In this document: positions 1-64,000 of the stretch, piece after piece
Layout of the letters: each line of letters starts with the position of its first letter
Position numbering within the stretch: position 1 is the stretch's first letter
Source of the DNA: Streptomyces sp. AM 4-1-1
Lineage (GTDB): Bacteria > Actinomycetota > Actinomycetes > Streptomycetales > Streptomycetaceae
Reading direction: 5' to 3'
Length of the DNA: 64,000 nucleotides
Assembly (NCBI RefSeq): GCF_029167625.1
Contig: NZ_CP119145.1
Coordinates: 3,224,001 to 3,288,000, forward strand
Program-made: the position numbers and the translations under genes
Notes under the pieces: model-generated
What the model saw: the letters and a program-made list of their open reading frames with translations, nothing else
Told to the model about the DNA's origin: nothing
The model's database searches: none

Positions 1-225
1 CCCTCCCCGGCCGGGGTGAGGGCCCAGGCGGTGCTGCGGGACGGGACGCTGGTGGACGATTTCCTGATCCGTGAGGCTCCGCACACCGTGCACGTGCTGA
101 ACGCTCCGTCGCCCGCCGCCACCGCCTCGCTGCCGATCGGGCGGGAGGTGGCACGCCGGGCCCTGGCACGGGCCGAGGGCGCGGGATGGAGACCGCCCGC
201 CGTAGAATCGGGGCATTGTGTCTGA
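1..225 (+). CDS. lhgO: L-2-hydroxyglutarate oxidase LhgO, C-terminal fragment
   Basis: Only the last 74 codons are inside the window; the gene begins upstream. The reading frame is open from base 1 and ends at TGA 223-225. The segment [16 protein letters not shown] is typical of the C-terminus of FAD-dependent L-2-hydroxyglutarate oxidases of the DAO superfamily, which oxidise L-2-hydroxyglutarate to 2-oxoglutarate as metabolite repair at the membrane. The FAD-binding Rossmann part is not visible, so the call rests on this tail alone. Its 3' end overlaps the GTG of trmB by 8 bases, suggesting co-transcription. Another DAO-family oxidase is possible. Confidence 0.7.
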
Positions 226-1222
226 GTCCCTGAACACCACCCCCGAGACGGTCGGCGGCCCGGCGGCGCGGTCCCCGGAGCATGTCCCCGAGCAGGTCGC
301 GGTCCGTGCTCCCGAGCACGGCCACAGGGCCGCGCCCGCCACCGTCGGTGTCTCCCCCGAGACCACCGCCGGGAGTTCCCCGGAGGCCCCCGCCGGGGAC
401 TCACCCGAGACCACCGCGGGCCCCGGCGCGGCCGTCCCGCGTCCGGTCGCCGACGACGAGTCGCGCGCCGCCGCAGCCGAGCGGCAGCGCAGGCTGCGCG
501 GCGAGCCGCGCTTCCCCGGCGGCCCCGCCGCCGACCCGGCCGGTTCGCACTACGAGCGCCGCATCCGCAGCTTCCAGCCGCGCCGCAGCCGGGTCACGAC
601 CGGCCAGCAGGACGCGCTGCTGCGGCTCTGGCCGCAGTGGGGCCTGGACATCGACGGGCAGCGCGTCCTCGACCTCCGTGAGCTGTTCGACGGCCTGCCG
701 GTCGTCATGGAGATCGGGTTCGGGATGGGTGAGGCCACCGCGCGGATGGCGGCCGCCGACCCGGGCACCGGCATCCTCGCGGTCGATGTGCACACCCCCG
801 GCCAGGGCAATCTGCTCGGTCTCGCGGACCGCTCGCGACTGACCAACGTCCGGGTCGCCAACGGCGACGCGATCATCCTGCTGCGCGAAATGCTGCCGCC
901 GGACGCGCTCGACGGGCTGCGGGTGTACTTCCCCGACCCATGGCCCAAGAAGCGGCACCACAAGCGACGGCTGATCCAGCCGGAATTCCTCGATCTCGTG
1001 GCGGAGCGGCTGAAGCCCGGCGCCGTGATCCACTGCGCGACCGACTGGGAGCCGTACGCCGAACAGATGCTGGAGGTGCTGACCGCGCACCCGCGCTTCG
1101 AGAACACCTCGGCGGACGGCGGATACGCGCCACGACCGGCGTTCCGGCCGCTGACCCGGTTCGAAGGGCAGGGGCTGGACAAGGGGCACGTGGTCCACGA
1201 CCTGCTGTTCGCCCGCGTCTGA
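218..1222 (+). CDS. trmB: tRNA (guanine-N7-)-methyltransferase TrmB
   Basis: SAM-dependent methylation of G46 in the tRNA variable loop. The SAM motif [14 protein letters not shown] (about residues 166-179) and the family hallmark [16 protein letters not shown] (about 237-252) are intact, and the C-terminal half matches TrmB throughout. The protein has 334 residues, about 100 more than usual for TrmB, because of an N-terminal Pro/Ala/Glu-rich tail (about residues 1-100) with repeated SPE-T/P units. That tail looks disordered and may be partly a start-site artefact. The GTG at 218 overlaps the preceding stop and is the first in-frame start; later starts before the conserved core are possible. 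Confidence 0.93.
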
Positions 1223-1317
1223 CCGACCGCGGCGGAACCCACCGGCACCGGGCGTGTGTGCCCCGCCGACCGGGCGCCCTGTGGTCCGTTGTCGGTGCCT
1301 CTCGTTAGGGTCATCAG

Positions 1318-2988
1318 GTGTCCGACGGGTTCCCGCAGCAGCGGCAGTCGCAGCCGGCCGTGCCTGTTCTTGAGGAACAGCGTCTCGGCGCGATCCTGGC
1401 CGCCGTGCCGGAGCGGAGCCAGTGGCGCTACCGGCCTCGCCGCGTCGGCATGATGTGGCGGAGCAAGGTGTTCCGGGCCGGGGCGGTGATCGTCGCCCTG
1501 GCGCTCTGCGGACTGGCGATCCTGTCCATGGTGCGCGACCAGACCGGCACCCAGGGCTTCCTGGTCGGACTGGGCCTCGCCGTCCTCCCCGTACCGCTGC
1601 TGATGTCCGCGTTCCGCTGGCTCGACCGGGTCGAACCAGGTCCCTGGCGCAATCTGCTGTTCGCCTTCGCCTGGGGGGCGTGCGCCGCCGCGCTGATCGC
1701 GATCAGCGCGAACTCGTTCGCCATGCGCTGGCTGGCCACGGCCACCGCCGACCCGTCGAGCGCGTACACGCTCGGCACCACGGTGATAGCGCCGATCGTC
1801 GAGGAGAGCGCCAAGGCCGCCGCGGTCCTGCTGATCTTCCTCTTCCGCAGGAAGGACTTCACCGGTGTCGTCGACGGCGCGGTCGTCGCCGGGTTCACCG
1901 CGACGGGCTTCGCCTTCACGGAGAACATCCTCTATCTGGGCAACGCCTTCGGTGAGGACCGGGCCTTCGGTACGTCGGGGCTGGCGTCCATCACCGCCGC
2001 GACCTTCTTCGTACGGGTCGTGATGTCGCCGTTCGCGCATCCGCTCTTCACCGTGCTGACCGGTATCGGTCTCGGTCTGGCCGCGCGCGGCGCGCGGCGC
2101 CGACGCGTGCGCCGGATCGCGTACCCGCTGCTGGGGCTGCTGCTCGCCATGGGCATGCACGCCCTGTGGAACGGTTCGGCGTCCTTCGGCGAGTACGGCT
2201 TCTACGCCGTGTACGGGGCATTCATGGTCCCGGTCTTCGGCCTCCTGACCTGGCTGGTGATCTGGTCGCGCCAGCGCGAACTGCGCACCCTCGCCGAAGA
2301 ACTGACCGCCTACGCGGCGGCCGGCTGGCTCACCCCGGCCGAACCGTTCGCGCTCTCGTCGATGCGGGCACGCGGACTGGCCCGTGATGTGGCCCGCCAC
2401 CACTACGGCGGCGCGCACCCGCCTCACGGAGGGGGCACGTACTCCCCGTACGGAAACGCGCACCTCCCGCACGTGAGCCCATACGCCCCGTACGGAAACG
2501 CGCACCTCCCGTACGGAAGCGCACACCCCGCGTACGGAAACGGGTACGCCCCCGCCCGCGCGCCCGTACCCGCGCCCCAGCCGCCCGGCGGTTGGCCGCG
2601 TACACAGATCAGCGCCCAGCTGAGCGCCCACGCCAAGGCGCAGGCCAGAGCGCTCGGCAAGTCGGCCGCGCGGGCCGTCGCCGAGTACGAGTCGTTCGCG
2701 ACGTCCTTGGCGTTCCTGCGCCGAAGGGCCCGCCATGACGTGGCGGGCCCCGACTTCGCCGCACGCGAGCGGGAACTGCTGCACCACCTGTGGCAGCGCA
2801 GGGAGGTGGCGGCGCCCGCGTTGACGCACGCGGCGCGCACGATGGGCCGGTTCCGCCCCCCGCCCACACCCGCCGCGCCGCCCCATCAGCCGTACGCAGG
2901 CCCCCACGTCCCGTACGGCTCGTACCACCCGGGCCCACATCCGTACGGCCCATACGGCCCGCAGGGCCCGTACAACCCGTACCGCTGA
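1318..2988 (+). CDS. PrsW-family intramembrane metalloprotease
   Basis: Multi-pass membrane protein of 556 residues. The PrsW signatures are present in order: EESAK (about residue 162), FTENILYL (about 200) and HPLFT (about 241), with hydrophobic helices between. In Bacillus, PrsW cleaves an anti-sigma factor; the substrate here is unknown. The last 200 residues are not part of the family core. They are Pro/Tyr/Gly-rich with many PYG and YGNAH units before and after a charged helical stretch, and resemble a cytoplasmic low-complexity tail. The GTG start at 1318 has an AGGG about 8 bases upstream. It sits alone, 95 bases after trmB. Confidence 0.88.
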   Translation: MSDGFPQQRQSQPAVPVLEEQRLGAILAAVPERSQWRYRPRRVGMMWRSKVFRAGAVIVALALCGLAILSMVRDQTGTQGFLVGLGLAVLPVPLLMSAFRWLDRVEPGPWRNLLFAFAWGACAAALIAISANSFAMRWLATATADPSSAYTLGTTVIAPIVEESAKAAAVLLIFLFRRKDFTGVVDGAVVAGFTATGFAFTENILYLGNAFGEDRAFGTSGLASITAATFFVRVVMSPFAHPLFTVLTGIGLGLAARGARRRRVRRIAYPLLGLLLAMGMHALWNGSASFGEYGFYAVYGAFMVPVFGLLTWLVIWSRQRELRTLAEELTAYAAAGWLTPAEPFALSSMRARGLARDVARHHYGGAHPPHGGGTYSPYGNAHLPHVSPYAPYGNAHLPYGSAHPAYGNGYAPARAPVPAPQPPGGWPRTQISAQLSAHAKAQARALGKSAARAVAEYESFATSLAFLRRRARHDVAGPDFAARERELLHHLWQRREVAAPALTHAARTMGRFRPPPTPAAPPHQPYAGPHVPYGSYHPGPHPYGPYGPQGPYNPYR

Positions 2989-3020
2989 ACCGGCCCGTCC
3001 CCCGGGTGATTCCCCAGCCG

Positions 3021-3965
3021 TCAGGCCGACGCGTCGGTGAGTTCGGTCAGCTCCTGCTCGGTGAGCTTGAGGTCCGCCACCGCCACGAGAGCGGGCAGCT
3101 GCTCCACCGTGCGGGCGGAGGCGATCGGCGCGGCCACGGTCGGCCGGGCCGCGAGCCACGCCAGTGCCACGGTCGCGACCTCGGCGTCATGCGTCCGGGC
3201 GATCCGGTCGAGCGCCACGAGGACCTTCTGTCCACAGTCCGTCTCCAGGTACTGGCCCGCCTTGTCGGCACGGGCGCTGTCGACCGTGGTGCCGGGACGG
3301 TACTTGCCGGTGAGGAAGCCGGAGGCCAGGGCCGAGTACGGCACGGCGGCGAGCCCGCCGCGCGCGGCCGTGTCCTGGAGGGCGCCCTCGTAGGTGTCGC
3401 GGGAAACCAGGTTGTAGTGCGGCTGGAGCGCCACATAGCGGGCCAGGCCCTCGCGCTCCGAGAAGTCCAGGGACGCCTGAAGCCGCTCGGGGCTGAGGTT
3501 GGAGGCGGCGATCGCGCGGACCTTGCCGTCCTTCACCAACTGGTCGAGGGCGGTGATGATCTCCTCGACCGGGACCGTCTCGTCGTCGAAGTGCGTGTAG
3601 TAGAGGTCGATGTGGTCGGTGCCGAGCCGCCGCAGCGAAGCCTCGGCTCCCGCCTTGATGGTGCCGGCGGAGAGCCCCTTGTACGAGGCGTGGGCGCCGA
3701 CCTTGGTGGCGATGACGACGTCGGAGCGGTTGCCACGGGCGGCCAGCCACTTGCCGATGACGGTCTCCGACTCACCGCCCTCGTTGCCGGGTGCCCAGGC
3801 GGAGTACACGTCGGCGGTGTCGACGAAGTTTCCGCCCACTGCGGTGTACGCGTCGAGGACGGCGAACGACTGCGCCTCGTCGGCGGTCCAGCCGAAGACG
3901 TTGCCGCCGAGGGCGAGCGGGAAGACCTGCAGGTCGGAGGAGCCGAGCTTGCGGAGAGAAGTCAT
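3021..3965 (-). CDS. Aldo/keto reductase
   Basis: A 314-residue NADPH-dependent oxidoreductase of the AKR superfamily with a TIM-barrel fold. The N-terminus (LGSSDLQVFPLALGGN), the catalytic-Asp region (GGNFVDTADVYSAW, Asp and Tyr of the tetrad), IATKVG with the active-site Lys, and DLYYTHFDD with the His-equivalent region are all present. ATG at 3965 gives the conserved MTSLRKLG start; the frame stays open far upstream but that extension is not family-like. Substrate cannot be inferred. It is convergent with the PrsW gene, 32 bases away. Confidence 0.9.
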   Translation of the reverse strand: MTSLRKLGSSDLQVFPLALGGNVFGWTADEAQSFAVLDAYTAVGGNFVDTADVYSAWAPGNEGGESETVIGKWLAARGNRSDVVIATKVGAHASYKGLSAGTIKAGAEASLRRLGTDHIDLYYTHFDDETVPVEEIITALDQLVKDGKVRAIAASNLSPERLQASLDFSEREGLARYVALQPHYNLVSRDTYEGALQDTAARGGLAAVPYSALASGFLTGKYRPGTTVDSARADKAGQYLETDCGQKVLVALDRIARTHDAEVATVALAWLAARPTVAAPIASARTVEQLPALVAVADLKLTEQELTELTDASA

Positions 3966-4279
3966 GAGTGGATCAACGAATTCCGCGCCGCTGACTATTC
4001 CGGGCCGCCCCTGTCGCGCCCGGCCGGCCCTCTCCCCCGCGCACGGCACACCACCTCCCGGCCCACCGCGCCGCCGCAGCCCGTTCCCCGCTACCCATCC
4101 GCTGCCGCACACTGCTTGCTCCGCGCCCCCGGGCCACACGGTGCGGAACGGGCGGAACCGAGAGCCTGGCGAGAACCCGGAACCCAGAACCGAGAACCGG
4201 ACGGGAACAACTCCGGGAGCGAGCCGAACAACTCCGTGGGCAGGCCGACGGGCGCCGAGAACCGGGCGGAGGCCGAGGC

Positions 4280-4395
4280 CCCACGCCACGATGTCCCGAC
4301 GCCCGGTCAGGTGATGAGGCCGCACACCCTGACCTCCCGAGGCCCGGTCAGTTGGTGAGGTCCCACGCCACGACGTCCCGACGCCCGGTCAGATG
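4280..4395. repeat. 34-bp direct repeat between AKR and M23 genes
   Basis: Bases 4280-4313 and 4362-4395 are the same 34-mer with two differences. The second copy runs into the stop codon and last codons of the M23 peptidase, so the first looks like a partial duplication of that gene's 3' end. The whole stretch 3966-4388 has no supportable gene and is otherwise low-complexity GC-rich DNA. Confidence 0.6.
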
Positions 4396-5411
4396 GTCAG
4401 GCCCTTGCCGCGCAGCCACGGCATGGGGTCGATGCCCGCGCCGCCCGGGGTGTGGACCTCCAGGTGGAGGTGCGCGGCCGTCACATTGCCCGTGGACCCG
4501 ACACGTCCGATGGTCTCGCCCGTCGTGACGCGCTGGCCCGCGCTGACGCCCATCGTCGACTGGTGGCAGTACCAGATCTCCGTACCGTCATCGAGTTCGA
4601 GGACCGTGCGGTAGCCGTACGCGCGCGCCCAGCCCGCCGACTTCACCGTGCCGCTGTGCACGGCCTTGACCGGGGTGCCGGCCGGCGCCGCGAAGTCAAG
4701 ACCGGTGTGATGACCGGACGACCACAGCGAACCGGACTGACCGAAGGTCGCGGTGATCGTGTACGAGGAGGTGGGGATGGCGTAACTGGCGGCGAGCTTG
4801 GCCAGCTTCTCGGCCTCCGCCGCCGCCTTCTTCTTGGCCGCGACCTTGGCCTCGGCCGCGTCGTGCTTGTTCTTCGCCTCGGCGGCGGCCTTCTCCGCGG
4901 CTGCCTTCTCCGCCACGGCCTTGGCCTCGGCGTCGGCCGTGTCCTGCTGCTGCTCGGCCTGCTGGAGGATGCGGGTCCGCAGGGCCTCACCCGCGTCGGT
5001 GGTGCCCTGTTCGGCGTCGGCGTAGGTGATACCGGCGGTGGTGAGCGGCGCGGCGGACAGCGCGGTGGTGGACGCGTCGTCCTGGTCACCGGAGAAGAGC
5101 GCGCCCACGACGGGGATCGACGCGGCGGACGGGAGATTGTCGGCGATGGAATCGGGCAGGGAGATCGATACCGGCGGCTTGCCCTGCGCGGTGGCCATGC
5201 CACCCGCGCCGACCGCCGCGATGACGCCGACACCGAGAACGGTGGAGCTGCGGGCAAGAGCGTTGCGCTGCTTGGCGACGCGGTGCCTGCCGCGTAGGGG
5301 ACGGACGGAATCCTCTGTGGGATTCCACTCCTCCCAAGCCCTGTCCTCGTCTCCGAGGGTCTGAGTGGCGAATGGAGCGGGGGCTTCGGGGGCAGGCTTG
5401 TTGGACGCCAC
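4389..5411 (-). CDS. M23-family peptidoglycan endopeptidase, secreted or membrane-anchored
   Basis: A 340-residue LytM-type zinc metallopeptidase. Residues 1-55 are a charged cytoplasmic or leader segment, followed by a hydrophobic stretch (STVLGVGVIAAVGAGG) that can act as signal anchor. An Ala/Lys/Glu-rich coiled coil occupies about 145-200, and the M23 domain is at the C-terminus. The zinc ligands are visible in HHTGLDFAAPAG (H-x3-D) and HLHLEVH (HxH). It should cleave peptide cross-links in the wall during growth or spore germination. GTG at 5411 has a strong GGAAAGGAG upstream. The 5' leader carries a ydaO-type c-di-AMP riboswitch, a frequent control of wall hydrolases in Streptomyces. 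Confidence 0.92.
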   Translation of the reverse strand: MASNKPAPEAPAPFATQTLGDEDRAWEEWNPTEDSVRPLRGRHRVAKQRNALARSSTVLGVGVIAAVGAGGMATAQGKPPVSISLPDSIADNLPSAASIPVVGALFSGDQDDASTTALSAAPLTTAGITYADAEQGTTDAGEALRTRILQQAEQQQDTADAEAKAVAEKAAAEKAAAEAKNKHDAAEAKVAAKKKAAAEAEKLAKLAASYAIPTSSYTITATFGQSGSLWSSGHHTGLDFAAPAGTPVKAVHSGTVKSAGWARAYGYRTVLELDDGTEIWYCHQSTMGVSAGQRVTTGETIGRVGSTGNVTAAHLHLEVHTPGGAGIDPMPWLRGKGLTI

Positions 5412-5424
5412 GGGGGCGCACTCC

Positions 5425-5570
5425 TTTCCTTCCTTCTCGCCTACCGGGTTAGCTGACGGGTTCGGAGCAGGAAGGTCTCCTACGGGCGCCCGCGCCTCTC
5501 ACGAGACACAGATGTCCGATTCACCCCAATGAGTGGTTCCCCGGTTCCCTTGCGGAATTCGGCGCACGCG
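5425..5570 (-). promoter_or_regulatory. ydaO/yuaA c-di-AMP riboswitch
   Basis: Read on the minus strand, the leader of the M23 gene contains the conserved blocks of the ydaO class in the right order: GGGGAACCACTC, GGGGTGAATC, AGACCTTCCTG, then CCGAACCCGTCAGCTAAC and GGTAGGCG just before the ribosome-binding site. In actinomycetes this class binds c-di-AMP and turns off resuscitation factors and wall hydrolases. The boundaries are approximate. The family assignment comes from conserved-block recognition, not from a covariance search. Confidence 0.9.
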
Positions 5571-5734
5571 CACGGTGTCGCCTCTTGCGACGACTGGAAC
5601 AACCGCGCTGCGTTATCGAACGTTAATAGACAGACGGCTCCGATTCCAAGCCGTCCAGGTTGATCATTCGCGTCCACGGCCCGAACTTATCCGTACGGAA
5701 GCGGGCACAACGGGACGAGTTGATCGCACGTCAG

Positions 5735-5763
5735 TCATTACCCGGTTCCTGACGTTGCGTCAA
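5735..5763 (-). promoter_or_regulatory. Possible vegetative promoter for the M23 gene
   Basis: On the minus strand TTGACG (5763-5758) and TAATGA (5740-5735) are separated by exactly 17 bases. Transcription from about 5728 would give a leader of roughly 315 nt that includes the riboswitch. The -35 is a good match to the HrdB consensus; the -10 lacks the terminal T. Confidence 0.35.
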
Positions 5764-5976
5764 ATGTTATGCGGAGGGACGCCCCCCGGTTACGTACAGT
5801 GGCACCTCTCCTGCACGCGCCACGCCACGGGCCCGGTACGGATTCGGCGCGTCCCGTTCCTCCGTACGGGCCCGGCACGTCCCGTTCCCTCCGTACCAGG
5901 TCCGGCGGCACCCCGACCACACGCCCCCGCCCTCCCCCTCAGTCCCCTCACCACGTCACCCGTCACCCGTCACCCG

Positions 5977-7146
5977 TCACCCGTCACCCAACCCCACGAT
6001 CCGCACTGTCCTTCGCCGCTCCGGCTGCCCCTCGGCGGGCCGGCCGACCGCCAGCAGCGCCATGTCATCCGTCGACTCGCCACCCGTGTGCAGTCGTACG
6101 TCGTCGGTAAGCGCGGACAGCAACTCCTCCGGCCCCGGGAAGATCCGGCCGCGCAGCCGGGCCGCCGGATCGTAGAAGACGCCGCGTGCGTCGCGTGCCT
6201 CGGTGAGCCCGTCGGTGAAGAGGAGCAGCGTCGAACCGGCGGGCAGCACCCACTCGTCGACCCGGTCCGGCCACACCCCGAGGTTCATGCCGAGCGGCAG
6301 CGCGGGCACGGTCGGGTCCAGCACGTCCAGATCACCGTCCGCGTGCAGCAGCAGCGGTTCGGGGTGGCCACGGTTGACGATCCGCACCAGCCCCGAGCCG
6401 GGCGGGATCTCGCCCAGCACGGCGGTCACGAACCCCTCCATGGTGTCCAGCCCGCTCCGTCGCGTCCCGCCACGCGCCAGCGCACGCTCCAGGCGCTCGG
6501 CCACGCCCTCCAACGAACCCTCCTGCTCGGCCGCCTCCCGGAACGCCCCGATGAGGACGGCCACCGCCTCGACCGCGTCGAGTCCCTTCCCCCGTACGTC
6601 CCCGACCACCAGCCGCACGCCGTACGGGGTGTCCGCCACCGCGTACAGGTCACCGCCGACGAACTCGTCCGCCTGCGCCGCCTCGTACCGCGCCGCGACC
6701 TGGAGTCCGCCGATCCGGTCGACGGGTGTCGGGAGGACCGCCCGCATCGCGGTCTCCGCGATGACCCGGGCCGACGCCAGCTGTTGGTTGCTGCGCCGCA
6801 CGACGCCGTTGATGAGGAGGGCGAGCACCGAGACGGTGATGACGGTGATCAGCTCGATGAACGACACCACCTGGAGCATCGTGCCGCTGGCCACGCGCAG
6901 TCCGACGACGGAGAGGACGGCGGCGATGCCGGTACGGACCGTGCTGGTCAACGAGAAGAAGGGGGCGGCGATCAGCGGGGCCGCCGCGAAGAGCGGCACG
7001 GCCGTGAAGCTGGGCGGGGCGGCGATGTCGAAGAGCAGCCCACCGGCGATCATCAGCGTGGGCAGCGCGCGGACGAACCGGCGGGAACGATTGCCGCTGC
7101 CCCGGCCCACGACACGGCTGTTGAACCGCTGGTTCCGCTTCCCCAC
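5977..7146 (-). CDS. Membrane PP2C-type (SpoIIE/RsbU-like) serine/threonine phosphatase
   Basis: A 389-residue protein with four hydrophobic helices (about residues 22-120), a linker, and a C-terminal SpoIIE domain. Metal-binding motifs are seen in EFVGGDLYAV, VVGDVRGKGLDAVE, NRGHPEPLLL and LLFTDGLTEARD. Such proteins dephosphorylate anti-anti-sigma factors; no partner is encoded nearby. I place the start at GTG 7146 because AGGAG lies 6 bases upstream and the first 26 residues of the longer frame are not conserved-looking. No PAS or GAF sensor is present, so sensing would be through the membrane part. Confidence 0.88.
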   Translation of the reverse strand: MGKRNQRFNSRVVGRGSGNRSRRFVRALPTLMIAGGLLFDIAAPPSFTAVPLFAAAPLIAAPFFSLTSTVRTGIAAVLSVVGLRVASGTMLQVVSFIELITVITVSVLALLINGVVRRSNQQLASARVIAETAMRAVLPTPVDRIGGLQVAARYEAAQADEFVGGDLYAVADTPYGVRLVVGDVRGKGLDAVEAVAVLIGAFREAAEQEGSLEGVAERLERALARGGTRRSGLDTMEGFVTAVLGEIPPGSGLVRIVNRGHPEPLLLHADGDLDVLDPTVPALPLGMNLGVWPDRVDEWVLPAGSTLLLFTDGLTEARDARGVFYDPAARLRGRIFPGPEELLSALTDDVRLHTGGESTDDMALLAVGRPAEGQPERRRTVRIVGLGDG

Positions 7147-7277
7147 CAATGATCTCCTGCCCGGTACGCCCACGGCTGCGGACGGTACCGCGCTCCATCC
7201 AGGCTGGCCGGAGCCGCGCCGCACGGCGACTCCTCATCGGCCAAAGGGGTGGACCGCTCGGCCCCGACCTCGAAAAC

Positions 7278-7316
7278 GATTCAGGCCCGGCACGCTGTGC
7301 GTGCCGGGCCTGAATC
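7278..7316 (-). terminator. Rho-independent terminator of tRNA-fMet
   Basis: An 18-bp perfect stem (7278-7295 with 7299-7316) and a 3-base loop. On the minus strand it is followed by GTTTTC, directly downstream of the tRNA. Confidence 0.9.
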
Positions 7317-7321
7317 TTCAG

Positions 7322-7395
7322 TAGCGGGGACAGGATTTGAACCTGCGACCTCTGGGTTATGAGCCCAGCGAGCTACCGAGCTGCTCCACCCCGCG
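7322..7395 (-). tRNA. Initiator tRNA-fMet (CAT)
   Basis: A 74-nt cloverleaf on the minus strand with anticodon CAT. The initiator identity is shown by the C1/T72 mismatch at the top of the acceptor stem and by three consecutive G-C pairs in the anticodon stem (CTGGG/CCCAG). CCA is not encoded. The region 7396-7746 upstream holds no gene I can support. Confidence 0.96.
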
Positions 7396-7746
7396 TCGGT
7401 AAACACAACTCTACGGCATGCGCGGCGGACTCTTGACCACATGCGCACTTCCCTCTCCTCGCCCGCCCTTTCCCCTCCCCCTGCCCCTCCGCTTCCCTGG
7501 ATGACAGCTTCCGTGGATGGCGGAACGAAGAGGACAAGATCATCTTTACTATTCCCTGCGGGCATCAACCGTACCAACGCACCTAATACGCCGAGAGGTT
7601 GCCATCCGCGCGTTCGTGTCCCAGGGTGACTGTGCATCCGCCACACCCGGCGGTCCGCCCGTGGGAGACGACACGCGGGGGGCGATTCGTCGTTCCCTCA
7701 CGCTCCCCGGCCCGTTCATCGCAGCCTGTCAGGAGGGCCTCCGACG

Positions 7747-8100
7747 ATGACCGCACCGCTCACCCCTGCCGCCCCTGCCCCCACCGCCACTTCGCCGTCC
7801 CCGGTGCGTGGCTCGATCATCAGCGGCGTCATCGGAGGCCTCTTCGGGGCCGTGATGAGCTCGGTGGTCAACTACGCGATCATCGGAATGCCGGGCGGCG
7901 CGGGGGTCAACGCGCTCAACCACGCGATATCAGGACTGATCAGCGGGTTCCTCGCGGGCTTCATCGGGCTCATGGTGCATCAGCGGAAGACCGCCGCCGC
8001 CACGGCAGCGGCGATGACGGTGACGGCCGGTCCGTCGGCCGTGGTCACCGAGACCCCGGAGACACCCACCACGAGCGCGGAACCCGAAGCGGCCAAGTAA
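7747..8100 (+). CDS. Small two-helix membrane protein of unknown function
   Basis: 117 residues: a Pro/Ala/Thr-rich N-terminus, two Gly-rich hydrophobic helices (about 24-47 and 58-77) separated by a short loop, and an Ala/Thr/Glu-rich tail. GGAGGG lies 9-14 bases upstream of the ATG, and codon usage is typical of the neighbourhood. I do not recognise a named family. The GxxxG-like spacing in both helices suggests tight helix packing or oligomerisation, which is inference. Confidence 0.75.
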   Translation: MTAPLTPAAPAPTATSPSPVRGSIISGVIGGLFGAVMSSVVNYAIIGMPGGAGVNALNHAISGLISGFLAGFIGLMVHQRKTAAATAAAMTVTAGPSAVVTETPETPTTSAEPEAAK

Positions 8101-8160
8101 CGCCTGCGGCCACCACAGGAGATCGACGGTCCCGTGTCCCGAGCCGTCCGCCCCGCCCGG

Positions 8161-8589
8161 CTACGCGAAGCGTGCGACGAACCGCCGCTGCCACGGGGTC
8201 TCGACGGCACGTGGCGCGTAGTGCTGCCGTACGTAGGAGACGGCCTCGTCAGCGGGTACGCCGTCCAGGACGGCAATGCAGGCCAGGGCCGTACCGGTCC
8301 GGCCCTGGCCGCCCCCGCACGCGACCTCGACCCGCTCGCTCCCGGCCCGCTCCCATGCCTCGCGCAGCGCGTCGGCGGTCGCGACCCGGTCGGACGGCAA
8401 CCGGAAGTCGGGCCAGCGGAGCCAGCGGTGATCCCAGTCGACGGGGGCCGGTTCACGGCCCAGCAGATACAGCGCGAAGGACGGCACGGGCCCCTTCGGA
8501 AGCGGCCGGCGCAAGCCGCGCCCCCGGACGAGCCGCCCCGAGGGCAGCCGCAGAACACCCGGCGCGGTGGGTTCCCAAGTAGCGGTCAC
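8161..8589 (-). CDS. Protein-tyrosine/dual-specificity phosphatase-like protein
   Basis: About 142 residues with the cysteine phosphatase loop CGGGQGRTG (C-x5-R-T/S) in the second half, and an upstream WPDF segment of the kind that precedes the general-acid loop in this fold. This class removes phosphate from tyrosine or other phospho-substrates through a cysteinyl-phosphate intermediate. The GTG at 8589 is chosen because translation then begins directly before conserved-looking sequence; no strong ribosome-binding site supports it, and an ATG at 8625 would add 12 residues. The start is therefore uncertain. Confidence 0.8.
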   Translation of the reverse strand: MTATWEPTAPGVLRLPSGRLVRGRGLRRPLPKGPVPSFALYLLGREPAPVDWDHRWLRWPDFRLPSDRVATADALREAWERAGSERVEVACGGGQGRTGTALACIAVLDGVPADEAVSYVRQHYAPRAVETPWQRRFVARFA

Positions 8590-8819
8590 ACGATGACCAT
8601 AGCCACGGCGTGTCCCTGCCCGCACGGCGTTGCCCGGCCTCGCGCGGCGCCCGTTTCCGCTTGCGCGATACGGCTGTTGGCCCGCCCAGCGATGCCACGG
8701 CGAACGCCGCCCGCCCTCCCGCCAGGCAGGTCGGCCACGTCACGCCAGCAGACATGCGGACACAACAGGCAACGCGGCAAGCAGTTCAGGGACGCCGGGA
8801 CGGAGAAGTGACAACCGGC

Positions 8820-9584
8820 TCAGACGTCCGGCTGCTCGATGCCGATCTCGTACGCGATCTCCCACCGGACGTCCGCGACGGTGATGTCCGCGGTCTCGAC
8901 CGGACGCCCGTCCCGGTCGTAGTAGGTGCGCTCGATGTGCGTGATCAGGTCGCCGACGCTGATGCCGAGGAGGTTCGCCTGTTCCTGGGTCGCACGGGCC
9001 GGGCGCGGCACCTCCACCGCCGTCTCGATGAGGACGCCGATGGAGCGCATCCGGTCGACGACACCCGCCCCGGCGTGCGGTCCCATTTCCGGCAGCATGA
9101 CGGGGGTGCCGTCGGTGACGGCCATCGGTTCCCAGCTCTCGGAGAGCTGCACCGGCTGACCGTCGGCCAGGAACTCGTACCGCGTGTGGACGCAGGGGTC
9201 GCCGGGCGCGATCGACAACCGCTCGGCGATGCCCTCGGGCGCCGGCGCACGGGCCACGGTGTGCGATTCCCAGGTGCCGGCGCGGCCGTGCTCGCGCATG
9301 TCGACCCGGAACGGGCTGCCACCACGCTGCTCCCGGTGGCGTGACCTGACCATGCGGAGACGCTCGCGCGGCCGCCGGACGTAGGTACCGGAGCCGGCCC
9401 GGCCTTCGAGCAGCCCCTCGATGATCAGCCGTTCCATGGCGCGCTGCGCGACGGACTGGCCGACGCCATACTCCTCGGCGACCCGGGCGCGGGACGGAAG
9501 CTTTTCACCGATGGACCATTCGCCGGACCGAATGCGCGCACGCAAAGCGTCGGCCACCTGGAGATAGGGCGTTTCGCGTGGCAT
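8820..9584 (-). CDS. GntR-family regulator, HutC/UTRA subgroup
   Basis: 254 residues. The N-terminal winged helix (YLQVADALRARIRSGEW, then LPSRARVAEEYGVGQSVAQRAMERL) is the GntR DNA-binding domain. The remaining residues form a UTRA ligand-binding domain ending in HIERTYYDRDGRPVE and DITV. ATG 9584 is preceded by GGAG. It is divergent from a small gene at 9694, and the region between contains two near-palindromes that are candidate operators. The ligand is unknown. Confidence 0.93.
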   Translation of the reverse strand: MPRETPYLQVADALRARIRSGEWSIGEKLPSRARVAEEYGVGQSVAQRAMERLIIEGLLEGRAGSGTYVRRPRERLRMVRSRHREQRGGSPFRVDMREHGRAGTWESHTVARAPAPEGIAERLSIAPGDPCVHTRYEFLADGQPVQLSESWEPMAVTDGTPVMLPEMGPHAGAGVVDRMRSIGVLIETAVEVPRPARATQEQANLLGISVGDLITHIERTYYDRDGRPVETADITVADVRWEIAYEIGIEQPDV

Positions 9585-9614
9585 ATGCGCAGCTCCGAGG
9601 GGTTGTCCGTCGAC

Positions 9615-9656
9615 GTTGACAAAGTTAACCCATCAGGTCGAAGCTGAATATTCAGC
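9615..9656. promoter_or_regulatory. Candidate GntR operator/promoter region
   Basis: Between the divergent GntR gene and the 9694 gene lie GTTGACAAAGTTAAC (9615-9629, imperfect inverted repeat containing a TTGACA) and the perfect 14-bp palindrome GCTGAATATTCAGC (9643-9656). GntR proteins often bind sites with a GT-N-AC core, so autoregulation is plausible. No clear -10 hexamer at standard spacing was found. Confidence 0.45.
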
Positions 9657-9693
9657 ATCACGAATCGTGACGCCCTGCTCACAGGGGAGACCC

Positions 9694-9936
9694 ATGTCCA
9701 CCGTGCCTCCACACGTCGTCTCGCTCGCACGGATGCTCGCCGCCGCGACCAGGAGCGAACCCCGCGTCACGGAGACCCCGACCAAGATCCGCATCGAGGC
9801 GGACCTCCCGGACCAGGTGAGCGGCGTGATGCGAGCCACCATCCTCCGGGCCCTGAGCAGCGCCCCAAGGTTCGGTCACGACCGCGCCCAGGACAGCGAG
9901 ACGATCTGGGCCGAGATCGACAAGGAACCGCCATAA
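9694..9936 (+). CDS. Small conserved-looking hypothetical protein
   Basis: 80 residues, soluble, starting at ATG 9694 with GGGGAGA 4 bases upstream. The middle is IRIEADLPDQVSG and the C-terminus is acidic (DSETIWAEIDKEPP). Divergent from the GntR regulator and therefore possibly under its control. I do not recognise the family. An upstream in-frame start would lengthen it by 26 residues but lacks a ribosome-binding site. Confidence 0.65.
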   Translation: MSTVPPHVVSLARMLAAATRSEPRVTETPTKIRIEADLPDQVSGVMRATILRALSSAPRFGHDRAQDSETIWAEIDKEPP

Positions 9937-10210
9937 GTGCCGCCCGCAGGCTGTCAATCCCTTCACCACAGCCCCGGGAAGCTCAAACACCATTTCGTCG
10001 GCGGCTGGGATGCCCTGCTGACCCTGCGAACGAACGGATTCGCCAAGCCGGCCCGATCGGACAGCCACACGACCGCATCCACCGCATGGGCCTGCTCCTC
10101 GCCACCCGTACGCTCTCTCTCCTCGCCTGGCCGCCGACGAAGCGCCCCCGGTCGGCCGAAGCCGAGCGAGGTGCCTCGCCTCGGCCGGAGAGCCCTTCTC
10201 CACCCACATC

Positions 10211-10246
10211 AGATGGTCCGTGCGGGACTCGAACTCCACGACCAGC
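10211..10246 (-). other. Degenerate tRNA-Lys 3'-end-like sequence (possible relic att site)
   Basis: Bases 10211-10246 align with the 3' part of the tRNA-Lys repeated at 12195 and 38188, with roughly six differences including one inserted base: the block CGGGACTCGAACT is followed by an ACCAGCGG-type end. The T-arm is no longer pairable. It may be a decayed attachment site or chance similarity. The surrounding stretch 9937-10336 contains no supportable gene. Confidence 0.3.
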
Positions 10247-10336
10247 GGAACAGAAACCCCGGCAGAGCCCTGCCATGCCTTCCGCCGACATCCCGGTGAC
10301 CCAGACATTCCTGGCTAGGCGTCGTACGGCTGGTGC

Positions 10337-10633
10337 CTACTCGCGGTGGGCGGGATGCCCGTCGGTGAGGAGTCTGCCGTACGCCAGGCACAGCACCGGG
10401 AAGCCAAGCGTGTCCAGAGCGAGCCGAGCCGTCTCCACACTGGAGGGCCGGTGCCCGGTCGCAGCGCCGATCAGGTCGATGACGTAGTGCAGGCCGCCAC
10501 CGACGAGGGCGAACCATGCCTGGTTCTTGCTGAACGTCTCGCTGTGCGCGGGGGTCAGGCGGGCCGCGGCCTGCTGAATCTGGTCGCGGGCGACTTCGTG
10601 CCGTGTGCCCTCGGACAGGAAGGTGGTGGTCAA
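10337..10633 (-). CDS. Possible small protein of unknown function
   Basis: 98 residues if started at TTG 10633, which has GAGGA 9 bases upstream. Third positions are almost all G or C. The middle (WFALVGGGLHYVIDLIGAA) and the end (TLGFPVLCLAYGRLL) are hydrophobic, suggesting one or two membrane-associated helices. No ATG or GTG start fits, the frame continues upstream as low-complexity sequence, and I recognise no family. It could be the 3' end of a decayed gene. Confidence 0.45.
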   Translation of the reverse strand: MTTTFLSEGTRHEVARDQIQQAAARLTPAHSETFSKNQAWFALVGGGLHYVIDLIGAATGHRPSSVETARLALDTLGFPVLCLAYGRLLTDGHPAHRE

Positions 10634-11246
10634 GAGTGCGTCCTCGCTGGTCGGAGTTCCGCCGGAGGCGCATATCGTACGGGCCTGCGCCGGCCCTGTT
10701 GCTTCGGCTTGACGGTGGCGGAAGCGAGGTGACCTCGGGGGCCTTCGGCTCATGCCCGGTCGGTCGATCACCTGATCGGCGAGCACGTGTGGGGGACCGA
10801 GGCGACCGGCACGCGGGCTTTCCGTCAGCTGGCGGTGTATCCGTCTCAACATGGCACTGGACCGGAGTAACAGCTCTTGGTGCTCGCTGAAGCACGGGGC
10901 GCAGCTTGCGGCGCCCCGCAAGTCGTCCTCGACACGTTGTCCCGGGCGACCGATCTCGTCGGCCGGGTACCGCCGGCGAGGCCATGTGAGCAGTGGGACG
11001 TGACCAACTACGACAGCGTGGTCCTTCTGAAGGACCTGCCGAGGCACTGAACGTGGTGGGGGAGGAGTCGACCGAGCACGAACTCCGTCCGGACAGCGGC
11101 GGCTCACTCGGTGATGCCGTCGACCGGGTGGACAACCACACCTGGCAGATCGCCGCAGACACCGCCGCCCTGAGGGATGCCCCTGGCCCCCTTCGTGCAG
11201 GGAGCCGGTCCACCGTCCGTCCGAACCCTCGAACGAAGGAGCCGTC
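10634..11246. other. No supportable gene (613 bp)
   Basis: Short open stretches exist in several frames but none has a ribosome-binding site, coherent composition or recognisable motif. The region may contain decayed coding sequence. Confidence 0.5.
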
Positions 11247-11561
11247 ATGGCCGCAACCCCGCTGTCCGACACCGAACTCGACCAGGCCCTCACCGGCCTC
11301 CCCGACTGGAGCGTCCAGGACGGGAAGCTCACCGCGACCTTCAAGGCCGACCGCTCCGCCGTCCCCGCCCTCTACGCCGCCGTCGCGGCGGCCGAGGACG
11401 AGGCCAACCACCACGCCGAGGTCACCGTCCTCTACGGCACGATCGGCTTCGCGCTCAACACCCACGACGCCGGGGACGCGATCACCGCCCTCGACACCGC
11501 CATGGCCGCCCGTCTCACCACTCTCGCCACCGAGCACGGAGCCCGCCCGGCGCACGGCTGA
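11247..11561 (+). CDS. 4a-hydroxytetrahydrobiopterin dehydratase (pterin-4a-carbinolamine dehydratase family)
   Basis: 104 residues, the normal size of this family. The signature helix with EDEANHHAEVTVLYG carries the His-His pair used for catalysis, followed by a strand and NTHDAGDAITALD. The enzyme dehydrates 4a-hydroxytetrahydrobiopterin formed by aromatic amino acid hydroxylases. AAGGAG lies 7 bases before ATG 11247. No hydroxylase gene is adjacent. Confidence 0.9.
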   Translation: MAATPLSDTELDQALTGLPDWSVQDGKLTATFKADRSAVPALYAAVAAAEDEANHHAEVTVLYGTIGFALNTHDAGDAITALDTAMAARLTTLATEHGARPAHG

Positions 11562-11679
11562 CGGACGACCGGCGCACGGATTCAGCGCCCACCCGGTCGT
11601 ACCGCCGAAGCGGCGGGCGCTGTGGCCGGCCGGGCCGGAGACGGGGTGCTCTTCGTCCGTACGCGGCGGTCCGGGCTCT

Positions 11680-12050
11680 TCACCGACTGGACGTCGAGCC
11701 CGTGCGGCCGCCAGACCAGCACTTCGGACAGGGATCGGACAGGGAACGGGCGGTGCCGAGTTCCCGCTGGCCGGCGGCCTGCCGGAGCAGGGCAGCGGCG
11801 TCGTGGCCAGCGCGTTCGGCCTGGTCCGGTACGGCGGTCAGGGCAAGCCATCCGGGCCCGGCCTGGATTCGGTCCGCGGGGCCGGGCAGCACGGCGTGGG
11901 GCACGGCGGCCTGACGTAGCCGGTCCTGGTCCGGGAGGCGCCGGCCGTGGGCGCGCAGGGCCGCCAGCGGTTGAGCTGCTGCGGCCCGGTAGGCGGCCCG
12001 CAGTTGTTCGGCGGCCCGCCGGACGAGTCCTCGCCCCAGCGGGACCGACG
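11680..12050 (-). pseudogene. C-terminal remnant of an actinomycete relaxase
   Basis: The minus strand encodes EQLRAAYRAAAAQPLAALR, then a QAAVPHAV / GWLALTAV / AGHDAAALLRQAAGQRELGTA series. This parallels the C-terminus of the intact relaxase at 18583-20319 (VRAAVPEHAERIL, GWPALATVLADAEAGGH, LLKEAAARRELGTA). The frame then breaks and SEVLVWRPHGLDVQ continues in another frame. The break coincides with a perfect 11-bp tandem duplication at 11724-11734/11735-11745. The 5' part of the gene is gone. It lies just outside the attL repeat, so it belongs to an older insertion at this tRNA. Confidence 0.75.
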
Positions 12051-12064
12051 ACACCCCGGAACTG

Positions 12065-12110
12065 AACGACAGGAGTCCCGGCCGCATCGGCGGCCGGGAC
12101 TCCTGTCGTT
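12065..12110. terminator. Perfect 21-bp stem-loop, terminator-like
   Basis: 12065-12085 pairs perfectly with 12090-12110 around a 4-base loop (ATCG). There is no T-run on either strand. It sits between the relaxase remnant and attL. Confidence 0.55.
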
Positions 12111-12194
12111 GCGCTTCGGGCCGGCAGGACTCACGCACGGGGCCGGAAACGAGGGTGGGCCCCAGCTCACACACGCTCTGAGCTGGGGCCCGGC

Positions 12195-12241
12195 GGTAGG
12201 CCGTGTGGGACTCGAACCCACAACCAACGGATTAAAAGTCC
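12195..12241 (-). repeat. attL: 47-bp copy of the tRNA-Lys 3' end
   Basis: Perfect 47-bp direct repeat of 38188-38234. It covers the tRNA-Lys T-arm, variable loop, 3' anticodon stem and anticodon, but not the 5' half, so it is not a functional tRNA. It marks the left boundary of the integrated element. Confidence 0.95.
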
Positions 12242-12829
12242 TGGCGAACTCGTGATCGTCCATTTTCCATGATCCTAGTGAGGGTGATTCGTCCTGGTCA
12301 GAGCCCTAGGTCATGCTGTCGGGTTCGCGCCAGGGGGGCTCGTGCTGCGCCGTCCGCTCACGCATCGCTCACGCACACACGCGAGACGATGTACCGGCCA
12401 GAACCGTGCCACCAGCAGCGAACAGCGGCGACTGACCCTACGGTCTGGGGCCGGGACGACTCCTGACGAACTGGCGGCCCAGGAGAACGTGAGGCAACTG
12501 CCCGTCAACTCGGGCATGTAGCTGTAGATGGCGCTGACGGAGACGGCGGGAAGCTTCACGATCAAGGTGACCCCGCTATCCGGATAGGTGAGCAGATCGC
12601 GGGCGGCTTGCATCTAGCCTCTCCGTCGTCATCATCATCGTCAGACAGCCCCAGTCGAGGGCCAGCGGTACAGGCGGAAGCAGGACACATCGCCCAAGAG
12701 TGACAGGGCGTTGATCGTCGGCAACCAACGTCGCTGCACGCACGCCACAACCAAGAGATCTCTCCGGTTGGCAGGTTCACGCCTGTCTGGGAAGAACGTG
12801 CGACTGCAAGGCTGTCCTGCGACAGGCCG
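12242..12829. other. Left-end segment of the element without a supportable gene
   Basis: 588 bp. It contains, at 12349-12375, a 27-bp perfect match to the 3' end of the integrase gene (38072-38098), coding PSAHASLT in the same orientation. The rest shows no convincing reading frame or ribosome-binding site. It looks like recombined or decayed element DNA. Confidence 0.6.
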
Positions 12830-12909
12830 GGCCCTCTCTGCCAGCCTTGGGTGAGACATCCCGCTCTGTCGGGTTAGCCTGAGAGGGTAGGACAGGAGAA
12901 TCGCCCCTT

Positions 12910-13293
12910 ATGACCAGCACTGAACCGGTCGGGTCCGACCCGGCACCGAGGCCGAAGCGCCGCACTTTCACCTCGGAGTACAAGCTGCGGATCGTCGCTG
13001 AGTACGACGCGGCGCCCAGGAACGAGAAGGGCGCGGTCCTGCGCCGGGAACGGCTCTACCACTCGCACGTCAAGGAATGGCGGGCCGCCCGGGACGCCCG
13101 GGCCCTGGAGAACCTGGTCGACCGCCGCACGAGCCCGGCCCGTGGGAAGAAGTCCGCCGCGGAGGTGGAGAACGAGAAACTGCGGCAGCAGGTGGCACGG
13201 CTGGAGAAGGACCTGGCCCGGAACAGGGCCGCACTCGAGGTGATGGGAAAAGCTTCCGCGCTCTTGGAAATGATCTCCGAGAGCGCGGACTGA
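12910..13293 (+). CDS. IS3 transposase OrfA (copy 1)
   Basis: 127 residues. The N-terminal helix-turn-helix (RRTFTSEYKLRIVAEYDAA, then LRRERLYHSHVKEWRAAR) binds the IS ends, and a leucine-zipper-like helix (NEKLRQQVARLEKDLARNR) allows multimerisation. Translated alone it stops at 13293. A -1 shift at the GGGAAAA heptamer (13245-13251) would give the OrfAB transposase. Confidence 0.93.
   Translation: MTSTEPVGSDPAPRPKRRTFTSEYKLRIVAEYDAAPRNEKGAVLRRERLYHSHVKEWRAARDARALENLVDRRTSPARGKKSAAEVENEKLRQQVARLEKDLARNRAALEVMGKASALLEMISESAD
13245..13251 (+). promoter_or_regulatory. Programmed -1 frameshift heptamer GGGAAAA
   Basis: In the orfA frame the heptamer reads G-GGA-AAA, the X-XXY-YYZ form. Slipping back one base continues as AGC-TTC-CGC, which joins exactly into the open orfB frame with no stop. 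The same heptamer occurs in the other two copies (minus strand 17461-17455, plus strand 31406-31412). Confidence 0.75.
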
Positions 13294-14321
13294 AGCCTGC
13301 CGCAGTCCCTGTCGTGGACGAGGCGTTCACCGGCGTCGAGGTTCAGCTGGGCATCACGGCCGCGTGTCGGCTGACCGGTCGCTCACGTGCCACGCACTAT
13401 CGCAGCCTCAAGCCCCCGACAGTCCGCGCACCCCGCTCCCACGCGCAGGTGCAGCCCTCGGCCCTGACGGACCAGGAGCGCTCTGCCGTCCTGGAACTGA
13501 TGAACAGCGACGAGTACGCCGAACTGGCGCCCGCCCAGATCTGGGCCCGCGAGTTGGACGCCGGCCGCTATTACTGCTCCGTCTCGACGATGTACCGGAT
13601 CCTGCGCGAGCAGGGTCAGTCCGGTGAGCGCCGACGGCAGGCCGCTCATCCCGCCAAAGCAGTGCCCGAGCTGGTCGCAACCGGACCCTCGCAGGTGTTC
13701 ACCTGGGACATCACCAAGGCGGCCGGACCGGTCAAGGGCACCTGGTATCACGCCTACGTCATCATCGACATCTTCAGCCGCTACATCGTCGGCCACACCG
13801 TTGAGCGGGCCGAATCAGCGGTGCGGGCCGAGGAGTTGATCCGCGAGACCATCATCCGCAACGGCATCGTGCCCCAGACCGTGCACGCCGACCGCGGCAC
13901 CTCGATGACCTCCAAGAGGGTCTCGCAGCTGCTGGTCGACCTCGGCGTCACCCGGTCGCACTCGCGGCCGAAGACCTCCAACGACAACCCCTACAGCGAG
14001 GCACACTTCAAGACCACGAAGTACATGTCCGACTACCCCGAACGATTCGACTCGCTGGCCCATGCCCGCGAGTGGTTCGAGGCATTCATCGCGTACTACA
14101 ACCACGAACACCGGCACTCGGGCATCGGCTGGCACACACCGGCCAGCGTGCACTTCGGCACCGCCGAGGAGGTCCGCGACCAGCGGGCCGTCACCCTCGC
14201 CGACGCATACATCCGCCACCCCGAACGCTTCGGCCGCCGCCCCCGACCACCCCGGATACCCCAGCAGGCATGGATCAACGACCCAGCCAAGCGCAGGGAA
14301 CCCGCACCACAAACCTCATAG
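13251..14321 (+). CDS. IS3 transposase OrfB, DDE integrase core (copy 1)
   Basis: About 356 residues downstream of the frameshift, giving a fused OrfAB of about 470. Order: HTH_21-like segment (GITAACRLTGRSRATHYRSL), then the rve integrase core. The catalytic triad is visible as D in FTWDITKAAG, D in TVHADRGTSM and E in DNPYSEAHFKT, with the IS3 tail YNHEHRHSGIGWHTPASVH. It catalyses copy-out/paste-in transposition. There is no convincing independent start codon, consistent with production by frameshifting. Confidence 0.93.
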   Translation, partial: SFRALGNDLRERGLKPAAVPVVDEAFTGVEVQLGITAACRLTGRSRATHYRSLKPPTVRAPRSHAQVQPSALTDQERSAVLELMNSDEYAELAPAQIWARELDAGRYYCSVSTMYRILREQGQSGERRRQAAHPAKAVPELVATGPSQVFTWDITKAAGPVKGTWYHAYVIIDIFSRYIVGHTVERAESAVRAEELIRETIIRNGIVPQTVHADRGTSMTSKRVSQLLVDLGVTRSHSRPKTSNDNPYSEAHFKTTKYMSDYPERFDSLAHAREWFEAFIAYYNHEHRHSGIGWHTPASVHFGTAEEVRDQRAVTLADAYIRHPERFGRRPRPPRIPQQAWINDPAKRREPAPQTS

Positions 14322-14497
14322 CATCACGACCGTCTCACTGGACTTGAAATCTTCCGGGGTGCTGGGAGCGTAGGTCCTGGCGGCCTCCTCCGACAGCCAG
14401 GAAAGGCGCGTTGCGACTGTTCGAATCACTGGCTCCGGTGGGTGGGGGAACCTGCCCACACACCCAGAAATTACGAAGCTGGGAGGGCATCAATCAC

Positions 14498-15061
14498 ATG
14501 ACGAAGCCCCGAGGGGTAAATAGGACCTCATCGATTCTTCTCATTTTTCTGTTCTCGATATCTGGATGCTCCAGCGAGGGGGATAATCAGCCGAAAGCCA
14601 AGGGATCGACAACAGCGCCCGCATCCGACGCTCCGCAACCGAAACGGCCTTGCCTTAACGCACCTCCGGACCCTGCTAATTTTCCTGACGTTCTACGCAC
14701 CATGGGTGCTGATGTGAAGTGGTGCGGCCGTAAGGAGTTGTGGGTGCGCACTCCTACGGAAAGTGAAGTAGTCAGCCTAGGGAAAGGAGTTTACCGGGCA
14801 AAGTTTGCGTCCGTCACCTTGGACGAACGGGGTGAGATGAGCAAACGCAACGGGCCACCGCTAGTCACTGCCGTCCGATCGGACGACTCTGCTACGGCTC
14901 GTGGCAGCACAGGCGGATTCGCGACTGCCAGCGGAGAGGGAGGCCAAGAAATCCGCTGGTGGCCGACTACCATTACTTTCCCCTCCGAAGGTCGCTGGGA
15001 GGTAAAGGAAGTTCTCGCCACCACTACTGTTCGGTTCACTCTCCGTGTGTCGAAAGACTAA
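14498..15061 (+). CDS. Putative lipoprotein of unknown function
   Basis: 187 residues starting at ATG 14498 with GGGAGGG 10 bases upstream. A basic N-terminus, a hydrophobic core (SILLIFLFSI) and the lipobox SISGC predict lipid-anchored export. A Ser/Thr/Pro linker follows, then a domain with cysteines in RPCLNAP and VKWCGRK that may form a disulfide. Codon use is clearly less GC-biased than the core genes, indicating foreign origin. No family recognised. It lies just right of IS copy 1. Confidence 0.75.
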   Translation: MTKPRGVNRTSSILLIFLFSISGCSSEGDNQPKAKGSTTAPASDAPQPKRPCLNAPPDPANFPDVLRTMGADVKWCGRKELWVRTPTESEVVSLGKGVYRAKFASVTLDERGEMSKRNGPPLVTAVRSDDSATARGSTGGFATASGEGGQEIRWWPTTITFPSEGRWEVKEVLATTTVRFTLRVSKD

Positions 15062-15182
15062 GGATTCCAGAGCTGCCGGGTAGATACAGGCGGTAATGCC
15101 TCTACCTCAGAGGTGCACCCGCGCACCACGAAGTTGGACGGGGGGATCCTCAGCAAGTCCGCGGTACCAGGACCGACCTTCA

Positions 15183-15671
15183 CTAGCATCCGCGCCGCGC
15201 GGCCCCGGCGGGCCAGACCACGTCGACCGCCAGCCCGGCCTGGCGGGCTTGCCCCACAGTGTCGGCAGTTCCGCCGCCCTTGCCTGAAGGAGGTGTGCCG
15301 TCCCACACCGCGACGAGGCGATCCGCGCGGCGCAGCAGCTCGGCGTTCGCCGCCTCGTAAGCAGCCCGGTTCGCCGTCGCGTGGGGCAGCGTCACCACCT
15401 CCCCGGCCGTCTCGACCAGGTGGTCGAAGACTGCGGCGTGGGCCGGCTTCACCTTCGTGGCGCGGTAGTCCTCGCAGGGGATCACTGCGACCAAGCGGCC
15501 TCCGATCGCGGTCACCTCTTCCGCGAAGAGGCTGTCTGCCCCCGCAGCGATGCACGACACCCCGGTCAGGTCATCGCTGTACTCGGCGAGCAGGTCTCGC
15601 AGCGCGGCCCGTACCAGTGGCACGGTCTCGTCGGTCAGGTCCATGTGCCCGGTCACGGCAAGTGTCGTCAT
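15183..15671 (-). CDS. SLOG/Rossmann-type protein coupled to an XRE/TPR regulator
   Basis: 162 residues. The N-terminal strand-loop MTTLAVTGHMDLT, the GVSCIAAGADSLFAE segment and RADRLVAVWDGTPPSGKGG..D resemble Rossmannoid SLOG-type nucleotide-ligand sensors related to DprA/LOG folds. ATG 15671 is preceded by GAGGAACGAGCGC. The stop of the regulator fragment at 15683 is 11 bases upstream, so the two were an operon. This pairing suggests the protein senses or makes a nucleotide-derived signal for the regulator, which is inference. It now lacks its original upstream promoter region. Confidence 0.75.
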   Translation of the reverse strand: MTTLAVTGHMDLTDETVPLVRAALRDLLAEYSDDLTGVSCIAAGADSLFAEEVTAIGGRLVAVIPCEDYRATKVKPAHAAVFDHLVETAGEVVTLPHATANRAAYEAANAELLRRADRLVAVWDGTPPSGKGGGTADTVGQARQAGLAVDVVWPAGAARRGC

Positions 15672-15682
15672 GCGCTCGTTCC

Positions 15683-16350
15683 TCAGCTCGACAGGAGGTC
15701 GCGGATACTATCGCGCGCCTCGCGCACCGGACGTGAGGCGCTGTGTCCCACGGTGTACGGGTACAGCTGCCCAAGCTGTGCACGGACACGCCCCGACTGC
15801 GTACCTCGCGCGGCCTGAACCGCCAGGACAGTTTCAGCGGCCGCGCTTTGGACGTCACCGGCGAGGAACTGGCACTCCGCCAGGCCGATGCGGTCGAGCG
15901 CGTGGGAGCGCCCGGCCTCGGCACCGCGGGATGCCAGGGCAGCCCGGATTTCGTCCGCAGCCTGGGCGGCGTGGCGGCGCGGGTCAGTGCGGGCGAGGTC
16001 AAGTAGCCGCCCCCCGGTGACGCCCGCGAGTTCTGCCTCGTCGAAGTAGGCGATCCAGTACGGCTCGTCGCCATCCTCGCCTGCGTCGGCGAGTGCCTCG
16101 GCCGCCTTGGCGGTGGCCCGGTGGAATCCGGCGATGCGTCCCTGCGCGGCGTATGCCCACGCCTCGCGGGTGTGGAGCATGGCTCGGGCTCGTGGGCCGA
16201 TCGCGTCGCGGACGCCCTCCTGGGCGAGGTGGATCAGCTGGAGTGCGTCGTCGGCCCGGTCACGGTAGAGCATCTGGCGGGCCATGCCGGCCAGCACGTT
16301 GGCTCCGAAGACGACGTCTCCTCCGGCGTGGGCGGCGCGCAGGGCGAGGC
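15683..16350 (-). pseudogene. C-terminal part of a split XRE/TPR-type regulator
   Basis: About 220 residues open from the IS junction: RLALRAAHAGGDVVFGANV, LAGMARQMLYRDRADDALQL, REAWAYAAQGRIAGFHRAT, then DPYWIAY-like and ELAGVTGGRLLDLAR. These are the helical-repeat C-terminal half of a common Streptomyces regulator type whose N-terminal HTH half is found at 30536-30990. The upstream side is cut by IS copy 2, and about 100 residues of the middle are missing from both halves. An internal start could yield a fragment lacking DNA binding. Confidence 0.85.
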
Positions 16351-16384
16351 GGAAGATTTCAAGTCCAGTGAGACGGTCGTGATG

Positions 16385-17455
16385 CTATGAGGTTTGTGGT
16401 GCGGGTTCCCTGCGCTTGGCTGGGTCGTTGATCCATGCCTGCTGGGGTATCCGGGGTGGTCGGGGGCGGCGGCCGAAGCGTTCGGGGTGGCGGATGTATG
16501 CGTCGGCGAGGGTGACGGCCCGCTGGTCGCGGACCTCCTCGGCGGTGCCGAAGTGCACGCTGGCCGGTGTGTGCCAGCCGATGCCCGAGTGCCGGTGTTC
16601 GTGGTTGTAGTACGCGATGAATGCCTCGAACCACTCGCGGGCATGGGCCAGCGAGTCGAATCGTTCGGGGTAGTCGGACATGTACTTCGTGGTCTTGAAG
16701 TGTGCCTCGCTGTAGGGGTTGTCGTTGGAGGTCTTCGGCCGCGAGTGCGACCGGGTGACGCCGAGGTCGACCAGCAGCTGCGAGACCCTCTTGGAGGTCA
16801 TCGAGGTGCCGCGGTCGGCGTGCACGGTCTGGGGCACGATGCCGTTGCGGATGATGGTCTCGCGGATCAACTCCTCGGCCCGCACCGCTGATTCGGCCCG
16901 CTCAACGGTGTGGCCGACGATGTAGCGGCTGAAGATGTCGATGATGACGTAGGCGTGATACCAGGTGCCCTTGACCGGTCCGGCCGCCTTGGTGATGTCC
17001 CAGGTGAACACCTGCGAGGGTCCGGTTGCGACCAGCTCGGGCACTGCTTTGGCGGGATGAGCGGCCTGCCGTCGGCGCTCACCGGACTGACCCTGCTCGC
17101 GCAGGATCCGGTACATCGTCGAGACGGAGCAGTAATAGCGGCCGGCGTCCAACTCGCGGGCCCAGATCTGGGCGGGCGCCAGTTCGGCGTACTCGTCGCT
17201 GTTCATCAGTTCCAGGACGGCAGAGCGCTCCTGGTCCGTCAGGGCCGAGGGCTGCACCTGCGCGTGGGAGCGGGGTGCGCGGACTGTCGGGGGCTTGAGG
17301 CTGCGATAGTGCGTGGCACGTGAGCGACCGGTCAGCCGACACGCGGCCGTGATGCCCAGCTGAACCTCGACGCCGGTGAACGCCTCGTCCACGACAGGGA
17401 CTGCGGCAGGCTTCAGTCCGCGCTCTCGGAGATCATTTCCAAGAGCGCGGAAGCT
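16385..17455 (-). CDS. IS3 transposase OrfB (copy 2)
   Basis: The same protein sequence as OrfB of copy 1, on the minus strand, with the DDE residues intact (D in TWDIT, D in HADRG, E in PYSEAH). It is reached by -1 frameshift from orfA at 17461-17455. Confidence 0.92.
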   Translation of the reverse strand, partial: SFRALGNDLRERGLKPAAVPVVDEAFTGVEVQLGITAACRLTGRSRATHYRSLKPPTVRAPRSHAQVQPSALTDQERSAVLELMNSDEYAELAPAQIWARELDAGRYYCSVSTMYRILREQGQSGERRRQAAHPAKAVPELVATGPSQVFTWDITKAAGPVKGTWYHAYVIIDIFSRYIVGHTVERAESAVRAEELIRETIIRNGIVPQTVHADRGTSMTSKRVSQLLVDLGVTRSHSRPKTSNDNPYSEAHFKTTKYMSDYPERFDSLAHAREWFEAFIAYYNHEHRHSGIGWHTPASVHFGTAEEVRDQRAVTLADAYIRHPERFGRRPRPPRIPQQAWINDPAKRREPAPQTS

Positions 17456-17796
17456 TTTCCCATCACCTCGAGTGCGGCCCTGTTCCGGGCCAGGTCCTTC
17501 TCCAGCCGTGCCACCTGCTGCCGCAGTTTCTCGTTCTCCACCTCCGCGGCGGACTTCTTCCCACGGGCCGGGCTCGTGCGGCGGTCGACCAGGTTCTCCA
17601 GGGCCCGGGCGTCCCGGGCGGCCCGCCATTCCTTGACGTGCGAGTGGTAGAGCCGTTCCCGGCGCAGGACCGCGCCCTTCTCGTTCCTGGGCGCCGCGTC
17701 GTACTCAGCGACGATCCGCAGCTTGTACTCCGAGGTGAAAGTGCGGCGCTTCGGCCTCGGTGCCGGGTCGGACCCGACCGGTTCAGTGCTGGTCAT
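17413..17796 (-). CDS. IS3 transposase OrfA (copy 2)
   Basis: 127 residues, identical to OrfA of copies 1 and 3: helix-turn-helix followed by a coiled coil. No disabling change seen, so this copy could still be active. Confidence 0.92.
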   Translation of the reverse strand: MTSTEPVGSDPAPRPKRRTFTSEYKLRIVAEYDAAPRNEKGAVLRRERLYHSHVKEWRAARDARALENLVDRRTSPARGKKSAAEVENEKLRQQVARLEKDLARNRAALEVMGKASALLEMISESAD

Positions 17797-17876
17797 AAGG
17801 GGCGATTCTCCTGTCCTACCCTCTCAGGCTAACCCGACAGAGCGGGATGTCTCACCCAAGGCTGGCAGAGAGGGCC

Positions 17877-18586
17877 CGCACCACTCCAAGGAGCCGATAC
17901 CGACAACGAAGCCGCCTACGCTGACAGAACGTCTGCGGCAGGCGTTCGGACGGACGGCTCCTGGCGGAGCCAGTAGTACCCCGAGTCCGACTCATGGCCG
18001 GTCTTCGGGGTTCTCCGCCCCGGGGGTGGCGGAGACGGCCCAGCGCCAGGGGGCGCCGGACCAGGGAGCTGGGGCCGGGGGCGGCCCCGACCCGGACACG
18101 CTTCACGCCGCCCAGCAAGCGATCCTCCGCCCGATGCCTACTGACGTTCCCGTCGTCGGCGAACCCCCTGTGCAGAGCGTCCAGCCAACGATCCGCCGGT
18201 TCACCGGCGACGCGCGCCTGAAGCGCGTCGGCCCCTTGCGCTTCACCGACGACGAGCGCACCAGCCTGCGCGAGGCCGCAGCCGAGCACGGCTACAAGGG
18301 CGACTCCGGCTTCGCCGCCGACGTCATCCTCGCCTTCGTCGACGGCCGCTTCACCGCGAACCTCCCCCTGTCCGAGGACCGCCGCCGCACCCACATGTTC
18401 CGTGCCCAGGTCCTGCGCGCCCTCAACCGCATCGGTAGCAACATCAACCAGATCGCCCGCGCGCTCAACAGCGACCTCAACCCGCCTGACATTCGCCAGC
18501 GCCTCGACGAACTCCACCGCCTGCTCACCCTGATCGCCGAGACCCTGCGTCAGCCCACCGACCCGAGGGAGGAATCGTCAACGTGA
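17877..18586 (+). CDS. MobC-like relaxosome accessory protein, 5' end lost to IS
   Basis: The frame is open from inside IS copy 2 to 18586, but only sequence from 17877 is native. After a Pro/Gly-rich linker the conserved part is RFTDDERTSLREAAAEHGY, then VLRALNRIGSNINQIARALN, the MobC/relaxosome signature that nicks DNA together with a relaxase. Its TGA overlaps the relaxase GTG by 4 bases. The original start is gone. Initiation could occur at an in-frame start within the IS or at ATG 18134, which would keep the conserved domain. A plausible original start with ribosome-binding site lies at 32524 (minus), beyond IS copy 3. Confidence 0.8.
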
Positions 18587-20319
18587 TCGCCGCCATCAAA
18601 CCGGCCGGGTCCAACACCCGCGGTCTGCTCGCCTACCTCTACGGTCCCGGCCGGCACGACGAACACCTCGACCCGCACCTCATCGCCGCCTTCGCCATGC
18701 TCGGCATGCCGGACCCCGGCCGCGACGAACACGCCACCCTGACCGAACTCGGCCACCACCTCGACGAGCCTGTACGCCTGCGCAACAGCGAGTTCGGCAA
18801 GCCTGTCACCGACCATGTCTGGCACTGCCCCGTCCGTGCCGCACCCGAAGACCGCTACCTCTCCGACACCGAGTGGGGCGAGATCGCCCAGCGCATCGTG
18901 CAGGCAGCCGGCATCGCCCCCGAAGGCGACGATCTGGCGTGCCGCTGGATCGCCGTACGCCATGCGGATGACCACGTCCACATCCTCGCGACCACCGTTC
19001 GCGAAGACGGCCGACGCCCCAAGCTCCACGACAGCGGCATCCGCGTCGGCGACGCCTGCCGGGAGATCGAGAAGGACTACGGGCTGCGCCTTCTGAAGAA
19101 GGGCGACCGCACCGGCACCCGACGCCCCACCCAAGCCGAGATGCACAAAGCCGATCGCCTCGGCTGGGAGCAGACCAGCCGCCAGTGGCTCCAGGACCGC
19201 ATCCGCGCCGCCATCCCCCACGCCACCACCACCGAGGAACTCCTCGCCTACCTCGAAGCCGACGACATCCTGGTCAAGCCCCGCTGCGGCCCCTCTGGAG
19301 ACCTCCTCGGCTACGCCGTAGGCCGCCCCGGCGACCTGAACAAGGACGGCGAGCAGATCTACCACCCCGGCGGGAAGATCGCCCCCGACCTGTCCCTGCC
19401 CAAGCTGAAGGCCCGCCTGGAGGCCAGCGCCCCCGAGGAACACCCCACCGCCCGGCGCAACCGACCCGCCACCGCCTGGCATCAGGCAACCGAAGCCCTC
19501 GACACCCTCCACACAGAGATCACCGGCACGAGCGCCGACGACGGTGGGGACGCACGAGCGCAGGCGCACATCACCGCCCTGGGCGAACTCATCGAAGTCA
19601 CCTCCCAGAAAGCCCCGACCGACCTCCGAACCCAACTGCATGCGGCCAGCCGTGCCTTCGCCCGTGCGCAGCGCTCTCAGATCCGTGCCGAAGACCGCGC
19701 CGCCCACGCCCTACGGACTGCGGCCCGCGACATCGTCAACACCGCCACCGGCCACGACGGCAGCGCGCTCGCATCCTTGGTCGCCGCACTCGTCTGGGCC
19801 GTCGTCCTCGCCGGACGCTGGCACGAGGCCAAGGGGCACGCCCACCAGGCCGACGCCGCCCGCCAAGCCGTCCAGCACCTCCAGTCAGCCGCCGACGACG
19901 CGCTCAGTCCGACGCTCACCGAACTGGCAGCACGGCCCTCCAAGGAGGAGACCCGCCGCGTCCTGGCCAACGACGTTCGTGCAGCCGTCCCCGAACACGC
20001 CGAGCGGATCCTCTCCGACCCTGGCTGGCCCGCCCTCGCCACGGTCCTCGCCGACGCCGAAGCCGGCGGCCACAAATCCCACGAGCTCCTCAAGGAAGCC
20101 GCCGCCCGCCGTGAGCTCGGCACCGCCCACAAGCCCGCCCGTGTCCTGATCACCCGCATCCAGCACACCAGCCGCAACCCCGCACCCAACCGCCGCGCCG
20201 AAGCCGCCCGCCTACGGAGCACCACCGCGTCAGCCGGCAACGTGCCATTTTCCGAAACTCGGTCGCCCAAGGCAACCGCAGCGCCCACCAGTCGGCCGAG
20301 CCGCCCCGCCCGCCGCTGA
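18583..20319 (+). CDS. Relaxase/mobilization nuclease, MobA-like
   Basis: 578 residues. The N-terminal relaxase domain has the early motif KPAGSNTRGLLAYLYGPGR and the metal-binding HADDHVHIL (H-x3-H-x-H) at about residues 127-135, preceded by a Trp-rich segment. The nicking tyrosine is probably in the first motif (LAYLYGP). The C-terminal half is helical with a hydrophobic stretch (ASLVAALVWAVVLAGRW) and ends in AGGHKSHELLKEAAARREL, the part also found as a pseudogene at 11680-12050. It should nick oriT and pilot the element through a helper conjugation system. GTG 18583 is translationally coupled to mobC. Confidence 0.9.
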   Translation: MIAAIKPAGSNTRGLLAYLYGPGRHDEHLDPHLIAAFAMLGMPDPGRDEHATLTELGHHLDEPVRLRNSEFGKPVTDHVWHCPVRAAPEDRYLSDTEWGEIAQRIVQAAGIAPEGDDLACRWIAVRHADDHVHILATTVREDGRRPKLHDSGIRVGDACREIEKDYGLRLLKKGDRTGTRRPTQAEMHKADRLGWEQTSRQWLQDRIRAAIPHATTTEELLAYLEADDILVKPRCGPSGDLLGYAVGRPGDLNKDGEQIYHPGGKIAPDLSLPKLKARLEASAPEEHPTARRNRPATAWHQATEALDTLHTEITGTSADDGGDARAQAHITALGELIEVTSQKAPTDLRTQLHAASRAFARAQRSQIRAEDRAAHALRTAARDIVNTATGHDGSALASLVAALVWAVVLAGRWHEAKGHAHQADAARQAVQHLQSAADDALSPTLTELAARPSKEETRRVLANDVRAAVPEHAERILSDPGWPALATVLADAEAGGHKSHELLKEAAARRELGTAHKPARVLITRIQHTSRNPAPNRRAEAARLRSTTASAGNVPFSETRSPKATAAPTSRPSRPARR

Positions 20320-20992
20320 CCTGGCAAGGAGAGCAAGATCGCAAGAGACCTACATCTGCACAAGGTGGGGGTCCGCAACCGCCGTAGAACAGAGCGCGAA
20401 GGTGGTCCCACGCACGGCAGGCACGTGTGGTGGACTCCAGTTCCTCCGCCTTCTGACACTGAGTCGTCACGCCGACGGGTGGGGCGATGTGGTCACAGCC
20501 GTTCTGTCACGACTTGGAACTCACTCATAGCCAGGCTGACGAACATGCCTCCACACCTGCGAGCGGTGGACCCCCAACGGCCACGAGCCCGCAGTCACTT
20601 GGTACATCTGCAAGTCTGGCCCCGCTTCCCCGCGCACGGGTCTCATGAACGACAGTGCTGTGAACACCACTTCTAGCAAGTCCTGTCCACGCGTGCCCTC
20701 TTGGCGCGAGACAGCCTCCACGGCCCGCTGCGTGCAACGCGGTTACTCCTCGCGTCACTCAAATCGCTTGCCAAGATTCCTTCCCTTCCCGTAAGTTTTG
20801 GCATGTCCACCCGGTCGGTTGACCACCGAAGAGGGTGACGTTCAGGGGGTAGGGGACCAATAACCAGATGCCGTTTGGCCTATGTGGCCAAGGCTGTATC
20901 TGGCATGCCTGGCAATAGCAGGGCAGTGTGGGCCACGGCGTTTTCTACCTGCCCCCTGCCATGTGGCATATCGACCCCTTGGAGAAACGCTC
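20320..20992. other. Non-coding stretch upstream of the secreted-peptide genes
   Basis: 673 bp without a frame I can support. The last 230 bp are noticeably less GC-rich and probably hold the promoter of the 20993 gene. No clear -35/-10 pair was identified. Confidence 0.5.
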
Positions 20993-21277
20993 ATGCGTAA
21001 GTTTCTTGCTATCTCCCCGATCGTCACCACTGCTGTAGCAGCCGTGCTCTCCTTGGGCATTGCCGCGCCTGCACAGGCGGCGAACGGATGGAATGCGACC
21101 GTGCAATGCGTCAAGTGGCGTATCTCGGACAGCTCCGCCCACGGTTATTTCAATGGGCATGGGTGGGCTAAGACGCAGGACCTCGCGTGGAAGGCGGCCA
21201 TCAAGGACGCCAACGACCAGATGACCCAGGGCTACCGCGCGAAGCACTGCGCAAAGAAGACGATCACGAGGGGCTGA
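20993..21277 (+). CDS. Small secreted two-cysteine peptide, function unknown
   Basis: 94 residues from ATG 20993 with GGAGA 8 bases upstream. A clear Sec signal peptide (MRKF, hydrophobic core to about residue 28) ends in AQA-A, leaving a mature protein of about 65 residues. The mature part has two cysteines (VQCVKW near the start, KHCAKK near the end), probably a disulfide, and is Trp/Lys-rich with HGYFNGHGWAKT and DANDQMTQGY. It lies 0.7 kb upstream of the bacteriocin precursor and has similar size and composition. It could be a second antimicrobial or toxin-like peptide, but I do not recognise the family. Confidence 0.75.
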   Translation: MRKFLAISPIVTTAVAAVLSLGIAAPAQAANGWNATVQCVKWRISDSSAHGYFNGHGWAKTQDLAWKAAIKDANDQMTQGYRAKHCAKKTITRG

Positions 21278-21281
21278 CGCA

Positions 21282-21641
21282 GTGCCAACGCGCGCCCTGA
21301 ACTTCGGCCTGTATGCAGAGGAGCAGGGGCTGACCTGGGTCAAGCAGCTTGTTGAGCAGGCTGTGGACTCTCGAAGTGCTCGGATCGTCAGGCAGAACGT
21401 GGCGCACACGGTCTTCGGGAGCGAGCTTACGACGACCGCCGAAGTATATGAAATTCTGGCGGAACAGTGGGCTTGGGAAAATCCTGGGCAGAGCAGCGGT
21501 GCGCGGGAGCCGGTTGAGCTGTGCGTCCAGTTGGTGTGCTCCTTGAGAACGTGGCGGGCCATTCGCAAGGAAGTAATCAACAGTTTGTGCCCGGAGGGCA
21601 TGACGCCCCACGCCTGCCGTGTTCCATGGATCGCTGCCTGA
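21282..21641 (+). CDS. Hypothetical protein coupled to the secreted peptide gene
   Basis: 119 residues starting at GTG 21282, only 4 bases after the previous stop, so translation is likely coupled. The sequence is mixed helical (TWVKQLVEQAVDSRSARIV, TAEVYEILAEQWAWENPG) with three cysteines in the second half and no membrane helix or signal. The pairing with a secreted peptide suggests an intracellular partner such as an immunity protein. That is inference from position only. Confidence 0.5.
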   Translation: MPTRALNFGLYAEEQGLTWVKQLVEQAVDSRSARIVRQNVAHTVFGSELTTTAEVYEILAEQWAWENPGQSSGAREPVELCVQLVCSLRTWRAIRKEVINSLCPEGMTPHACRVPWIAA

Positions 21642-21720
21642 TCGGGTTTCCCTGTAGGTAGCTTTGCCGCTGCGCCCCTTGGTTCACCCGGTTCCGCACA
21701 AGTCCCGCCCGGCCATCATC

Positions 21721-21774
21721 CCGAGGGTCGGTGAATGCCTTCCGGGCGAAGTTTAGGGCGGACCCTCGGAAGGC
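21721..21774 (+). promoter_or_regulatory. Two mutually exclusive hairpins upstream of the bacteriocin gene
   Basis: CCGAGGGTC (21721-21729) pairs with GACCCTCGG (21761-21769), while GCCTTCCG (21737-21744) pairs with CGGAAGGC (21767-21774). The two stems share bases 21767-21769 and cannot coexist fully. This could be a terminator for the 21282 gene or an attenuator for the bacteriocin gene 188 bases downstream. Confidence 0.4.
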
Positions 21775-21961
21775 CCCCGCTTCCAGATCGCGGCGCTGCT
21801 AGGCGAGCTCTGCGTCCCCGCCTGACAGTTTGATTTGGTTGGGGGAAGAAGTCGACCGATCGGCAGTTGATTGCAGTGCTGCTCAAGCAATGCGCACTGC
21901 CCATATTCGGTGCACCATCAATCACTATGTCGCCAGACAGCGCAAGGAAAGTGAGTCAATC

Positions 21962-22249
21962 ATGAAGATGCGAAGCGGAATTAAAGTGGCAGTCGCGGCA
22001 AGCATCATAGCCGCCGCAGCCGCCGCTCCTGCGCTGGCTGCGGAGGAGGCCGGTGGTGGCCTGTGGAGCCATGCAGTGGGCGGCACCTACGTCTACTCCA
22101 ACTACTACCACAAGGATAATTACCACGCCTCTTCGGTCGAAGGAAGATACTGGGCGAAGAGCGGCTGCACCAAGGAAAAGGTGTGGGCCAAGGCTTCGGC
22201 GGAAAAAGCCTACACGATTAGCAAGGCGTACTACGACCCTGCGTGTTAG
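21962..22249 (+). CDS. Lactococcin-972-family bacteriocin precursor
   Basis: 95 residues with ATG 21962 preceded by AAGGAAAGTGAG. Signal peptide MKMRSGIKVAVAAS plus an Ala-rich core, cleaved at ALA-A, gives a mature peptide of about 69 residues. The mature sequence has the family pattern: GGGLWSHAVGGTYVYSNYYH, then H-ASSVEG, then VWAKASAEKA and a terminal YYDPAC. Lactococcin 972 binds lipid II and blocks septum formation in lactococci. Unlike lactococcin 972 itself, two cysteines are present (SGCTK and the C-terminal Cys). The downstream permease and ABC ATPase are the usual companions of this family. Confidence 0.88.
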   Translation: MKMRSGIKVAVAASIIAAAAAAPALAAEEAGGGLWSHAVGGTYVYSNYYHKDNYHASSVEGRYWAKSGCTKEKVWAKASAEKAYTISKAYYDPAC

Positions 22250-22289
22250 AGCGTTGCTTGCGCGGTCCTGAATCCTAAGCCGCCGACCG

Positions 22290-22323
22290 GGGCTACGAGG
22301 CGTCCGATCTCGCCTCGTAGCCC
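22290..22323 (+). terminator. Intergenic stem-loop after the bacteriocin gene
   Basis: A 13-bp perfect stem (22290-22302 with 22311-22323) and an 8-base loop, followed by a modestly T-rich tract. It lies between the precursor and the permease genes and would allow more precursor than transporter mRNA. Confidence 0.7.
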
Positions 22324-22381
22324 TATCCTTACAGTCAATTCTTATGACATGCGCTCGCGAGTGCCCAACTCTAGGTAACTG

Positions 22382-24499
22382 ATGCTCCACCGAGGTATTA
22401 AGTTCGTCCACGCTGCCGTGCTGATCTTCTCGGCGATGATGTCCTTTCTGTTCGTGCGGGGACTGGACGAGGAGTTGGTGCTGGGGAGCTCTGCTCAAAT
22501 CTGGATCTCCGAATCTGACGATTCGGTAAGCGGCGCTCAGGTCGCCCGTGCGATTGCCGAATTTTCAGACGTGCATGGGGTCTCGGTCGCTCGCGAGCTT
22601 CCGGATGTAAGGAACCCCGATGGCCGGCGGCACCTATATATGGCCTCAGGTGATCCGAATTCCGATACGGCATCATGGCTGAGTCACGGCTACCCCGCGT
22701 TCAGTAAACATGTAATCACTAAGGTGCATCCGATTGTCGAGATCGGACAGCGTGATCCACGGGGCTTCTACTACGTATTCGGATCGCCCACTGCCGCAGA
22801 CAAACTAGTGGCTGAGCTCGACCATCTCGGGCTGAGTGCAAGCGTGCAGCACCCTCTTTCGTATAGCCAGCTGGCCCTGCTCTTCTCAGGTGGCGAACTG
22901 CTCTGGTCATTCTGGGTGATTGCTCTCGCCGCAGTGACGATGATCGGCGCGAGCGTGCTGCTGAGCGCGAGGGCATATGGGGTGCTACGCCTGCAGGGTA
23001 TGTCTTTTGCGGACCTCCTTGTTCGTGATCTCAAGCAGCTGGCGGTGTTCTGGTCGCTTGCTGCTTGCACTGTGGTGGCAGCGGTACTGGCGTCCCTCGG
23101 CCTGTACAACGGCCTTGCTTGGCTGGGCCTGTTCGCTTCAGTTGCCGCGTGCCTCGCCGGGCTGCTCCTCCTGCTGGTGCTGGCCGCCCATGCCGCCGCG
23201 CTTGCCCTCACTTACCGGGTCGAGGTGCTGCGGGCACTCAAGGGCGAGCTACCTGCCCGGGCGGCATTCGTCTCTACGTACCTGGTCCGCGTTCCCGCAG
23301 TGCTGCTCGCCCTCGGCTTTGCGATGGATGTCACTCAGGCGGGCCGGCACGTGGCAGCCCGCCAGGACAACCAGGAAACCTACGCCAAGGCGGGCGACGC
23401 CGTCGCCATTCGCCTCAACGGCAGCTGGGGAGGCGACTCTGAATCCGTGGTCGCGCATGTGGGTCGATGGTTGCGCCAGGCCGACGCGGCAGGCGAGATC
23501 ATTGTTGTCGGACGAAAAGATCTCCAGAATGTCTCCTCAACTGCGCACCTACCACGAGGCGAGATGCTCATTGTCAATGAAACATTTCTCGCCAAAGAGT
23601 CGATCCTCGGCCTGAATGGGCAGCGGTACTCACCAGCGCCACCCAGGGGGATGGGGGTAAAGGCTCATTCGGTGCGGGTGATCATCCCTCAATCGCTTTC
23701 GCGTCACGCGTCGGACATCAAGGCCGCAGTCCCAGACGTATTCGGGAGACTCGATGAGGATCTCCGCCAACGTCTCAAGGTGGAGCCCCTCCAAGCGAAG
23801 AGCGGTCAGGCTGTCTTCGCCTACAATTCGGGTGCTCTAAGCCCTAATGTGGCTTACACGCCAGACGATGACCGGTCCTTGGTGATCGACCCAGTCGTTG
23901 TTGTGGTGCCTAATGGTTCCAACATCCTCACCAACGATGGCTATACCACGTATGCGACCCAGGACGGGATCGTATTCACTGACCCAGATGATGTCCTGAA
24001 ACCTCTTGCGGCCAACGAAAACGGCCTGCAGACCTATGTGGCAGCCGTGAATCCAGTGGGCCAGAATGCCGCGCTGAGGCTCAGAAACGCTGTTAATGAC
24101 TACCGGCTATTGTTTTTCAATCTCATCGCGTCTGTGGCCGTGCTTCTAATTACCGGGTTCGGCGTTTGCATAATTCATGCGCGCAAGAATTCCCAGGCCG
24201 TGTTCGCGCAGCACATCAGCGGTTGGCGGTTCATTTCTACCCACCGCTTCATCCTTGCTGTAGAGGGGCTTCTTGCGATTTTCCTCGCCTGGTGGGTTCC
24301 CATCCAGGTGTGGAAGCAGAACCAGGATCTCAAGGAATTTACCTCTCAGGGGATCCCCACTCCCTTCCCGCCCGTCCAGATTACCTCCATGGACCTCGGC
24401 GCCATCGCCGGTCTGGTTGCCATTGAATTTTGTGCTGTTCTTCTCGCGCTTGGCGCATTTCATCGGCGCATTGTCAAGGATCGGGCGGCCGGGGCGTGA
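22382..24499 (+). CDS. Bacteriocin-associated multi-pass membrane protein (putative immunity/export permease)
   Basis: 705 residues. One N-terminal helix (about 10-30), a large extracytoplasmic segment, a central set of helices (about 178-300), a second extracytoplasmic segment, and three C-terminal helices (about 580-700) give a seven-or-more-helix FtsX/MacB-like layout. This matches the integral membrane protein that accompanies lactococcin-972-type precursors. It is followed 43 bases later by its ABC ATPase. It may export the peptide or expel it as immunity; both roles have been proposed for the family. ATG 22382 has only a weak AGGTAA upstream. Confidence 0.85.
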   Translation: MLHRGIKFVHAAVLIFSAMMSFLFVRGLDEELVLGSSAQIWISESDDSVSGAQVARAIAEFSDVHGVSVARELPDVRNPDGRRHLYMASGDPNSDTASWLSHGYPAFSKHVITKVHPIVEIGQRDPRGFYYVFGSPTAADKLVAELDHLGLSASVQHPLSYSQLALLFSGGELLWSFWVIALAAVTMIGASVLLSARAYGVLRLQGMSFADLLVRDLKQLAVFWSLAACTVVAAVLASLGLYNGLAWLGLFASVAACLAGLLLLLVLAAHAAALALTYRVEVLRALKGELPARAAFVSTYLVRVPAVLLALGFAMDVTQAGRHVAARQDNQETYAKAGDAVAIRLNGSWGGDSESVVAHVGRWLRQADAAGEIIVVGRKDLQNVSSTAHLPRGEMLIVNETFLAKESILGLNGQRYSPAPPRGMGVKAHSVRVIIPQSLSRHASDIKAAVPDVFGRLDEDLRQRLKVEPLQAKSGQAVFAYNSGALSPNVAYTPDDDRSLVIDPVVVVVPNGSNILTNDGYTTYATQDGIVFTDPDDVLKPLAANENGLQTYVAAVNPVGQNAALRLRNAVNDYRLLFFNLIASVAVLLITGFGVCIIHARKNSQAVFAQHISGWRFISTHRFILAVEGLLAIFLAWWVPIQVWKQNQDLKEFTSQGIPTPFPPVQITSMDLGAIAGLVAIEFCAVLLALGAFHRRIVKDRAAGA

Positions 24500-24542
24500 A
24501 GCTAACGCAGGAGACGTCTGTACACCCAGCAGGAGCATAGTT

Positions 24543-25193
24543 GTGATCGATATCGTAAAGCTGTCGAAAAATTTCGGCACCAGGGAATTGTGGTCTGACG
24601 TCACCTATACAATTAGCAAGGGGGAGATGTTGGCCCTAGTTGGCCCTAGCGGATCGGGAAAGTCCACCCTTCTCAATTGTATCGGCCTCCTCGACAAGCC
24701 GACTGGGGGTGCAATTTATCATGAGGGCAGGGATATAACGCGGTTCGGGCGGCGCGAGGCCCGTCTGTTTCGCCGTGACATTCTCGGCTATCTATTTCAG
24801 AACTACGCTCTGATCGAGAACGCCACCGTAATTGACAATTTGAACATCGCTCTCAAACCGCATCGGGCGCTGCGAGGAAGGACCGGCGCGACGCTCGACG
24901 AAGCTCTCGACCGGGTGGGCTTGGTAGGGCGGGGGAACGAGAAGATTCACCACCTCAGCGGCGGAGAACAGCAGCGGGTGGCGCTCGCCCGACTCATGGT
25001 CAAGCAACCTGCCCTAGTACTCGCCGACGAGCCAACAGGCGCTCTAGATCACGCCAATGCCGCGGCAGTCATCGACATCCTTCGTGATATGAGCGATGCA
25101 GGATGCGCTGTTGTCATTGCCACCCATGATGACCGAGTTCGCGAACAGTGCGACACAGTTTTCGCTGTGAATGCGAACTCTCTCGTCGCTTGA
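24543..25193 (+). CDS. ABC transporter ATP-binding protein of the bacteriocin cassette
   Basis: 216 residues, the size of MacB/LolD-type ATPases. Walker [11 protein letters not shown]-loop [11 protein letters not shown], signature [15 protein letters not shown], Walker [14 protein letters not shown] and the H-loop THDD are all intact. GTG 24543 has AGGAG 8 bases upstream; the frame is open further upstream but overlaps the permease out of frame. It should power the adjacent 705-residue permease. Confidence 0.93.
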
Positions 25194-25241
25194 TGAGAGC
25201 CTCGACGCCCCCATCCGGCGATGATCTAGGGCCATTGTTCT

Positions 25242-26840
25242 ATGTCGGGCGCAGGAAAGGATCCCCAGCAATCGAGACTCCTGTCATTTTCTAGCCCCTT
25301 CCTCACACCCGAGGCTACTTGCCGGACGGCGTTCTTCACGCGAGTCCGACGGTGGCTTCGGTCCGCACGCCAATACATGGAACTAAGCGCCTTGATCACT
25401 TGCCACCCGTCCGTCTTTCGCCGTCGCGTGCTCATCTACCTGATCCCTCTACTGTGGACTGTCGGCCTCGGTCTGTTGGGGCTGTCTCGGCAGGACAGCG
25501 TGTGGCGGGACGAGGCCGCGACTTGGCAGGTGGCACGGCGGTCCGTCGCTGACATCTGGCACATGCTGGGGCAAGTCGATGCCGTGCATGGGCTGTACTA
25601 CCTGCTGATGCACGAACTATTTGAGATTTTCGGGGCCAGTACCGCGACCCTGCGTTTGCCCTCGGTGCTGGCCATGGCTGTGGCGGCGGCATGCGTGACA
25701 GCCATTGGTCACCGGCTGGCTGGAGTCTGGGCGGGCCTGGGGGGAGGAATGGCGTTCGGGCTGCTTCCTGCCGTGCAGTTCTACCTCCAGGAGGGGCGTC
25801 CGTATGCCCTGATCGCGGCAGGCGCCGGCATCTCGACACTGCTGTTGGTGACCCTCATGCAGGGGCGCGCCCCGGCGGCGCGCTGGGTGGCGTATGGAGG
25901 CACGGTCCTGGTGTGCTCGCTATTGAACTGGCTGTCACTCCTGATTCTGCCCGCGCACTTGGCGACTCTGATCTGGACGAAGGCAGGGCGCAGAACGTGG
26001 GCATCCTGGGCGGCGACCGCATCGGTCGCTGTGGCGGCTGCACTACCGTTGGTTCTCTTCAGCCGGACCCAGTCCAAGCAGGTGTCCTGGATACCGCCGC
26101 TCACCTGGCACATGATGATCGGCCCGGCAGTCCTGCTGCTGATCGGCGTCCTCGGGGCACTACTGGATCGGCCGATGACTGGCCGGCTGTCGCTGGCGAG
26201 CGTAGCTCTACCGCTGCTGGCGGTGCCGCAGATCGGACTGATCGGCCTCTCCCTGATCCAGCCGCTGTTCCTGGACCGTTATGTGCTCTTCAGCATGTTG
26301 GGCCTTGCCCTGCTTATTGGAGCGTCGCTGGGTGCAGCGGTACGGTCGGCCGAACCGCGGTTCCCAAGAGCATCGCTGTGGCTCGTGCCGATAGTGGTTG
26401 TGGTGGCGGTGGTTGCCCTGTTGCCGCAGTCGCTGGCCAAGCGGTCCCCGGCGAGTCGAGTGGACGATGTCCTGTCGGTGGCGGAGGACGTGAGGCAAAT
26501 GAAAAAGGTCGGGGAAGCGGTGCTGTTCATACCGGCAGCCCGGCGTGATAGTGAGCTGGTCTCCCCCAATGATTTCGTCGGGCTGCGAGACATCGCGCTG
26601 GCAGAGAGCCCTGCGGAGTCAGGGACGCTGCATGGTGAGGAGGCCGGTCCGGAGCGGATACGGACGGTGATGCTGGCACAGCACCGGATACTGCTGGTCA
26701 CTGATGTGCCTGGAGTGGCCCGTCCGGTGTCCGCGGAGCGGGACAAGGTGAAGATTGCCGTGCTGAAGAAGAACTTCACCGTGGTCGCGGACAAGCAGGT
26801 CCGTGGGCGTCGCGTGGTGGTGTACGAGCGCCACTTGTAG
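25242..26840 (+). CDS. GT39/GT-C-type membrane glycosyltransferase
   Basis: 532 residues with about ten hydrophobic helices from residue 65 to 385 and a soluble C-terminal domain. The motif SVWRDEAATWQVARRS in the first extracytoplasmic loop contains the catalytic Asp-Glu pair typical of polyprenyl-phosphate-dependent mannosyltransferases, followed by GLYYLLMHELFEIFG. It likely transfers a sugar from a polyprenyl phosphate to a protein or lipid outside the membrane. The start is uncertain: ATG 25242 has no ribosome-binding site, and ATG 25377, just before the first helix, is an alternative. Whether it modifies the bacteriocin is unknown. Confidence 0.8.
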   Translation: MSGAGKDPQQSRLLSFSSPFLTPEATCRTAFFTRVRRWLRSARQYMELSALITCHPSVFRRRVLIYLIPLLWTVGLGLLGLSRQDSVWRDEAATWQVARRSVADIWHMLGQVDAVHGLYYLLMHELFEIFGASTATLRLPSVLAMAVAAACVTAIGHRLAGVWAGLGGGMAFGLLPAVQFYLQEGRPYALIAAGAGISTLLLVTLMQGRAPAARWVAYGGTVLVCSLLNWLSLLILPAHLATLIWTKAGRRTWASWAATASVAVAAALPLVLFSRTQSKQVSWIPPLTWHMMIGPAVLLLIGVLGALLDRPMTGRLSLASVALPLLAVPQIGLIGLSLIQPLFLDRYVLFSMLGLALLIGASLGAAVRSAEPRFPRASLWLVPIVVVVAVVALLPQSLAKRSPASRVDDVLSVAEDVRQMKKVGEAVLFIPAARRDSELVSPNDFVGLRDIALAESPAESGTLHGEEAGPERIRTVMLAQHRILLVTDVPGVARPVSAERDKVKIAVLKKNFTVVADKQVRGRRVVVYERHL

Positions 26841-26979
26841 TCCGTGCGGCATGTATCCGGAGGCCACCTGCCGAGTCAGTCATGGCGCCGAAGACCTACC
26901 GAAACTTCCCAGGCAAGCGTGCGGCTTCAGCGGTCAGCGGCCTCGGAACGATAGGGGCCAACGCCGTGGTGAGAAGCTA

Positions 26980-28108
26980 GTGTCCTGAGTCGGTAGTCTG
27001 CTTGCGGTTATAGGGTAGGGCAATGCCTGGTCCGAAGCCGTTGTCGTTGGAACTGTCCGATCACGAACGCAGGGTCCTGGGGGGCTGGTTGCGCAAGCAG
27101 ACTGCGTCGCAGGCACTGGTTCTGCGGTCGAGGATCGTGCTGGCGTGCGCGGAGGACCGGTCGAACGCCCAGGTCGCGGACGACCTGGGTGTCTCGCGGG
27201 AGACGGTGCGTAAGTGGCGGTCCCGGTTCGTCGCGGACCGGCTGGAGGGCCTGGTGGACCGGCCGCGTTCGGGTGCACCGCGGAAGATCACGGACGAGCA
27301 GGTCGAAGCCATGGTCGCCAGGACGCTCGGCCAGAGCCCACCAACAGGCGATTCGCACTGGTCGACACGTTCGATGGCCCAGGCGCAGGGTATGTCGCAG
27401 TCGGCCGTCTCGCGGATCTGGCGGGCCTTCGGCCTCAAGCCCCACATCGTGGAGACGTGGAAGCTGTCGACCGATCCGCAGTTCGTGACCAAGGTCCGTG
27501 ACGTGGTGGGCATTTACCTGTCGCCGCCGGAGAACGCGCTGGTCCTGGCGGTGGACGAGAAGTCGCAGATCCAGGCCCTGGACCGAACCCAGCCCGTCCT
27601 GCCGATGGCCCCGGCCACGCCGGCGAAGATGACGCACGACTACGTCCGGCACGGCACGACCAGCCTGTTCGCCGCCCTCGACATCGCCTCCGGATCAGTC
27701 ATCGCCCAGCACTACCGCCGCCACCGCCACCAGGAGTTCCTCCGCTTCCTGAAGGTCATCGACGCCGCCGTCCCCAAGGACCTCGAACTTCACCTGGTCC
27801 TGGACAACTACGCCACCCACAAGACCGAACCGGTCAAGAAGTGGCTGCTGCGGCATCCCCGCTTCCACCTGCACTTCACCCCCACCTCGGCGTCCTGGCT
27901 CAACCTCGTCGAGCGCTGGTTCGCCGAGCTGACCTCCCGCAAACTCCGCCGCTCGGCCCACCGCAGCGTCATCGAACTCGAACGCGACATCCGCCGCTGG
28001 ATCAACGAGTGGAACAAGAACCCCAAGCCGTTCGTCTGGACGAAGACCGCGGACGACATCCTCGACACACTCGCCGCATACTGCACACGAATTAACGACT
28101 CAGGACAC
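26980..28108 (+). mobile_element. IS630-family insertion sequence
   Basis: 1129 bp bounded by inverted repeats beginning GTGTCCTGAGTCG at both ends and flanked by TA (26978-26979 and 28109-28110), the invariant target duplication of IS630/Tc1-type elements. It carries one transposase gene. Confidence 0.92.
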
Positions 28109-28111
28109 TAG
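27023..28111 (+). CDS. IS630-family transposase
   Basis: 362 residues. An N-terminal HTH (NAQVADDLGVSRETVRKWRS) and a second winged-helix segment precede a DDE_3 catalytic domain, with D in LVLAVDEKSQIQ, D in LVLDNYATHK and E in SWLNLVERWF. The sequence is full length and appears intact. The stop codon TAG (28109-28111) lies outside the element: its T and A are the duplicated target and its G is flanking DNA. Confidence 0.94.
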   Translation: MPGPKPLSLELSDHERRVLGGWLRKQTASQALVLRSRIVLACAEDRSNAQVADDLGVSRETVRKWRSRFVADRLEGLVDRPRSGAPRKITDEQVEAMVARTLGQSPPTGDSHWSTRSMAQAQGMSQSAVSRIWRAFGLKPHIVETWKLSTDPQFVTKVRDVVGIYLSPPENALVLAVDEKSQIQALDRTQPVLPMAPATPAKMTHDYVRHGTTSLFAALDIASGSVIAQHYRRHRHQEFLRFLKVIDAAVPKDLELHLVLDNYATHKTEPVKKWLLRHPRFHLHFTPTSASWLNLVERWFAELTSRKLRRSAHRSVIELERDIRRWINEWNKNPKPFVWTKTADDILDTLAAYCTRINDSGH

Positions 28112-28184
28112 AATCGGGCGCTCCGCCATCAACTGTATGGTTATAGGTGGTCCTGCGCGTTCCCATTCGTTAGCCTCGGCACCT

Positions 28185-28616
28185 ATGAACCAGCGGCAAC
28201 GGAAAAAACTCTCCCGGCACCTCTTCGTAGCAGTCTTGATGGGCGATGCCATCCGTGTGAAGGCTCTACTGAAGGCCGGGGCGGACCCGGAGCGACCAAA
28301 TCGTGAGGGCGCGACACCTCTGTATGTGGCATCTGTGGATGGAGATGCCGAGGTCGCTCAGCTGCTCTTGGCGGCCGGAGCCTCGCCAGACACGGAAAGT
28401 AGTGGCCCGGGTTCGGAAGGCACGCCTCTCTGCGCCGCTGCCTGCTGGGGACATACTGAAACGGTGCGTGCATTGCTGACGTGTGGAGCTGATCCGAACC
28501 TTCGTGAAGTTCACGGGACGGGCCGCTCACCACTTAACTGGGCGAGCGACGGCGCCCATTCCGAATCTGTCGCTCTGCTCACCGCAGCGGGTGCGACGAC
28601 CACAGGGACCGCATAG
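28185..28616 (+). CDS. Ankyrin-repeat protein
   Basis: 143 residues with at least three ankyrin units: VKALLKAGADPERPNREGAT, AQLLLAAGASPDTESS and VRALLTCGADPNLREVHG, each with the G-A-D-P turn. Such proteins mediate protein-protein contacts; no partner is evident. ATG 28185 is chosen because the basic start MNQRQRKK directly precedes the repeats. No good ribosome-binding site is visible, and the gene may have lost its promoter to the IS630 insertion 75 bases upstream. Confidence 0.85.
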   Translation: MNQRQRKKLSRHLFVAVLMGDAIRVKALLKAGADPERPNREGATPLYVASVDGDAEVAQLLLAAGASPDTESSGPGSEGTPLCAAACWGHTETVRALLTCGADPNLREVHGTGRSPLNWASDGAHSESVALLTAAGATTTGTA

Positions 28617-28747
28617 GGCTCGCCGTTCGTCAGTCAAGCTCCATCGCGCTCGATGGATCTCACGATTAAGTACTTTTGTGACGATTTCTCGCTCTCCGTC
28701 AATAGAACCCACCCCGCGCGGCCGGGGCTTTCGGGTCTTGCCGCCGC

Positions 28748-29410
28748 CTACCCGTGGGCGCGGACGAGGAGCGTGCCGACTTTTCTCGGCCCGGGCGGGG
28801 CAGGTAGGACTCGGGCGGTTGCCGAGGTGAAGCCGTGCTCAATGAGGAGCTCCACCCACCGGTCGGGTTCATAGTCCCAACGCTTCACGACGAGCGGGTC
28901 CTCGTCCTCCGACCGGTTGATGTACGACGCCTGGCACCCGTAGCAGCCCTCGATCGGGGGCCGCTGCGAGAAGGCGAGGACACCACCGGGGCGCAGACGA
29001 CGGCGGATCGCGGGCAGTAGGACCGCGGGGTCGGTGAACCAGATGGCGCCGAACACGGAGAACACGGAGTCGAAGCTGGCTCCGGTCTCCTCGAGGAAGC
29101 GGGTCGCCTCGGTGCGGTGCAGCGTCATCTGCATGTCGGACCAGCGGGCGCCGGCCGCCTTGATCTGGGCGAGCGATACGTCGACCCCTACCGCGTGGGC
29201 GCCGAGGGTCGTGAGGTGGGCTAGGTTGCCGCCCTTGCCGCAGCCCAGTTCGAGGACGGCCGAGCCGGGGCGTACGCCGAGGAGCTCGGCGCCGGGGCCG
29301 TGGTCGGGGTACTGCGTCCAGTTGAACCAGGTCGTCTCGCCCGCCGCGTTCACGGGGCGCCGATCCGGCTTCTGCTTCGCGTACGTGTCCCACGCCTTGG
29401 TCTCGGTCAC
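28748..29410 (-). CDS. Class I SAM-dependent methyltransferase
   Basis: 220 residues. Motif I is VLELGCGKGGNLAHL, followed by AVGVDVSLAQIKAA, DSVFSVFGAIWFTDP (motif IV region) and LRPGGVLAFSQRP (motif VI). The substrate is not evident. The GTG at 29410 has GGAG 9 bases upstream. It is the last gene of a four-gene minus-strand cluster starting at 30376, about 65 bases after its neighbour. A Cys-containing segment GCYGCQASY lies in the substrate-binding half. Confidence 0.9.
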   Translation of the reverse strand: MTETKAWDTYAKQKPDRRPVNAAGETTWFNWTQYPDHGPGAELLGVRPGSAVLELGCGKGGNLAHLTTLGAHAVGVDVSLAQIKAAGARWSDMQMTLHRTEATRFLEETGASFDSVFSVFGAIWFTDPAVLLPAIRRRLRPGGVLAFSQRPPIEGCYGCQASYINRSEDEDPLVVKRWDYEPDRWVELLIEHGFTSATARVLPAPPGPRKVGTLLVRAHG

Positions 29411-29475
29411 CTGTTGCTCCGTTCATGGGGCCGGTCGCCCGGTTGTGCACCGGGCGACCGGCTACAGGGGTGGTA

Positions 29476-29961
29476 CTACGCAGACTTCTTGCCGCCGTTC
29501 GGGCTGTCGGTGCAACCCGCGTGGCACTGGGAGCACTCGCCCATCATGGCGGCATCGGGCCACAGATCGTGGTCGATCCGGAACCCTGCGGCCGCCATGG
29601 CGTCGAGGGTGCGCTGCCGGGCTGCTGCGGACCCGCCTTCGGCGCTGTCGCCTTCCGGCGTGGGGACGTGGTGGATGAACCGTCCGGCGAGGCGGTCGCA
29701 GAAGGCGGCGTAGTCGACGGTGTGGAGGATCCACGTGTGCCAGCCGACATCCACGGCTTTGCTCGGCGACAGCGCAACGTCGGGCAGGGCCGCACTCGCG
29801 GCGAGGAAGGCCGCGGCCTGGCCGACAATGCGGCGGGCGGTGGGCAGATCAGTGTCGGGCTGGTCCTTGGTGATGCGGGCGGCGAGCCGCTCCAACATCT
29901 CGGGGTCGACGAGGGTCGCCGGGTCGGTGGTGCCCACGGGACGCTCCAACGCGATGGTCAT
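29476..29961 (-). CDS. Glycine-rich-domain-like protein (DUF1399-type) with Cys-rich C-terminus
   Basis: 161 residues. The central segment DVGWHTWILHTVDYAAFCDR followed by GRFIHHVP is the signature of the bacterial relatives of plant glycine-rich domain proteins, whose biochemical role is unknown. The C-terminus ECSQCHAGCTDSPNGGKK contains three cysteines and a Gly-Gly before a Lys-Lys-Ser-Ala end. The ATG at 29961 overlaps the preceding gene by 4 bases, indicating coupled translation. The Cys-rich tail could bind metal or be a modification site, which is inference. Confidence 0.75.
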   Translation of the reverse strand: MTIALERPVGTTDPATLVDPEMLERLAARITKDQPDTDLPTARRIVGQAAAFLAASAALPDVALSPSKAVDVGWHTWILHTVDYAAFCDRLAGRFIHHVPTPEGDSAEGGSAAARQRTLDAMAAAGFRIDHDLWPDAAMMGECSQCHAGCTDSPNGGKKSA

Positions 29962-30230
29962 GTGCTTCCTCCTGTGGTGGACGTGCCCCGGTGCCGGGGC
30001 GGTCCCGCCTGGCCGGCAGGCCGGGCGGAAGTGTGTGGGGTTTCTCCGGCGTCGCACTCGGGGCAGGCCCAGACCTCGGTGTCGAGGACGTGGGCGCCGT
30101 CGCGGCATCGGATGGTGCCGGCGCTTACGGCGCCGGTCGTGAGCAGCCTCTTGCACCAGACGCAGGCCCGGCCGGCGGACTGGCCCCACGTGAGAGTTTC
30201 GAGCGGGGGGAGTTCCCGGGTGGCGGTCAC
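29958..30230 (-). CDS. Small zinc-ribbon-like protein
   Basis: 90 residues with two Cys-x2-Cys pairs, ACVWCKRLL and WACPECDAGE, separated by about 30 residues: a probable zinc ribbon. GTG 30230 overlaps the upstream stop by 4 bases and has AAGGGA upstream, so I prefer it to an ATG 24 bases earlier. The 3' end overlaps the next start by 4 bases, making a tightly coupled operon. Function unknown. Confidence 0.75.
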   Translation of the reverse strand: MTATRELPPLETLTWGQSAGRACVWCKRLLTTGAVSAGTIRCRDGAHVLDTEVWACPECDAGETPHTSARPAGQAGPPRHRGTSTTGGST

Positions 30231-30376
30231 GGCCGTCCCTTGCACTGTGGGCACTCGCAGGCCGGGAACCGGTCGGTGGTCTCAGGTCGTTCGAGGGGGA
30301 CCACCTCAGCTTCCGGTTGCAGCACTCGGATCCCGCCGTCGCGGTTCACCTCGTACACCTTCATCGTCATCGCCAT
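30227..30376 (-). CDS. 49-residue cysteine-containing peptide, first gene of the cluster
   Basis: Starts at ATG 30376 with GGAGAGA 4 bases upstream. The peptide begins MAMTMKVYEVNRDGG and ends FPACECPQCKGRP, with three cysteines in the last ten residues. It overlaps the zinc-ribbon gene by 4 bases. It could be a small metal-binding protein or a precursor peptide; the composition does not decide. It is divergent from the XRE/TPR regulator N-terminal fragment at 30536. Confidence 0.7.
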   Translation of the reverse strand: MAMTMKVYEVNRDGGIRVLQPEAEVVPLERPETTDRFPACECPQCKGRP

Positions 30377-30535
30377 GGGTCTCTCCGCGTCGCTTGCGGT
30401 ATCCGTCGCCACCACAGCGTCGTCCTGGCGAGGTAACTGCGGGATGACCGACGGGGGTTACCGAGGCGGTAATACACTCGTTGGCGCTCCAGTAAGGCGC
30501 CTGCGCGTGCATAGGATCGCAACGGAAGTCAGCCC

Positions 30536-31015
30536 ATGGATGCCACCACCCCTGGCGTGCTCGCCCCCGACGTGCTCGACAGAGCAGACGTCCGGGCAGC
30601 GCTCATCGAGCACGACTTCGCCGCTGCCTTCACCCTGATCAAGAAGTGGGGCGGCCTCTCCCAGAACCGCATCGCGTCCGCCTGCCAGCTCACCCCCGGC
30701 AAGGTGTCCACGATCATCAGCGGGGCCCAGCGCGTCACCTCGTTCGACGTCGTTTGCCGGATCGCCGACGGCCTTCGCATCCCGGGCGGCCTGCTCAGGC
30801 TCGCGCCACGCCCCTGGGAGGGCGAACACACGACAGCACAGCAGGACCAGCCAGAAACGTCAGGTGCCCGGCCAGACACAGACGAGATCCCCTGGCGTCC
30901 GGACGCCACCGTGGACCTGGCTGCCCACCTCACCAGGAGTGATCTCGTGATGGACCGACGCGCCCTCACCCGCGCCCTCGCCGGTACCGCGGCCCTCTCT
31001 GCCAGCCTTGGGTGA
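30536..31015 (+). pseudogene. N-terminal part of a split XRE/TPR-type regulator
   Basis: Residues 1-150 are native: LIKKWGGLSQNRIASACQLT and GKVSTIISGAQRVTSFDVVC form the HTH, followed by RIADGLRIPGGLLRLAPRPW and, further on, DLVMDRRALTRALAG. The last residues and the stop (TGA 31013-31015) are supplied by IS copy 3. GGAAG lies upstream of ATG 30536. The C-terminal helical-repeat half is at 15683-16350. The truncated product might still bind DNA and regulate the divergent small-peptide cluster. Confidence 0.85.
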
Positions 31016-31070
31016 GACATCCCGCTCTGTCGGGTTAGCCTGAGAGGGTAGGACAGGAGAATCGCCCCTT

Positions 31071-31454
31071 ATGACCAGCACTGAACCGGTCGGGTCCGAC
31101 CCGGCACCGAGGCCGAAGCGCCGCACTTTCACCTCGGAGTACAAGCTGCGGATCGTCGCTGAGTACGACGCGGCGCCCAGGAACGAGAAGGGCGCGGTCC
31201 TGCGCCGGGAACGGCTCTACCACTCGCACGTCAAGGAATGGCGGGCCGCCCGGGACGCCCGGGCCCTGGAGAACCTGGTCGACCGCCGCACGAGCCCGGC
31301 CCGTGGGAAGAAGTCCGCCGCGGAGGTGGAGAACGAGAAACTGCGGCAGCAGGTGGCACGGCTGGAGAAGGACCTGGCCCGGAACAGGGCCGCACTCGAG
31401 GTGATGGGAAAAGCTTCCGCGCTCTTGGAAATGATCTCCGAGAGCGCGGACTGA
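31071..31454 (+). CDS. IS3 transposase OrfA (copy 3)
   Basis: 127 residues, identical to the OrfA proteins of copies 1 and 2, with intact helix-turn-helix and coiled coil. Confidence 0.92.
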   Translation: MTSTEPVGSDPAPRPKRRTFTSEYKLRIVAEYDAAPRNEKGAVLRRERLYHSHVKEWRAARDARALENLVDRRTSPARGKKSAAEVENEKLRQQVARLEKDLARNRAALEVMGKASALLEMISESAD

Positions 31455-32482
31455 AGCCTGCCGCAGTCCCTGTCGTGGACGAGGCGTTCACCGGCGTCGA
31501 GGTTCAGCTGGGCATCACGGCCGCGTGTCGGCTGACCGGTCGCTCACGTGCCACGCACTATCGCAGCCTCAAGCCCCCGACAGTCCGCGCACCCCGCTCC
31601 CACGCGCAGGTGCAGCCCTCGGCCCTGACGGACCAGGAGCGCTCTGCCGTCCTGGAACTGATGAACAGCGACGAGTACGCCGAACTGGCGCCCGCCCAGA
31701 TCTGGGCCCGCGAGTTGGACGCCGGCCGCTATTACTGCTCCGTCTCGACGATGTACCGGATCCTGCGCGAGCAGGGTCAGTCCGGTGAGCGCCGACGGCA
31801 GGCCGCTCATCCCGCCAAAGCAGTGCCCGAGCTGGTCGCAACCGGACCCTCGCAGGTGTTCACCTGGGACATCACCAAGGCGGCCGGACCGGTCAAGGGC
31901 ACCTGGTATCACGCCTACGTCATCATCGACATCTTCAGCCGCTACATCGTCGGCCACACCGTTGAGCGGGCCGAATCAGCGGTGCGGGCCGAGGAGTTGA
32001 TCCGCGAGACCATCATCCGCAACGGCATCGTGCCCCAGACCGTGCACGCCGACCGCGGCACCTCGATGACCTCCAAGAGGGTCTCGCAGCTGCTGGTCGA
32101 CCTCGGCGTCACCCGGTCGCACTCGCGGCCGAAGACCTCCAACGACAACCCCTACAGCGAGGCACACTTCAAGACCACGAAGTACATGTCCGACTACCCC
32201 GAACGATTCGACTCGCTGGCCCATGCCCGCGAGTGGTTCGAGGCATTCATCGCGTACTACAACCACGAACACCGGCACTCGGGCATCGGCTGGCACACAC
32301 CGGCCAGCGTGCACTTCGGCACCGCCGAGGAGGTCCGCGACCAGCGGGCCGTCACCCTCGCCGACGCATACATCCGCCACCCCGAACGCTTCGGCCGCCG
32401 CCCCCGACCACCCCGGATACCCCAGCAGGCATGGATCAACGACCCAGCCAAGCGCAGGGAACCCGCACCACAAACCTCATAG
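31412..32482 (+). CDS. IS3 transposase OrfB (copy 3)
   Basis: Same sequence as OrfB of the other copies with an intact DDE triad. Joined to OrfA by -1 frameshift at GGGAAAA (31406-31412). Confidence 0.92.
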   Translation, partial: SFRALGNDLRERGLKPAAVPVVDEAFTGVEVQLGITAACRLTGRSRATHYRSLKPPTVRAPRSHAQVQPSALTDQERSAVLELMNSDEYAELAPAQIWARELDAGRYYCSVSTMYRILREQGQSGERRRQAAHPAKAVPELVATGPSQVFTWDITKAAGPVKGTWYHAYVIIDIFSRYIVGHTVERAESAVRAEELIRETIIRNGIVPQTVHADRGTSMTSKRVSQLLVDLGVTRSHSRPKTSNDNPYSEAHFKTTKYMSDYPERFDSLAHAREWFEAFIAYYNHEHRHSGIGWHTPASVHFGTAEEVRDQRAVTLADAYIRHPERFGRRPRPPRIPQQAWINDPAKRREPAPQTS

Positions 32483-32702
32483 CATCACGACCGTCTCACT
32501 GGACTTGAAATCTTCCGGGGTCATGCGTCACGTGCGGGTCTCCAGGTAGAGGCGGGAGGGCAGATGGGCTTTCGGGACGGTCCGTGAGCTGTGGGCGGTC
32601 ACACGAATCTGTCCGCAGGTATGGATGAGTGAGCGGCGCGCGGGTCGGTGCACCGCTTGGCCGAGTGACCGGAACGAGTTCCGGTCACTCGACATGTGCT
32701 GG

Positions 32703-33575
32703 TCAGCCGCTGGCCGGAGCGCTTTCGGCGGAGGCTTTGAGTTCCTTCCGGAGGACGCCCATCACCTCAGTCAGCCGCTCACTGGAAATCGGAAGGCCCT
32801 TGTCCTCAAGTGCCTTCCGAACGGTGGCACGGGTGAGTTTTCCCTGCTCGGTACCGGCAGTCCTGCCGATCTCCACGAGTTCCCTAAGCGGGGCACCAGG
32901 CGGGCGGCCGCCTCGGGGCTTGCTCGCCGGAACCTCCGCAGGAAGTTCCGGAGATCCATCGGACGCGGCAACCGGTGGCTCCGTGACGGGGTCGGATTGT
33001 GCTGGCTCCGCCGGCTTTCCGGCGGACCGGAGAGGTGCAGTGACCGACGCCCTCACCACCTGCCCGGAACCCGCGGGCGAGGGCCGCTCTACGAGCTGGT
33101 GGACCTGTCGCATCAGTACGGCGAAGGCCACCATCGCGGCTGCGGGGGGAACCGCCGCCACCACGTAGTCGAGGAATGGGGTGTCGCCGGTATCGCGCGT
33201 TCCGCTGACCCCAGCAACGTTCAGCGCTATGGAGCCGATCGATCCGATTACGGTCACAGCGATGGCCCATCGGTCGGTGACCCGACGCAGGCCCGCGCGG
33301 AGCATGAGCAGCTCGCCCGCGACGATGAACGCGTCCAGGGTGGCGGGCCACGCCCAGCGGCGGACCGGTGAACCTCCCAGTCCATGCTGCCCGGCGACGT
33401 CGGCCAAGTGCGCGTACGAAAGACAGAAGGCTCCGGCGGTCAGGGCAACGATGACGATGCCGGCTGCGAGAAGCGCGTAGCGCTCGGCATCGCCCCGCGG
33501 CGATGCCGGCCGTCGTTCGCCCGTCTGGCCGTCCGAGGGCTGATCATGCGGGGCTGAAATGGGAGGGGTGGGCAA
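32703..33575 (-). CDS. Spd-like DUF2637 membrane protein
   Basis: 290 residues. Four hydrophobic helices in the first half (LLAAGIVIVALTAGAFCLSY; PATLDAFIVAGELLML; ITVIGSIGSIALNVAG-like; VVAAVPPAAAMVAFAVLM) give the DUF2637 pattern common on Streptomyces plasmids and AICEs, where such genes sit in intramycelial spread loci. The second half is soluble and ends in a helical DNA-binding-like segment (TRATVRKALEDKGLPISSER). TTG 33575 has AGGAG 7 bases upstream and is the only supported start. Confidence 0.85.
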   Translation of the reverse strand: MPTPPISAPHDQPSDGQTGERRPASPRGDAERYALLAAGIVIVALTAGAFCLSYAHLADVAGQHGLGGSPVRRWAWPATLDAFIVAGELLMLRAGLRRVTDRWAIAVTVIGSIGSIALNVAGVSGTRDTGDTPFLDYVVAAVPPAAAMVAFAVLMRQVHQLVERPSPAGSGQVVRASVTAPLRSAGKPAEPAQSDPVTEPPVAASDGSPELPAEVPASKPRGGRPPGAPLRELVEIGRTAGTEQGKLTRATVRKALEDKGLPISSERLTEVMGVLRKELKASAESAPASG

Positions 33576-33993
33576 GCGGGCGCTCCTGGGGTGGTGGTGT
33601 GGTGCGTCTTTGGCGTCTTGGCCGTTGCAAGTGCAGGTCAGGGCGGTACGGCAGCAGCTCCGGCTACCCGTCTCGGCGGGTGCAGCCAGCGTCAGCTATG
33701 CCTCAACAGGGCTCAGGCAGTTCGCCGCGCCTGAGCCCGGCCCGGAGTGGCCGCCTCCCGAGCAGGGGACGGCGGCCTTGCGTCTTCCGTCTCACCGACC
33801 ATGGCCGTGACCTGCACTGATACGGCATGGACGCGAGAGACGGGCAAGACGGATCCGGACAGCGTCTTGGGCGGCTACGCCGGTGGTCGTGATCGCGTTG
33901 CCGTCTTGGCCCCGGTCGCCGTCTCGGCCGCAGGCCGTTTGACCTGCGAGATCACGGCAAGGACGGCAGGGACGGCAACCAAGGCGGCGGGCC
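33576..33993. other. No supportable gene (418 bp)
   Basis: GC-rich sequence with repeated CGGCA/GGGACGG motifs between the Spd-like and DUF3631 genes. No frame with a ribosome-binding site and coherent product was found. Confidence 0.5.
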
Positions 33994-35307
33994 TCAGCCC
34001 TTGTCGGGGGCGGGGCGGGGGTCGACGGGGTGGACGGTGGGGCAGTACCGCCGCCAGCTGTCGAGGAACTTGTTGCGCGTGTAGCCCTTGCGTTGTGTTC
34101 CGTCGGCCATCCGGACGTTGCCCGGCCTGACGTCGAAGTCCCGCAGCAGCCTGCCTAGATCACGGGCGTTCAGCCCCCCGCGACCCCACTCCGCCCACGG
34201 GCCTTCGGGGTCCTGGCGCAGGTGGTGGAGGAGGTCTTCGGTGGACAGGCTGTCCACCTCGCGCTGGGCGGCGAAGATCCGGCGGATGTCGGCGAGGATC
34301 CGTGCGCCGCCGGGGTGGTCCTCCTCGGCTGCCACTTCGGCGGCGACCATCCGCGCGCATGCCACTCGGGCCCGGCGCGGCCAGGGACCCCCGGCCAGCT
34401 CGGCGACGATCACCAGGGGCTCCCAGGTGTCGGCGGCGCGGTCTTCGACCGGCATATCCGGCTCAAGGATCGCTGCCTCCTCCAGAAGCGGCCTGGCCCA
34501 CGCGTTGATCCGGTCGCGCAGGTCGTGCAGGGCAGGGATGTCACGGCGGGAGCGGAAGGGCTTCACCTTCTCCCCCTCCGCCCGCCGACGCATCCGGATC
34601 ACGACCGACCGGTCCATGACCGTGTCGGGCAGGTCGCCGATCCCCGCGATGGCCGCCATGGCGAAGGTGGCGAACTTGTGCGGGGTGTGGTCGTTACCGA
34701 CGACCCGCGTCACGTAACGCCCGCGCTGATGACCGGCGTTGAGCAGGCCACGCGTCTCCTCGTTCCGCTCCGCCTGCTTCGGCGTACCGAAGATGGTGTC
34801 CGCCTCGTCCACCAGAAGCGTCGGCGGCTCCTCCTCGGTGATCGAGCGGAAGATCGCCGCAGGCGTGGTGTTGATCGTCAGCATCGGCTCGTGGACCGTC
34901 TCGGTCAGCACGTCCAGGAGCCGCGACTTACCGCACCGTTTGGCCGGCCCCACCACCGCCAGGCGCGGCGCGTGCTGCCACGCGGGCTGGAGGTGCGTAG
35001 CTACCACCCACAACGTGATTGCATCCAGCGCCTCCGCTGACGGCGGGATCACGAACTGGGCTATCTGGGCATGCAGTGCATCCAGCAGCGCGGAGCCCTG
35101 CGTCGACTCCGCATCAGGCATGTTCTCCAGCCCGCTCGATGCTGGCGCCTCAGCGGCGCCAGGCGCGGGCGCATTGCCGGTCAAGCTCGGAGCGGCGTCG
35201 TCAGGCTGCGCGGCGGACAGATGGGCACCAGGCCGACCAGGGATTGCGGTGGGGGGCCAGCTCGCCTTGGCGGGCTCGGAATAGCCTTTGGGGTTCTCGG
35301 GTTCCAC
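33994..35307 (-). CDS. DUF3631-domain ATPase of the element
   Basis: 437 residues. A Pro/Ala-rich N-terminus is followed by a P-loop ATPase with Walker A GPAKRCGKSRLLD and Walker B TLLVDEADTIFG, then the DUF3631 region (GNDHTPHKFATFAMAAIAGI, LPDTVMDRSVVIRMRRR) and a C-terminal winged-helix-like part. These proteins occur in the replication/maintenance block of actinomycete integrative elements. GTG 35307 has GAGGAG 7 bases upstream. The helicase-like role is inferred from the fold. Confidence 0.88.
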   Translation of the reverse strand: MEPENPKGYSEPAKASWPPTAIPGRPGAHLSAAQPDDAAPSLTGNAPAPGAAEAPASSGLENMPDAESTQGSALLDALHAQIAQFVIPPSAEALDAITLWVVATHLQPAWQHAPRLAVVGPAKRCGKSRLLDVLTETVHEPMLTINTTPAAIFRSITEEEPPTLLVDEADTIFGTPKQAERNEETRGLLNAGHQRGRYVTRVVGNDHTPHKFATFAMAAIAGIGDLPDTVMDRSVVIRMRRRAEGEKVKPFRSRRDIPALHDLRDRINAWARPLLEEAAILEPDMPVEDRAADTWEPLVIVAELAGGPWPRRARVACARMVAAEVAAEEDHPGGARILADIRRIFAAQREVDSLSTEDLLHHLRQDPEGPWAEWGRGGLNARDLGRLLRDFDVRPGNVRMADGTQRKGYTRNKFLDSWRRYCPTVHPVDPRPAPDKG

Positions 35308-35540
35308 TGGGCAGCTCCTCGTCTGGCGGTGGCGGGCTCGCCCGCCCATTCCGCCGGGTCGGTTCTCATCGGATCGCTGGGGAGTTATGGGGCCTCCGGC
35401 GTTGCACCGCCGGGGGCTCTCCCCCTTCCCGCAGGCACTGGGGTACCGCGAGGGAACACGGACAGTACGGTCGCGCCCGTCCACAGTCCAGCGTTTCTGT
35501 GTCAGCTCAGCGCAGAACCCTTTGCTACGCTCCCGGCCTC

Positions 35541-35771
35541 TCATGCGGCCAGGCCCAACAGGATCAGCAGATCCGCAGTCACGACCCGATAGGCGCTGCC
35601 CAACCGGAGGACCTTGCACGGGTACGCGCCGCGCTTCGCCAGTTCGTACCCCTTGCTCCGCCCGAGCCCCAGAGCACGGTTGCTGGTTTCGAGGTCAACG
35701 GCCACGGGCAGGGCGAGCAGGTCCTCACGACTCATCCCCTTCGGCGACCCCTCTGTGCTGTTTTCGCGCAT
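35541..35771 (-). CDS. Excisionase-like small HTH protein
   Basis: 76 residues with a MerR/AlpA-like winged helix: LPVAVDLETSNRALGLGRSK, then GYELAKRGAYPCKVLRLGSAYRVV. Such proteins bend DNA at att sites and favour excision. ATG 35771 has AAAGGGA upstream; a second in-frame ATG at 35735 is an alternative start. It is divergent from the XRE-integrase operon, so the shared 94-bp intergenic region is a good candidate for integration/excision control. Confidence 0.8.
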   Translation of the reverse strand: MRENSTEGSPKGMSREDLLALPVAVDLETSNRALGLGRSKGYELAKRGAYPCKVLRLGSAYRVVTADLLILLGLAA

Positions 35772-35865
35772 GCGCCATCCCTTTCGGTACAGCCGTCGGC
35801 GAACGCGGTCATCACGTCCGGCTCCAGGCAGCTACCAATCAGAATCCACAAGCTAATGTGTCTGC

Positions 35866-36546
35866 ATGACACAACGCCGTGTGGATGATGATGCGGACGA
35901 CTTCCCGGAGTGGGTGGACCGGGTCCAGGCGAACGTGGCCGGCGAAGTCCGACGCAGACGAAAGGAGATGGGGTGGAGCGCGCAGGAGCTGGCCGACCGG
36001 TGCGAGCAGCTCGGGCACCCGATCCCGCGCAACGTGATCGCCAACATGGAGTCCGGCCGCCGGGCCAGCCTGCCGCTGGTGGACGTGCTGGTGCTGGCCG
36101 CTGCCCTCGAGACGTACCCGGCCTGCCTCATCTTCCCGGTCGGCTACGTCGACCAGACCCAGGAACTCCCCTTCGAGCGGCTCGTGCCGACTTGGGACGC
36201 CCTGCGACGCTTCACCGGCGAGCAGGAGGTGCTGGGGCACGATGCCGGCCTAGTGCCCGACTTCGAGGCGCACGCCAGCCTCGTAGGGACGTCCCTGGCT
36301 GCACTCGACGAAGAAGAGCAGGCACGCTTCGCGGCCAGGACGGCAACGAGCCGCGCCCAGCAGGAAGAGGCCGAACGCAGGCGGACCGCGTACGCCGACC
36401 AAGCCGTCTCGGCCAAGTACAAGCTCCGGTACCTCCGTCGCGAGCTCCGCGAAGACGGAGCCATTCCACCCGATCTCCCGCCCGCACTCCACGACGTCGA
36501 CCCGCCCGAATGGGTCCCCGATACCACCACGGAGGAACGCCCTTGA
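35866..36546 (+). CDS. XRE-family regulator preceding the integrase
   Basis: 226 residues. The HTH lies at about residues 24-75 (VRRRRKEMGWSAQELADRC, HPIPRNVIANMESGRR), followed by a helical region with a coiled coil (EEEQARFAARTATSRAQQEE) and an acidic C-terminus. Its TGA overlaps the integrase TTG by 4 bases, so the two are co-expressed. It probably represses or times integrase/excisionase expression. Confidence 0.88.
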   Translation: MTQRRVDDDADDFPEWVDRVQANVAGEVRRRRKEMGWSAQELADRCEQLGHPIPRNVIANMESGRRASLPLVDVLVLAAALETYPACLIFPVGYVDQTQELPFERLVPTWDALRRFTGEQEVLGHDAGLVPDFEAHASLVGTSLAALDEEEQARFAARTATSRAQQEEAERRRTAYADQAVSAKYKLRYLRRELREDGAIPPDLPPALHDVDPPEWVPDTTTEERP

Positions 36547-38156
36547 AGGGATCCACCCACCGCCGCTGCTACTGCCGAGACGCCGAGACCGGCAAGCCGC
36601 TCGGCAAGAGGTGCCCCAAGCTCGCCAGCCGCAAGCATGGCTCCTACTCCATACGCCAGGAGCTCCCGCCCCGAGCCGACGGAACCCGCCGCTCCTTCAA
36701 CCGCGCCGGCTACGAGACGTTGAAGGCTGCGCAAAGCGATCTGGACCACGTGCGGGCCCTCATCGCCATCGCGGACTCGGACGATGATCACGACCTCGAC
36801 CGGATCGCGGAGTTGCTCGAACAGGTCGCCGATGAGAAAGCTCCCCTGCCCGACATCGAGGACACCCGCAGGCGGTTCAGGGCGGGCTTGGACCTGATCG
36901 GACGGCGCACGGTGGGTGAGTGGCTCGATCAGTGGCTTACTGCGAAGAAGTCACGGAAGACGACACTCAACGGGTACGCCTCTCACATCCGCGTCCACCT
37001 GAAGCCCCGCATCGGCCATGTCCGCCTCGACCGTCTCAACGTCGGCCACCTGGTGGAGATGTACGACGGCATAGCCGACGCCAACGAGGTGATCCAGGCG
37101 GAGAACCTCGAACGGCGCGAGCAGATCGCCAGGTGCAAGCCCAGCAGGCCGGGCCGTCCCGTCGCCTCCGAACAGGCACTGCTCGCCGTCGAACGGGCGA
37201 AGCTCGCCGAGATGAAGCCGTTCCGGAAGATCACCGGCCCAGCCACGCAGCAGAGCATCCGGCGCACACTGCGAGCTGCCCTGAACGCGGCAATAGCCCA
37301 GCAGTACATCACCTTCAACCCGGCCTCCCACGTCGAGCTGGAATCCGGCAAGCGCCCGAAGCCGCTCCTCTGGACTGCGCAGCGGGTGGAGCGCTGGCGA
37401 GCCACGGGTGAGCTGCCTTCGCCGGTGATGGTCTGGACGCCGGCGCAGTTCGGAACGTTCCTGGACGCAGCCGAATCCGACCGGCTCTATGTGCTCTTCC
37501 ACCTCGTGGGTACCCGCGGTCTTCGCAGGGGCGAGGCGGTTGGCCAGAACTGGACCGATGTCGACCTGGACGCCGGCCTCATCACACCGGCCAAAGAGAT
37601 CGTGGTCGACGGCTGGGATCCGTACGAATCCGCCCCCAAGACGGATGGCAGCGCCGGGACGATCGCCCTGGACAGCGTCAACGTCGCTCTCCTGCGGGAG
37701 CACCACAAGGCCATGCTGGAAGCCCGGGAGAAGTGGGACACCGCTTGGAAGGAGACCGGCAAGGTCTTCACTCGCGAGGACGGATCCTGGCTGCACCCGG
37801 AGACGGTCTCCGAGACGTTCAGGCGCATCCTCGCCACCACGGAACTGCCGCCCATCACCCTGCGCGATCTACGCCACGTTGCGGCCACCCTCACCCATGG
37901 CGGGGGCGGCGACCTGCACACGATCAAGGAGACCCTGCGGCACTCCACAATCACGCTGACCTCTGACACGTACACGAGCCTGCTGCCCGAGGTCGACAAG
38001 GCCGCCGCTGAGGCAGCCGCCGCTCTGGTGCCCCGTGCCCGTAAAGCCCCCTCTGTAGCACCTGCTGTCGGGCCGTCCGCTCACGCATCGCTCACGCAGG
38101 AGGCCAGGGAAGACGAAGCGCCCCGACCAGCCGGAGCCGATCGAGGCGCTAAGTAG
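36543..38156 (+). CDS. Site-specific tyrosine recombinase (integrase)
   Basis: 537 residues. An Arm/SAM-like N-terminal domain (TVGEWLDQWLTAKKSRKTTL) precedes the catalytic domain, with Arg in VGTRGLRRGEAVG, the box ITLRDLRHVAATL, and HSTITLTSDTYTSLLP carrying the His and nucleophilic Tyr. The usual H-x-x-R box reads R-D-L-R here, a variant I associate with actinobacterial element integrases. Start is TTG 36543 with GGAGG 9 bases upstream, overlapping the XRE stop. It ends 31 bases from attR and would recombine within the 47-bp tRNA-Lys sequence. Confidence 0.93.
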   Translation: MKGSTHRRCYCRDAETGKPLGKRCPKLASRKHGSYSIRQELPPRADGTRRSFNRAGYETLKAAQSDLDHVRALIAIADSDDDHDLDRIAELLEQVADEKAPLPDIEDTRRRFRAGLDLIGRRTVGEWLDQWLTAKKSRKTTLNGYASHIRVHLKPRIGHVRLDRLNVGHLVEMYDGIADANEVIQAENLERREQIARCKPSRPGRPVASEQALLAVERAKLAEMKPFRKITGPATQQSIRRTLRAALNAAIAQQYITFNPASHVELESGKRPKPLLWTAQRVERWRATGELPSPVMVWTPAQFGTFLDAAESDRLYVLFHLVGTRGLRRGEAVGQNWTDVDLDAGLITPAKEIVVDGWDPYESAPKTDGSAGTIALDSVNVALLREHHKAMLEAREKWDTAWKETGKVFTREDGSWLHPETVSETFRRILATTELPPITLRDLRHVAATLTHGGGGDLHTIKETLRHSTITLTSDTYTSLLPEVDKAAAEAAAALVPRARKAPSVAPAVGPSAHASLTQEAREDEAPRPAGADRGAK

Positions 38157-38187
38157 CAGGTCAAAGGGGTTTCCCCTCCCTGCACCA

Positions 38188-38234
38188 GGTAGGCCGTGTG
38201 GGACTCGAACCCACAACCAACGGATTAAAAGTCC
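38188..38234 (-). repeat. attR: 47-bp repeat within tRNA-Lys
   Basis: Identical to 12195-12241. It covers the 3' 45 bases of the intact tRNA-Lys plus two bases, so integration preserves the tRNA sequence. Confidence 0.95.
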
Positions 38235-38263
38235 GCTGCTCTGACCAATTGAGCTAACGGCCC
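38190..38263 (-). tRNA. tRNA-Lys (TTT)
   Basis: 74-nt cloverleaf on the minus strand with anticodon TTT. Acceptor stem GGGCCGT pairs with ACGGCCT (G1-T72 wobble), and the T-arm GTGGG/CCCAC is perfect. CCA is not encoded. Integration site of the element. Confidence 0.95.
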
Positions 38264-38520
38264 CCGATGAATCACCCCCCGAGCATAGCTCGCCGGGGCC
38301 CGGCATCCGATCCGGTATCCGTGACCGGGCTCGAAATGGGGTTCTCGGGTGGGTCGGTGGGAACAGCCAGGGAGTGTGCGGTTCCGGGCTCTCGGGTGTT
38401 GAGCGGGGCGCCGGGCCGGGCGCTTCCCCGTGCGCCCACCCGGTCCGAGCGCTCGGGCCCCGTGCGGAGCGCGGGCGTATCGGGACCCTCGCGCCCGTTC
38501 CGCCGGGACCGGTCGGTACC

Positions 38521-38565
38521 ACCAGGGCCCGTACGTCACCGAGTCGGTGGCGTACGGGCCCTGGT
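38521..38565. terminator. Long stem-loop terminator downstream of the DEAD-box gene
   Basis: 15-bp perfect outer stem (38521-38535 with 38551-38565) plus an inner 5-bp stem CACCG/CGGTG. It lies 56 bases beyond the helicase stop, between it and the tRNA. Confidence 0.75.
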
Positions 38566-38620
38566 GGTCGGTCAGTCAACCAGGCTGTGGTCAACCGGGC
38601 TGTGTTCAGCCGCGCTGTGG

Positions 38621-41143
38621 TCAGCCGTTGCGCTTCCAGCGCGGCTTGTCGTCGCGGCGGCCGAAGGAGCCGGTGCTGGTGCCGGTACCGGTGCTCCGGT
38701 GGTCGTCGCGGCGGCCGGTCGGACGGTCGCTGCCGCCCGAGCGGAAGCCGCCGGAGGGACGGTCGTCGCGGCGGTCGCGGTTGAACGGGCGGTCGCTGCC
38801 ACCGGAACGGAAGCCGCCGGAGGGACGCTCGTCACGACGGTCGCGGTTGAACGCCGGACGGTCATTGTCACGACGCTCGAAAGAACGACCACCACGCTCA
38901 TCACGACGGTCACCACCCGAGCGGAAACCACCGGACGGACGCTCATCACGACGGTCACGGTTGAACGCCGGACGGTCATTGTCACGACGCTCGAAAGAAC
39001 GACCACCACGCTCATCACGACGGTCACCACCCGAGCGGAAACCACCGGACGGACGCTCATCACGACGGTCACGGTTGAACGCCGGACGGTCATTGTCACG
39101 ACGCTCGAAAGAACGACCACCACGCTCATCACGACGGTCACCACCCGAGCGGAAACCACCCGAGGGGCGCTCATCACGACGGTCGTTGCCGCCGCGGTAA
39201 CCACCACGGTCGCCGCCGCGGTCGTCGCGACGCTGCTCCTTGCGCTCGAAGTTGCCGCGGTCGTCACGGCGCTCGACGCGGGCGGCGGGCTGCTCCGGCA
39301 CGGACGCGGTCACGGCCACGAGCGCCGCCTCGGCCTCGGCGGCCACCTCGGCCACCGCTGCCTCCGGGTCCTCGCCCCGCTCGCGAGCGGCGCGGGCGAC
39401 CAGGCGGTCGGCCTCCTGGCGCAGCTCGCCGGCGCGGCGCTGTGCCCGCTCCAGCTGCTTGACCAGTTCGGCGGCCTCGCGCTCGGCCTGCTTGGCCGCG
39501 TTGTTCGCGGAGTCGGCCTGCACCTCGGTGAGCGAACGCGCACCGGTGATCTCGGCGACCTCCGGCTCGAAGACGCCCGCACCGCCCACGATGTGGCGCG
39601 AGGCGTCGACGCCCGCGTCCTCCATCAGGCGGAAGATCTGGCGGCGCTGGTGCGGGAGCGCCAGCGAGACGACGACACCGGACTTGCCGGCACGGGCGGT
39701 ACGGCCCGAGCGGTGCAGGTAGTCCTTGTGGTCGCCGGCCGGGTCCACGTTCAGGACCAGGTCGATGCCGTCGACGTGGATGCCTCGGGCGGCGACGTCG
39801 GTCGCGACCAGCGCGTTGACGTAACCGTCCTTGAAGTCGGCCAGCACACGGGTACGAGCGCCCTGCGTCATGCCGCCGTGCAGCGCGTCGGCCTTCACGC
39901 CGGACTCGACCAGCTGCTCGGCGATGCGGTCGGCGCCCAGCTGGGTGCGCACGAAGATGATCGTGCGGCCCTTGCGGGCGGCGATGGCGGAGGTGACCGG
40001 CGCCTTGTCCTTGGGCTTCACGACGAGCACGTGGTGCGTCATCGTCGTGACGTTGCCCTGGGCGCTGTCGACCTCGTGGCTGACCGGGTTGTTCAGGTAG
40101 CGCTTGACGAGCGTGCCGATCTCGTTCTCCATCGTCGCGGAGAAGAGCATGCGCTGGCCGCCACCGGGGATCTGGTCGAGCAGCTCGGTGACCTCGGGCA
40201 GGAAGCCCAGGTCGGACATCTGGTCGGCCTCGTCGAGGACGGCGACCTGGACGTTCTCCAGGGAGCAGGCGCCACGGTTGATGATGTCGCGCAGTCGGCC
40301 CGGGGTGGCGACGAGGACGTCGACACCGCGCTCCAGCGCGTAGATCTGGTTGCCCATCGACGTACCGCCGCAGACGACCTTCATCTTCAGGCCGAGCACG
40401 TCGCCGTACGGCTGGAGGGCGTCCGCGACCTGCATCGCGAGCTCACGGGTCGGGGTGAGGATGATGCCGCGCGGCTTCTTCTTCTCGGTGTAGCCGCCGG
40501 ACAGCGTGGCCAGCAGCGGCAGACCGAAGGAGAGGGTCTTGCCGGAACCGGTGCGGCCGCGGCCCAGGATGTCCTTGCCGGCCAAGGCGTCCGGGATGGT
40601 CGCGGCCTGGATCGGGAAGGGCGCGGTGACGCCGTTCTGGGCGAGCTTGCGGACGATGCCGTCGGGCAGGCCCAGTTCACCGAAGGTCGGACCGGTGGGC
40701 TCGGCGGGGGCGGCGGCCTCGATGGGCTCGTCGTCCTCGATCACGGCCTCTACGGACTCGTCGTCCTCGGCCGCGACCTTCACGGGCTCGTCGTCCTGCT
40801 CGGCCTCGACAGTCTCGGGAGCGCTCTCGACGACCTCGGACACGGTCTTCGGCTCCACGAGCTCGGACACGGTCTTCGGCTCGACAGCTTCCGACACGGT
40901 CTTCGGCTCGACGGCCTCGGCGGTCTCCGGGACGGCGACAGCGGTCTCAGCGGCTTCGGTCTCGGTCGACTCGGCGGCCTCGACGGTCTCCGGGGCCGTG
41001 GCGGTCTCCGCCAGTGCCTCGTTCTCGACCTCGGACAGGACGGCCTCGATGTCGAGGATCTGCTCGCTGACGACGCTCTCGACGACGTCGGTGGTGGGGG
41101 TGTGCTCGGGCATGACGGTGTTGTCAGAACTGGAAATGGACAT
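38621..41143 (-). CDS. DEAD-box RNA helicase with RGG-like repeat tail
   Basis: 840 residues. An acidic Glu/Val/Thr-rich N-terminus (about 1-155) contains repeated EPKTVSE units. The helicase core follows: TFGELGL Q-motif region, Walker A GRTGSGKT, PTRELA, VLDEADQM (DEAD), FSATM, ATDVAARGIHVDGIDLVLN and HRSGRTARAG. The C-terminal 200 residues are Arg/Gly/Asp-rich, with three near-identical 38-residue repeats that probably bind RNA non-specifically. ATG 41143 gives MSISSSDN with GGAAGG upstream at longer than usual spacing; ATG 41113 is an alternative. Confidence 0.93.
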   Translation of the reverse strand: MSISSSDNTVMPEHTPTTDVVESVVSEQILDIEAVLSEVENEALAETATAPETVEAAESTETEAAETAVAVPETAEAVEPKTVSEAVEPKTVSELVEPKTVSEVVESAPETVEAEQDDEPVKVAAEDDESVEAVIEDDEPIEAAAPAEPTGPTFGELGLPDGIVRKLAQNGVTAPFPIQAATIPDALAGKDILGRGRTGSGKTLSFGLPLLATLSGGYTEKKKPRGIILTPTRELAMQVADALQPYGDVLGLKMKVVCGGTSMGNQIYALERGVDVLVATPGRLRDIINRGACSLENVQVAVLDEADQMSDLGFLPEVTELLDQIPGGGQRMLFSATMENEIGTLVKRYLNNPVSHEVDSAQGNVTTMTHHVLVVKPKDKAPVTSAIAARKGRTIIFVRTQLGADRIAEQLVESGVKADALHGGMTQGARTRVLADFKDGYVNALVATDVAARGIHVDGIDLVLNVDPAGDHKDYLHRSGRTARAGKSGVVVSLALPHQRRQIFRLMEDAGVDASRHIVGGAGVFEPEVAEITGARSLTEVQADSANNAAKQAEREAAELVKQLERAQRRAGELRQEADRLVARAARERGEDPEAAVAEVAAEAEAALVAVTASVPEQPAARVERRDDRGNFERKEQRRDDRGGDRGGYRGGNDRRDERPSGGFRSGGDRRDERGGRSFERRDNDRPAFNRDRRDERPSGGFRSGGDRRDERGGRSFERRDNDRPAFNRDRRDERPSGGFRSGGDRRDERGGRSFERRDNDRPAFNRDRRDERPSGGFRSGGSDRPFNRDRRDDRPSGGFRSGGSDRPTGRRDDHRSTGTGTSTGSFGRRDDKPRWKRNG
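38823..39164 (-). repeat. Three 114-bp tandem repeats in the helicase tail
   Basis: Units 38823-38936, 38937-39050 and 39051-39164 encode 38-residue RRDERPSGGF.. /RSFERRDNDRPAFN blocks. Units two and three are nearly base-identical, so copy number probably varies between strains. Confidence 0.85.
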
Positions 41144-41350
41144 GCGAAATGCGAAACCTTCCGGAGTCTCGGCACGCGCCCAAACTCCGTGAAATTCGCA
41201 AATCGACCGCCTCAATGCGGTCAGTCACGGCAAGGGAGAGAACGCGCCACGCGGCGCTCTTCTGGTGCGCGCCGGGCATTGGTATCAAACGATCTACCAC
41301 CATACTCACCCTCACCCCCTCAGCGCAAACCGCCCCCTCTCCCGCTGCCG

Positions 41351-41944
41351 CTACACCGGCCCCACCTGCGGTGATGCCTTCGGCTTGGTCATCGAGCCGA
41401 AGCTCTCCGGCACCCTCATCGCATCGGCGCGAAGTTGCGCGGCGGGCGAGGCGGACGGCACGGGAGAGGGCTCCGAGGGCTCCGGATCGGGTTCCGGCTC
41501 GGGGTCGGGGCCCGGCGGGTTCGGCGGGGCCGGGGTCTCGGCGGGTGGCGGTTCCGCAGGGCCGCCACGTCCCGGCTTCGGGGGCGAGGCGGAGGGCGAG
41601 GGAGCACCCTTGGTGGGCGTCGGCCCCCCGGCCCCCGGTCCCGCGCCCGGTCGCGGGTCGCCCGGAGCGGCGGAGACGGACGGCGAGCCGCCGGGACTGG
41701 GCGACGCGCCGTGCCTCCGGTCGGAGAACGCCTCGGCGCCACTGCCGCCGGCCCTGCTGTGTCCCACCCCGGACACCGTCCCGCCGTCCGGCTCCGCCGC
41801 CGCGGCCTTCGGGTCGGCCGACCGCGAGGGCGACGGATTTCCCGCGTCGTCACCGACGCTCATGCAACCCGTGGACGCGGCGAGGGTCAGCGCGGTGACG
41901 GCGGTGGCGGCTGCCCATCGGGCTGGGGCGGGGAAACGGCGCAC
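41351..41944 (-). CDS. Proline-rich putative lipoprotein
   Basis: 197 residues from GTG 41944 with GGAGG 9 bases upstream. The N-terminus MRRFPAPARW plus a hydrophobic core and lipobox AASTGC predict a lipoprotein. The mature part is almost entirely Pro/Ser/Gly/Glu, including alternating EPEPDPEP, and ends with a short conserved-looking LRADAMRVPESFGSMTKP segment. Probably a wall-spanning extended protein; no enzymatic domain. Confidence 0.7.
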   Translation of the reverse strand: MRRFPAPARWAAATAVTALTLAASTGCMSVGDDAGNPSPSRSADPKAAAAEPDGGTVSGVGHSRAGGSGAEAFSDRRHGASPSPGGSPSVSAAPGDPRPGAGPGAGGPTPTKGAPSPSASPPKPGRGGPAEPPPAETPAPPNPPGPDPEPEPDPEPSEPSPVPSASPAAQLRADAMRVPESFGSMTKPKASPQVGPV

Positions 41945-42387
41945 AGTGGCACCTCCGGGGCGCGAAGTGAGGGGGACGGGACGGCACGGAGTGGGACGAG
42001 GCGGGACGTGAAGTACGACACGAGGTGACGCGGGGCGGTACAGGGCGGTACGAGGGACACGGCCGCGCCACCAGCGGTACGGGAGGAAGAAACGCGGGCC
42101 GCGCCGTGCCCAACTCCCGATCACCCGTCAGGGACACGCCCGACACGCCCGTCACCGCCCCCGAAGCTCCCCGCCCCGCCCTCAACCCGCCCAGGAACAG
42201 GCCCAGTGCCCCGTACCGAAATTCCGTACGGGGATCGCCCGCCACCAGGCCCCCGCCGCGTCCACGCCCAGGTCCCGTCCGCGCCTCGGCCCCGGCCCCG
42301 GCCAGACTCGGCTCGACGCCCCGCCCCGCCCCGCCGGACGCCCACCTCACCCGTACCACCCGCCATTCCTCACCCACCCGTCACCTG
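41945..42387. other. No supportable gene (443 bp)
   Basis: Very GC-rich, Pro/Arg-coding in all frames, without ribosome-binding sites. It separates the lipoprotein start from the zincin stop. Confidence 0.5.
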
Positions 42388-42738
42388 TCACCCGTACCCG
42401 AGCGCGTGCAGCCTCTCGTCGTCGATGCCGAAGTGGTGGGCGATCTCATGGACGACTGTGATCTCGGTCTCGGCGACGACGTCCTCGCGGGTCTCGCACA
42501 TCCGCAGGGTCGGCCCCCGGTAGATGGTGATCCGGTCCGGCAGCACGCCCGCGTACCACTCACCGCGATCGGTCAGAGGGGTCCCCTCGTAGAGCCCCAG
42601 CAGTTCTGGTTCGCCCGGTTCCGGTTCGTCCTCGACGAACACGGCGACGTTGTCCATCAGCCGGGTCAGTTCCGGCGGGATTCGGTCCAGGGCCTCGGCA
42701 ACCTGCTCTTCGAACTCTTCGCGCGTCATCTCCAGCAC
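42388..42738 (-). CDS. Zincin-like metallopeptidase (DUF1025 family)
   Basis: 116 residues. The conserved VVHEIAHHFGIDDERL contains the HExxH zinc site near the C-terminus, and MTREEFEEQVAEALDRIP near the start is typical of this small family. Its substrate is not established. The GTG at 42738 gives MLEM; the ATG three codons later is possible. Confidence 0.88.
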   Translation of the reverse strand: MLEMTREEFEEQVAEALDRIPPELTRLMDNVAVFVEDEPEPGEPELLGLYEGTPLTDRGEWYAGVLPDRITIYRGPTLRMCETREDVVAETEITVVHEIAHHFGIDDERLHALGYG

Positions 42739-42839
42739 CCGGCCATTGTCCCGTACCGCCGCCCCGAAGGACCGGCCCGCGAGCCCGGTCCGCGAGCCCG
42801 GTCCGCATGCTTGCCCCCGCGCCGGGGCATACGCGCCGC

Positions 42840-44528
42840 ATGGCCCGCGACCCGCTCCGTGCCGCAGTCGTCCGCGCCCGGCACCGCCTCACCGCTCTCA
42901 TCACCCGCCCCACTCGCACCACCCGAACCGCCCGCACCACCGGCACCGCTCGCAGGGCCACCCCCACCCGGAGGACAGCCACAGCCGCACCCGTACTCAC
43001 CGGGACCGGTTCCCCGCCCCACCCGTACCTCCGCGCGTTGGGGCTGTTCGCCGTCGTACTGATCGGGGCATGGCTGGGGCTGCTGACCGTCGGCAGTGTC
43101 CGTACGGCCGTGGGCCCCATGGACACGAACATGACCCTGCGGCCGTCCCTGACCGGTGGCACCAAGATCAACGTGTCGCCGCTCGGCGCGCTCCAACTCG
43201 ACTCGCACAACGCCCCGCTCCGCCTCGACGTCGACGTCGACCGGCTCGACCCGGTGCGCTCGCAGGCCCTCGTCCAGCACCCCGAACGGTTCTCCGGCCT
43301 GGAGCACGACGTCACCCGGGACGTCGCGAGCGGCACCCGTGACCTCGCGCTGCGCTCCTGCGTCGCCGTCGTGTCCGGAGCCACCGCGCTCGGCCTCGTC
43401 GTCTACCGCCGTCCGCGCCGCGCCCTCGCCGCGGGCGGCCTCGCACTCGCCCTGCTGGCCGCCTCCGGCGTCAGCGCGTACGCCACCTGGAACCCGAAGT
43501 CCGTCCTGGAGCCCAAGTTCTCCGGACTGCTCTCCAGCGCCCCCTCGGTCGTCGGCGACGCCCGCTCGATCGTCACCGAGTTCGACGTCTACCAGCAGGA
43601 ACTGGCCCGGCTCGTCACCAACGTCACCAAGCTGTACGACGCCACGTCGACCCTCCCCGTCTACCAGCCCGACCCCGGCACGATCCGGGTCCTGCACGTC
43701 TCCGACATCCATCTGAACCCCGCGGCCTGGCACATCATCAGCTCGCTCGTGGAGCAGTACGACATCGACGTGATCATCGACTCCGGCGACACGATGGACC
43801 ACGGAACCGCCGCCGAGAACTCCTTCCTCGACCCGATTCGCGACCTCGGCGCGCCCTACGTCTGGGTCCGCGGCAACCACGACTCCGCGATCACCCAGCG
43901 GTATCTGCAGGGCCTGAAGAACGCGCACGTGCTCGACAACGGCAGCGCGGTCACCGTGGCCGGAATCCGGATCGCGGGCACCGGGGACCCGCAGTTCACC
44001 CCCGACCGCTCACTGCCCGACCAGGCCCAGGGCGCCGAGAAGATGGCCGGCATCCGGCTCGCCTCCGCCCTCCGCGACCAGGAGACGGCCGGTACCCCGG
44101 TCGACATCGCGGTCACCCACGAACCGGCCGCGGCCCGCGAGACCGACGGCACGGTCCCGCTCGTCCTGGCCGGACATGTGCACCACCGGCAGAACGAGGT
44201 GCTCAAGCTGGGTACCCGGCTGAAGGTCGAGGGCTCCACGGGCGGCGGCGGGCTGCGCGCCGTACAGAACCAGAAACCCGAGAAGGTGCGTGCCTCCGTG
44301 CTCTACCTCGACCGGCCGACCCACCGCCTCCAGGCCTGGGACGAGATCACCCTCGGCGGTCTCGGACTGACGACGGCCGAGGTCGGCCGCCATCTGCCGG
44401 AAGAGATCCTGGACCCCGCGACCCCCTCCCCGCCCCCGCCTCTCACCCCTTCCCCGACCCTGCCTCCGACCCCCTCCCCGCCCCCGTCCCTCACCCGTTC
44501 CCCGGGTACTGCCTCGCCGTCCCGGTAA
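42840..44528 (+). CDS. Membrane metallophosphoesterase
   Basis: 562 residues. A basic, Arg/Thr-rich N-terminal cytoplasmic tail, one helix (YLRALGLFAVVLIGAWLGLL), an extracytoplasmic region, a second helix (about 190-215), then a calcineurin-like phosphoesterase domain. Metal ligands appear as HVSDIHLNP, DSGDTMDHG, VRGNHDS, VTHEP and LAGHVHH. The C-terminus is a Pro/Ser-rich tail. Likely acts on a phosphoester outside the membrane. ATG 42840 is preferred over an upstream frame extension. Confidence 0.88.
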   Translation: MARDPLRAAVVRARHRLTALITRPTRTTRTARTTGTARRATPTRRTATAAPVLTGTGSPPHPYLRALGLFAVVLIGAWLGLLTVGSVRTAVGPMDTNMTLRPSLTGGTKINVSPLGALQLDSHNAPLRLDVDVDRLDPVRSQALVQHPERFSGLEHDVTRDVASGTRDLALRSCVAVVSGATALGLVVYRRPRRALAAGGLALALLAASGVSAYATWNPKSVLEPKFSGLLSSAPSVVGDARSIVTEFDVYQQELARLVTNVTKLYDATSTLPVYQPDPGTIRVLHVSDIHLNPAAWHIISSLVEQYDIDVIIDSGDTMDHGTAAENSFLDPIRDLGAPYVWVRGNHDSAITQRYLQGLKNAHVLDNGSAVTVAGIRIAGTGDPQFTPDRSLPDQAQGAEKMAGIRLASALRDQETAGTPVDIAVTHEPAAARETDGTVPLVLAGHVHHRQNEVLKLGTRLKVEGSTGGGGLRAVQNQKPEKVRASVLYLDRPTHRLQAWDEITLGGLGLTTAEVGRHLPEEILDPATPSPPPPLTPSPTLPPTPSPPPSLTRSPGTASPSR

Positions 44529-44608
44529 TCCGTTTTGGCGATAGCTCCCGGCATCCCATATGCTTCTCACGTCCCCGACGCGCTGTGAAGCGCGCAGGTG
44601 GGCCCTTA

Positions 44609-44681
44609 GCCCTCATCGTCTAGTGGCCCAGGACGCCGCCCTTTCAAGGCGGTAGCACGGGTTCGAATCCCGTTGGGGGCA
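44609..44681 (+). tRNA. tRNA-Glu (TTC)
   Basis: 73-nt cloverleaf; acceptor GCCCTCA pairs with TGGGGGC; anticodon TTC in CCGCC-CTTTCAA-GGCGG. CCA not encoded. Confidence 0.96.
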
Positions 44682-44719
44682 CGCTTTACTGTGTGCGAGA
44701 CTCGTCTCGCACATTGCTT

Positions 44720-44794
44720 GGTCCTGTGGAGCAGTTTGGAGTGCTCGCCACCCTGTCAAGGTGGAGGCCGCGGGTTCAAATCCCGTCAGGACCG
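44720..44794 (+). tRNA. tRNA-Asp (GTC)
   Basis: 75-nt cloverleaf; acceptor GGTCCTG pairs with CAGGACC; anticodon GTC; discriminator G. Identical to the tRNA at 51828-51902. Confidence 0.96.
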
Positions 44795-44821
44795 CTTGCA
44801 GATCGCTGCGGCGAACTGCGT

Positions 44822-44898
44822 GGCTGGGTAGCTCAGTTGGTACGAGCGATCGCCTGAAAAGCGATAGGTCGCCGGTTCGATCCCGGCCCCAGCCACCA
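44822..44898 (+). tRNA. tRNA-Phe (GAA), CCA encoded
   Basis: Acceptor GGCTGGG pairs with CCCAGCC; anticodon GAA; the 3' CCA is encoded at 44896-44898. Confidence 0.95.
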
Positions 44899-44900
44899 GC

Positions 44901-44931
44901 CGAAGGCCCCGTCCGGTGGACGGGGCCTTCG
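44901..44931 (+). terminator. Terminator of the Glu-Asp-Phe tRNA operon
   Basis: 14-bp perfect stem (44901-44914 with 44918-44931) and a 3-base loop, directly after tRNA-Phe. No T-run follows. Confidence 0.8.
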
Positions 44932-45018
44932 CCGTTCCCGGGTACCCGAGTGGCAGAGCGGTCGAATGCCTGGGTAAGGGCTGCCCCGAGTGCCTGTGCA
45001 CCCGACCGCGTACGGGGT

Positions 45019-45945
45019 TCAGCCCTTCTCCTCCGAAGATGCCCGTCCCTCCGGGGAGGCCCGCTCCTCCGGGGAGGCCCGCCGGTCCGTCCCCCTCTCC
45101 TCCCCGTCCTCACCCGCGTCGTCGCCTCCGCGCCGACGCCATGCCCGTACCGCGAGGAGCAGCAGCGCCACCGCCACCACGCTCCCCAGCAGCGCCCCGT
45201 CCGGCACCCGTTCACCGAAGCGTTGCGCCCACTGCTCCACGGCGAACGAGTCGTCCACGTCCAGCAGTCCGGGCAGCGCGGTCGTCCCGTCGTACGCGAG
45301 GAAGACCGCCCCGAGCCCGATGAAGAAGAGCCCGGACAGCAGCGAGGTGGTGTGCAGTTCGAACCGGCCGACACGGAAGGTACGGCCACGCAGCCAGGCC
45401 CGGCGGCCCAGGTCGAAGCGCTCCCAGAGCACCGCGAGCAGGAACAGCGGTACGGCCATCCCCAACGCGTACACGGCGAGCAGCAGTCCGCCGTAGGCCG
45501 GACTGCCACTGACCGCCGCCACCGTGAGGACACTGCCGAGGATCGGCCCCGCGCAGAACCCCGCCAGCCCGTAGACCGCGCCGAGGGCGTACACGGATAC
45601 GGCGGTGGTCGGCCGAATCCGTCCGCTGAGGGCGGCGACGCGGCGCGAGGCGAAGCCGAGTCCGACGATCTGGGCGACTCCGAGGGCGATGATCAGCCAT
45701 CCCGCACCCAGGACGAGCCGGTCACGGTGGCTGTAGAAGATCCGTCCGGCGTACGAGCCGGCGGCGCCGAGCGGGACGAGGGTGGTGGCCAGGCCGGCGT
45801 AGAAGATTCCGGTCCGGGCCAGCAGCCGTGAGGTCGAGTCGACGGAGTACGCGAAGAACGCGGGGAGCAGCAGGGCGCTGCACGGGCTGACCAGGGCCAG
45901 CAGTCCGCCGAGGAAGGCCGCGAAGTAGCCGATGTCGGCGGTCAC
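45019..45945 (-). CDS. ccdA: CcdA/DsbD-like thiol-disulfide transmembrane protein
   Basis: 308 residues with six to seven hydrophobic helices. The motif LALVSPCSALLLPAFFAY in helix 1 and LAGFCAGPILGSVLT in helix 4 carry the two cysteines that shuttle electrons across the membrane in CcdA proteins. A charged tail (SPEERASPEGRASS) ends the protein. GTG 45945 overlaps the stop of the DsbA-like gene by 4 bases, so the pair forms an extracytoplasmic redox unit. Confidence 0.9.
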   Translation of the reverse strand: MTADIGYFAAFLGGLLALVSPCSALLLPAFFAYSVDSTSRLLARTGIFYAGLATTLVPLGAAGSYAGRIFYSHRDRLVLGAGWLIIALGVAQIVGLGFASRRVAALSGRIRPTTAVSVYALGAVYGLAGFCAGPILGSVLTVAAVSGSPAYGGLLLAVYALGMAVPLFLLAVLWERFDLGRRAWLRGRTFRVGRFELHTTSLLSGLFFIGLGAVFLAYDGTTALPGLLDVDDSFAVEQWAQRFGERVPDGALLGSVVAVALLLLAVRAWRRRGGDDAGEDGEERGTDRRASPEERASPEGRASSEEKG

Positions 45946-46820
45946 TCGGCGGTGGCCTTCGGGGAGCCGGAGTCCTTCGCGTCCCCGCCCGGGACCTTCG
46001 CCTTCCCGCTCCGGGCCGCCTCCTCCGCCGCCCTCTCGATGGCCCGGGTGAACGTCTCCGTCGGCTGGGCCCCGGCGATCGGGGTGCCGTTGATCAGGAA
46101 CGACGGGGTGGAGGTGGCGCCGATCCCGTACCCCTGCTCCTGGTCCTCGCGCACGGCGTCGGCCGCCGCCGAGCCGTCGGCGTCGCGTACGAACCTCGCC
46201 AGGTCCGGCACTCCCGCCTGCTGTGCGAGGGCCTTCAGCCGGTCCTTGCCGAAGCCCTTCTCCTTGGCGCCCTCGGCGTACGCGGCACGGTGGAACTGCC
46301 AGAAGCGGTCCTGCTGCCCGGCGGCCCAGGCGGCACGGGCGGCGGCCTCCGACTCGGCGCCGAAGATCGGGAAGTTGCGCCATTCGATGCGCAGGGTGCC
46401 GTTCTCGACGTACGTGCGGACCAGGGCGGGTTCGGTGTCGCGGGCGAACTTCCCGCAGTAGCCGCACTTGAAGTCGGCGTACTCGATGAGGACGACGGGT
46501 GCGTCCACGCGGCCCTGGGCGAGCTTGTCGGTTCCGTCGCGGCGGGCGAGCGTCGGGAGGCCGGCCGCGTCGCCGGGGACCTCGGCCGCCGCCCCGGAGG
46601 ATGCCGAGGATTCGTCGGCCGCCGACACCGACGAGCCGGCGGAGGTGTCGGGTGCGGTGGCCCGGTACGAGACGAAACCGAGCAGGGCGGCGGCGAGGAC
46701 GACTCCGGTGCCGAAGAGCAGCGGCTTTCCGGACGAGGGCTTGGCCCTGGCGGATGACGAGGACGTGGGCCTGGGCGTGGACTTGGACGGCGATTTGGAC
46801 GGCGATTTGGACGTGGGCAT
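45942..46820 (-). CDS. DsbA-family thioredoxin-fold protein, membrane-anchored
   Basis: 292 residues. A basic Ser/Lys/Pro N-terminus with three SPSK-type repeats, one membrane helix (LLFGTGVVLAAALLGFVSY), then a thioredoxin_4 domain with EYADFKCGYCGKFARD (CGYC active site) and cis-Pro in GATSTPSFLINGTPI. It oxidises or isomerises disulfides outside the membrane; the coupled CcdA-like protein could keep it reduced. ATG 46820 has CGGAG upstream. Confidence 0.92.
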   Translation of the reverse strand: MPTSKSPSKSPSKSTPRPTSSSSARAKPSSGKPLLFGTGVVLAAALLGFVSYRATAPDTSAGSSVSAADESSASSGAAAEVPGDAAGLPTLARRDGTDKLAQGRVDAPVVLIEYADFKCGYCGKFARDTEPALVRTYVENGTLRIEWRNFPIFGAESEAAARAAWAAGQQDRFWQFHRAAYAEGAKEKGFGKDRLKALAQQAGVPDLARFVRDADGSAAADAVREDQEQGYGIGATSTPSFLINGTPIAGAQPTETFTRAIERAAEEAARSGKAKVPGGDAKDSGSPKATAE

Positions 46821-46854
46821 GGCGAACTCCGAGCTGTTCCGAGCGGTTCCGGGA

Positions 46855-46890
46855 TGTTCCGGCTGTTCCGGCTGTTCCGGCTGTTCCGGG
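46855..46890. repeat. Four 9-bp tandem repeats upstream of the dsbA-like gene
   Basis: TGTTCCGGC-type units at 46855, 46864, 46873 and 46882, 35 bases upstream of the start codon, within the probable leader. Confidence 0.75.
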
Positions 46891-46955
46891 CAGAACCGCG
46901 GAAGAGGTGAACGGTGAGGTGAGGGAAATGGACGGCTCTGGGGCGAACAGGCCCT

Positions 46956-47423
46956 CTACACCCTCAGCACGGAGAGTTCGACCGGGGTGGGCGCGGCGGG
47001 CTCCGGTCCGGCCGGCCGCAGTGGAACGGGGGGCTCGACCGGAGCCTGTCCGGCGGTCGGGGCGAGTCCCCACTCGGCGAGACCGGGCGCCTGGTCATGA
47101 GCACCCCGCGCCCTGGTGGGTACGACGGGTTCGCCGCCCTGGCGCTTCGTACCCTCGCGACAGCCGGGCACCCGTCGGTCGTCGGCGCCGTCGTCCGCGA
47201 CAGCGACGGCGGTGTCGGGTCCGGCCGCGGGGACAGCGACCGGTCCCGGCACCGGGCCGGACGCCGCCGCGGACACGGGCGGCCGTGCCGATCCCGCGCT
47301 CGCGATCCCCGGCCCGCACAGCAGTCCCACCGCCACCACGAGCACCGCCACCAGGCAGCACCACCGCGCACGGCCCGGAGCGCGTGGCGCCGTGCGCGGG
47401 CGCGGGCGGGACGGCAGGGACAC
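46956..47423 (-). CDS. Putative small exported/membrane protein
   Basis: 155 residues if started at GTG 47423. A basic N-terminus, a hydrophobic helix with CCLVAVLVVAVGLLCGPG, then an Ala/Pro/Val-rich extracytoplasmic part with a cysteine (VPGCREGTKRQGGEP) and a conserved-looking end PTPVELSVLRV. Upstream of the two redox genes in the same direction. No enzymatic motif; start uncertain. Confidence 0.55.
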   Translation of the reverse strand: MSLPSRPRPRTAPRAPGRARWCCLVAVLVVAVGLLCGPGIASAGSARPPVSAAASGPVPGPVAVPAAGPDTAVAVADDGADDRRVPGCREGTKRQGGEPVVPTRARGAHDQAPGLAEWGLAPTAGQAPVEPPVPLRPAGPEPAAPTPVELSVLRV

Positions 47424-47800
47424 GGTGACCGGCCTCTCTGGTTCAGCGACGAAGACGGGCGGCGACGGCGAGCCACGGTCCGACGGCGACGAGCTACGGT
47501 CCGACGACGGTGACGCGGCGCACGGCACCCAGCGCAAGGCTCTCGACACCCGGCACCCCGGCGCCCGGACTACTGCGGATACGGGTGATCAGTTGCCCGA
47601 AATGGTACGTGCCGGCCCACCGCCCGCCCGCGCACCACCCCCGATCCACCGGCCTCGTCCGCCGGCCTCCGGCGCCACCATCCGCCCGCCGGCAGCCCCG
47701 CCATCCGCCCCGCCCCGTCCGCCCCAGCGCCCGCCCCACCGCGAATCCCCGTGAAATGGGTTCGCCACTCTTCGGGCGCGGGTGCGATCCTGGGGTCCGT
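47424..47800. other. No supportable gene (377 bp)
   Basis: Intergenic region between the exported protein and hrpA on opposite strands; presumably holds both promoters, but no clear hexamers were identified. Confidence 0.5.
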
Positions 47801-50800
47801 ATGTCTACTTCCTTTGCCGATCTCCAGTCCCAGCTCGGCGCGCTCTCGCTCCGCGACGCGCACCGGCTCGGCCGGCGTCTCGAAGGCGCCCGCCGCATCC
47901 GCAAGCCCGAGGCCCGGCAGTCCGTGCTGGACGAGATCGCCGCCGAGGCCGGGAAGGCCGCCGAGCGGCTTGCCGCGCGCGCCGCGCGGATGCCCGCCCT
48001 GTCGTACCCCGAACAGCTTCCGGTCAGCCAGAAGAAGGACGAGATCCTGGAGGCGATACGTGACCACCAGGTCGTGATCGTCGCCGGTGAGACCGGTTCC
48101 GGCAAGACCACTCAGATCCCCAAGATCTGTATGGAGCTGGGCCGTGGTGTCCGGGGGATGATCGGGCACACCCAGCCCCGCAGGATCGCGGCGCGCACGG
48201 TCGCGGAGCGCGTCGCCGACGAGCTGGACACGCCGCTGGGCGAGGCCGTCGGCTGGAAGGTGCGCTTCACCGACCAGGTGAACCCGGAAGCGACGTTCGT
48301 GAAGCTGATGACGGACGGCATCCTGCTCGCCGAGATCCAGACGGACCGCGAGCTGCTGGCGTACGACACGATCATCATCGACGAGGCCCACGAGCGGTCG
48401 CTGAACATCGACTTCCTGCTCGGCTATCTGGCCAGGCTGCTGCCCAAGCGCCCCGACCTCAAGGTCGTCATCACCTCCGCGACCATCGATCCCGAGCGGT
48501 TCGCCCGGCACTTCGGCGAGGCGCCGATCGTCGAGGTCAGCGGGCGTACGTATCCGGTCGAGGTCCGCTACCGGCCGCTGCTGGAGGACGAGTCCGAGGA
48601 CGCCGACCGCGACCAGATCACCGCGATCTGCGAGGCCGTCGACGAGCTCCAGGCGGAGGGCCAGGGGGACATCCTGGTCTTCCTCTCCGGTGAACGGGAG
48701 ATCCGCGACACCGCGGACGCCCTGAACAAGAGGAACCTCAGACTCACCGAGGTGCTTCCGCTGTACGCGCGCCTCTCGCACGCCGAACAGCACCGTGTGT
48801 TCCAGCGCCACACCGGCCGCCGTGTCGTCCTCGCGACGAACGTCGCCGAGACCTCGCTGACCGTCCCCGGCATCAAGTACGTCATCGACCCCGGCACCGC
48901 CCGGATCTCCCGCTACAGCCACCGCACCAAGGTCCAGCGGCTGCCGATCGAGCGGATCTCGCAGGCCAGTGCCAACCAGCGCAAGGGCCGCTGCGGGCGT
49001 ACGTCGGACGGCATCTGCGTCCGGCTGTACTCCGAGGACGACTTCCTGACCCGGCCCGAGTTCACCGATCCGGAGATCCTTCGTACCAACCTGGCGTCCG
49101 TCATCCTCCAGATGACCGCGGCCGGCCTCGGCGACATCGAGAAGTTCCCCTTCATCGACCCGCCGGACCACCGCAACATCCGCGACGGGGTGCAGCTCCT
49201 CCAGGAGCTGGGCGCGCTGGACCCGGGCGAGAAGGAAACCGGTAAACGGCTCACCCCGCTGGGCCGGCAGCTCTCCCAGCTGCCCGTCGACCCCCGGCTG
49301 GCCCGCATGGTCGTCGAAGCCGAGCGCAACGGCTGCGTACGCGAGGTCATGGTCATCGCCGCGGCCCTGTCCATCCAGGACCCGCGCGAGCGGCCCGCCG
49401 AGAAGCAGACGCAGGCCGACCAGCAGCACGCCCGGTTCAAGGACGAGACGTCCGACTTCCTGGCGTTCCTGAACCTGTGGCGTTATCTCCGCGAGCAGCA
49501 GAAGGAACGCGGCTCGTCCAGCTTCCGCCGCATGTGCAAACAGGAGTACCTGAACTTCCTGCGCATCCGCGAATGGCAGGACATCTACGCGCAGCTGCGC
49601 ACGGTCGCCCGGCAGATGGGCATCTCGCTCAACGAGGAGGACGCGCCCGAGCAGTCGGTGCACGTCTCGCTGCTCGCCGGTCTCCTCTCGCACATCGGGC
49701 TGAAGGACACCGAGAAGAACGAGTACGTGGGCGCGCGCAACGCCAAGTTCGCGATCTTCCCCGGCTCGGCACTCTTCAAGAAGCAGCCGAGGTTCGTGAT
49801 GTCGGCCGAGCTGGTCGAGACGTCCCGGCTCTGGGCGCGGGTCAACGCGAAGGTCGAGCCCGAGTGGATCGAACCGGTGGCCCAGCACCTGCTGAAGCGC
49901 ACCTACAGCGAACCGCACTGGGAGAAGGACCAGGCGGCGGTGATGGCGTACGAGCGGGTCACGCTGTACGGCGTACCGATCGTCGCCCAGCGCAAGGTCA
50001 ATTTCGGCCGGATCGACCAGGAGGCGTCGCGTGATCTGTTCATCCGCAACGCCCTCGTCGAGGGCGACTGGCGCACCCATCACCAGTTCTTCCATGACAA
50101 TCGCAAACTCCTCGGCGAGGTCGAGGAGCTGGAGCACCGCGCCCGGCGCCGCGACATCCTGGTGGACGACGAGACGCTCTTCGACTTCTACGACGAACGC
50201 ATCCCCGACGACGTCGTGTCCGGCGCGCACTTCGACTCCTGGTGGAAGAAGAAGCGCCGGGACGAGCCGGACGCGCTGGACTTCGAGCGTTCGATGCTCA
50301 TCAACGAGAAGGCCGGGGCGGTCACCAAGGACGACTATCCGGACAGCTGGCGGCAGGGAAAACTCAAGTTCCGGGTGACCTACCAGTTCGAGCCGGGCGC
50401 GGACGCCGACGGTGTGACCGTCCACATCCCGCTCCAGGTCCTCAACCAGGTCACTTCCGAGGGCTTCGACTGGCAGATCCCCGGACTGCGCGAGGAGGTC
50501 GTCACGGAGCTGATCCGGTCCCTCCCGAAACCGGTCCGGCGGCATTACGTGCCCGCACCGAACTACGCGTCGAAGTTCCTGGACCGGGCCGTCCCCCTCC
50601 AGGAGCCGCTGCCGGTCACCCTCGCCCGTGAACTCCAGCGGATGGTCGGGGTCCCCGTCACGGCCGACGACTTCGACCTCTCCCGGGTCCCCGACCACCT
50701 CAAGATCACCTTCCGGATCACCGACGAGCGGCGCCGCAGGATCGCCGAGAGCAAGGACCTGGAGGAGCTGAAGGTCCAACTGCGTCCGAAGGCCCGCCAG

Positions 50801-51721
50801 GCCCTGTCCCAGGCCGCCGCCGCGACCGCCGGGCCCTCCGGGGAGTCCATCGAGCGGTCCGGCCTCACGGACTGGACGATCGGCACCCTGAACCGCGTCT
50901 TCGAGACCAGACGGGCCGGCCAGCCCGTCAAGGCGTACCCGGCGCTGGTCGACCAGGGTGACACCATCGCGGTACGGCTCTTCGACACCGAGGCCGAGCA
51001 GCGGCAGGCGATGTGGCGCGGCACCCGGAAGCTGATCCTGCTCAACATCCCGGTGAACCCCGCGAAGTTCGCCTCGGACACCCTCACCAACCAGCAGAAG
51101 CTCGCGCTCTCCCGCAACCCGCACGGCTCGATCCAGGCGCTCTTCGACGACTGCGCGACGGCGGCGGCCGACCGGCTGATCGCCGTCCACGGCGGCCCGG
51201 CCTGGGACGAGGAGTCGTACCGGAAGCTGTACGAGAAGGTGCGCGCCGACCTCGTCGACCTGACCGTGCGCACCATCGGCCAGGTGCAGCAGATCCTGGC
51301 CGCCTGGCAGGCCTGTGAGCGGCGCCTCAAGGCCACGAACAGCCTGGCGCTGGTCAACAACCTCACGGACGTACGGGAGCAGCTGGCCCGTCTCGTGCCG
51401 TCCGGCTTCGTCACCGCGACCGGGCTGAGCAGACTGCCGGACCTGATGCGCTATCTGGTCGCGGCGGACCGCCGGCTCCAGCAGATGCCGACGGCGGTGC
51501 AGCGGGACACCACGCGCATGGAGAAGGTCCACGAGATGCAGGACGAGTACGCCTGGCTGCTGGAACAGATGCCGCGGGGGCGGCCGGTGCCGCAGGAGGT
51601 GCTGGACATCCGCTGGATGATCGAGGAACTGCGGGTCAGCTACTTCGCACACGCGCTGGGAACGGCGCACCCGGTCTCGGACAAGCGGATCGTGAAGGCG
51701 ATCGACGCGGCGGCTCCGTGA
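47801..51721 (+). CDS. hrpA: ATP-dependent RNA helicase HrpA
   Basis: 1306 residues, the usual length of HrpA. DEAH-box motifs: Walker A GETGSGKTTQIPK, TQPRRIAA, IIIDEAHERSLN (DEAH), SATIDPERFARHF, then FLSGEREI, ATNVAETSLTVPGI and QRKGRCGR. These are followed by the HA2/OB-fold region and the long C-terminal DUF3418 domain. It processes or remodels RNA, and E. coli HrpA resolves stalled ribosomes. ATG 47801 gives the family-typical MSTSFADLQ start; a long in-frame upstream extension is not conserved-looking. Confidence 0.96.
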   Translation: MSTSFADLQSQLGALSLRDAHRLGRRLEGARRIRKPEARQSVLDEIAAEAGKAAERLAARAARMPALSYPEQLPVSQKKDEILEAIRDHQVVIVAGETGSGKTTQIPKICMELGRGVRGMIGHTQPRRIAARTVAERVADELDTPLGEAVGWKVRFTDQVNPEATFVKLMTDGILLAEIQTDRELLAYDTIIIDEAHERSLNIDFLLGYLARLLPKRPDLKVVITSATIDPERFARHFGEAPIVEVSGRTYPVEVRYRPLLEDESEDADRDQITAICEAVDELQAEGQGDILVFLSGEREIRDTADALNKRNLRLTEVLPLYARLSHAEQHRVFQRHTGRRVVLATNVAETSLTVPGIKYVIDPGTARISRYSHRTKVQRLPIERISQASANQRKGRCGRTSDGICVRLYSEDDFLTRPEFTDPEILRTNLASVILQMTAAGLGDIEKFPFIDPPDHRNIRDGVQLLQELGALDPGEKETGKRLTPLGRQLSQLPVDPRLARMVVEAERNGCVREVMVIAAALSIQDPRERPAEKQTQADQQHARFKDETSDFLAFLNLWRYLREQQKERGSSSFRRMCKQEYLNFLRIREWQDIYAQLRTVARQMGISLNEEDAPEQSVHVSLLAGLLSHIGLKDTEKNEYVGARNAKFAIFPGSALFKKQPRFVMSAELVETSRLWARVNAKVEPEWIEPVAQHLLKRTYSEPHWEKDQAAVMAYERVTLYGVPIVAQRKVNFGRIDQEASRDLFIRNALVEGDWRTHHQFFHDNRKLLGEVEELEHRARRRDILVDDETLFDFYDERIPDDVVSGAHFDSWWKKKRRDEPDALDFERSMLINEKAGAVTKDDYPDSWRQGKLKFRVTYQFEPGADADGVTVHIPLQVLNQVTSEGFDWQIPGLREEVVTELIRSLPKPVRRHYVPAPNYASKFLDRAVPLQEPLPVTLARELQRMVGVPVTADDFDLSRVPDHLKITFRITDERRRRIAESKDLEELKVQLRPKARQALSQAAAATAGPSGESIERSGLTDWTIGTLNRVFETRRAGQPVKAYPALVDQGDTIAVRLFDTEAEQRQAMWRGTRKLILLNIPVNPAKFASDTLTNQQKLALSRNPHGSIQALFDDCATAAADRLIAVHGGPAWDEESYRKLYEKVRADLVDLTVRTIGQVQQILAAWQACERRLKATNSLALVNNLTDVREQLARLVPSGFVTATGLSRLPDLMRYLVAADRRLQQMPTAVQRDTTRMEKVHEMQDEYAWLLEQMPRGRPVPQEVLDIRWMIEELRVSYFAHALGTAHPVSDKRIVKAIDAAAP

Positions 51722-51827
51722 GGGGTGTCCCGTAGCGGGAGCGCGACCTTGAGTGAGTTCGACCCGGGCCGCCGACCTCCTGTACAGTCTGGTTTCGCAG
51801 CCAGCCGCGAGGCAGCCGCGAAAATCT

Positions 51828-51902
51828 GGTCCTGTGGAGCAGTTTGGAGTGCTCGCCACCCTGTCAAGGTGGAGGCCGCGGGTTCAAATCCCGTCAGGAC
51901 CG
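51828..51902 (+). tRNA. tRNA-Asp (GTC), second copy
   Basis: 75 nt, identical to 44720-44794 throughout. Placed alone between hrpA and the 52167 gene. Confidence 0.96.
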
Positions 51903-51910
51903 CAGTGAGG

Positions 51911-51939
51911 AAGCCCGAATCCGGAATGGATTCGGGCTT
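51911..51939 (+). terminator. Terminator of the second tRNA-Asp
   Basis: 12-bp stem (51911-51922 with 51928-51939), 5-base loop, followed by a short T-rich end. Confidence 0.8.
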
Positions 51940-52166
51940 TCGTCATGTCTTGACGCGGGCAGCGACCGCGGGTACTTCAGTCAGCACAGGCTTTCCCGCG
52001 CCGCCCCGCACTCTCGACGCGCCCCCGCCGCTCCCGGAACCACGCACGCCGGGCCCCCTCACCCGGGCTCCGCCCCTCGCGTGGCACCACAGAAGGCGGC
52101 GCGGACCGTACCGGCGGGCGGTGCGGGAGGCGCGGGGCAGTGCGGGCCCATCGGGAGGTGGCGCGC

Positions 52167-52559
52167 TTGACGGCGTCCACGGCGAGGCACGAGACCCGCG
52201 CACTGCTGCGGGCGCATCTGGCGGCGGCTTCGGGCTATCGGCACCTCACCCGGCACTGCCCGATCTGCCACCGCCTCATGCGGCTCGCCATGGAGCCTGT
52301 GGGGCCCGTACGGCCGTTGATCATCCGTACACCGCCTCCCGCGCCTCCTACGCCCCCCAGGCCGCCCGAGGCGCCCGCAGAACGCACAGGGCGGCCCCCA
52401 GGGGACGTCTCCGGCGACTCCGCGCCCATCGGCCGGTCGGACTCCGCCGAGCGCTCCCGTTCCTCCGGGGAGCCGGCAGGGCCGAGGGGGCACGCGGGGG
52501 CGACAGGGCCGGCAGGACCGACAGAGAAGCGCCTTGATGGTGTGACGCGAGTCACTTGA
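52167..52559 (+). CDS. DUF6274-like small protein with CxxC motif
   Basis: 130 residues from TTG 52167, chosen because GGGAGG lies 8 bases upstream; a GTG at 52158 is too close to that site. The conserved part is ARHETRALLRAHLAAASGY followed by RHLTRHCPICHRLMRLAME, with HCPICH as a likely metal site. The rest is a Pro/Glu/Gly-rich tail. This resembles an uncharacterised Streptomyces family; function unknown. Confidence 0.7.
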   Translation: MTASTARHETRALLRAHLAAASGYRHLTRHCPICHRLMRLAMEPVGPVRPLIIRTPPPAPPTPPRPPEAPAERTGRPPGDVSGDSAPIGRSDSAERSRSSGEPAGPRGHAGATGPAGPTEKRLDGVTRVT

Positions 52560-52872
52560 CGAGTTTTGAGAACGACCGACCTTACACCCTTCCTACAACT
52601 GACGAATTTAATATGTGCAATTGCACCACTCCCCGGGAGCCTCCCCTGACCGTTCCGACCGGACCCGTCCACACCCGTCCCGACCCGTCCCCCCGCCCCC
52701 ACGGGAGCCCTCGGACCGACCGCTCGGCGTCGGCCCGGCCGGCGCACAGAGCCGTCCGCGACGCACGGCGGCACGCTGGAAGGGGCCAGAACCAAACCGG
52801 GCGGGCGGTTACGGAAACCTGGGCGTAGGGGACATTCCCCGGGGTACGGGCACATGGCGCGGGCACAAAAAA

Positions 52873-52906
52873 AATCGCGCTGGACCCGGCGGAGTCCAGC
52901 GCGATT
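52873..52906 (-). terminator. Rho-independent terminator of bldC
   Basis: 13-bp perfect stem (52873-52885 with 52894-52906), 8-base loop, followed on the minus strand by a run of eight T. It lies 132 bases beyond the bldC stop. The stretch 52560-52866 holds no gene. Confidence 0.92.
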
Positions 52907-53037
52907 CGACGACATACCCGTATTGCATGGGTAGGGCGCCTGTTGGGGCAGGCGTCCGTCGTGTGGAGCTATGGGTGGGCGAGACCTGGGTTGGGGGACC
53001 CGGGAACGCCCGGTTGTGATGCGGCGACAGGGGTGTG

Positions 53038-53244
53038 TCAGGCCTCGCTGCGCTGCTGCGGAATACCCGCAAGCAGTGCGCGGACCTCTGCCTCGCGGTA
53101 CCGGCGATGCCCACCGAGCGTGCGGATGGACGTGAGCTTGCCTGCTTTGGCCCAGCGGGTGACCGTCTTCGGGTCCACGCGGAACATCGTGGCAACCTCA
53201 GCCGGGGTCAGCAGCGGCTCGGCATCAGGGGTGCGAGCGGTCAT
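53038..53244 (-). CDS. bldC: Developmental regulator BldC
   Basis: 68 residues, a single MerR-like winged helix: LLTPAEVATMFRVDPKTVTR and the wing segment RTLGGHRRYREAEV. BldC binds DNA as head-to-tail oligomers and holds back entry into sporulation in Streptomyces. GAGGAGG lies 6 bases before ATG 53244. It has a long upstream region and a strong terminator, so it is monocistronic. Confidence 0.97.
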   Translation of the reverse strand: MTARTPDAEPLLTPAEVATMFRVDPKTVTRWAKAGKLTSIRTLGGHRRYREAEVRALLAGIPQQRSEA

Positions 53245-53669
53245 GAGCGGCCTCCTCGGGAGAACCGAACCATCTCGGTTCTTTCCTCTAAATTCTGCAC
53301 CTTGACCCGCGTTGCCCGAAATGGCGGACGCGGGCCGAGTCGGTTATAGGACGAACGGCTTGTCCTCGGCACTACAACTACACCATCCGTCCAGCCACGT
53401 CGGCCAAACCGATGGAATTGCCCTCCCAGTTGTTCATCAGCGACGGAAGCCGATGGACCATGCCATAGCGGACAGTCACATCACCGTGACGATCAGTCAC
53501 AGAGCGATCAGGGGCCACCAGACCCCCCATAGCGTGCAATGCAGAGCAATCCGCCCATAGTTGGACGGATGGAGCCCTCCCCGGACTCCTTGTCCTATTT
53601 TGGCACGAGGAGTAGGGAAGGGCGCAAGAGCCCCGTTAGTGCTATCCATCACGCTTGAGCCAAAGGCCC

Positions 53670-53693
53670 GGTTCGGGACGTAGGTCCCGAACC
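53670..53693. promoter_or_regulatory. 10-bp perfect palindrome in the bldC upstream region
   Basis: GGTTCGGGAC (53670-53679) and GTCCCGAACC (53684-53693) around GTAG. It is 425 bases upstream of bldC in a 759-bp gene-free region (53245-54003). It could be an operator or a hairpin in a long leader; no T-run argues against a terminator. Confidence 0.45.
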
Positions 53694-54003
53694 TACAGGA
53701 GTAGGCTTCCGCCCCCCTGATCACACGGGCCTCACGGGACATCGGTTCACGCCCCGTCAGCTCTCATAAGTATGTTCGATGTCCGTCAGGTGCGTTCGAT
53801 CGATGTGGGGGCCGTTCCTCCCCGTTCGGCCCTGCCCTGGGCCATTCGGCCCATTCAGGCCCCTTCACGGCCGTTGGGGCCGCTTGCGGACGTTCAGCGG
53901 TCCTGGACCCGGATGAGAGCGTTGGGAACGCTACGGGCCCGCTTGGGCCGGTTGACGCCGTTCAGCTCCCGGTGGCTGTTTCGGCGGCCGAATCGTCGGT
54001 TCA

Positions 54004-54849
54004 TCAGTTGGCGAACTGCCGGTCCCGTACCGCCCGCCATCTTTCCGCGAGCCGCCCGTACGCCACCCCCGCGCCGTCGCTGTCGCCGTCCCGCAGGGCC
54101 GCGATGCCCTCGGCGACGTCCGCCGCCGAGCGGTCCTCGGCGAGCCGGCTGCCCGGCAGCGCGTGCACCAGACCGCCGTAGTCCAGCTCGACCAGGGCGC
54201 GCGGATGGAACTCCTCCAGCCACCGGCCCACATCGACGAGCCCTTCGGTGAGCGGCCCCTCGTCGACCGTCTCCCGCAGCGTCTTCAGCGCCCGCGCCAG
54301 CCGGCGCCGCGCCTGCACCATCGGCGTCCGGTACCGCAGCACGGGCGGCCCGCCGTCGACGCCCGCCGCCGCGTACTCCCGCTCGTCGTCCGAGAAGAGC
54401 ACGAACCAGCGCACCGGCACCTGCCAGACCGCGCTCCTGATCCACGGCCGGGCGTCAGGGTTGTGTTCCAGCCAACGTTCGTGGTCCGCGGCGGCCTGCC
54501 CCCGCACCACCGGAGGCAGCACCGCGTCCAGCACCGGCGGCGGGAATATCTCGGCCAGCTCGGCCAGTGCCAGCCAGCCCCGCAGCCTGGTGCGCCACGG
54601 GCAGACGCACACCACCCCGTCCACTTCGGCGACGAAGGCGTCCGCGCTCTCGTGCACCGGTACGCCGACCGGCGGGGTGGGCACCAAGTCGGCCAGGGAA
54701 CGGCGGAGTTCGTCCTGGGCCGTGGGAATCTCGGCACGCCCCGCGTAGCGCTCCCAATGGGCCCGTTCGGCCTCCGGGAACGCGGCGAGCGGTTCGTACA
54801 CCCGGAGGTAGGACGTGTAAGGGACGAGCACCGAAGACACCACCGACAT
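54004..54849 (-). CDS. Conserved hypothetical protein
   Basis: 281 residues, soluble. It starts [20 protein letters not shown] (ATG 54849) and is rich in Trp and Arg: [39 protein letters not shown] and [19 protein letters not shown] recognise it as the kind of protein found next to vdh and bldC in streptomycetes but know no function. It is divergent from vdh with 175 bases between. Confidence 0.82.
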
Positions 54850-55024
54850 GCCGCAAATCGTTTCACGCCCGTACCCCCTGGAGGGGGTGATCTCCGGCAC
54901 TGGGCCGAATCCGCGCCCTCCGGGATTACGCTCTTGCCCAGTCGGGCCGACCGTGCCGGTCGGCCCGGGGCCCTCCCCACCTCCAGGAGGGTCTTCCGCC
55001 GCCTCGTACTTGGGAGTCACCACA

Positions 55025-56107
55025 GTGACCGATCTGACCGACGGCGTCCTGCACACCCTGTTCCACTCGGAGCAGGGGGGCCACGAACAAGTCGTGCTCT
55101 GTCAGGACCGCGCCAGCGGCCTCAAGGCCGTCATCGCCCTTCATTCCACCGCCCTGGGCCCCGCCCTCGGCGGCACCCGCTTCTATCCGTACGCCTCCGA
55201 GGAGGCGGCCGTCACGGACGCGCTGAACCTGTCACGCGGTATGTCCTACAAGAACGCCATGGCGGGGCTCGACCACGGCGGCGGCAAGGCCGTGATCATC
55301 GGCGACCCCGAGCAGATCAAGACCGAGGAACTGCTCCTGGCGTACGGACGGTGCGTGGCCTCGCTCGGCGGACGGTACGTCACCGCGTGCGATGTCGGCA
55401 CCTACGTCGCCGACATGGACGTCGTGGCCCGCGAGTGCCGCTGGACCACCGGCCGCTCCCCCGAGAACGGCGGCGCGGGCGACTCCTCCGTGCTCACCGC
55501 CTACGGCGTCTTCCAGGGCATGCGCGCCTCGGCCCAGCACCGCTGGGGCGACCCGACGCTGCGTGGCCGAAAAGTAGGTGTCGCGGGCGTCGGCAAGGTC
55601 GGCCACTACCTGGTCGAGCATCTGCTGTCGGACGGCGCCGAGGTCGTCATCACGGACGTGCGCGAGGAATCGGTGCGGCGGATCATCTCCCGGCACCCCG
55701 GGGTCGCGGTGGCGGCGGACACCGCGGCGCTGATCCGCACCGAGGGCCTGGACGTATACGCCCCGTGCGCGCTCGGCGGCGCGCTCGACGACGACACCGT
55801 CCCGGTGCTCACCGCGTCCGTGGTGTGCGGCGCGGCCAACAACCAGCTGGCCCACCCGGGCGTCGAGAAGGACCTCTCGGACCGCTCGATCCTGTACGCC
55901 CCCGATTACGTGGTGAACGCGGGCGGCGTGATCCAGGTCGCCGACGAACTGCACGGTTTCGACTTCGACCGCTGCAAGGCGAAGGCGTCGAAGATCTTCG
56001 ACACCACGCTGGCCATATTCGCACGTGCGAAGGAAGACGGTATTCCGCCGGCCGCCGCGGCCGATCGCATCGCCGAACAGCGGATCTCCGAGGCCCGCGG
56101 CCGCTGA
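55025..56107 (+). CDS. vdh: Valine (branched-chain amino acid) dehydrogenase
   Basis: 360 residues of the Glu/Leu/Phe/Val dehydrogenase family. The substrate part has [31 protein letters not shown] (catalytic Lys) and [13 protein letters not shown]. The Rossmann domain has [17 protein letters not shown], and the tail has [11 protein letters not shown] and [16 protein letters not shown]. It deaminates Val/Leu/Ile with NAD+, supplying precursors for fatty acids and polyketides. GTG 55025 has GGGAG about 9 bases upstream. Confidence 0.95.
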
Positions 56108-56401
56108 CGCCCTCGGGGGCGCGCTGCCGCCGTCGGCCCGCCCGGCCGGGGAGACAAGACTCACCTCGGTCGGCGGGTCGGCCGATCGGAAGAGGTTAAA
56201 ATCGCAGTTGACCAGGGAGGACAGTGCTCCTCACCGGTTCCGGACCCGGGCGCGTGATGCGGGCGACGTACCGTATGGTCGTGGAAGCAGGTACCGTTGA
56301 AGCTCTACGGACGGGGTCTCGCAGCTGAGATTCCGTCCGGAGAAATGAACGCGTGTCAAGACTCTGGGGCCGTCGAGCCCCGTCACCGAGGGGGTCGAGC
56401 C

Positions 56402-56659
56402 ATGGGGCGCGGCCGGGCAAAGGCCAAACAGGCAAAGGTTGCCCGCCAGCTGAAGTACAGCAGCGGCGGGACTGACCTGTCGCGTCTGGCCAATGAGCTG
56501 GGCGCATCATCTCCGAGTCGACCAGTGAACGCGAAACCGTTCGAGGACGACGACGAGGAAGATGACCCGTACGCACAGTACGCGGATCTTTACAACACCG
56601 ATGAGGACGAGGACGAGGACGACAAGTCCGGTCCTTCATCACAGCGCCGCGGCGCTTGA
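56402..56659 (+). CDS. DUF3073 protein
   Basis: 85 residues. The basic start MGRGRAKAKQAKVARQLKY and the acidic end (DDDEEDDPYAQYADLYN, then a run of Glu/Asp) are characteristic of this small actinobacterial family of unknown function. GAGGGGG lies about 7 bases upstream of ATG 56402. Confidence 0.93.
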   Translation: MGRGRAKAKQAKVARQLKYSSGGTDLSRLANELGASSPSRPVNAKPFEDDDEEDDPYAQYADLYNTDEDEDEDDKSGPSSQRRGA

Positions 56660-56676
56660 CCTCGCGCTGACACATC

Positions 56677-56706
56677 AACCCGGTCCGGGCCTGCCCGGAC
56701 CGGGTT
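56677..56706 (+). terminator. Terminator after the DUF3073 gene
   Basis: 14-bp stem-loop (56677-56690 with 56693-56706) 17 bases beyond the stop, followed by TCTGT. The remaining 56707-56982 contains no gene. Confidence 0.85.
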
Positions 56707-56982
56707 CTGTGCTGTCCCGGGCCCGGTCCCCGGAGGGCTCCGGGCCGTACGGCGGAGCAGGGAGTGAGGCGGGAAGCGGAACGGACGGCGATCCGGTCGG
56801 CGGAGCAGTCATGAACCGGCCGTCGGGCGGGCCTGTCGGCCCTGCGGGTGCCCGGCCGTCGTGGCGCCGGCCGGTCGTGCCGATGTGCTGTGCGACCCCT
56901 GTGTGTCCGCTGTGGCCCGGTACGGCCCCGGCGCCCGCACGGGCCCTCGCCCGCCCTCCGCGCGCCCCGGGGCGACCGCGTC

Positions 56983-58050
56983 CTACCGTGCGTAGTCACC
57001 GGTCAGTTCGGCGCCCGTGGTGTGGCTGCCGCGTTCCGTGATCTCGCCCGCGACCCAGGAGTCGACACCGCGGTCGGCGAGCGTCGTCAGGGCGGCGTCC
57101 ACCGAGTCGGCGGGGACGATCGCGATCATGCCGACGCCCATGTTCAGCGTCTTCTCCAGCTCCAGCCGCTCGACCCGGCCCGCCGTGCCGACGACGTCGA
57201 AGACCGCGCCGGGCGTCCAGGTCGAACGGTCCACGGTGGCGTGCAGCCCGTCCGGGATGACCCGGGCCAGGTTGTTGGCCAGGCCGCCGCCGGTGACATG
57301 GCTGAAACCGTGCACCTCGGTCGTGCGGGTGAGCGCCAGGCAGTCCAGCGAGTAGATCCGGGTGGGTTCCAGCAGTTCCTCGCCGAGGGTGCGGCCGAAC
57401 TCCTCGACGTCCCGGTCCAGCGACCAGCCGGCCCGGTCGAAGACGACATGGCGGACCAGCGAGTACCCGTTCGAGTGAAGACCGGACGAGGCCATCGCGA
57501 TGACCGCGTCCCCCTCACGGATGCGGTCCGGTCCCAGCAGCTGATCAGCCTCGACCACGCCCGTACCGGCGCCCGCGACGTCGAAGTCGTCGGGGCCGAG
57601 CAGCCCGGGGTGCTCGGCGGTCTCGCCGCCGACCAAGGCGCAGCCCGCGAGGACACAGCCCTCGGCGATGCCCTTCACGATGGCCGCGACACGCTCGGGG
57701 TGCACCTTGCCGACGCAGATGTAGTCGGTCATGAAGAGGGGTTCGGCACCGCAGACGACCAGGTCGTCGACGACCATGCCGACGAGGTCGTGGCCGATGG
57801 TGTCGTACACGCCCATCTTGCGCGCGAGGTCGACCTTCGTACCGACTCCGTCGGTGGCGGAGGCGAGCAGCGGGCGCTCGTAGCGCTTGAGGGCCGAGGC
57901 GTCGAAGAGGCCGGCGAAGCCGCCGAGACCGCCCAGCACCTCGGGGCGGCGGGTCTTCTTCACCCACTCCTTCATCAGCTCGACCGCGCGGTCGCCGGCT
58001 TCGATGTCGACGCCCGCTGCCGCGTACGAAGCACCTGTTGTCTCAGACAT
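56983..58050 (-). CDS. purM: Phosphoribosylformylglycinamidine cyclo-ligase PurM
   Basis: 355 residues. AIR synthetase motifs: SYAAAGVDIEAGDRAVELMK, LLASATDGVGTKVDLARKM, CGAEPLFMTDYICVGK, CALVGGETAEHPG, ASSGLHSNGYSLVR, GFSHVTGGGLANNLARVIP and LNMGVGM. It makes aminoimidazole ribonucleotide, the fifth step of purine synthesis. ATG 58050 gives the standard MSETTG start. It follows purF by 59 bases on the same strand. Confidence 0.97.
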   Translation of the reverse strand: MSETTGASYAAAGVDIEAGDRAVELMKEWVKKTRRPEVLGGLGGFAGLFDASALKRYERPLLASATDGVGTKVDLARKMGVYDTIGHDLVGMVVDDLVVCGAEPLFMTDYICVGKVHPERVAAIVKGIAEGCVLAGCALVGGETAEHPGLLGPDDFDVAGAGTGVVEADQLLGPDRIREGDAVIAMASSGLHSNGYSLVRHVVFDRAGWSLDRDVEEFGRTLGEELLEPTRIYSLDCLALTRTTEVHGFSHVTGGGLANNLARVIPDGLHATVDRSTWTPGAVFDVVGTAGRVERLELEKTLNMGVGMIAIVPADSVDAALTTLADRGVDSWVAGEITERGSHTTGAELTGDYAR

Positions 58051-58109
58051 GGCCTGGGATCTTTCGTGTGGAAGAACGGGGCTGGTGGGGAGGGGCCGGC
58101 GGGGCCCGG

Positions 58110-59636
58110 TCACGGACGACGCAGTGCGTCGGCCGCGGCGGTCGCGGCGGGGCCCGCCGCCAGCTCGGTCTCCAGCAGCTGCTTGCCGAGCAGTTCGGGG
58201 TCCGGGAGTTCCATCGGGTACTCACCGTCGAAGCAGGCGCGGCAGAGGTTCGGCTTGGCGATCGTCGTCGCCTCGACCATCGCGTCGAGGGAGATGTACG
58301 AGAGCGAGTCGGCGCCCATGGACGTGGCGATCTCGTCGACCGACATGCCGTTGGCGATCAGCTCGGCGCGGGTCGCGAAGTCGATGCCGAAGAAGCAGGG
58401 CCACTTCACCGGGGGGGACGAGATCCGGATGTGGATCTCGGCCGCGCCGGCCTCGCGGAGCATCCGGACGAGCGCGCGCTGGGTGTTGCCGCGGACGATC
58501 GAGTCGTCGACGACCACCAGGCGCTTGCCCTTGATGACCTCCTTGAGCGGGTTCAGCTTGAGGCGGATGCCCAGCTGGCGGATGGTCTGGGACGGCTGGA
58601 TGAAGGTCCGGCCGACGTAGGCGTTCTTGACCAGGCCGACGCCGAACGGGATTCCGCTGGCCTCCGCGTATCCGACGGCGGCGGGGGTGCCGGATTCCGG
58701 TGTGGCTATGACCAGGTCCGCCTCGACCGGGGCCTCGGCGGCGAGCTTCCGGCCCATCTCCACCCGGGACAGATAGACGTTCCGTCCGGCGATGTCGGTG
58801 TCGGGCCGGGCCAGGTAGACGTACTCGAAGACACAGCCCTTGGGCTTCGCTTCCGCGAAGCGTGAGGTGCGCAGGCCGTTCTCGTCGATGGCGATGAGTT
58901 CGCCCGGCTCGATCTCGCGGACGAAGCTGGCGCCGCAGATGTCGAGGGCGGCGGTCTCGGACGCCACCACCCAGCCACGCTCCAGCCGGCCGAGCACCAG
59001 CGGGCGGATGCCCTGCGGGTCGCGGGCGGCGTAGAGGGTGTGCTCGTCCATGAAGACCAGCGAGAAGGCGCCCCGGACCTCGGGAAGCACCTTGGTGGCG
59101 GCCTCCTCGACGGTCAGCGGCTTGTCGTCGTCATCGGTCTGGCCGGCGAGCAGCGCGGTCACCAGATCGGTGTCGTTCGTCGCGGCGACCTGGGTGGCGC
59201 GGCCGTCCTTGCGCGGAAGGTCGGCGACCATCTCGGCGAGCTGGGCCGTATTGACCAGGTTGCCGTTGTGGCCCAGGGCGATCGAGCCGTGCGCGGTGGC
59301 ACGGAACGTCGGCTGCGCGTTCTCCCACACCGAGGCACCGGTGGTGGAGTAGCGGGCATGACCGACCGCGATATGGCCCTGGAGCGATCCCAGAGACGTT
59401 TCGTCGAAGACCTGCGAGACCAGTCCCATGTCCTTGAAGACCAGGATCTGCGACCCGTTGCTCACTGCGATGCCCGCGGACTCCTGTCCACGGTGCTGCA
59501 GGGCATACAGTCCGAAATAGGTGAGCTTGGCGACCTCTTCGCCCGGAGCCCAGACACCGAAGACGCCACAAGCGTCCTGGGGGCCTTTCTCTCCGGGGAG
59601 CAGGTCGTGGTTGAGTCGTCCATCACCACGAGGCAC
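58110..59636 (-). CDS. purF: Amidophosphoribosyltransferase PurF
   Basis: 508 residues. A short propeptide precedes the N-terminal nucleophile Cys in PQDACGVFGVWAPG. The Ntn glutaminase part has YALQHRGQESAGIAV, HARYSTTG and ALGHNGNLVN, and the PRTase loop is LVVVDDSIVRGNTQ. The Fe-S-type cysteines CFFGIDFATR and NLCRACFDGEYP are present, as in the Bacillus-type enzyme. First committed step of purine synthesis. GTG 59636 matches the conserved MPRGDGRLNHDL start. Confidence 0.97.
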   Translation of the reverse strand: MPRGDGRLNHDLLPGEKGPQDACGVFGVWAPGEEVAKLTYFGLYALQHRGQESAGIAVSNGSQILVFKDMGLVSQVFDETSLGSLQGHIAVGHARYSTTGASVWENAQPTFRATAHGSIALGHNGNLVNTAQLAEMVADLPRKDGRATQVAATNDTDLVTALLAGQTDDDDKPLTVEEAATKVLPEVRGAFSLVFMDEHTLYAARDPQGIRPLVLGRLERGWVVASETAALDICGASFVREIEPGELIAIDENGLRTSRFAEAKPKGCVFEYVYLARPDTDIAGRNVYLSRVEMGRKLAAEAPVEADLVIATPESGTPAAVGYAEASGIPFGVGLVKNAYVGRTFIQPSQTIRQLGIRLKLNPLKEVIKGKRLVVVDDSIVRGNTQRALVRMLREAGAAEIHIRISSPPVKWPCFFGIDFATRAELIANGMSVDEIATSMGADSLSYISLDAMVEATTIAKPNLCRACFDGEYPMELPDPELLGKQLLETELAAGPAATAAADALRRP

Positions 59637-60256
59637 GCCACCGAGTGTAGGCGAGATCGACCACTGGTCCGAATTCGGGATACGCCATGGGGCCACTGTG
59701 CGAACGCATCGGAAGACGCTCCCGGGGTGACTCCGGGTGGTCACCCGGAGTGATCGCTTCCGCGCTGGGAGCGGGTCCGGAGGGGGCCACAGGGCCCTCG
59801 TCGCCCGGATTGCGGGCGGGTCGGGCCCTTCGGCCGTACGAGCCGACGAGGGTGGCCGGGGGTCGTTCGAGGTGCCCCAGGAAGGGCCTGAAGGGCTTTC
59901 GATCGAACACGTGTTTGGTGTCGAGCCTCACATGCGGTGGCATCGCGGGCCGCACCCGACAGGTTTGCGATGGGGCGGTATGGACCGTTGCGTGCGTCGG
60001 GATCGGTCGGGGTGATCGGACCTGGGCGGGGTCGATCAGTCGATCGGCCGGAGACGGCCGGAGTTGGCCGGAGACGGTCGGAGTTGGCCGGAGACGATCG
60101 GACCTCCGGGATCGGTCGTGTCTGGCCGGGAGCGGTGGTATCTGACCGGGAGCGGTGGTGTCTGACCGGGATCGGTCGCGAGCGATCCCGGGCGGGGCCG
60201 TCCGGACTGCGGGACGCCATTGACAGGCGCATGGCCACTTGGCAGGCTCCTGGCCC
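59637..60256. other. 620 bp between purF and the leader peptide; short tandem repeats
   Basis: No supportable gene. At about 60050-60110 a 20-bp unit of the GCCGGAGACGG..GGAGTTG type occurs about three times, followed by repeated GACCGGGAGCGGTGGT-type units to about 60180. The purF promoter must lie near the left end. Confidence 0.55.
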
Positions 60257-60352
60257 ATGCAGCCCCTCGGTGATCACACGGTCACACTGGTGGAGCGCCG
60301 CCACGTCGATCTGGGACGTGTGGCGAGCGCCATCTGTCGCCGCGCCCGGTAG
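60257..60352 (+). CDS. Leader peptide upstream of the sulfatase gene
   Basis: 31 residues starting MQPLGDHTVTLVE and containing RRHVDLGRVASAICRR, the signature of Streptomyces leader peptides found before sulfur-metabolism operons; the Cys codon near the end is characteristic. Ribosome progress through this Cys would depend on charged tRNA-Cys and could control a downstream terminator. GGCAGG lies upstream. The gene is too short for routine prediction. It is 475 bases before the sulfatase on the same strand. Confidence 0.8.
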   Translation: MQPLGDHTVTLVERRHVDLGRVASAICRRAR

Positions 60353-60441
60353 CCGTTCCGAGGCGCGCCGCCCCCGGAACTCCACGGGACCGGAGTGGAA
60401 TCGGAACCGGATCGGGAGCGAAACCGGAATTCAGAATCGGG

Positions 60442-60503
60442 CCGAGGGTCATATCCGGGGCTCCGAGGGTCATATCCGAGGCTCCGAGGGTCGTACCGAG
60501 GCT
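60442..60503 (+). repeat. Three 21-bp tandem repeats between leader peptide and sulfatase
   Basis: CCGAGGGTCATATCCGGGGC-type units at 60442-60462, 60463-60483 and 60484-60503. They lie in the leader-peptide to sulfatase interval and may affect the mRNA structure there. Confidence 0.75.
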
Positions 60504-60826
60504 CCGTTCGGCCACGTCCCGCGCCCCGCGTTCCTGAGGCCGTGGGCCGCCGCGATCCCGGTCGGTCCCTGATCTCGCACTTCGGTCCCTGGTGGCCGGC
60601 CTCCTGATGGGCAGCTTCCTGGTGGGCGGCCCTCCGATCGCCGGCTGACGGGGACCCCTTCCCCTCGGCCCCGGAACGATCCCCGATCTACGCGGTTCAC
60701 GGTTCACGGTTGCCAGGATCTCCGCGCCCGCGTCCCGCGCCTCCCTGCCGACGCCTCACGCCCCCTCTCCCCGTAACGCCGTACCCCGTCCTCCGCCGCC
60801 ACGCCGCGGCCCTGCCTGGAGCAGCC

Positions 60827-62308
60827 ATGACGACGCATGACGTCCGCGACCCCCACGACGACCGTAATTCGAACAAAAGTACGAATTCAGCGTGGACCAG
60901 ACGCGCCTTCGGCACCGCAGTCGGCGCCACCGCCGCCACCGCCGCCGTGGGACTCCCGGCCACGACCGCCTCGGCGGCCACCGGCGGCTCCGTCGCCGAC
61001 GTGCCCCGTGAGCGGCCCTTCCGTGCCGCACGCGGGAAGCACTCCCGCCGGCCCAACATCCTCTTCATCCTCGGCGACGACCTGGGCTGGGGCGATCTCT
61101 CCTCGTACGGCTCACCCCACATCCACACCCCGAACCTGGACCGGCTCGGACGGCAGGGCGTGCGGTTCACGGACGCGTACGCCGGGTCCGCGACCTGCTC
61201 CCCCACCCGGTTCAGCCTCTACACCGGCCGCTATCCGGGCCGCACCAAGGGTGGTCTCGCCGAGCCCATCGCCGATCGCTCCGTGGGCCTCGAACCGACC
61301 CATCCGACCCTCGCCTCGCTGCTGCGGGACGCCGGGTACGCCACCGCGCTGATCGGCAAGTGGCACTGCGGCTACCTGCCGGACTACAGCCCCACCAAGT
61401 CGGGCTGGGACGAGTTCTTCGGCAACTTCGGCGGCGCGCTGGAGTACTACTCCAAGCTCGGCCTCGGCGGTGAGTACGACCTGTACGAGGGCGACGCCGA
61501 ATACCACGACCTGCGCTACTACACCCGCGTCCTGACCGAGCGGGCCCGCGAGTACGTCCGTCGCGACCACGACAAACCGTGGCTGCTCAACCTCAACTTC
61601 ACCACCCCGCACTGGCCGTGGATCGCCGAGGGCGACACCGCCGAGAGCGCCGAGATCGTCCGCAGGATCAAGGCCGGCGGGTTGCAGGGCCTGTTCCACC
61701 AGGACGGCGGCTCGGTGGAGAAGTACAAGCAGATGGTCGAGGACCTGGACCGTTCGGTCGGCGAGGTGCTGAAGGCGCTGGAGCGGTCCGGGCAGGCGGA
61801 CGACACCCTGGTGTTCTTCGCCAGCGACAACGGCGGCGAACGCTTCTCGTACCAATGGCCGCTGTCCGGCAACAAGAGCTCGCTCCTGGAGGGCGGCATC
61901 CGGGTCCCGGCCGTGCTGCGCTGGCCCGCCAGGATCGACCCGCACCAGGTCAGCGAGGTGCCGGTGTTCTCCCCCGACTGGACGGCGACGCTCCTGGAGC
62001 TGGGTGGCGCACGCCCGCACCCCGGCTATCCGCTGGACGGTGTCAGCCTCGCCGGGTATCTGCTGCGCGGCGAACGGCCCGCCCAGCGCGACCTGTTCTG
62101 GCGGGTGCGCGGGGAGCGGGCGCTGCGGCGGGGCGAGTGGAAGTACTACCGGGGCAGGAGCGGCGCCGACCAGTTGTTCCGGCTCTCGCACGATCTGCGG
62201 GAACAGGCGGACCGGGCGGCCGCCGAGCCCCGGCTGCTCGCCGAGCTGCGGACCTCCTGGGAGCGGACGGACGCCGAGCTGCTGCCGTACCCGGCCCGCG
62301 ACGCCTGA
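60827..62308 (+). CDS. Secreted Tat-dependent sulfatase (formylglycine type)
   Basis: 493 residues. The N-terminus has a twin-arginine signal (TRRAFGTAVGATAATAA) with cleavage near ASA. The catalytic domain starts RPNILFILGDDLGWGDLSSY (metal-binding Asp pair). ATCSPTRFSLYTGR contains the C-x-P-x-R formylglycine site, followed by LIGKWHCG, TPHWPW and FFASDNGGER. It hydrolyses sulfate esters outside the cell, probably to obtain sulfate. GGAG precedes ATG 60827. The upstream leader peptide suggests sulfur-starvation control. Confidence 0.93.
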   Translation: MTTHDVRDPHDDRNSNKSTNSAWTRRAFGTAVGATAATAAVGLPATTASAATGGSVADVPRERPFRAARGKHSRRPNILFILGDDLGWGDLSSYGSPHIHTPNLDRLGRQGVRFTDAYAGSATCSPTRFSLYTGRYPGRTKGGLAEPIADRSVGLEPTHPTLASLLRDAGYATALIGKWHCGYLPDYSPTKSGWDEFFGNFGGALEYYSKLGLGGEYDLYEGDAEYHDLRYYTRVLTERAREYVRRDHDKPWLLNLNFTTPHWPWIAEGDTAESAEIVRRIKAGGLQGLFHQDGGSVEKYKQMVEDLDRSVGEVLKALERSGQADDTLVFFASDNGGERFSYQWPLSGNKSSLLEGGIRVPAVLRWPARIDPHQVSEVPVFSPDWTATLLELGGARPHPGYPLDGVSLAGYLLRGERPAQRDLFWRVRGERALRRGEWKYYRGRSGADQLFRLSHDLREQADRAAAEPRLLAELRTSWERTDAELLPYPARDA

Positions 62309-62440
62309 CCCGCGCCGTCCGCCCGGCTTCCCGGTGTTCTCCGCCCGGCTCCGACGATCCCGCCGCCCGGCTCCCGGGTCGGCGGCGGGCGGCGGGGCCG
62401 GGCAACCGCACCGCGCTCCCGGGCATCGCCCTGCCGGGGC

Positions 62441-63250
62441 TCAGCGGAGGAGCGGCAGCAGCTGTGCGAGATCCGCGCGCTCCCCGCTCGCACCGACCTT
62501 CGCCGCCGCCAGCTCCCGCGCCCACTCCGTGCGCCCGGTGGCGAGCCGCAGCCAGGTCAGCGGATCGGTTTCGACGACGTTGGGCGGTGTGCCCCGGGTG
62601 TGCTTCGGGCCCGCCACGCACTGGACCACGGCGAACGGCGGCACCCGTACCTCGACGGACCCGCCGGGCGCCTTCTCCGCGAGGGCGTCGGCCAGCAGCC
62701 GCGTGCAGATGGCGAGCGCCTGGCGGTCGTACGGGATGTCGAGCCCGGTCGCGTCGTTCAGGTCGTCCGTGTGCACGACGAGCTCGACCGCGCGCGTCAC
62801 CAGGAAGTCGCCCAGCCGCATCGCCCCCACCCGGGTCGACAGCAGCCGGTCGTCCGGGGCCTCGGACACACGCGCCCGGAACCGCTCGGCGACCTCCGCG
62901 AACCATCCGTCCAATCCGGGCGATTCGGGCAGTTCGGCGGCGAGCGCCACGGTGTCGGCGGCGATCGGCCCGGCCTTCCCTGCCGTCGCGAACGGCCACT
63001 CCAGCAGCGCCACGTCCGGCTTCGGCAGGGCGGGGGCGGGCAGCTCCAGATTCCGGCTGACGTGGTCGAGGACCATGGTCAGGTGCACCGCCAGCTCACG
63101 CACGCTCCACTCCCCGAGGCGGGTGGGCCCGGCCAGCCGCTCGGGCGGCAGCGCGGCCACCGCCGCGCGGACGTTCTCGAACTGGGCCAGGACGGCGGCA
63201 CGGGTCTTCGCGGGGTCGTAAGCACGCGGGCGCTTCTTGGCGGGAGGCAT
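62441..63250 (-). CDS. Maleylpyruvate-isomerase/sterol-carrier-like family protein
   Basis: 269 residues. The N-terminal DinB/MDMPI-like helical bundle has RLGEWSVRELAVHLTMVLDH, with a metal-type His, and RAVELVVHTDDLNDATGLDI. The C-terminal part (VPPFAVVQCVAGPKHTRGTP, ETDPLTWLRLATGR) is the SCP2-like domain. Enzymes of this fold use mycothiol as cofactor, but the substrate is unknown here. ATG 63250 gives MPPAKKRPRAYD. Convergent with the sulfatase gene. Confidence 0.88.
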   Translation of the reverse strand: MPPAKKRPRAYDPAKTRAAVLAQFENVRAAVAALPPERLAGPTRLGEWSVRELAVHLTMVLDHVSRNLELPAPALPKPDVALLEWPFATAGKAGPIAADTVALAAELPESPGLDGWFAEVAERFRARVSEAPDDRLLSTRVGAMRLGDFLVTRAVELVVHTDDLNDATGLDIPYDRQALAICTRLLADALAEKAPGGSVEVRVPPFAVVQCVAGPKHTRGTPPNVVETDPLTWLRLATGRTEWARELAAAKVGASGERADLAQLLPLLR

Positions 63251-63386
63251 GCGGATCAGGCTAATCGGGGGGTACGACAACGGGTTCGGCGACGGGTCCC
63301 CGCCCCGGCCAGGGCGCCGACCGGGCAGGCCGGCCGGTCCCCGGCACCGAAGCAGGCCGACCGGGTCCCCGCACCGGAGCACCGCC

Positions 63387-63580
63387 GACCAGGTCCGGAA
63401 CCGGAACACGGCCGACCCGGCCCCCGTACCAGAGCACCACCGACCGAACCAGGCACCGGAGCACGGCCAACCCGGCCCCCGTACCGGAGAACGACCGACC
63501 AGGTCCGGAACCAGAGCACAGCGGACCCGGCCCCCGTACCAGAGCACCACCGACCGGATCAGGCACCGGAGCGCAGCCGC
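63387..63580. repeat. ~110-bp tandem duplication in intergenic DNA
   Basis: The block beginning GACCAGGTCCGGAACC at 63387 recurs at 63497 with a few substitutions. Shorter CACCGGAGCAC / GTACCAGAGCACC units repeat within it. The region 63251-63629 holds no gene. Confidence 0.75.
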
Positions 63581-63629
63581 CCCAGTCCCCGCACCGGAAC
63601 ACGACAACGCGTACGCCCCGCCCGGAAAC

Positions 63630-63670
63630 GCCGCTGCCCCCGTCCGGTCGTCCCGGTCGGGGGCAGCGGC
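63630..63670 (-). terminator. Terminator downstream of purL
   Basis: 13-bp stem (63630-63642 with 63658-63670) and a 15-base loop with internal pairing, 22 bases beyond the purL stop. Confidence 0.8.
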
Positions 63671-63692
63671 ATGACCTACGTCGTACGAGAAC

Positions 63693-64000
63693 TCAGGCGA
63701 GCAGACCGGGGATGGTCGCCTCGTGCGCCGTGCGCAGCTCGCTCAGCGGGATGCTGAACTCGCCCTGCACCTCGATCTCCTCGCCGTCCACGACGCCGAT
63801 CCGGGTCACGGGCAGGCCGCGCGCCCCGCACATGTCGTTGAAGCGGAGCTCCTCGCTGCGCGGCACCGAGACGACCGCGCGTCCCGCCGACTCGGAGAAG
63901 AGGAACGTGAACGCGTCCAGGCCGTCCGGCACGACCAGCCGGGCGCCCTTCCCGCCGCGCAGGCAGGACTCGGTGACCGCCTGGATCAGGCCACCGTCGG
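63693..64000 (-). CDS. purL: Phosphoribosylformylglycinamidine synthase PurL, C-terminal fragment
   Basis: About 100 residues are inside the window; the rest lies beyond base 64000. [57 protein letters not shown] and the end [16 protein letters not shown] match the C-terminus of PurL large subunits. It works one step before PurM in purine synthesis and is transcribed towards it. Confidence 0.93.

Follow-up and report, generated by a model that had tools for sequence, protein, structure and literature searches.

The window analysed here, 64,000 nt from Streptomyces sp. AM 4-1-1, carries a short open reading frame upstream of a sulfatase gene, which raises the question of whether translation of the frame governs the sulfatase and, if so, what is being sensed. 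A preliminary description of this DNA had proposed a frame of 31 codons with the signature of Streptomyces sulfur-gene leader peptides. That frame is present (Table 1), encodes MQPLGDHTVTLVERRHVDLGRVASAICRRAR followed by a stop codon, and contains the motif RRHVDLGRVASAIC. The signature is borne out by NCBIfam model NF042934 (“putative leader peptide”), which matches over positions 1-19 of its 19 with 39 bits against a curated cutoff of 27 (E = 2.3e-8 in a search of the strain's whole genome); at E values up to 10 this model has matches in 10 of 14 control genomes, none of them above the cutoff. The leader falls below the 45-bit cutoffs for the mycobacterial leaders Ms4527A (NF042936; 29.9 bits) and Ms5788A (NF042933; 19.1 bits), and an Rfam scan of the region gave just two sub-threshold microRNA matches. 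The best reading of the compared sequences is an attenuator in the form of a leaderless, cysteine-responsive upstream open reading frame (uORF), which combines a rigid peptide motif with a single UGU as its sensor codon, and we place the probability that translation of the leader frame imposes cysteine-dependent control on the sulfatase at about 0.75. Neither the leader family nor cysteine attenuation in actinobacteria is new; the additions made here are a conserved sulfatase branch, a leaderless promoter, natural cases of loss or fusion in which the leader is bypassed, and a rule for the position of UGU.

Table 1. Features of the leader-sulfatase locus, in coordinates of the window
Feature	Position	Strand	Details
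-35 element TTGACA	60220..60225	+	from sequence
-10-like hexamer CAGGCT	60243..60248	+	17 nt past the -35 element, 8 nt before the ATG
Leader ORF	60257..60352	+	31 codons plus stop; NF042934 (cis_reg_atten) member by profile score
Peptide motif RRHVDLGRVASAIC	60296..60337	+	from alignment of 75 leaders
Candidate sensor codon UGU (Cys27)	60335..60337	+	nine residues after Asp18
Spacer	60353..60826	+	474 nt
Three 21-bp repeats	60442..60506	+	this strain alone
Most pyrimidine-rich 60 nt of the spacer, candidate Rho-binding stretch	60741..60800	+	75% C+T
GGAG, sulfatase ribosome-binding site	60818..60821	+	from sequence
Sulfatase	60827..62308	+	493 aa; Pfam PF00884, E = 2.7e-59
CSPTR motif	61196-61210	+	by eye from sequence

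The downstream gene is the formylglycine sulfatase that it had been taken for, with a PF00884 domain and a CSPTR (CxPxR) motif, and the genome has three matches to PF03781, the formylglycine-generating enzyme family. The enzyme has a Tat-type signal (TRRAFG), recognised by eye, and is probably exported. Of its relatives with a solved structure, carrageenan sulfatases and an N-acetylgalactosamine-6-sulfatase score highest.

Relatives of the sulfatase were sought in one genome per species across 84,980 species; 179 were confirmed, and the best 80 of these were analysed. An RHVDL-type leader lies upstream of the sulfatase in 74 of these 80, or in 74 of the 78 readable loci, L095 being cut by a contig end and L086 containing a run of N. 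Streptomyces albidoflavus is among the species with the locus (L079). The leader frame, whose comparison across orthologous loci had been proposed as a check, is thus conserved among the best 80 of the 179 relatives. Four readable loci lack the leader. At L111, some 190 nt before position 3001, the leader's ATGCAGCCT start runs straight into the sulfatase signal sequence, a natural fusion in which the leader's start codon serves the sulfatase and which probably yields a leaderless sulfatase mRNA, and L126 and L128 have kept a TTGACC promoter and lost the leader frame. We count these natural bypasses, by fusion or by loss of the frame, in favor of a cysteine-sensing uORF. No recognisable leader motif was found in the upstream region of L125; where the motif usually stands, an ATG precedes a long hairpin (GGGCGACACGACGC/GCGTCGTGTCGCCC). 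In a second set of relatives, which shares some members with the first, the leader is present before 8 of the 10 orthologues of nearly full length; what is left of it at L008 is nine residues long and retains only the ALC(UGU)R end, and L011 has none. The leader is also present at L012 (G006:C6), where the match covers only the last (C-terminal) third of the sulfatase and the gene looks decayed. A motif search of the 18 loci of more distant sulfatases (L013-L030) did not find the leader.

When the window's leader and the 74 others are aligned on their ATG, TTGAC begins at -38, -37, or -36 in all 75; A is found at -13 and T at -9 in 64 leaders each, and both AnnnT within one base of these positions and C at -1 are found in every one. 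The S. lividans promoters described in the part of PMC8079986 considered here have the consensus elements TAnnnT and nTGACn, with 17% of transcripts leaderless, and CAGGCT fits the former but for its first T. With TTGAC and AnnnT at a fixed distance from it in every one of the 75 leaders, the ATG itself is the probable start of transcription, and the mRNA would be leaderless. The letters that had been read as the leader's own weak ribosome-binding site are those of the conserved -10-like hexamer, so that a ribosome-binding site for the leader finds no support. With regard to a possible transcription start past 60352, a consensus promoter scan of positions 59700-60900 reported no site, and it misses the leader's own promoter too; in 16 of 73 loci the whole spacer spans just 58 to 100 nt. 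Two more tandem arrays, a 10/20-bp array of the GGCCGGAGAC type and a 20-bp array of the CCGGGAGCGGTCGTGTCTGA type, lie 5' of the leader promoter at 60046-60178.

Related leaders also precede other genes. The strain's genome has seven leaders above the NF042934 cutoff, including the one in the window, and two below it, making eight further leaders altogether, as well as a weak match at L174. At least one NF042934-type leader occurs in 40 of 41 genomes (this one and 40 relatives) and in 6 of 119 genomes spread over the phylum (this one included). We assembled 69 non-sulfatase leaders, 60 of them hand-picked from the leader listing of relatives (33 other genomes, sulfatase leaders omitted) and 9 from the strain's own genome. 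Their first genes were matched by BLAST to a set of 19 representatives, all but one of them (18) belonging to a Pfam or NCBIfam family; here, as for the nearby genes and control regions below, genes were called crudely, from the length of the ORF and its GC content at each codon position, and behind spacers of >500 nt the named gene may not be the first. On this basis, 37 of the 69 precede a gene with a clear role in sulfur or cysteine metabolism: ThiS/CysO-like proteins (14), cysteine dioxygenases (9), sulfite/nitrite reductases (6), rhodaneses (4), SsuE FMN reductases (3), and SsuA (1). The other targets are luciferase-like FMN monooxygenases (10), NMT1 substrate-binding proteins (4), symporters (3), ABC permeases (2), ROK regulators (2), SBP_5 proteins (2), a flavin reductase (1), and an SCO4226-like protein (1); the tally also holds one representative without any family match and six leaders without an assigned gene. 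Within the strain's own genome, clear sulfur genes lie behind three of the eight further leaders (L166, L167, and L170). The proposed coupling of leader to sulfatase and its link to cysteine are supported both by the conservation described above and by these kinds of genes.

The cysteine dioxygenase loci (L207, L233, L237, L238, L240, L241, L243, L245, and L250, with Pfam matches for L207 and L240) encode enzymes that consume cysteine, and these targets (9 of 69) fit poorly with induction by starvation. Leaders of the RRVHMDLVRYAGCVC type (RRVHVDL in L233) lie 69 to 127 nt before cysteine dioxygenase-type genes. NF042934-type leaders also precede ROK-family regulators at L171 (by Pfam) and L258 (by BLAST to L171), possibly linking cysteine to another regulator.

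Eight residues are invariant in the 75 sulfatase leaders: R15, H16, V17, D18, L19, R21, A25, and C27. Synonymous codons vary at these positions (four for R15, three for V17, and three for A25), and this constancy of residues despite varying codons indicates that the peptide itself is selected. The codon for C27, nine residues after the Asp (D+9), behaves differently. TGT stands there in 74 of the 75 sulfatase leaders and TGC in L122, against TGT in 13 of 73 other Cys codons within the same leaders, in 87 of 961 Cys codons of nearby genes, and in 0 of 136 in the 73 sulfatase genes, where all 136 are TGC; since related sequences are not independent, the significance of such codon contrasts, as of the spacer C+T contrasts below, is overstated, and the within-leader contrast is the safer one. 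The 69 non-sulfatase leaders all have Cys at D+9, encoded by TGT in 67 and by TGC in L260 and L262; of the 64 further Cys codons that they contain from the motif onward, 9 are TGT. All 15 leader rows examined in a phylum-wide search have TGT at D+9, L272 repeating L241. UGU would be read through wobble by one tRNA-Cys (GCA). A bias beyond UGU is seen at S24, which is AGC in 73 of 75 sulfatase leaders, and at R21, which is CGT in 62 of 75 (window leader and L052-L131). No published statement of the UGU-at-D+9 rule was found in the openly available papers searched, a coverage that excludes the key mycobacterial paper.

Some of the codon data count against a cysteine-sensing uORF. From RHVD on, 18 of the 75 leaders have one Cys codon, 52 have two, and 5 have three; the leader in the window has one and has no run of adjacent Cys codons. 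By classical standards a single codon is a weak starvation signal, and the single-Cys leaders, together with the dioxygenase targets, are set against this reading, as are the UGC codons at D+9 in L122, L260, and L262. In leaders with Cys runs (eight loci, with no row for L284 and L288 and with L282 and L283 repeating L268 and L267), D+9 is TGT in five of six loci (TGC in L285), D+8 is TGC in five of six, and D+7 is TGT in all six, so that D+9 is not the sole place for UGU there; this too counts against it. The distance from the Cys codon to the stop codon is 1 to 5 codons in the 75 leaders.

Known systems offer partial parallels. The leader resembles NF042934 over the whole model, for which the output considered here gives no mechanism; the present analysis adds a sulfatase as target, a leaderless promoter, and the UGU rule. 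With the mycobacterial polycysteine leaders Ms4527A and Ms5788A, as far as Canestrari 2020 is cited elsewhere, it shares a leaderless uORF and an [IV]D[LF]xR core, the leaderless start being judged here from the promoter spacing to the ATG; in genomes matching NF042936 or NF042933, UGU occupies D+9 in five of six loci, as it does in the window's family. The mycobacterial leaders have a run of Cys codons, whereas relatives of the window leader mostly have one or two; the window leader itself scores below both curated cutoffs. Leaderless Cys-rich uORFs before cysA2 and other mycobacterial genes, for which the authors propose attenuation, are likewise similar in their start and in having Cys codons near the end; they have clusters of these codons, and no sulfatase target is noted in the portion of that report considered here (PMC4633059), unlike the single Cys and the sulfatase in the window. 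Predicted Cys leaders of mycobacterial cys operons, without terminators and with poly-pyrimidine motifs weakly proposed as Rho sites (Seliverstov et al., PMC1262725), resemble the window in these respects and differ in that their Cys codons form runs close to the end of the frame and that, in the portion considered, no sulfatase target is noted. The cysS uORF of Rhodobacterales (uORFC-8-2) also places Cys codons in a uORF that controls a cysteine gene, but as described in the part of PMC8632094 considered here it has two tandem Cys codons, mostly UGC, and an intrinsic terminator. The S. lividans “metL” leader MSTTSDRTPATEATTTPGARCMCRRMCAF, filed as methionine dependent in Table 4 of PMC8079986, has three Cys and may be a cysteine leader.

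The leader, the promoter position, the invariant motif with its fixed spacing, the UGU, the pyrimidine-rich spacers of relatives, and the sulfur targets, all taken from the comparison, suggest the following mechanism. RNA polymerase would start at the leader AUG, and ribosomes would load straight onto the 5' end. When cysteinyl-tRNA is ample, the ribosome would pass the UGU at codon 27 and come off at the stop codon; the pyrimidine-rich RNA beyond it, left untranslated, would allow transcription to be ended before the sulfatase, most likely by Rho. When cysteine is short, the ribosome would wait at UGU27, aided by the RHVDLxR segment in the upper exit tunnel. The usual ribosome footprint places the leading edge of a ribosome waiting there at about the stop codon, and the downstream RNA could thus be protected or remodelled. 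The sulfatase, probably exported, would then be made and sulfate freed. We infer the waiting at UGU27 and the role of the peptide, as well as the direction of the response; the last is derived from the target genes, with the cysteine dioxygenase group as an exception. Sulfatase conservation, promoter spacing, sulfur targets, UGU bias, and spacer C+T are all counted for this reading.

Rho is a plausible output step, to which we give slightly less than an even chance. In the tna operon, a ribosome stalled near the stop codon of TnaC keeps Rho off the following RNA. The proposed mechanism resembles this in that a stalled ribosome near the stop codon would shield RNA from Rho, and it differs in that TnaC arrest is induced by a ligand and involves a different peptide. 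A sulfatase start was assigned behind 73 of the 75 leaders, which gives spacers of 58 to 535 nt (median, 141 nt; 58 to 100 nt in 16 of 73). The spacer in the window is present as described, although it is 474 rather than 475 nt long. The C+T fraction of the spacers is 0.679 versus 0.509 in 108 control upstream regions, and a 40-nt stretch with at least 80% C+T occurs in 55% of spacers versus 1% of controls; the spacers of non-sulfatase leaders average 0.617 (60 of 69 spacers entered). C-T exchanges number 400 to 227 purine-pyrimidine changes in one alignment and 581 to 607 in a second. The C-rich, G-poor untranslated stretch expected after the leader of a Rho-dependent attenuator appears strong across relatives, and the window is its weakest case: the first 60 nt of its spacer have a C+T fraction of 0.47, the lowest of 73 and counted against the proposed reading, and the part of it richest in pyrimidines is found close to the sulfatase start. 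The three 21-bp repeats of the preliminary description do exist, but a period-21 repeat was found in 0 of 72 other spacers examined, which rules them out as common regulatory parts and suggests that they probably lie outside the mechanism.

An alternative output step, unlikely but still to be weighed seriously, is that the RNA hides the start codon or the ribosome-binding site of the sulfatase until ribosomes on the leader open it, as in the mycobacterial polycysteine leaders, which provide the precedent (Canestrari 2020, as cited elsewhere). Folding was modelled for 62 or 63 of the 73 loci, those whose spacer did not exceed 260 nt and whose features could be recognised. With a ribosome footprint at Cys27, the modelled unpaired fraction of the ribosome-binding site rises from 0.198 in free RNA to 0.241, against 0.201 with footprints at two upstream positions (62 loci). 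However, a footprint at the stop codon gives 0.243 too, so that the effect is not specific to Cys27; its P value is 0.055, with changes of >0.15 upward in 11 loci and downward in 3, and blocking the entire leader as far as Cys27 gives 0.215 in the model. Covering the whole leader opens the start region from 0.477 to 0.529 (P = 0.002; 63 loci, modelled), but the Cys27 footprint leaves the start codon unchanged (0.477 to 0.474) and lowers it from 0.427 to 0.365 in a clade of 12 loci. Overall, unmasking by a ribosome at Cys27 is small or absent in the models, with a possible pairing in that one clade.

That clade (A3; L072, L074, L077, L080, L081, L085, L092, L103, L104, L105, L112, and L115) would favour masking, and we count it against the reading proposed above: base pairing is predicted between its RHVD codons and the region around the sulfatase start, and between CUCCG and the GGAG site of a ribosome-binding-site hairpin. 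Such leader-to-start pairing has so far been predicted in A3 only. The consensus fold of the 12 loci has a covariation term of -0.91, with changes on both sides in 4 of 35 pairs, and the term is -0.06 in another 10 loci. Across all 73 loci, pairing of the leader core with the start is no better within a locus (-20.0 kcal/mol) than between loci (-20.04 kcal/mol), 2,802 of 5,000 permutations being as good, and spacers that vary from 58 to 535 nt also speak against a common masking structure. Conserved stems were therefore rejected, the pairing in the clade not being borne out across loci. The last folding and pairing checks on the output step, which rest on models, point both ways and leave the odds given for Rho and for masking as they are.

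A different sensor is also conceivable, although quite improbable. Free cysteine or a derivative could act as a ribosome ligand that arrests the nascent peptide, in which case the signal could be excess. TnaC senses tryptophan in this way, through ligand-induced nascent-peptide arrest. The eight invariant residues at a fixed spacing to the Cys codon, with their varying synonymous codons, would suit such a mechanism, as would the sufficiency of one Cys, and the cysteine dioxygenase targets would suit a signal of excess. Against this, the other assigned targets acquire or assimilate sulfur, the nine-residue leader at L008 has kept just its ALC(UGU)R end, and the constancy of UGU points to codon decoding.

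Selection at the peptide level would also be expected if the frame made a functional small protein unrelated to sulfatase control; we regard this as very improbable, since its relatives precede a wide variety of genes, frequently sulfur genes, and have in common only the core and its UGU. Least probable of all is a classical attenuator with an intrinsic terminator and antiterminator stems, as known or predicted for Streptomyces trp, ilv, and leuS leaders (in the portions of PMC1262725 and PMC8079986 considered here): the alternative stems that the preliminary description proposed to look for were not found in the window, a scan of positions 59700-60900 gave no terminator-like site, the window's leader RNA folds less stably than its 20 shuffles (z = +2.5), spacers of 58 to 80 nt leave little room, and the terminator-like sites in 11 of 73 spacers, found by a similar rule, are in no clear excess over 41 of 365 shuffles.

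Returning to the cysteine-sensing uORF, we offer one broader proposal, tentatively and as something that may well prove too general. The RHVDLxRxxxAxC leaders of actinobacteria might all be versions of one sensor, common to the whole family and relying on a single, near-obligatory UGU nine residues after the Asp, in which the peptide primes the ribosome and wobble decoding of UGU is rate limiting; the mycobacterial polycysteine leaders would then be an elaboration, and extracellular sulfatases a new branch of the regulon. If so, one codon would report the cysteine supply without a run of cysteines. The leaders named “putative leader peptide” would gain a testable mechanism, in which changing UGU to UGC (same peptide) versus changing RHVDL would separate codon sensing from peptide sensing. 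The UGU-at-D+9 rule would serve as a cheap filter for finding such leaders. For the organism, the scavenging of sulfate esters, probably extracellular, would be linked to the cysteine status of the cell.
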